Source: Acidimicrobiaceae bacterium
Lineage (GTDB): Bacteria > Actinomycetota > Acidimicrobiia > Acidimicrobiales > UBA10347
Assembly (NCBI GenBank): GCA_003485885.1
Contig: DNHM01000100.1
Span: forward strand, 1 to 13,367
DNA length: 13,367 nt
Direction of reading: 5' to 3'
Shown: positions 1 through 13,367 of the stretch, piece after piece
Layout: every line of letters begins with the position of its first letter
Position numbering within the stretch: the stretch's first letter is position 1
Program-made: the position numbers and the translations under genes
The notes under the pieces: model-generated
What the model saw: only the letters and a program-made list of their open reading frames with translations
Databases searched by the model: none
What the model was told of the DNA's origin: nothing

Positions 1-1
1 C

Positions 2-1132
2 AGTATTGCTGCTTATTCTGCAGGGTTCTTGCTCGGCACGACGTATGCCGAGCGAGCTCTCAAGAGCGTGGGGCACATCCGGGTCTTCGCTGCGCTGGCA
101 TCGACTGCGTCGAGTGTCGTTCTTTTGCAGGCACTGTCGGTCACACCCGGAACATGGATGATCACTCGGTTCCTCTTCGGCGCTTGCATGGCCGGTCTGT
201 ATGTCATTGTCGAGTCGTGGCTCAATGATTTGGCGACGAATAGGACCAGAGGTCGAATGCTGTCCGTGTACATGATTGTCACCATGGGAGGCATCGCTGG
301 CGGTCAACTGTTGCTCAATGTCAACGATTCGTCAGGCTTCACGCTTTTCATCATCGTTTCTGTGCTGGTGTCGTTCTCGTTGGTGCCGGTGACGTTGTCT
401 GCGTCGAGTGCTCCACCAGTTGCGGTGCCCGAGCCGATGGGATTGCGCGCTCTTATCTCACGGGTCCCGACCGGGCTCGTGTCGTCGTTCTTCAGTGGCG
501 CCGGAGCTGGTGCACTTCTGGGTATGGGTGCGGTGTATGCCTCGCAGGTAGGGATGAGTGCCGGTCGCATCTCGTTGTTTCTGGCAGCGCCGATGATCGG
601 GGCATTGGTTTTCCAGTGGCCGATCGGCTGGTTGTCGGATCATCTTCCTCGCCGAGGCGTGTTGTTCGGTGTAGCGGTGGCTGCGACGCTCGCGCCACTG
701 TTGGCGTTGCTAGTCCAAGACGGATCGCCGGTGGCAATCGGAGCCATGTTCTTGATGGGTGGCGCGATGTTTCCGTTCTACTCGTTGACGGTTGCCTACT
801 CGAACGACTGGTTGAAAGCCGAGGAAATCCTCGGAGCGAGCGGCACGTTGGTCAGGGTCAACGGCACTGGCGCCATCGCTGGCCCGTTGCTGGCGGCCGG
901 CCTTATGGCAGGCTTCGGCCCGCGGTTGTTCTTCTGGACGATTACTGCCATCTTCGCGTCGGTGTCGCTGTTCATTCTCGTGCGGATCGTGTCCAAGGAC
1001 GCGCTCCCACAAGAACGGCAACGCTTACACATCTACTTCCCTGCGCGGGCCTCTTCGGTTGCCGCAAACTTGATCCCTCGACGCCGTCGTAACGCCGCAG
1101 GCATCCCCGAAGGCCGAATCGTCAACAGGTGA
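2..1132 (+). CDS. MFS permease, YcaD-like, 5' end outside window
   Basis: This is an inner-membrane transporter of the major facilitator superfamily; its substrate cannot be told from sequence. The reading frame is open from base 2, and the first in-window residues (SIAAYSAGFLLGTTYAERAL) are already the second transmembrane helix. The true start therefore lies left of the window, probably by a few dozen codons, and the TTG at 29 is not the start. The motif GHIRVFAALA followed by the helix with VIVESWLND is typical of the YcaD/YfkF-like branch. About ten further hydrophobic helices follow, with a charged loop (DHLPRRG) between the two halves and a basic, non-membrane tail. The stop is TGA at 1130. 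A flavin oxidoreductase gene begins 38 bases downstream on the same strand, so the two may share a transcript. The family is secure; a link to the amine genes further right is only a guess. Confidence 0.85.
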   Translation, partial: SIAAYSAGFLLGTTYAERALKSVGHIRVFAALASTASSVVLLQALSVTPGTWMITRFLFGACMAGLYVIVESWLNDLATNRTRGRMLSVYMIVTMGGIAGGQLLLNVNDSSGFTLFIIVSVLVSFSLVPVTLSASSAPPVAVPEPMGLRALISRVPTGLVSSFFSGAGAGALLGMGAVYASQVGMSAGRISLFLAAPMIGALVFQWPIGWLSDHLPRRGVLFGVAVAATLAPLLALLVQDGSPVAIGAMFLMGGAMFPFYSLTVAYSNDWLKAEEILGASGTLVRVNGTGAIAGPLLAAGLMAGFGPRLFFWTITAIFASVSLFILVRIVSKDALPQERQRLHIYFPARASSVAANLIPRRRRNAAGIPEGRIVNR

Positions 1133-1170
1133 CGCCGGTTGTCCTCCGATCGGTGAGCTAGGTTCCGACT

Positions 1171-2058
1171 ATGAAAGTTCGGATCGGCGTTGCAGCAGGA
1201 GTTGGGGCGACCGATGATTCGTGCGGATACCTCAGGCTCGTCGATGCGCTTGATGATCTGGGGTATGACTCGATTTGGGTTCCCGACGTGATTACGACGT
1301 CGGTCTTTGATCCAATTGCTGCACTAAGTATCGCTGCGGGGCGCTGCGACCGGTTGAAAGTCGGCACGCATCTGATCGTTCCCGGACGTGATCCGGTTCG
1401 ACTCGCAAAGGAGTTGGCCACACTCGATGTCTTGTCGAACGGGCGTTTGTTGCTGCTAGGCGTGCTCGGGCTGAACCAGCCCGACGAACTCGATGCACAA
1501 TCGGTCGTGGCAGCAGAACGATCAGCAATGCTCGAGGAATCGTTGCATATCATGCGCACGCTCTGGGCGGGCGAACCGCTGTGCTTCGAGGGCCGTTTCT
1601 ACAACTACAAGAACGTTGAACTTGCTGTTCACCCAAAACAAGATCCGCTCGAAGTATGGCTGGGTGGACAGGTTCCGGCATCCCTCAGGCGTTGTGGCCG
1701 TATCGGCGAAGGGTGGATGCCTGGCCTGTGCTCACCCGACGAGGCAGCGGCGATGCGCGAAGTCATCACTTCTGAAGCACAGGCCGCGGGACGCGAGATC
1801 GACGACGAACACTTCGGCATGAACCTGTCGTGGGTTACTGGCCCAATGAGCGACAAGTTGCTGGCCAGCATTGAAGCTCGGCGACCTGGATTTGACCCGA
1901 CCCACACCATCGGCTGTGGCGCGTCGGGGCTTGCCGAGCGAATCCACGCATTTCTCGACGTTGGATTCTCGAAGTTCGTGATCCGGCCCGCCGAGCCACC
2001 CGAGGACTGGAGTGAAGCTGTCGAGTCGGTCTCAGAAGTCCTGTGCCTGCAAACCTGA
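1171..2058 (+). CDS. LLM-class F420-dependent oxidoreductase
   Basis: A 295-residue protein of the bacterial luciferase-like monooxygenase fold, probably a soluble oxidoreductase using F420 or FMN. The N-terminal beta strand (MKVRIGVAAGV), the segment LGYDSIWVPD near residues 30-39, the RDPVRLAKELATLDVLSNGR block at 73-92, the EESLHIMRTLWAG segment near 122-134 and the VWLGGQ strand near 162-167 are all hallmarks of the family. The block around residues 91-106, with GRLLL followed by NQPDEL, suggests the MSMEG_3544-like F420 subgroup; this is recalled from the family, not searched. It starts at ATG 1171 with no strong Shine-Dalgarno sequence, 38 bases after the MFS gene. The 3' end faces the oppositely oriented HD gene across 93 bases. 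The substrate is unknown. Presence of F420-type enzymes is one reason to suspect an actinobacterial or SAR202-like host. Confidence 0.88.
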   Translation: MKVRIGVAAGVGATDDSCGYLRLVDALDDLGYDSIWVPDVITTSVFDPIAALSIAAGRCDRLKVGTHLIVPGRDPVRLAKELATLDVLSNGRLLLLGVLGLNQPDELDAQSVVAAERSAMLEESLHIMRTLWAGEPLCFEGRFYNYKNVELAVHPKQDPLEVWLGGQVPASLRRCGRIGEGWMPGLCSPDEAAAMREVITSEAQAAGREIDDEHFGMNLSWVTGPMSDKLLASIEARRPGFDPTHTIGCGASGLAERIHAFLDVGFSKFVIRPAEPPEDWSEAVESVSEVLCLQT

Positions 2059-2151
2059 CGCCAACTGACCTGTCTAGGAGCTGCGTAAGGAAGTCGTTTG
2101 GGTGATCCGAGAGAACACGGTCGGGGCCCACAAAGCGATTTGTGAGAGGCG

Positions 2152-2733
2152 TCATGCCAACGGGGCAATGCCGGGTACCCGTGAGGGTCGGGCAAACACT
2201 TCGTCGAGCATCGGACGGAAGTTGTCGAGCGTCATAGAGTCGTAGTTCGGGTCGAAGCAGTTCTGGTCATACTCTGCACAAAACTGGACGCACGCATCGA
2301 AGTATGGCGAGTCTGCGTAGCGATCTCGGGCGTGTCGGTCGCCGCCGAGGTGATGGAAGTAGTAATAACCCTGGAAGATCCCGTGGTGTTTGATGACCCA
2401 GTGGGTTTCGTCGTCGACGTAAGGAGCGAGTAACGCCGCTGCGGCATCGCTGTGGTTCTCGGGTGCGAACGCGTCGGCCACGTCGTGCAACAACGCGCCA
2501 ATGACCAGATCGATTCGTTCGCCGTTGCGGTGAGCCCGTGTTGCCGACTGAAGCGAGTGGTCATATCGGTCTATCTGGTAGCCGAGAAGCGGCCCTCGCA
2601 ACATCGCAAGCATAGAGACGAGGTTGTCGACGAGTGCACTTCGCGCATGTTCTTCGAACAGTGGTGTCAGTACCTCGTAGTCAGCTTGGCTGCCGTCGGC
2701 CATGGATATCCAGGTCACGGTATGGGTGCTCAT
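2152..2733 (-). CDS. HD-domain protein, PhnZ/TmpB-like putative oxygenase
   Basis: A 193-residue soluble HD-fold protein. Likely metal ligands are H59 (YDHSLQ), H83-D84 (LLHDV), H94 (PENH), H116/H117 (IKHHG) and D156 (AEYDQN), the order seen in HD proteins with a two-metal site. The segment HSLQSATRA, the aromatic run GYYYFHHLG and the tail DQNCFDPNYD recall a family often annotated as phosphohydrolase, related to the di-iron oxygenases PhnZ and TmpB that cleave C-P bonds of hydroxylated phosphonates. PhnZ has HDxGH; here it reads HDVADA, so the substrate pocket may differ. The start at 2733 is fixed by GGAGAGG four bases upstream. Its ATG overlaps the TGA of a TmpA-like remnant (ATGA), which speaks for a former two-gene phosphonate module. 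A hydrolase role cannot be excluded; the HD fold is near certain, the oxygenase role inferred. Confidence 0.85.
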   Translation of the reverse strand: MSTHTVTWISMADGSQADYEVLTPLFEEHARSALVDNLVSMLAMLRGPLLGYQIDRYDHSLQSATRAHRNGERIDLVIGALLHDVADAFAPENHSDAAAALLAPYVDDETHWVIKHHGIFQGYYYFHHLGGDRHARDRYADSPYFDACVQFCAEYDQNCFDPNYDSMTLDNFRPMLDEVFARPSRVPGIAPLA

Positions 2734-2987
2734 CGCGCCTCTCCAGAGATACCTGCCGCTAGCGCGGCAACATCGTCACAGTCGAAGTAGGTGTCTTGCA
2801 GATCGCGCTCACCGCTACTGCCGTCAAATGTGCGACGTGCATGCAAGACGCTTAGGCCACGCAGGAACTGCATAGTCCCGGCATAGATACGAAATTCGAT
2901 CTGATTGGCCGGGTTGCTGATCGCTGTTGTGAGCAGGTGATAAGCGAGGTGGAAGGCATCGACGTCGGCGTCGCCACGTGGCCATTG
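2730..2987 (-). pseudogene. C-terminal remnant of a TmpA/BBOX-like dioxygenase
   Basis: Reading the minus strand from 2987 gives about 85 codons ending in a TGA (2732-2730) that overlaps the HD start as ATGA. The translation contains WPRGDADVDAFHLAY, then NPANQIEFRIYAG, then LSVLHARRTFDGSSGERDLQ and YFDCDD. This is the typical end of gamma-butyrobetaine-hydroxylase-like 2-oxoglutarate oxygenases, where families usually show LHGR.AFD....G.RHLQ..Y.D.D. H in LHAR would be the distal iron ligand. The frame is closed by TGA at 2990-2988, and no upstream half with the HxD motif is found between this point and the next gene at 3132, so most of the protein (about three quarters) is missing. TmpA, which hydroxylates trimethylaminoethylphosphonate ahead of the HD enzyme TmpB, belongs to this family; identity with TmpA rather than another BBOX-like enzyme is inferred from the coupling to the HD gene. 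Confidence 0.75.
2738..2744 (-). promoter_or_regulatory. Ribosome binding site of the HD-domain gene
   Basis: Read on the minus strand, GGAGAGG stands four bases before the ATG at 2733. It decides between this start and a later in-frame ATG at 2703. The site lies inside the 3' coding end of the TmpA-like remnant, as expected for translationally coupled genes. Confidence 0.6.
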
Positions 2988-3131
2988 TCACTGTGGAGCT
3001 GAGACCAATTGCACAATCGCCTCCCGAAGGTCAGTAGGGGAAAACGTACTCTCTTTGGTTGCTCCGTGGTGTGACAATAATTCACGAAGCTCGCGAGTGC
3101 ACCCGACGTTCTGTTCGTTATCCCAGAGCCG
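2988..3131 (-). other. Unassigned stretch between two dioxygenase genes
   Basis: In the same minus-strand frame as the TmpA-like remnant, the segment from 3131 to 2991 is open and reads like a coding tail (for example TRELRELLSHHGATKES and PTDLREAIVQLVSAPQ) before the TGA at 2990. It does not resemble the expected middle of a BBOX-like enzyme. It could be the end of an unrelated gene left by a deletion, or chance. It has no good start with a ribosome binding site. Confidence 0.3.
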
Positions 3132-4028
3132 TTACTTACGGTCTTGTTGCACGTCAAAAATGGTGGTGTAGCCACCACGGGACCAATCAGGTGCGGCTGG
3201 CATTGTTCGACCGTGCACGGTGAGCGAACGAGCGGGCTCGCCCTGCCCAATGAGCATGCCTGAGGTGCGGCCGGTGGCACCGTTCGCACCCACGCCGAGT
3301 AGCGGAAAGCTGTCGAAGGCCGAATACGTCTGCAGTAACAACGGGCGCACGCGACCAGAGTTGTTGGGCATCGAACCATGGACGCAGCCGCAGTTGTGCA
3401 CGGTTATCGAGCCTGCGGGACCCTTTAGATAGTTGGCGGAAGCAAGATCGATTCTGGGCAGATCGTCGGCTCGGATCGAGCCGGTCCACGTCTCGTTGTC
3501 GTTGGCATACAAGTTGAATAGTTCACCGGTGTGGCTACCGGGCACTATGCCCATGGGGCCCATCTCGTCGTCAACGTCATTGAGGTACACCCCAATGGTG
3601 AGCGGCGTGAAGTCGGAATGGGGCCAATACTGGATGTCCTGGTGCCAGTCGACAACTTCGCCACCATCTGACCACTTGTAGTTCAGTTTTGAATGGTGGT
3701 AGCGGGCTGGCGAGCCAAGCAAGTCCAACGCGATGTCGGCCGCTGGTCCAGCGAGCGTGAACTCGGCAAAGGCCGGGTGATGATCAACCGGATTGGTCAG
3801 CCGCCGAAGGCGCGGGGTTTCTGCACTGTGGTCCGGCTCGAGGTCGAGCTTCTTGTTGCTGGTGCTCAGCGACCGACTTTCTTCGATGAACTCATCGCTC
3901 GCGCTCTGGAGCCGGGCCAGCCACTCTTCGCTAACCGCACCTTCAATAAGAAGGTAACCCTGTTCGTGGTAGCGCGTGATCTGTTGTTGAGACAGCACGC
4001 GAAGCTCGTTCGACACCGTTGCACCCAT
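3132..4028 (-). CDS. PhyH-family Fe(II)/2-oxoglutarate dioxygenase
   Basis: A 298-residue soluble oxygenase of the phytanoyl-CoA dioxygenase family, the family that also holds PhnY (2-aminoethylphosphonate hydroxylase) and ectoine hydroxylase. The iron triad is visible: H129 and D131 in VDWHQDIQYW, and H217 in CGCVHGSMPNNSGRVRP; R228, eleven residues after the distal histidine, fits the 2-oxoglutarate anchor. The N-terminal LSQQQITRYHEQGYLLIEG is the usual opening helix. The central GPMGIVPGSHTGELF is the family's core strand region. Length is normal and nothing is broken. It starts at ATG 4028 behind a modest AGGGTGG; a divergent gene starts about 30 bases away. The gene lies upstream of the HD gene on the same strand, so together they could replace or mimic a PhnY-PhnZ pair. 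The substrate is unknown; that pairing is inference. Confidence 0.88.
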   Translation of the reverse strand: MGATVSNELRVLSQQQITRYHEQGYLLIEGAVSEEWLARLQSASDEFIEESRSLSTSNKKLDLEPDHSAETPRLRRLTNPVDHHPAFAEFTLAGPAADIALDLLGSPARYHHSKLNYKWSDGGEVVDWHQDIQYWPHSDFTPLTIGVYLNDVDDEMGPMGIVPGSHTGELFNLYANDNETWTGSIRADDLPRIDLASANYLKGPAGSITVHNCGCVHGSMPNNSGRVRPLLLQTYSAFDSFPLLGVGANGATGRTSGMLIGQGEPARSLTVHGRTMPAAPDWSRGGYTTIFDVQQDRK

Positions 4029-4058
4029 CTGGCCACCCTATCCGCGAAGTGATTCAGC

Positions 4059-4946
4059 GTGCGAAAGGAGCGCAGGCCGTCGCCAGACAAGGACCATGAA
4101 TGTGTCTACTATCTCGACACGTTGCACGCCGAACGGTTATCGCCAGCGCTTGGTGCAGATCTGGTGGGTATGCGTGCGGAGAGTTTGCGCGACCCGGCGC
4201 TGATCGAGTCGCTGTACGAGATGCTCATCGAGCATCAGGTGGTGTTCATCCGCGATGCAGACCTTCACCCGGTTGATCTGGTGCGGCTAGGTGAGTCGCT
4301 GGGAACACTTGGCGCTCGCCACCACAGCTACCCCACGCACCCTGACGCCGACGATGTCGTCGTGCTCAGTTGGCAAGGCGATGACACGCCCGACGCCGCT
4401 GAATGGCATAGCGACATGACCTATCGCGAACGTCCACCGTTCGCATCGATCTTGCGGGCGGTTGAACTGCCGCCCGTTGGTGGCGACACGCTGTGGGCGA
4501 GTATGCACTCGGTGTACGAGTCGCTAAGCGATGGGTTGTAGAGCGAGTTGGCCGAGCTCGAGGTCGTGCATGACATGGGAGCTTTTCGCAACGGAGCGTA
4601 TGCAGCTGGAGGCAACGCGGGCGTTGTCGAGGCGATGGGTCAGGCCGGCATAGCAGTACACCCGGTCGTCATGCATCATCCAGTAAGTGGACGTCCGTAT
4701 CTGAACGTCAGCGAATCGTTTACCCGATGGATCATTGGCATGTCGGCGCCCGAGGGTGCTCGACTTCTGACCATGCTCTTCGACATCACCAATCGACCAG
4801 AGCACCATGTCCGGTTGCGGTGGATGCCGAACACCATTGCCATCTGGGATAACCGAGGCACCCAGCACTATGCCGTCGTCGACTATCTGCCCCATCGCCG
4901 CGTCATGCATCGCGTAGCGGTGGCGACGGATCGCCGCTGCGTTTGA
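4059..4946 (+). pseudogene. TauD/TfdA-family dioxygenase with in-frame TAG
   Basis: One reading frame encodes a full-length TauD-type Fe(II)/2-oxoglutarate oxygenase of about 295 codons except for a TAG at 4539-4541 (codon 161). Before the stop stand LSPALGADLVGM, the iron ligands H and D in AEWHSDMTYRERPP, and PPVGGDTLWASM; after it come SGRPYLNVSE, IWDNRGTQHYAVVDY with the distal histidine, and HRRVMHRVAVA. Residues on either side of the stop (YESLSDGL and SELAELEVVHD) join as in intact relatives, so a single CAG-to-TAG change explains it. TAG ends several other genes here, which argues against read-through by recoding. The start is unsure: GTG 4059 has no clear ribosome binding site, and ATG 4096 lies in another frame, so a second lesion near the N terminus is possible. 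TauD relatives oxidise taurine and other sulfonates or amines; the original substrate is unknown. Confidence 0.8.
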
Positions 4947-5331
4947 TTGCTGCTGCGTCGCTGGTTGTGCGGTTGAAAGCGCGTGATCGTGCTCGAAGAG
5001 TTGCTCGAACAGCATGGCCCTCACCTCGTCGAAAGGGGAGCGAGGCCGGACAAGCTTCTAAGCCATAGGTCATCGTCGACAAACCTTGCAAGAAGTGCTG
5101 TCGTCTCGTCGATTCGATCGTGCGCGTGTTGGCGCCAAAGTCGCCATTACCGCCGCGTCGAGAATTGCTCGTCGGGTGTTAGTTGCCTTGATTGCCCATG
5201 CATTCGAAGGATCGAACATTTGCCGTAACGTGCTGACGAAAGCGTTCTCGTCCCGAACAGAGATTCTGCTGCCAACGATATGCGTATACTTGGTGGTCGT
5301 GGTTACACATACGGGCGAGCGACTTGCATCG
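4947..5331 (+). other. Stretch without a convincing gene
   Basis: The 385 bases between the TauD-like pseudogene and the next likely start hold open frames on both strands, but none is recognisable. The plus-strand frame of the next gene is open back to a TTG at 5086, yet that part does not look like the rest of the protein. A minus-strand frame (5390 to 5070) gives a composition that looks somewhat protein-like (for example SRISVRDENAFVSTLRQMF) but no family I know. A TATACT at 5285-5290 is a possible -10 box for the downstream genes, about 40 bases before the ATG at 5332; no good -35 is visible. Confidence 0.4.
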
Positions 5332-7011
5332 ATGGTTAGCGAGTATCGAGATCGTCTGCGCGACTCCGAAGTTGTCATGGCACCGCTCACGCTTGGCGCC
5401 GCTCGTTTGACTCGGTACAGCTTCAGTCGGATGTTGCTACGACGTGCAGTCGTCGATGGCTGGCAAGCGCAGCGCGTGCTCTTTGAGATCGATGCCGAGG
5501 GCTGTGGTGAAGCTGCCTACGAGATCCGTATCGCCGACCGAGTATTTCACTTCGTGGCGTTCACCACGACGCTTGATGAATCGGAACACACTGATCGAGT
5601 TGTGGCCAACAACTGGGAGATCACCGGAGCGCTTGTCGAAGGTGACCTGACCAATGAGCTCATGGCGATGCTGCGGGCCGAGGTGCCCAAACAGGAAGAC
5701 GGTCGCGTCGATGCCCGAGTCTTGGTGCTGACGCGGGGTAATCGCAGCCTGCGCTTCTTCCAGTACATCGTTGACTGTCTTGCCGGCGGAGGGCAACCAG
5801 ATGCCGAGTTGGTCGGCGACGCCGGCTACATGATGCGAAGTACTGCGTTCTATGGGAATGGTAAATACGGCATGCGCTCGTTCGCTGGATATGCCCCATC
5901 GCACCCGCTCCGCGTTCCTTATCGGGCACAAATGTTGGCTGCGTGGTTGTATCGAGAGCTCAGCTATGACGTCATCGAACACTGTGCGGCAAGGCAAGGT
6001 GGAACTCGAGCAGTTGCATTTGATGACCAGTGGAAACGGTTCTTTGGGTTGGGAAATGCAACCGGGCTAGGACTCGTGCCTTATGCCATGAAACATCCGC
6101 ACGTAATTCACGCGTGGGCCGCAGTACGTGAGATTGCTCTAGCCCAGGTTCGAGAAATGACCGTGACCGAGGCTCGGTGCCGGGCGCTTTGTGACTGGAT
6201 CGACCGGGCTCGAGACGCGTTCTCAACCGGCACGACCGACGAGTGCGCTCCGTTCCTCAATCCGCGAGAGCTTGTCGGTTTCATCGACCAGATTCACGCG
6301 AAGTTTGATGAGCTTCGATCACATCCTCGGGCGTGGGACGAGCTCTATCGATGGGCGAGTGATCAGTCTGCTGAACTCACCGAACTTGTCGTTGCTTTGT
6401 TGATTGAAATCCACGAAGGGGACGACGAGGTCATCGATGAGATGTTCTACGTCGACGAGGGCTGCTCCGTCGACCCAGGGCTAACGGTCGGCAGCCTTGT
6501 TGACCTGCTGGCGCAGCGGTTTTCCTGGCTTGATCAACTCGACCTGGCAGCGACCGATGCCGACCACTATTTGTGGCTGATCAGCGACAACACCGAGGAA
6601 CCTCGGCGAGCGCCTCGGGCCAGATTCCGTTCCGATGGGCGCGATGTTGCGATCGATGTTGCGCTCCGTGTCGCGGAACTGAGTCGGGCGCTTGAACTGG
6701 CTGACAAAGATCTGTCAGTCACAACACTGCTGCGGGACCAGCCAGAACTGCGAATGGCCGTTGAGCGTGTCGTCACGAGTGGCGACGTCTACGGCGAGCC
6801 GCGAGATAATGTTTGCAGCGCCAACTTCTTGCCATTGCAGCTGCAACGCTTCCAGTTAGCGATGTACGGCATGGACAACTTCAAGCCGAAGTCGACCGAT
6901 TGGCTTCGTGTCACGTTGTTTCAGGGAGCACCGCGTCTTGCGGATCTTGGCAACGATGCAGCAATGATTGACCAATGGGCGATGCCCGCTCGGCCTGGGA
7001 GCCAACCATGA
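5332..7011 (+). CDS. Conserved protein of unknown function, about 559 aa
   Basis: I do not assign a function. Taking ATG 5332, the product has 559 residues, no signal peptide and no obvious membrane helix, so it is probably cytosolic. Segments that look strongly conserved include RYSFSRMLLRRAVVDGWQ near the start, VFHFVAFTTTLDESEHTDRV, EVPKQEDGRVDARVLVLTR, the glycine-rich AFYGNGKYGMRSFAGY, a helical stretch PYRAQMLAAWLYRELSYD and GLGNATGLGLVPYAMKHP. I recall proteins of this kind beside M19 dipeptidase-like and dehydrogenase genes, but cannot verify that here. The frame stays open upstream to TTG 5086, but those 82 extra residues are unlike the rest and lack a ribosome binding site, so the later start is preferred. 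Its TGA (7009-7011) overlaps the ATG of the M19-like gene, showing tight coupling. No catalytic motif is recognised. Confidence 0.8.
   Translation: MVSEYRDRLRDSEVVMAPLTLGAARLTRYSFSRMLLRRAVVDGWQAQRVLFEIDAEGCGEAAYEIRIADRVFHFVAFTTTLDESEHTDRVVANNWEITGALVEGDLTNELMAMLRAEVPKQEDGRVDARVLVLTRGNRSLRFFQYIVDCLAGGGQPDAELVGDAGYMMRSTAFYGNGKYGMRSFAGYAPSHPLRVPYRAQMLAAWLYRELSYDVIEHCAARQGGTRAVAFDDQWKRFFGLGNATGLGLVPYAMKHPHVIHAWAAVREIALAQVREMTVTEARCRALCDWIDRARDAFSTGTTDECAPFLNPRELVGFIDQIHAKFDELRSHPRAWDELYRWASDQSAELTELVVALLIEIHEGDDEVIDEMFYVDEGCSVDPGLTVGSLVDLLAQRFSWLDQLDLAATDADHYLWLISDNTEEPRRAPRARFRSDGRDVAIDVALRVAELSRALELADKDLSVTTLLRDQPELRMAVERVVTSGDVYGEPRDNVCSANFLPLQLQRFQLAMYGMDNFKPKSTDWLRVTLFQGAPRLADLGNDAAMIDQWAMPARPGSQP
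6997..7001 (+). promoter_or_regulatory. Ribosome binding site of the M19-like gene
   Basis: GGGAG lies six bases before the ATG at 7008. It decides for this start over an earlier in-frame ATG at 6975, and it sits inside the coding end of the upstream gene, consistent with translational coupling through the ATGA overlap. Confidence 0.6.
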
Positions 7012-7967
7012 TCATCGACGGCCTACAGATCAATGATTGGTCTCGTGAGGTGATCCGCACCGTGCGCTCAGGTGGCGTGAACATCGTGCATGCAACTGTG
7101 GGTGTGTGGGAGGACCTCGGCGGGGCGATGACCCGGATTGGTGCCTTTCGGAACCTGTGTCGCCAGAACAGCGACATAGTCCGCATCGTTGGCAGCGTCG
7201 ACGAAATCCGACAGGCCGTTGCCGACGACGTGCTGGGCATCGTTCTGGGATTTCAGAACTCCACGATGCTCGGCGACGACCCCGAGATGGCGCAGATGTT
7301 TGCTGATGTCGGAGTCCGGGTTGTGCAGTTGACGTACAACATCGCCAACCACTTGGGTTCAAGTTGCTGGGAACCGAGGGACGCCGGTTTGACCCGAGTT
7401 GGGCATCGTATGGTCGAAGCGCTCAACGACGCCGGCGTGCTCATAGATATTTCTCATGTGGGCGACGTAACCGGGCTTGATGCTGTTCATGCCTCGGCCC
7501 TGCCAATCGCGGTCACGCACGGCAACCAGCGATCTTTCTGTGATTCGCCGCGGAACAAACCGGATGCGGTCATCGATGCCGTTGCCGGTCGCGGTGGTGT
7601 GATTGGGTGCACGTTATATCCCTTGTTCATGGGCGGTGCCGACGTGACGCTGAACGAGTACTGCTCGATGCTTGCGGCTCTCGCCGACCGGGTTGGAGCT
7701 GAGCACGTCGCTATTGGCTCCGACGCAGTTGTGGGGTGGCAGTCAGATGCACTCGGGTGGATGCGCAGTGGGCGCTGGGACCGTCCCGAGCCGTCGGAGA
7801 TCCCAGTGTTTCCGCCTTGGCCTGCCTGGTTTTCCGGTCCGCAAGATTTTGCCAACCTGGCTCATGGGCTCGACGAAATCGGTTTCTCTGAGGTTGAACG
7901 CGATGGCGTGATGGGTGGCAATTGGCTTCGACTGTTTGAAACGGTGTTTCGTGGAACCGCCGACTAG
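7008..7967 (+). CDS. M19 (renal dipeptidase-like) protein with altered metal site
   Basis: A 319-residue TIM-barrel protein of the membrane (renal) dipeptidase family. H150 (DISHVG), H171 (VTHGNQR) and D239 (AIGSDA) match the family's two later histidine ligands and catalytic aspartate, and the end VMGGNWLRLF matches the typical C-terminal helix. However, the N-terminal HxD ligand pair is replaced (MIIDGLQIND: the expected H is L6, the expected D is I8), and the bridging glutamate of the GxEG motif appears as Q83 in LGFQNSTM. The two-zinc peptidase site is therefore incomplete, and ordinary dipeptidase activity is doubtful. It has no signal peptide, unlike secreted relatives. A dipeptidase homologue (PA5396) sits by the dimethylglycine genes dgcAB of Pseudomonas, which makes a role in quaternary-amine catabolism plausible. 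It is coupled to the genes on both sides: ATGA overlap before, adjacent start after. Confidence 0.83.
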   Translation: MIIDGLQINDWSREVIRTVRSGGVNIVHATVGVWEDLGGAMTRIGAFRNLCRQNSDIVRIVGSVDEIRQAVADDVLGIVLGFQNSTMLGDDPEMAQMFADVGVRVVQLTYNIANHLGSSCWEPRDAGLTRVGHRMVEALNDAGVLIDISHVGDVTGLDAVHASALPIAVTHGNQRSFCDSPRNKPDAVIDAVAGRGGVIGCTLYPLFMGGADVTLNEYCSMLAALADRVGAEHVAIGSDAVVGWQSDALGWMRSGRWDRPEPSEIPVFPPWPAWFSGPQDFANLAHGLDEIGFSEVERDGVMGGNWLRLFETVFRGTAD

Positions 7968-7970
7968 GTG

Positions 7971-8501
7971 ATGCGAGTAGCCCCACGCGAAATAACAGAC
8001 TTGATATATCGGTCGTGCCGCGTCGTGGGCCTCTCAGCCGGTGTCGCACAACGGTGTGCTGAGAACGTGACGCATGGTGAGATTCATCGAGGGAATTCCG
8101 TATCGGCGTTTCTTGATGTACTCACTCAGGGTGATGAATCAGTGCGGTCGTTCGCCACCGCTGCCGATCGACTCGAATCAGTTGAGGCGACTGGTCAGGT
8201 CACGGTCGCCTTTGATGAGCCCGTTGCTCTCGCAGCGTTGAGCGCGTCGCTAGAGCAGGCGGCGAGTCGTGGTTTTGTGCCACAGGTGGGGGCCACGGTG
8301 CCGGGCAACGAGATTTCGGTAGGGATCGATTTTGTACGTCACCAGGTACCTGATCAAGTCAGGCGAGATGCAGCCGCTCGCGAATACCAGGCGATGTCCG
8401 AAGGGCTGGTCTTTGCGGTTGAACAGCTGCAAGCGCTCGAATCGAGTGCTGCTCGCTTCTTGGTGGCGGAGTCATTTATTGACTCGGTGGTAGGCGAGTA
8501 G
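7971..8501 (+). CDS. Small conserved protein of unknown function (DUF3726-like?)
   Basis: A protein of about 176 residues, probably soluble, not recognised with certainty. The N-terminal block (REITDLIYRSCRVVGLSAGV followed by AQRCAENV) looks like the opening helices of DUF3726-type proteins, and more loosely like the N terminus of malate/L-lactate dehydrogenases of the Ldh_2 type, but no nucleotide-binding or catalytic signature follows. The middle is acidic with a short beta-rich part (ATGQVTVAFDEPVALAAL); the C terminus is helical. The TAG of the M19-like gene ends at 7967, and a GTG at 7968 and an ATG at 7971 follow at once; either may be the start, the ATG being preferred. Such adjacency indicates coupled translation. 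It ends 83 bases before the choline dehydrogenase gene. A helper or binding role to the M19-like protein is a guess from position alone. Confidence 0.72.
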   Translation: MRVAPREITDLIYRSCRVVGLSAGVAQRCAENVTHGEIHRGNSVSAFLDVLTQGDESVRSFATAADRLESVEATGQVTVAFDEPVALAALSASLEQAASRGFVPQVGATVPGNEISVGIDFVRHQVPDQVRRDAAAREYQAMSEGLVFAVEQLQALESSAARFLVAESFIDSVVGE

Positions 8502-8573
8502 CCGGAGTCGCAGGTTGCGAGAGCCTATGCTGCCACTTACGGTGCTGGTCAGACGGTTTCTGAATCCAGTAAT

Positions 8574-8579
8574 GGGGAG
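8574..8579 (+). promoter_or_regulatory. Ribosome binding site of the choline dehydrogenase gene
   Basis: GGGGAG lies five bases before GTG 8585. It favours this GTG over the in-frame ATG at 8606, which has no such site. Confidence 0.6.
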
Positions 8580-8584
8580 CCCAG

Positions 8585-10276
8585 GTGGCAGGTTCGTTGA
8601 AGAAAATGCGTCACGTAGTTACCGACAAGACCTATGACTACATCATCATCGGCGGTGGGTCCGCTGGGTGTGCGTTGGCAAACCGACTGAGCGCCGACCC
8701 TGCCAACGAAGTGCTGGTGATCGAAGCGGGGCGCAAGGACTGGAAGTGGGATGTCTTCATCCACATGCCAGCGGCGCTGACCTACCCGATCGGCAGCCGG
8801 TTCTACGACTGGAAGTACGAGAGCGAACCCGAGCCGTTCATGAACGGCCGCAAGGTGTATCACGCTCGTGGCAAGGTCCTTGGCGGCAGCAGCAGCATCA
8901 ACGGCATGATCTTCCAGCGGGGTAATCCCATGGATTATGACAAGTGGGCCGCCGAGCCGGGTATGGAGCACTGGGCGTACGAGAACTGCTTGCCGTACTT
9001 CAAACGAATGGAAAATCGCCTGGTTGGCGGCGACGAATGGCGAGGCGAGGACGGCCCGCTCAAGCTCGAGACCGGACCGGCCGGGAATCCACTGTTCAAC
9101 GCGTGGCTCGAAGCTGGCCCTCAAGCCGGTTTCCACAGCACGAGCGACGTGAACGGCTACCAGCAGGAAGGTTTCGCGGTCTTCGACAAGAACGTGGTCC
9201 GAGGCCGTCGCCTGAGCGCCGCCCGTGCGTACCTGCACCCGGTGCTTGACCGAGCAAACCTCACCCTGCTCACGTTGGCCCAAGCCAACAAGATTGTGTT
9301 CGAAGGCAATCGAGCCGTGGGGGTCGAGTACCGCCGAGGTCGCCGCACCCACACAGTTCGCGGCACCGAGATCATCAGCTGTGGTGGCGCGTTCAACTCG
9401 CCGCAGTTATTGCAGCTGTCAGGAATCGGCGACCCGGACCACCTGAAGTCACTCGGTATCGACGTTGTTTCGGCGCTCCCGGGTGTCGGCGAAAACTTGC
9501 AGGATCATCTCGAGGTCTATATCCAGTACGCGTGCAAGGAACCGGTTTCCATGCAGCCGTACAACGCCACATGGCGTATGCCTTTTATTGGCTTGCAATG
9601 GCTCTTCCGGCGGGGACCAGCGGCGACCAACCACTTCGAAGCTGGCGCGTTCCTACGCAGCAACGACCAGGTTGAGTACCCCAACCTGATGTTCCACTTC
9701 CTGCCGATTGCGATCCGGTACGACGGGTCAGAGGCCACCGAGGGCCACGGCTACCAGGTGCACGTTGGCCCGATGTATAGCGATGTCCGTGGCACGGTCA
9801 AGATCAAAACCACGAATCCGCGTGAACACCCCGCAGTGCAGTTCAACTATCTGTCGACGGGCAATGATCGCAAAGAGTGGATCGAAGCAGTGCGCACTGC
9901 TCGCCGGGTGCTGACGCAACCGGCGTTCGAGAAGTACAACGGCGGCGAAGTGTCACCAGGGCCATCGGTCGAGACCGACGAAGAGATTCTCAAATGGGTG
10001 GCGTCTGATTCCGAGACGGCCTTGCACCCATCGTGCACCGCCCGTATGGGAACCGATGACATGGCCGTTGTTGACCCAGCGACATTGCGAGTGCACGGCG
10101 TCGAAGGTCTGCGAGTCTGCGACGCATCCGTCATGCCAAATGTCACCAACGGCAACATCTATGCACCAGTCATGATGATCGCCGAGCGATGTGCCGACAT
10201 GATCCTTGGCCAGGTCCAACTTCCGGCCGAAGAAGTCGACGTCTACCGGGCACCCGACGCCGGCCGCTTCGCGTAG
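8585..10276 (+). CDS. betA: Choline dehydrogenase (GMC oxidoreductase)
   Basis: A 563-residue FAD enzyme that by family oxidises choline to betaine aldehyde (and often on to glycine betaine), passing electrons to the respiratory chain at the inner membrane. The FAD-binding motif [19 protein letters not shown] lies near residues 17-35. [20 protein letters not shown] near 98-117 is GMC signature 1 and [16 protein letters not shown] near 263-278 is signature 2. The C-terminal active site [18 protein letters not shown] (H481) and [13 protein letters not shown] are close to BetA. Length equals the usual 550-560. The start is GTG 8585 with GGGGAG five bases upstream. It is the last gene of the rightward set starting at 5332 and ends 230 bases before the end of the opposing vapC. 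The choline-sulfatase gene follows on the same strand beyond vapBC, giving choline-O-sulfate to choline to betaine. No betB or betI is seen. A related alcohol substrate cannot be excluded. Confidence 0.88.
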
Positions 10277-10506
10277 TGGGGTGCACTCTCCAACGGTGTG
10301 ATTCCAGACATCCCGGCTTCCATTAACTAGTTTCCGACAGGGTCGGTCGGCCGGTTGGTTGAGAGCTATCGACCATGTGCTCGATACCTCGAGCCCGCTG
10401 ATACTCGCGAGCTCAATCCGAACACGTGCGCTGCGTCTCCGGCGTTACGAGCGGCCCGATCACTCGGTGTTGTTGTCAGCAGCGACCGTGGGTGGCAAGT
10501 TTGTAG

Positions 10507-10895
10507 CTAGACGACATCGAACTGACAGCGCGTATCTGGCGCATTGGCGAGGCGTTGGTCGGCGGTGACCAGTGGGCAGCCTAAGGCTTCGGCGAGAACG
10601 ACGTAACACGAGTCATAGGCGGTCACGTTGTCGCGTAGCTCCCATTCGCGGCGCAGTAGCGGTGCCGTGGGGTAGACAACGAGTGGAACGTGCAGCAAGT
10701 CCTGCACGGCGTTGTCCGCCTGATTTGACGTAAAGGAGCCTTTAGCTAGGTGCCGGGAAGCACCGACATTGTTTCCAGCCGGAGCAAATCGGGCGCAGCA
10801 AGCGATTGACCTTTGATTCGCATCCGACACGCGTCCCCATCGGGGCCGCCGTCGGCGATGGCCGGGGCGATAACAGAAGCGTCAACGACGAGCAC
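10507..10895 (-). pseudogene. vapC: VapC-type PIN-domain toxin, frameshifted
   Basis: A PIN-domain ribonuclease of a type II toxin-antitoxin pair, read in two minus-strand frames. From GTG 10895 the first frame gives VLVVDASVIAPAIADGG and ends after LLRLETMSVLPGT at a TAG (10748-10746). The second frame, entered near 10757, continues RHLAKGSFTSNQADNAVQ and runs through RDNVTAYDSCYVVLAE and PLVTADQRLA to the stop at 10507. Joined with one missing base, the protein has the normal 129 residues and all four acidic site residues (D5, E41, D95, D113). A one-base deletion around 10755-10759 therefore breaks an otherwise complete toxin. The start overlaps the antitoxin end by 14 bases and has GAGGA five bases upstream. 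It may be a true pseudogene or a sequencing error in the GGG/CCC run. Confidence 0.8.
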
Positions 10896-11112
10896 GTTCG
10901 TCCTCAAGAGCAGAGACGGCGTCAGCCTTCGACAGCTGACCCTTCGATCGGTTCTCAATTCGCTCGAGTACGTCGTCGAGCGTCGGGGTGGCAGCGATCG
11001 AGGCCAACTGTGCTGACAGATACTGCTGCAGCGACTGGCCAGCGCGTTCGGCTCGTCGAACCAGCTCGTTGTGAACGTCGTCGGGCACTTCTCGGATCTG
11101 AACGTTGGGCAT
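10882..11112 (-). CDS. vapB: VapB-type ribbon-helix-helix antitoxin
   Basis: A 76-residue antitoxin of the FitA/VapB type. The N terminus (NVQIREVPDDVHNELVRRAE then RAGQSLQQYLSAQL) is a ribbon-helix-helix DNA-binding domain. The charged C terminus (TLDDVLERIENRSKGQLSK and EDERARR) would wrap the toxin. The start at ATG 11112 is preferred to ATG 11127 because it gives the usual family N terminus and leaves the palindromic operator and -10 box outside the gene. The stop (10884-10882) lies within the first codons of vapC, as usual in these pairs. The protein normally represses its own promoter, bound to toxin. The antitoxin is intact although the toxin carries a frameshift. It transcribes away from the choline-sulfatase gene. 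Confidence 0.85.
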   Translation of the reverse strand: MPNVQIREVPDDVHNELVRRAERAGQSLQQYLSAQLASIAATPTLDDVLERIENRSKGQLSKADAVSALEDERARR

Positions 11113-11131
11113 GCATGCATTATGCATGCAT
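11111..11131 (-). promoter_or_regulatory. Perfect palindrome and -10 box at vapB (probable operator)
   Basis: Two copies of ATGCATGCAT, itself a palindrome, flank one central base, giving a perfect inverted repeat that is also a direct repeat. On the minus strand its centre contains CATAAT (11124-11119), a good -10 box that ends six bases before the vapB ATG at 11112. The spacing fits a leaderless transcript and a site where VapB, a ribbon-helix-helix protein, could repress its own gene. No clear -35 is seen. Confidence 0.6.
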
Positions 11132-11199
11132 GCTTCAGGCCGTCAGCGGAGGTTTCGCGAACCCCGTTTCCTGGCGGGGAAGGCGTGCCCGAGGGGCAA

Positions 11200-11214
11200 T
11201 AATCTGGGCATAGT
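11200..11214 (+). promoter_or_regulatory. Possible -10 region of the choline-sulfatase gene
   Basis: TAATCT at 11200-11205 and CATAGT at 11209-11214 are both acceptable -10 hexamers just upstream of the start codons at 11215 (GTG) and 11221 (ATG). There is no Shine-Dalgarno sequence, so a leaderless or near-leaderless transcript is possible. No convincing -35 is seen. Confidence 0.3.
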
Positions 11215-11220
11215 GTGGCG

Positions 11221-12723
11221 ATGACGACGCAACCGAACATCGTGCTGATCATGGCGGATCAGATGGCAGCGCCGTTCATGGCACCGTGGGGTGGGCCAGC
11301 GATTGCCCCGGCGATCGACCGGCTGGCAGCCGACGGTGTGGTCTTCGAGTCGACGTACAGCAATTCGCCACTGTGCGCGCCCGCTCGGTTCGCGATGATG
11401 GCTGGCCAGCAGAATCACAAAATCGGTGCCTATGACAATGCGTCGGAGTTCGCCTCGACGGTGCCGACGTTTGCGCACTATCTGCGCTCGGCTGGTTATC
11501 AAACGTCACTCGTTGGCAAGATGCATTTCGTTGGTCCCGACCAGCTGCACGGCTACGAAGAACGGCTGACGACCGATATCTATCCGGCTGACTTTGGGTG
11601 GACCCCGAACTGGCTCGACCCTGACGGCCGCTTCGACTGGTGGTTCCACAACCTGGACAGCGTGACCCACGCCGGAGTTGCCGACGCCACCAACCAGCTC
11701 GACTATGACGACGAGGTCGGCTTCCGTACGATCCGCAAGTTGCGCGACCTGGCACGAACCCAGGATGAACGCCCGTTCATGGTTACCGCGTCGTTCACAC
11801 ATCCGCACGACCCCTATGTCGCTCGCCAAGAGTTCTGGGATCTGTACGACGATGTCGATATCCCGATGCCAACTGTCGGCCCGATCGCTGATGATGAGCT
11901 CGACCCGCATAGCGTCCGGTTACGCAAGGTCATCTGCGCCGACACAACCCACGTCACCGACGAACAGATCCTGGCCGCGCGCCGCGCCTATCTCGCCAAC
12001 TGCTCCTACGTCGATCACTGGGTCGGGCAGATCGTGGACACGCTCAACTACCACGGACTGGCCGACGACACGATCATCGTGTTTACCGCAGATCACGGCG
12101 ACATGCTGGGTGAGAGGGGCCTCTGGTACAAGATGAACTTCTTCGAACACAGCGCTCGAATCCCACTCATCGTGCACTCGCCGACCCGTTTCCGTGCATC
12201 TCGGGTGGCCACCCTGTCGAGCCTGCTCGACATTGCGCCGACGTTGCTCGACATGGCTGGTATCGAGGCGCCGAGCGCAATGGACGGTCACAGTCTGCTC
12301 CCGCAGCTTGGCGGCTTCGAAGACACGTTGCGGACAGTGGAGGGGGAGTATCTAGGCGAGGGCGCGGTGGCCCCGATCTTCATGCTCCGCAGAGGCAAAC
12401 TCAAATACATCTACAGCCAGCCCGACGGTGACCAGCTGTATGACCTGAGCGTTGATCCGCATGAGCTGAACAATGTCGTTGACTCGGTCGAGTACCTGGC
12501 CGATGTCGCGAGTTTCCGATCCGAAGCAAAAGACCGGTGGAACATGTCGCAGATACTGGTCGACGTGCTCGATAGCCAAGCTGATCGACGGGTTGTCGAC
12601 CATGCGCTCCGCAAGGGTCGGTACTCGGCCTGGGACTTCCAACCAACGACCGACGCAACCGGTCAGTACATGCGCAACCATCTGGATCTCAATGATGTCG
12701 AGTCCGGTCGTCGTTCCAGCTAG
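11221..12723 (+). CDS. betC: Choline-sulfatase
   Basis: A 500-residue sulfatase that hydrolyses choline-O-sulfate to choline and sulfate, probably in the cytoplasm as no signal peptide is present. The formylglycine motif CAPAR (C52 from ATG 11221, C54 from the alternative GTG 11215) lies in YSNSPLCAPARFAMM. The opening NIVLIMADQ holds the first calcium-ligand aspartate; FTADHGDMLGERGLWYKM holds the later metal ligands. LVGKMHFVGPDQLHGYEERL, TTDIYPADFGWTP, SFTHPHDPY and the tail WDFQPTTDATGQYMRNHLDL are specific to BetC rather than to sulfatases in general. Length is normal for the family. It lies downstream of the choline dehydrogenase gene, separated by vapBC, and has its own likely promoter. 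The LysR gene is convergent, 46 bases beyond its stop. It needs a formylglycine-generating or anaerobic maturase enzyme encoded elsewhere. Confidence 0.92.
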   Translation: MTTQPNIVLIMADQMAAPFMAPWGGPAIAPAIDRLAADGVVFESTYSNSPLCAPARFAMMAGQQNHKIGAYDNASEFASTVPTFAHYLRSAGYQTSLVGKMHFVGPDQLHGYEERLTTDIYPADFGWTPNWLDPDGRFDWWFHNLDSVTHAGVADATNQLDYDDEVGFRTIRKLRDLARTQDERPFMVTASFTHPHDPYVARQEFWDLYDDVDIPMPTVGPIADDELDPHSVRLRKVICADTTHVTDEQILAARRAYLANCSYVDHWVGQIVDTLNYHGLADDTIIVFTADHGDMLGERGLWYKMNFFEHSARIPLIVHSPTRFRASRVATLSSLLDIAPTLLDMAGIEAPSAMDGHSLLPQLGGFEDTLRTVEGEYLGEGAVAPIFMLRRGKLKYIYSQPDGDQLYDLSVDPHELNNVVDSVEYLADVASFRSEAKDRWNMSQILVDVLDSQADRRVVDHALRKGRYSAWDFQPTTDATGQYMRNHLDLNDVESGRRSS

Positions 12724-12769
12724 CCAAGTGGTCACTCCGGGACGTAACAAAACCAGATGCTGGCGACCT

Positions 12770-13366
12770 TCAGCTCCAGAGTGTGATGTGGACCCGGGGT
12801 TTGAAGCGGCCGATGCGTGAACCGGAGCCAGCGAGCATGGCCTGGATGGCTCGTGGTGTGGTCACGAAACGCATGAGTTCTCGAGCCGCGCTCGATGCTC
12901 TGTCGCCGCGCCAGCTGCGAGCCGTCCACGTGCCGGTCGCTGCGCAGCGCCGGTCGTCGACAAGTACGAGTTCGCCATTAGCGGTTGAGCGGTCGGCCAC
13001 GAACTTCGGTACCAGCGCCAAGCCATTGCCGTCGCGAGCTTGGGCGAGCGCCGCTGCATGGCTGGTGTAGATGCGTTGGTTGTTCTCGTCGACTCGCATC
13101 CGTTCGACGATCGTCTTCGACACTCCTGCTGGCTCAACGGCGGACGGCCCAAGATGCCATTGGGCACGAGCCAGGTCGCCGGCCGCAACCTCGGGTGTGC
13201 ACACACCAACAACCCCGTACCGTAAAAACTCGGTCGCCGTTAGTCCGTCGGTCGTGGTCTTTTGGGGGAGCGGGCCGATCACGACATCGGCCGTGTGACT
13301 GAGCAGCAGTTCGTCGAAGCGGTCCGAGGAGTCAACGACGAGTTCGACTTCAAGGTCGTCGGCGCG
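12770..13366 (-). CDS. LysR-type regulator, substrate-binding part, 5' end outside window
   Basis: About 198 residues of the C-terminal effector-binding domain of a LysR-type transcriptional regulator. The frame is open to the right edge, so the N-terminal winged-helix DNA-binding domain lies outside the window; a GTG at 13282 is internal. Visible features are the strand VELVVDSSDRFDELLLSHTA followed by DVVIGPLP, the segment ARDGNGLALVPKFVAD of the second subdomain, and the end TTPRAIQAMLAGSG plus FKPRVHITLWS, a tail I associate with one LysR branch. It is convergent with the choline-sulfatase gene (46 bases between the stops). Regulation of the choline-sulfate genes is plausible, since LysR regulators often adjoin betC, but they are more often divergent from their target, so the target may lie to the right. 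Confidence 0.85.
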   Translation of the reverse strand, partial: RADDLEVELVVDSSDRFDELLLSHTADVVIGPLPQKTTTDGLTATEFLRYGVVGVCTPEVAAGDLARAQWHLGPSAVEPAGVSKTIVERMRVDENNQRIYTSHAAALAQARDGNGLALVPKFVADRSTANGELVLVDDRRCAATGTWTARSWRGDRASSAARELMRFVTTPRAIQAMLAGSGSRIGRFKPRVHITLWS

Positions 13367-13367
13367 C

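What the first reader, a model, noticed from the sequence alone, without database searches (positions are those of the whole stretch)
2152..2987. Decayed TmpA-like partner still coupled to an intact HD oxygenase-like gene
The HD gene's ATG overlaps the TGA of an unannotated reading frame whose last 85 codons read as the C terminus of a gamma-butyrobetaine-hydroxylase-like oxygenase (LHARRTFDGSSGERDLQ). A BBOX-like oxygenase coupled to an HD oxygenase is the arrangement of TmpA and TmpB, which turn trimethylaminoethylphosphonate into glycine betaine and phosphate. Only the second enzyme survives here. It may now serve another hydroxylating partner, such as the intact PhyH-family enzyme at 3132-4028, which would create a hybrid PhnY/TmpB-type pathway.
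Basis: partly seen in the sequence, partly recalled or inferred. Interest (0 to 1): 0.72.

Follow-up and report, generated by a model that had tools for sequence, protein, structure and literature searches.

The report
Truncated oxygenase beside intact HD oxygenase
In this bacterium an enzyme gene that is normally the front half of a two-enzyme oxidation pair has been cut down to its tail while its partner stays intact; relatives with both genes, and natural fusions of the two, suggest that the pair is an uncharacterised cousin of known phosphonate-degrading pairs with a different, still unknown substrate.

Summary
The HD gene (2152-2733, minus) starts inside the stop codon (ATGA, 2730-2733) of an 85-codon frame that is the C-terminal tail of a TmpA/gamma-butyrobetaine-dioxygenase-type Fe/2OG enzyme (NCBIfam TmpA E=7.5e-13). 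Of 6 congeneric genomes, 3 have the gene intact and overlapping HD, 2 (this one and its sister) have tails, 1 cannot tell. Two natural fusions (P0214, P0252) join the enzymes. The HD protein keeps all six di-iron ligands and models best onto PhnZ/TmpB.

The pathway named is not supported. The HD protein lies in a clade apart from PhnZ/TmpB with pocket positions changed (K108 to Q in 33 of 33 rows). The intact partners form a clade outside TmpA and BBOX (TmpA R288 to Q in 23 of 23; amine cage F/H/H in 19 of 23). Choline genes here, and carnitine or one-carbon genes elsewhere, hint at methylated-amine catabolism. PhyH is no later substitute: it already stands beside the intact pair in a congener. 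Outside the genus most HD relatives examined have no such partner nearby. New variant of a known kind, partner lost here; substrate unknown.

The parts
2152..2733 (-). Intact HD-domain protein, 193 aa; predicted mixed-valent di-iron oxygenase of a clade apart from PhnZ/TmpB; ligands H59, H83, D84, H94, H117, D156
2730..2987 (-). C-terminal remnant (85 codons plus TGA) of a TmpA-like Fe/2OG oxygenase gene; no HxD motif
2730..2733 (-). ATGA overlap of remnant stop and HD start
   Evidence: same overlap in L035, L045 and L183
2738..2744 (-). Shine-Dalgarno-like GGAGAGG of the HD gene, inside the remnant; GGAGA or GGACA at the same place in L032, L035, L042, L045
   Evidence: read by eye
2988..3131 (-). 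Spacer between PhyH and the remnant; no DNA match to the PhyH-TmpA junction or the TmpA 5' part of L035, and not repeated elsewhere in the genome
3132..4028 (-). Intact PhyH-family Fe/2OG oxygenase, 298 aa; also upstream of HD in L032 and L035
4059..4946 (+). Taurine-dioxygenase-like gene interrupted by an in-frame TAG (4539-4541), divergent from PhyH; a 281-aa ORF covers both halves in L045

Best explanation
The locus is the damaged copy of an uncharacterised two-enzyme oxygenase pair that works like PhnY/PhnZ and TmpA/TmpB but is neither. In intact relatives a BBOX/TmpA-superfamily Fe(II)/2-oxoglutarate enzyme is predicted to hydroxylate a carbon of the substrate, and the translationally coupled (elsewhere fused) HD enzyme, with a mixed-valent di-iron site, is predicted to cleave oxidatively the adjacent C-X bond. 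The changed pockets of both proteins and the choline, carnitine and one-carbon genes around several copies make a methylated-amine-type substrate more likely than an organophosphonate. In the window species the 5' part (about 298 of 383 codons) of the first gene is gone and the last 85 codons remain, carrying the probable ribosome-binding site of the HD gene; the loss looks recent and separate from the older one in the sister species. The HD and PhyH genes stay under purifying selection, so the HD enzyme still has a job: alone (the commonest state in the loci examined), with PhyH, or on product made elsewhere. Shown: gene structures, homology, coupling, fusion, predicted fold, ligand conservation, clade placement. 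Inferred: chemistry, substrate class, present role.
Against: No activity is known to me for any member. In genome contigs 34 of 42 HD loci show no TmpA-like or PhyH hit to my profiles in the held flanks (30 of 42 have at least 4 kb on both sides). Of 14 genomes of the order with a TmpA-like gene, 4 have no HD at the threshold used, and in the 7 with HD outside the genus the two genes lie on different contigs, so the pairing is not obligate. Contexts differ between families (branched-chain aminotransferase, thiamine-type ABC transporter, helicase), which may mean several substrates. Glycine betaine is also the product of TmpA/TmpB, so a choline/betaine neighbourhood does not exclude a phosphonate. 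Synonymous sites are saturated, so dating of the losses is rough, and the sister relation of the two species with tails (98/91) would by parsimony favour one shared loss.
Confidence: 0.6

Rival explanations
1. A genuine TmpA/TmpB pathway for trimethylaminoethylphosphonate whose TmpA has decayed.
For: TmpA is the best NCBIfam match of the tail (E=7.5e-13); gene order and coupling as in TmpA-TmpB; N187 and N287 of TmpA keep their Asn; betaine-related neighbours.
Against: Intact partners L035, L045, L042 score 216, 220 and 235 bits against a TmpA cut-off of 400 and nearly the same against BBOX; HD scores 21.5 against 300 for TmpB. R288 to Q, aromatic cage to His, K108 to Q, E27 to Y/F/C; separate clades. 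In P0281, a TmpA over its cut-off is fused to an HD domain of the other clade.
Confidence: 0.13
2. The HD enzyme now works with the neighbouring PhyH oxygenase (PhnY/PhnZ-like logic), with or without a phosphonate.
For: PhyH directly upstream in the window and L032, and upstream of the pair in L035; both genes under purifying selection. In the order 15 of 26 genomes with PhyH also have HD, against 55 of 298 with HD overall (Fisher p=2.7e-6, not corrected for phylogeny). L071 has HD followed by another PhyH.
Against: PhyH is beside the intact pair in L035, so it is no replacement; G001 and G003 have HD and no PhyH ortholog at the threshold used; in L043 and L057 PhyH is on the other strand 2 kb away; PhyH scores 32 bits against a cut-off of 500 for methylphosphonate hydroxylase; PhnY-PhnZ-type pairs in the order have a different HD clade.
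Confidence: 0.2
3. The HD protein is an ordinary HD phosphohydrolase unrelated to oxygenases.
For: Sources name several relatives 'predicted HD phosphohydrolase'; most loci examined have no Fe/2OG neighbour.
Confidence: 0.1
4. The truncation is an assembly error of the metagenome-assembled genome.
For: 572 contigs, 80% complete; a second oxygenase nearby also carries a stop.
Against: A 99%-identical HD protein (P0001) is listed from 6 contigs, the longest 41,417 bases, while the window's contig has 13,367; yet among the best 120 of 280 TmpA-like proteins the tail closest to the remnant is 71% identical. What lies upstream of HD on those contigs was not seen. The sister species has an even shorter tail.
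Confidence: 0.08
5. The 85 codons are kept because they still do something: a small protein, or the coupled leader and ribosome-binding site of HD.
For: No in-frame stop in 85 codons; pN/pS to L035 0.31, inside the range 0.31-0.47 of the three intact pairs; GGAGAGG inside the remnant.
Against: The tail lacks the HxD iron motif and most of the fold; recent truncation explains the same pattern; the sister species keeps far less.
Confidence: 0.12

Closest known systems
TmpA/TmpB (Leisingera caerulea; 6npb/6npa)
   Same: BBOX-type Fe/2OG enzyme coupled to an HD protein; same folds, Fe ligands and gene order; a fused form exists too (P0281, Kutzneria)
   Different: 28% identity to TmpA for L035; below both equivalog cut-offs; TmpA R288 to Q and cage Y/F/Y to F/H/H; HD lacks the E27 and K108 equivalents; separate clades
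PhnY*/PhnZ (HF130; 4mlm)
   Same: HD fold and six di-iron ligands; PhyH-family gene next to HD
   Different: HD E27, H62 and K108 positions changed; PhyH far below the cut-off of the PhnY-type methylphosphonate hydroxylase model
Gamma-butyrobetaine dioxygenase (BBOX; 3ms5)
   Same: GBBH-like N domain with the CxCxxC motif and a TauD domain; N191 and N293 kept
   Different: 24% identity for L035; W181 and Y194 positions are His; linked or fused to HD
myo-Inositol oxygenase (MIOX)
   Same: HD di-iron oxygenase that cleaves a C-C bond

Membership tests
TmpA (NF049936) | Score above the equivalog cut-off of 400 bits | tested here: not met
   Remnant 48 bits; intact orthologs L035 216, L045 220, L042 235
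TmpA (NF049936) | Phosphonate-contacting N187, N287, R288 | tested here: not met
   Two Asn kept, R288 is Q in 23 of 23 family rows; residue roles from PMC9296572 passages
TmpA (NF049936) | Catalytically complete Fe/2OG core | tested here: not met
   Window copy lacks the HxD motif; present in L035, L042, L045
TmpB (NF049941) | Score above the cut-off of 300 bits | tested here: not met
   21.5 bits
PhnZ/TmpB oxygenases | YxxE substrate loop (Y24/E27 in PhnZ; PMC8177086 passages) | tested here: not met
   E27 column is Y, F or C, never E, in 33 of 33 window-clade rows
HD-domain di-iron oxygenases | H...HD...H...H...D ligand set | tested here: met
   H59, H83, D84, H94, H117, D156 invariant in 28 of 28 and 33 of 33
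HD-domain di-iron oxygenases | Mixed-valent Fe(II)/Fe(III) cofactor and O2-dependent C-X cleavage | not testable with these tools
   Needs purified protein
HD-domain di-iron oxygenases | Fold closer to PhnZ/TmpB/MIOX than to HD hydrolases | tested here: met
Gamma-butyrobetaine dioxygenase (TIGR02409) | Score above the cut-off of 414.75 bits | tested here: not met
   Remnant 40 bits; intact orthologs L035 211, L045 193, L042 220
PhnY-type methylphosphonate hydroxylase (NF052437) | Score above the cut-off of 500 bits | tested here: not met
   Window PhyH 32.3 bits; ectoine hydroxylase model 53.8 against 336.5

The most novel reading that the evidence does not exclude
The intact TmpA-like/HD pair, and its one-polypeptide fusions, is a further kind of hydroxylase plus HD-oxygenase tandem that breaks a bond other than C-P (for instance C-C or C-S) in a methylated-amine or betaine-type compound and feeds one-carbon metabolism. 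The window species has lost the hydroxylase and runs the HD enzyme with PhyH or alone.
Probability: 0.33. Interest if true: 0.75.

Novelty: new variant of a known kind. Interest (0 to 1): 0.5.

Why it matters
A 2020 review, read here in passages, names three HD-domain oxygenases (MIOX, PhnZ, TmpB; PMC8177086); a 2023 review adds GmPhnZ and the fused PhoF (PMC10574752, passages). A large group (2,207 proteins at E<=0.001 to the window HD protein) with a complete di-iron site in every row aligned here, a changed pocket, and operon and fusion links to an Fe/2OG hydroxylase gives a directly testable route to a new activity, and warns against annotating such pairs as TmpA/TmpB or as phosphonate genes.

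Tried and rejected
Rejected: phosphohydrolase (fold and ligands); PhyH as a later substitute (it stands beside the intact pair in L035); a duplicate partner elsewhere in the genome: the only other near-full-length TmpA-like match (C538) is 26% identical and lies among BKACE- and dehydrogenase-like ORFs (read by eye), and C451 gives a partial match (the genome is 80% complete). No PhnZ/TmpB-type HD in the genome: matches of 32 and 22 bits only, against a cut-off of 214.6. One shared ancestral loss with L032 is disfavoured, not excluded: the two are sisters (98/91), but the window tail is 60% identical to L035 while the L032 tail is 37% identical to the window over 52 codons; in a neutral simulation (start: the window tail) one substitution per site leaves 18% identity and a 4% chance of no stop. 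The neighbour of HD in L034 is a relative of the carnitine-cluster gene C538, not an ortholog of the lost gene; it was one of the four rows of my TmpA-like profile, so searches use a slightly mixed profile. In the TmpA tree the places of human BBOX, P0241 and L112 are unsure (long branches). P0241, P0243 and P0247 look frame-shifted or internally shortened (by eye) and are not counted as fusions. A neighbour survey of 11 loci with TmpA-like genes gave no common set beyond FTHFS and an MTHFR-like gene in 2 (L178, L183); my gene calls there were naive. The paralog in L185 has F/V/E at the cage positions, so the wider family is not uniform.

Paper searches listed no paper whose title or abstract start concerns this clade; only open-licence papers are searched, so this shows little. 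Passages only were seen of PMC8177086, PMC9296572 and PMC10574752. The residue labels BBOX Y177/W181/Y194/Y366 and PhnZ H62/K108 and their roles are recalled, as is the role of MTTB-family enzymes in demethylating methylated amines.

Full report
What is there. On the minus strand the window holds, in order of transcription, a PhyH-family Fe/2OG oxygenase (3132-4028), a spacer (2988-3131), an 85-codon frame (2733-2987) ending in TGA (2730-2732), and an HD-domain gene (2152-2733) whose ATG overlaps that TGA as ATGA. The frame is the C-terminal tail of a TmpA/BBOX-superfamily enzyme: NCBIfam TmpA E=7.5e-13 at positions 290-357 of 366, GBB dioxygenase 3e-10, trimethyllysine dioxygenase 3.4e-7; Pfam TauD 24.1 bits, below its cut-off of 27; solved TmpA 6npb E=0.0014. 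The part N-terminal of that tail was not found: in the whole genome (80% complete) the L035 protein matches only this tail, a 26%-identical gene on C538 and a weak partial match on C451.

The gene is whole in relatives. The window is a whole contig of 13,367 bases of an unnamed metagenome-assembled genome; records of its nearest relatives are called Acidimicrobiales or Acidimicrobiaceae. Of 6 genomes of the genus, own included, three have an intact TmpA-like gene directly before HD (G005=L035, 383 aa; G001=L045, 383 aa; G003=L042, 365 aa), two have tails (the window, 81 residues matched; G002=L032, 49 residues matched), and in G004 the HD gene is cut by the contig end. The overlap is ATGA in L035 and L045 and one base in L042. 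In another family of the order (G396, L183) a TmpA-like gene again overlaps an HD gene as ATGA. In P0214 (507 aa; 8 contigs) and P0252 (628 aa; 1 contig) a TmpA-like enzyme and an HD domain of this clade are one polypeptide (343 and 254 bits for the first part, 235 and 203 for the HD part). P0281 from Kutzneria joins a TmpA over its cut-off (409.5 bits against 400) to an HD domain of the PhnZ/TmpB-type clade (211.5 against 214.6 for Phn-HD, 193.9 against 300 for TmpB).

Decay. The window tail has no stop in 85 codons. Its pN/pS to L035 is 0.31 and to L042 and L045 0.47 each; among the three intact genes over the same codons the values are 0.39, 0.47 and 0.31. So little relaxed drift is visible, although the identity of the window tail to L042 and L045 (49%, 46%) is lower than that of L035 to them (61%, 54%). 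The L032 tail is 37% identical to the window over 52 codons, whereas HD is 81% identical. HD and PhyH between window and L032 have pN/pS 0.18 each. Synonymous sites are saturated, so these are rough. I read this as a recent truncation in the window lineage and an older one in L032; the sister relation of the two (98/91) would alone suggest one shared loss. In five of five junctions looked at, GGAGA or GGACA lies about ten bases before the HD start, so the last codons of the tail probably serve as the HD ribosome-binding site.

What the lost partner was. The intact partners L035, L045 and L042 have the GBBH-like N domain and a TauD domain and score about alike to TmpA and BBOX (L035: 216 and 211 bits, both under their cut-offs). 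In a 33-row tree their family (23 rows, 100/100, both fusions included) lies outside the TmpA-type rows and human BBOX. The position of TmpA R288 is Q in 23 of 23 family rows and R in 4 of 4 TmpA-type rows; the aromatic cage positions of BBOX (Y177, W181, Y194; labels recalled) are F/H/H in 19 of 23 (not in P0159, P0164, P0177, P0178); the three iron ligands and the two Asn (N191, N293) are kept in 23 of 23. The L183 partner has the same F/H/H and Q. PMC9296572 (passages) gives N187, N287 and R288 of TmpA as the phosphonate ligands and a shared aromatic set for the trimethyl group. Both partners therefore differ from TmpA/TmpB where the substrate would bind.

Surroundings. The window also encodes a choline dehydrogenase (8585-10276; 837 bits, cut-off 732), a choline-sulfatase (11215-12723; 713, cut-off 433) and a taurine-dioxygenase-like gene interrupted by TAG. 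In L032 the same dehydrogenase (90% identity) lies next to PhyH. L071 (bin MED-G181, Pseudomonadota) has carnitine 3-dehydrogenase (725 bits, cut-off 592), BKACE, an aldolase-family gene, HD, PhyH and a methyltransferase-like gene in one direction. L183 has an MTTB-family gene (Pfam 731 bits, cut-off 25; under the NCBIfam cut-off for trimethylamine methyltransferase, 238 against 525), a hydrolase-like gene, FTHFS (820 bits), an MTHFR-like gene, TmpA-like and HD in one direction. These suggest methylated-amine and one-carbon catabolism. Against a single function, other HD relatives stand beside a branched-chain aminotransferase (L048, L049, L051, L055), a thiamine-type ABC transporter (L054, L064, L067) or a DEAD-box helicase (L039). 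In the 42 loci, 4 have a TmpA-like hit of at least 100 bits (one of them, L034, carnitine-type), 5 a PhyH hit, 8 any of these or a tail, and 34 none in the held flanks.

Co-occurrence in the order (298 genomes in each call, taken to be the same draw; not corrected for phylogeny): HD at E<=1e-60 in 55; TmpA-like at E<=1e-45 in 14, of which 10 have HD (Fisher p=1.2e-5); PhyH at E<=1e-60 in 26, of which 15 have HD (p=2.7e-6) (overlaps counted by hand from the tables). In 7 of those 10 the TmpA-like and HD genes lie on different contigs; only the three congeners have them side by side, while G396 (L183) has the pair with an HD below the threshold. G001 and G003 have HD and an intact TmpA-like gene but no PhyH at that threshold.

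Conclusion. The identification as TmpA/TmpB, and PhyH as a later substitute, do not hold. The better reading is an uncharacterised sister pair with a different substrate, whose first enzyme has been lost at least once and probably twice in this genus while the HD gene is retained.

Noticed in passing
window 4059-4946 (+): Taurine-dioxygenase-like gene with one in-frame TAG at 4539-4541; a 281-aa ORF (2935-3780, minus) covers both halves in L045, so a second Fe/2OG gene of the neighbourhood is broken or carries a base error.
   Followed up: partly
window 8585-10276 and 11215-12723 (+): Choline dehydrogenase and choline-sulfatase, both over their NCBIfam cut-offs: a choline-O-sulfate to betaine route in the same window.
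   Followed up: partly
window 10507-11127 (-): FitA-like ribbon-helix-helix antitoxin ORF followed by a short PIN-domain ORF (a toxin-antitoxin-like pair, possibly incomplete).
   Followed up: no
window 5086-7011 (+): 641-aa ORF without a Pfam match at the thresholds used, followed by an M19 dipeptidase and a weakly TfuA-like ORF.
   Followed up: no
G000:C495 (L002, L149): A second HD protein of the wider clade (about 35% identical) in the same genome, with no hit to my TmpA-like or PhyH profiles beside it; its subclade (L002, L013, L015, L021) branches outside the group with the fusions.
   Followed up: partly
P0242, P0244: HD domain of this clade fused to a 3-hydroxyisobutyrate-dehydrogenase-like domain, another possible hint to the pathway.
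   Followed up: no
L185 6386-8469 (G005): A paralogous TmpA-like gene overlapping or abutting a PhyH gene and following an MFS transporter, with no HD hit; its cage positions are F/V/E.
   Followed up: partly
L098-L110 (except L101), L112, L113: PhyH-HD pairs resembling PhnY-PhnZ, and TmpA-like/HD pairs resembling TmpA-TmpB, in the same phylum (most in the same order), all with the other HD clade and under the Phn-HD cut-off.
   Followed up: partly
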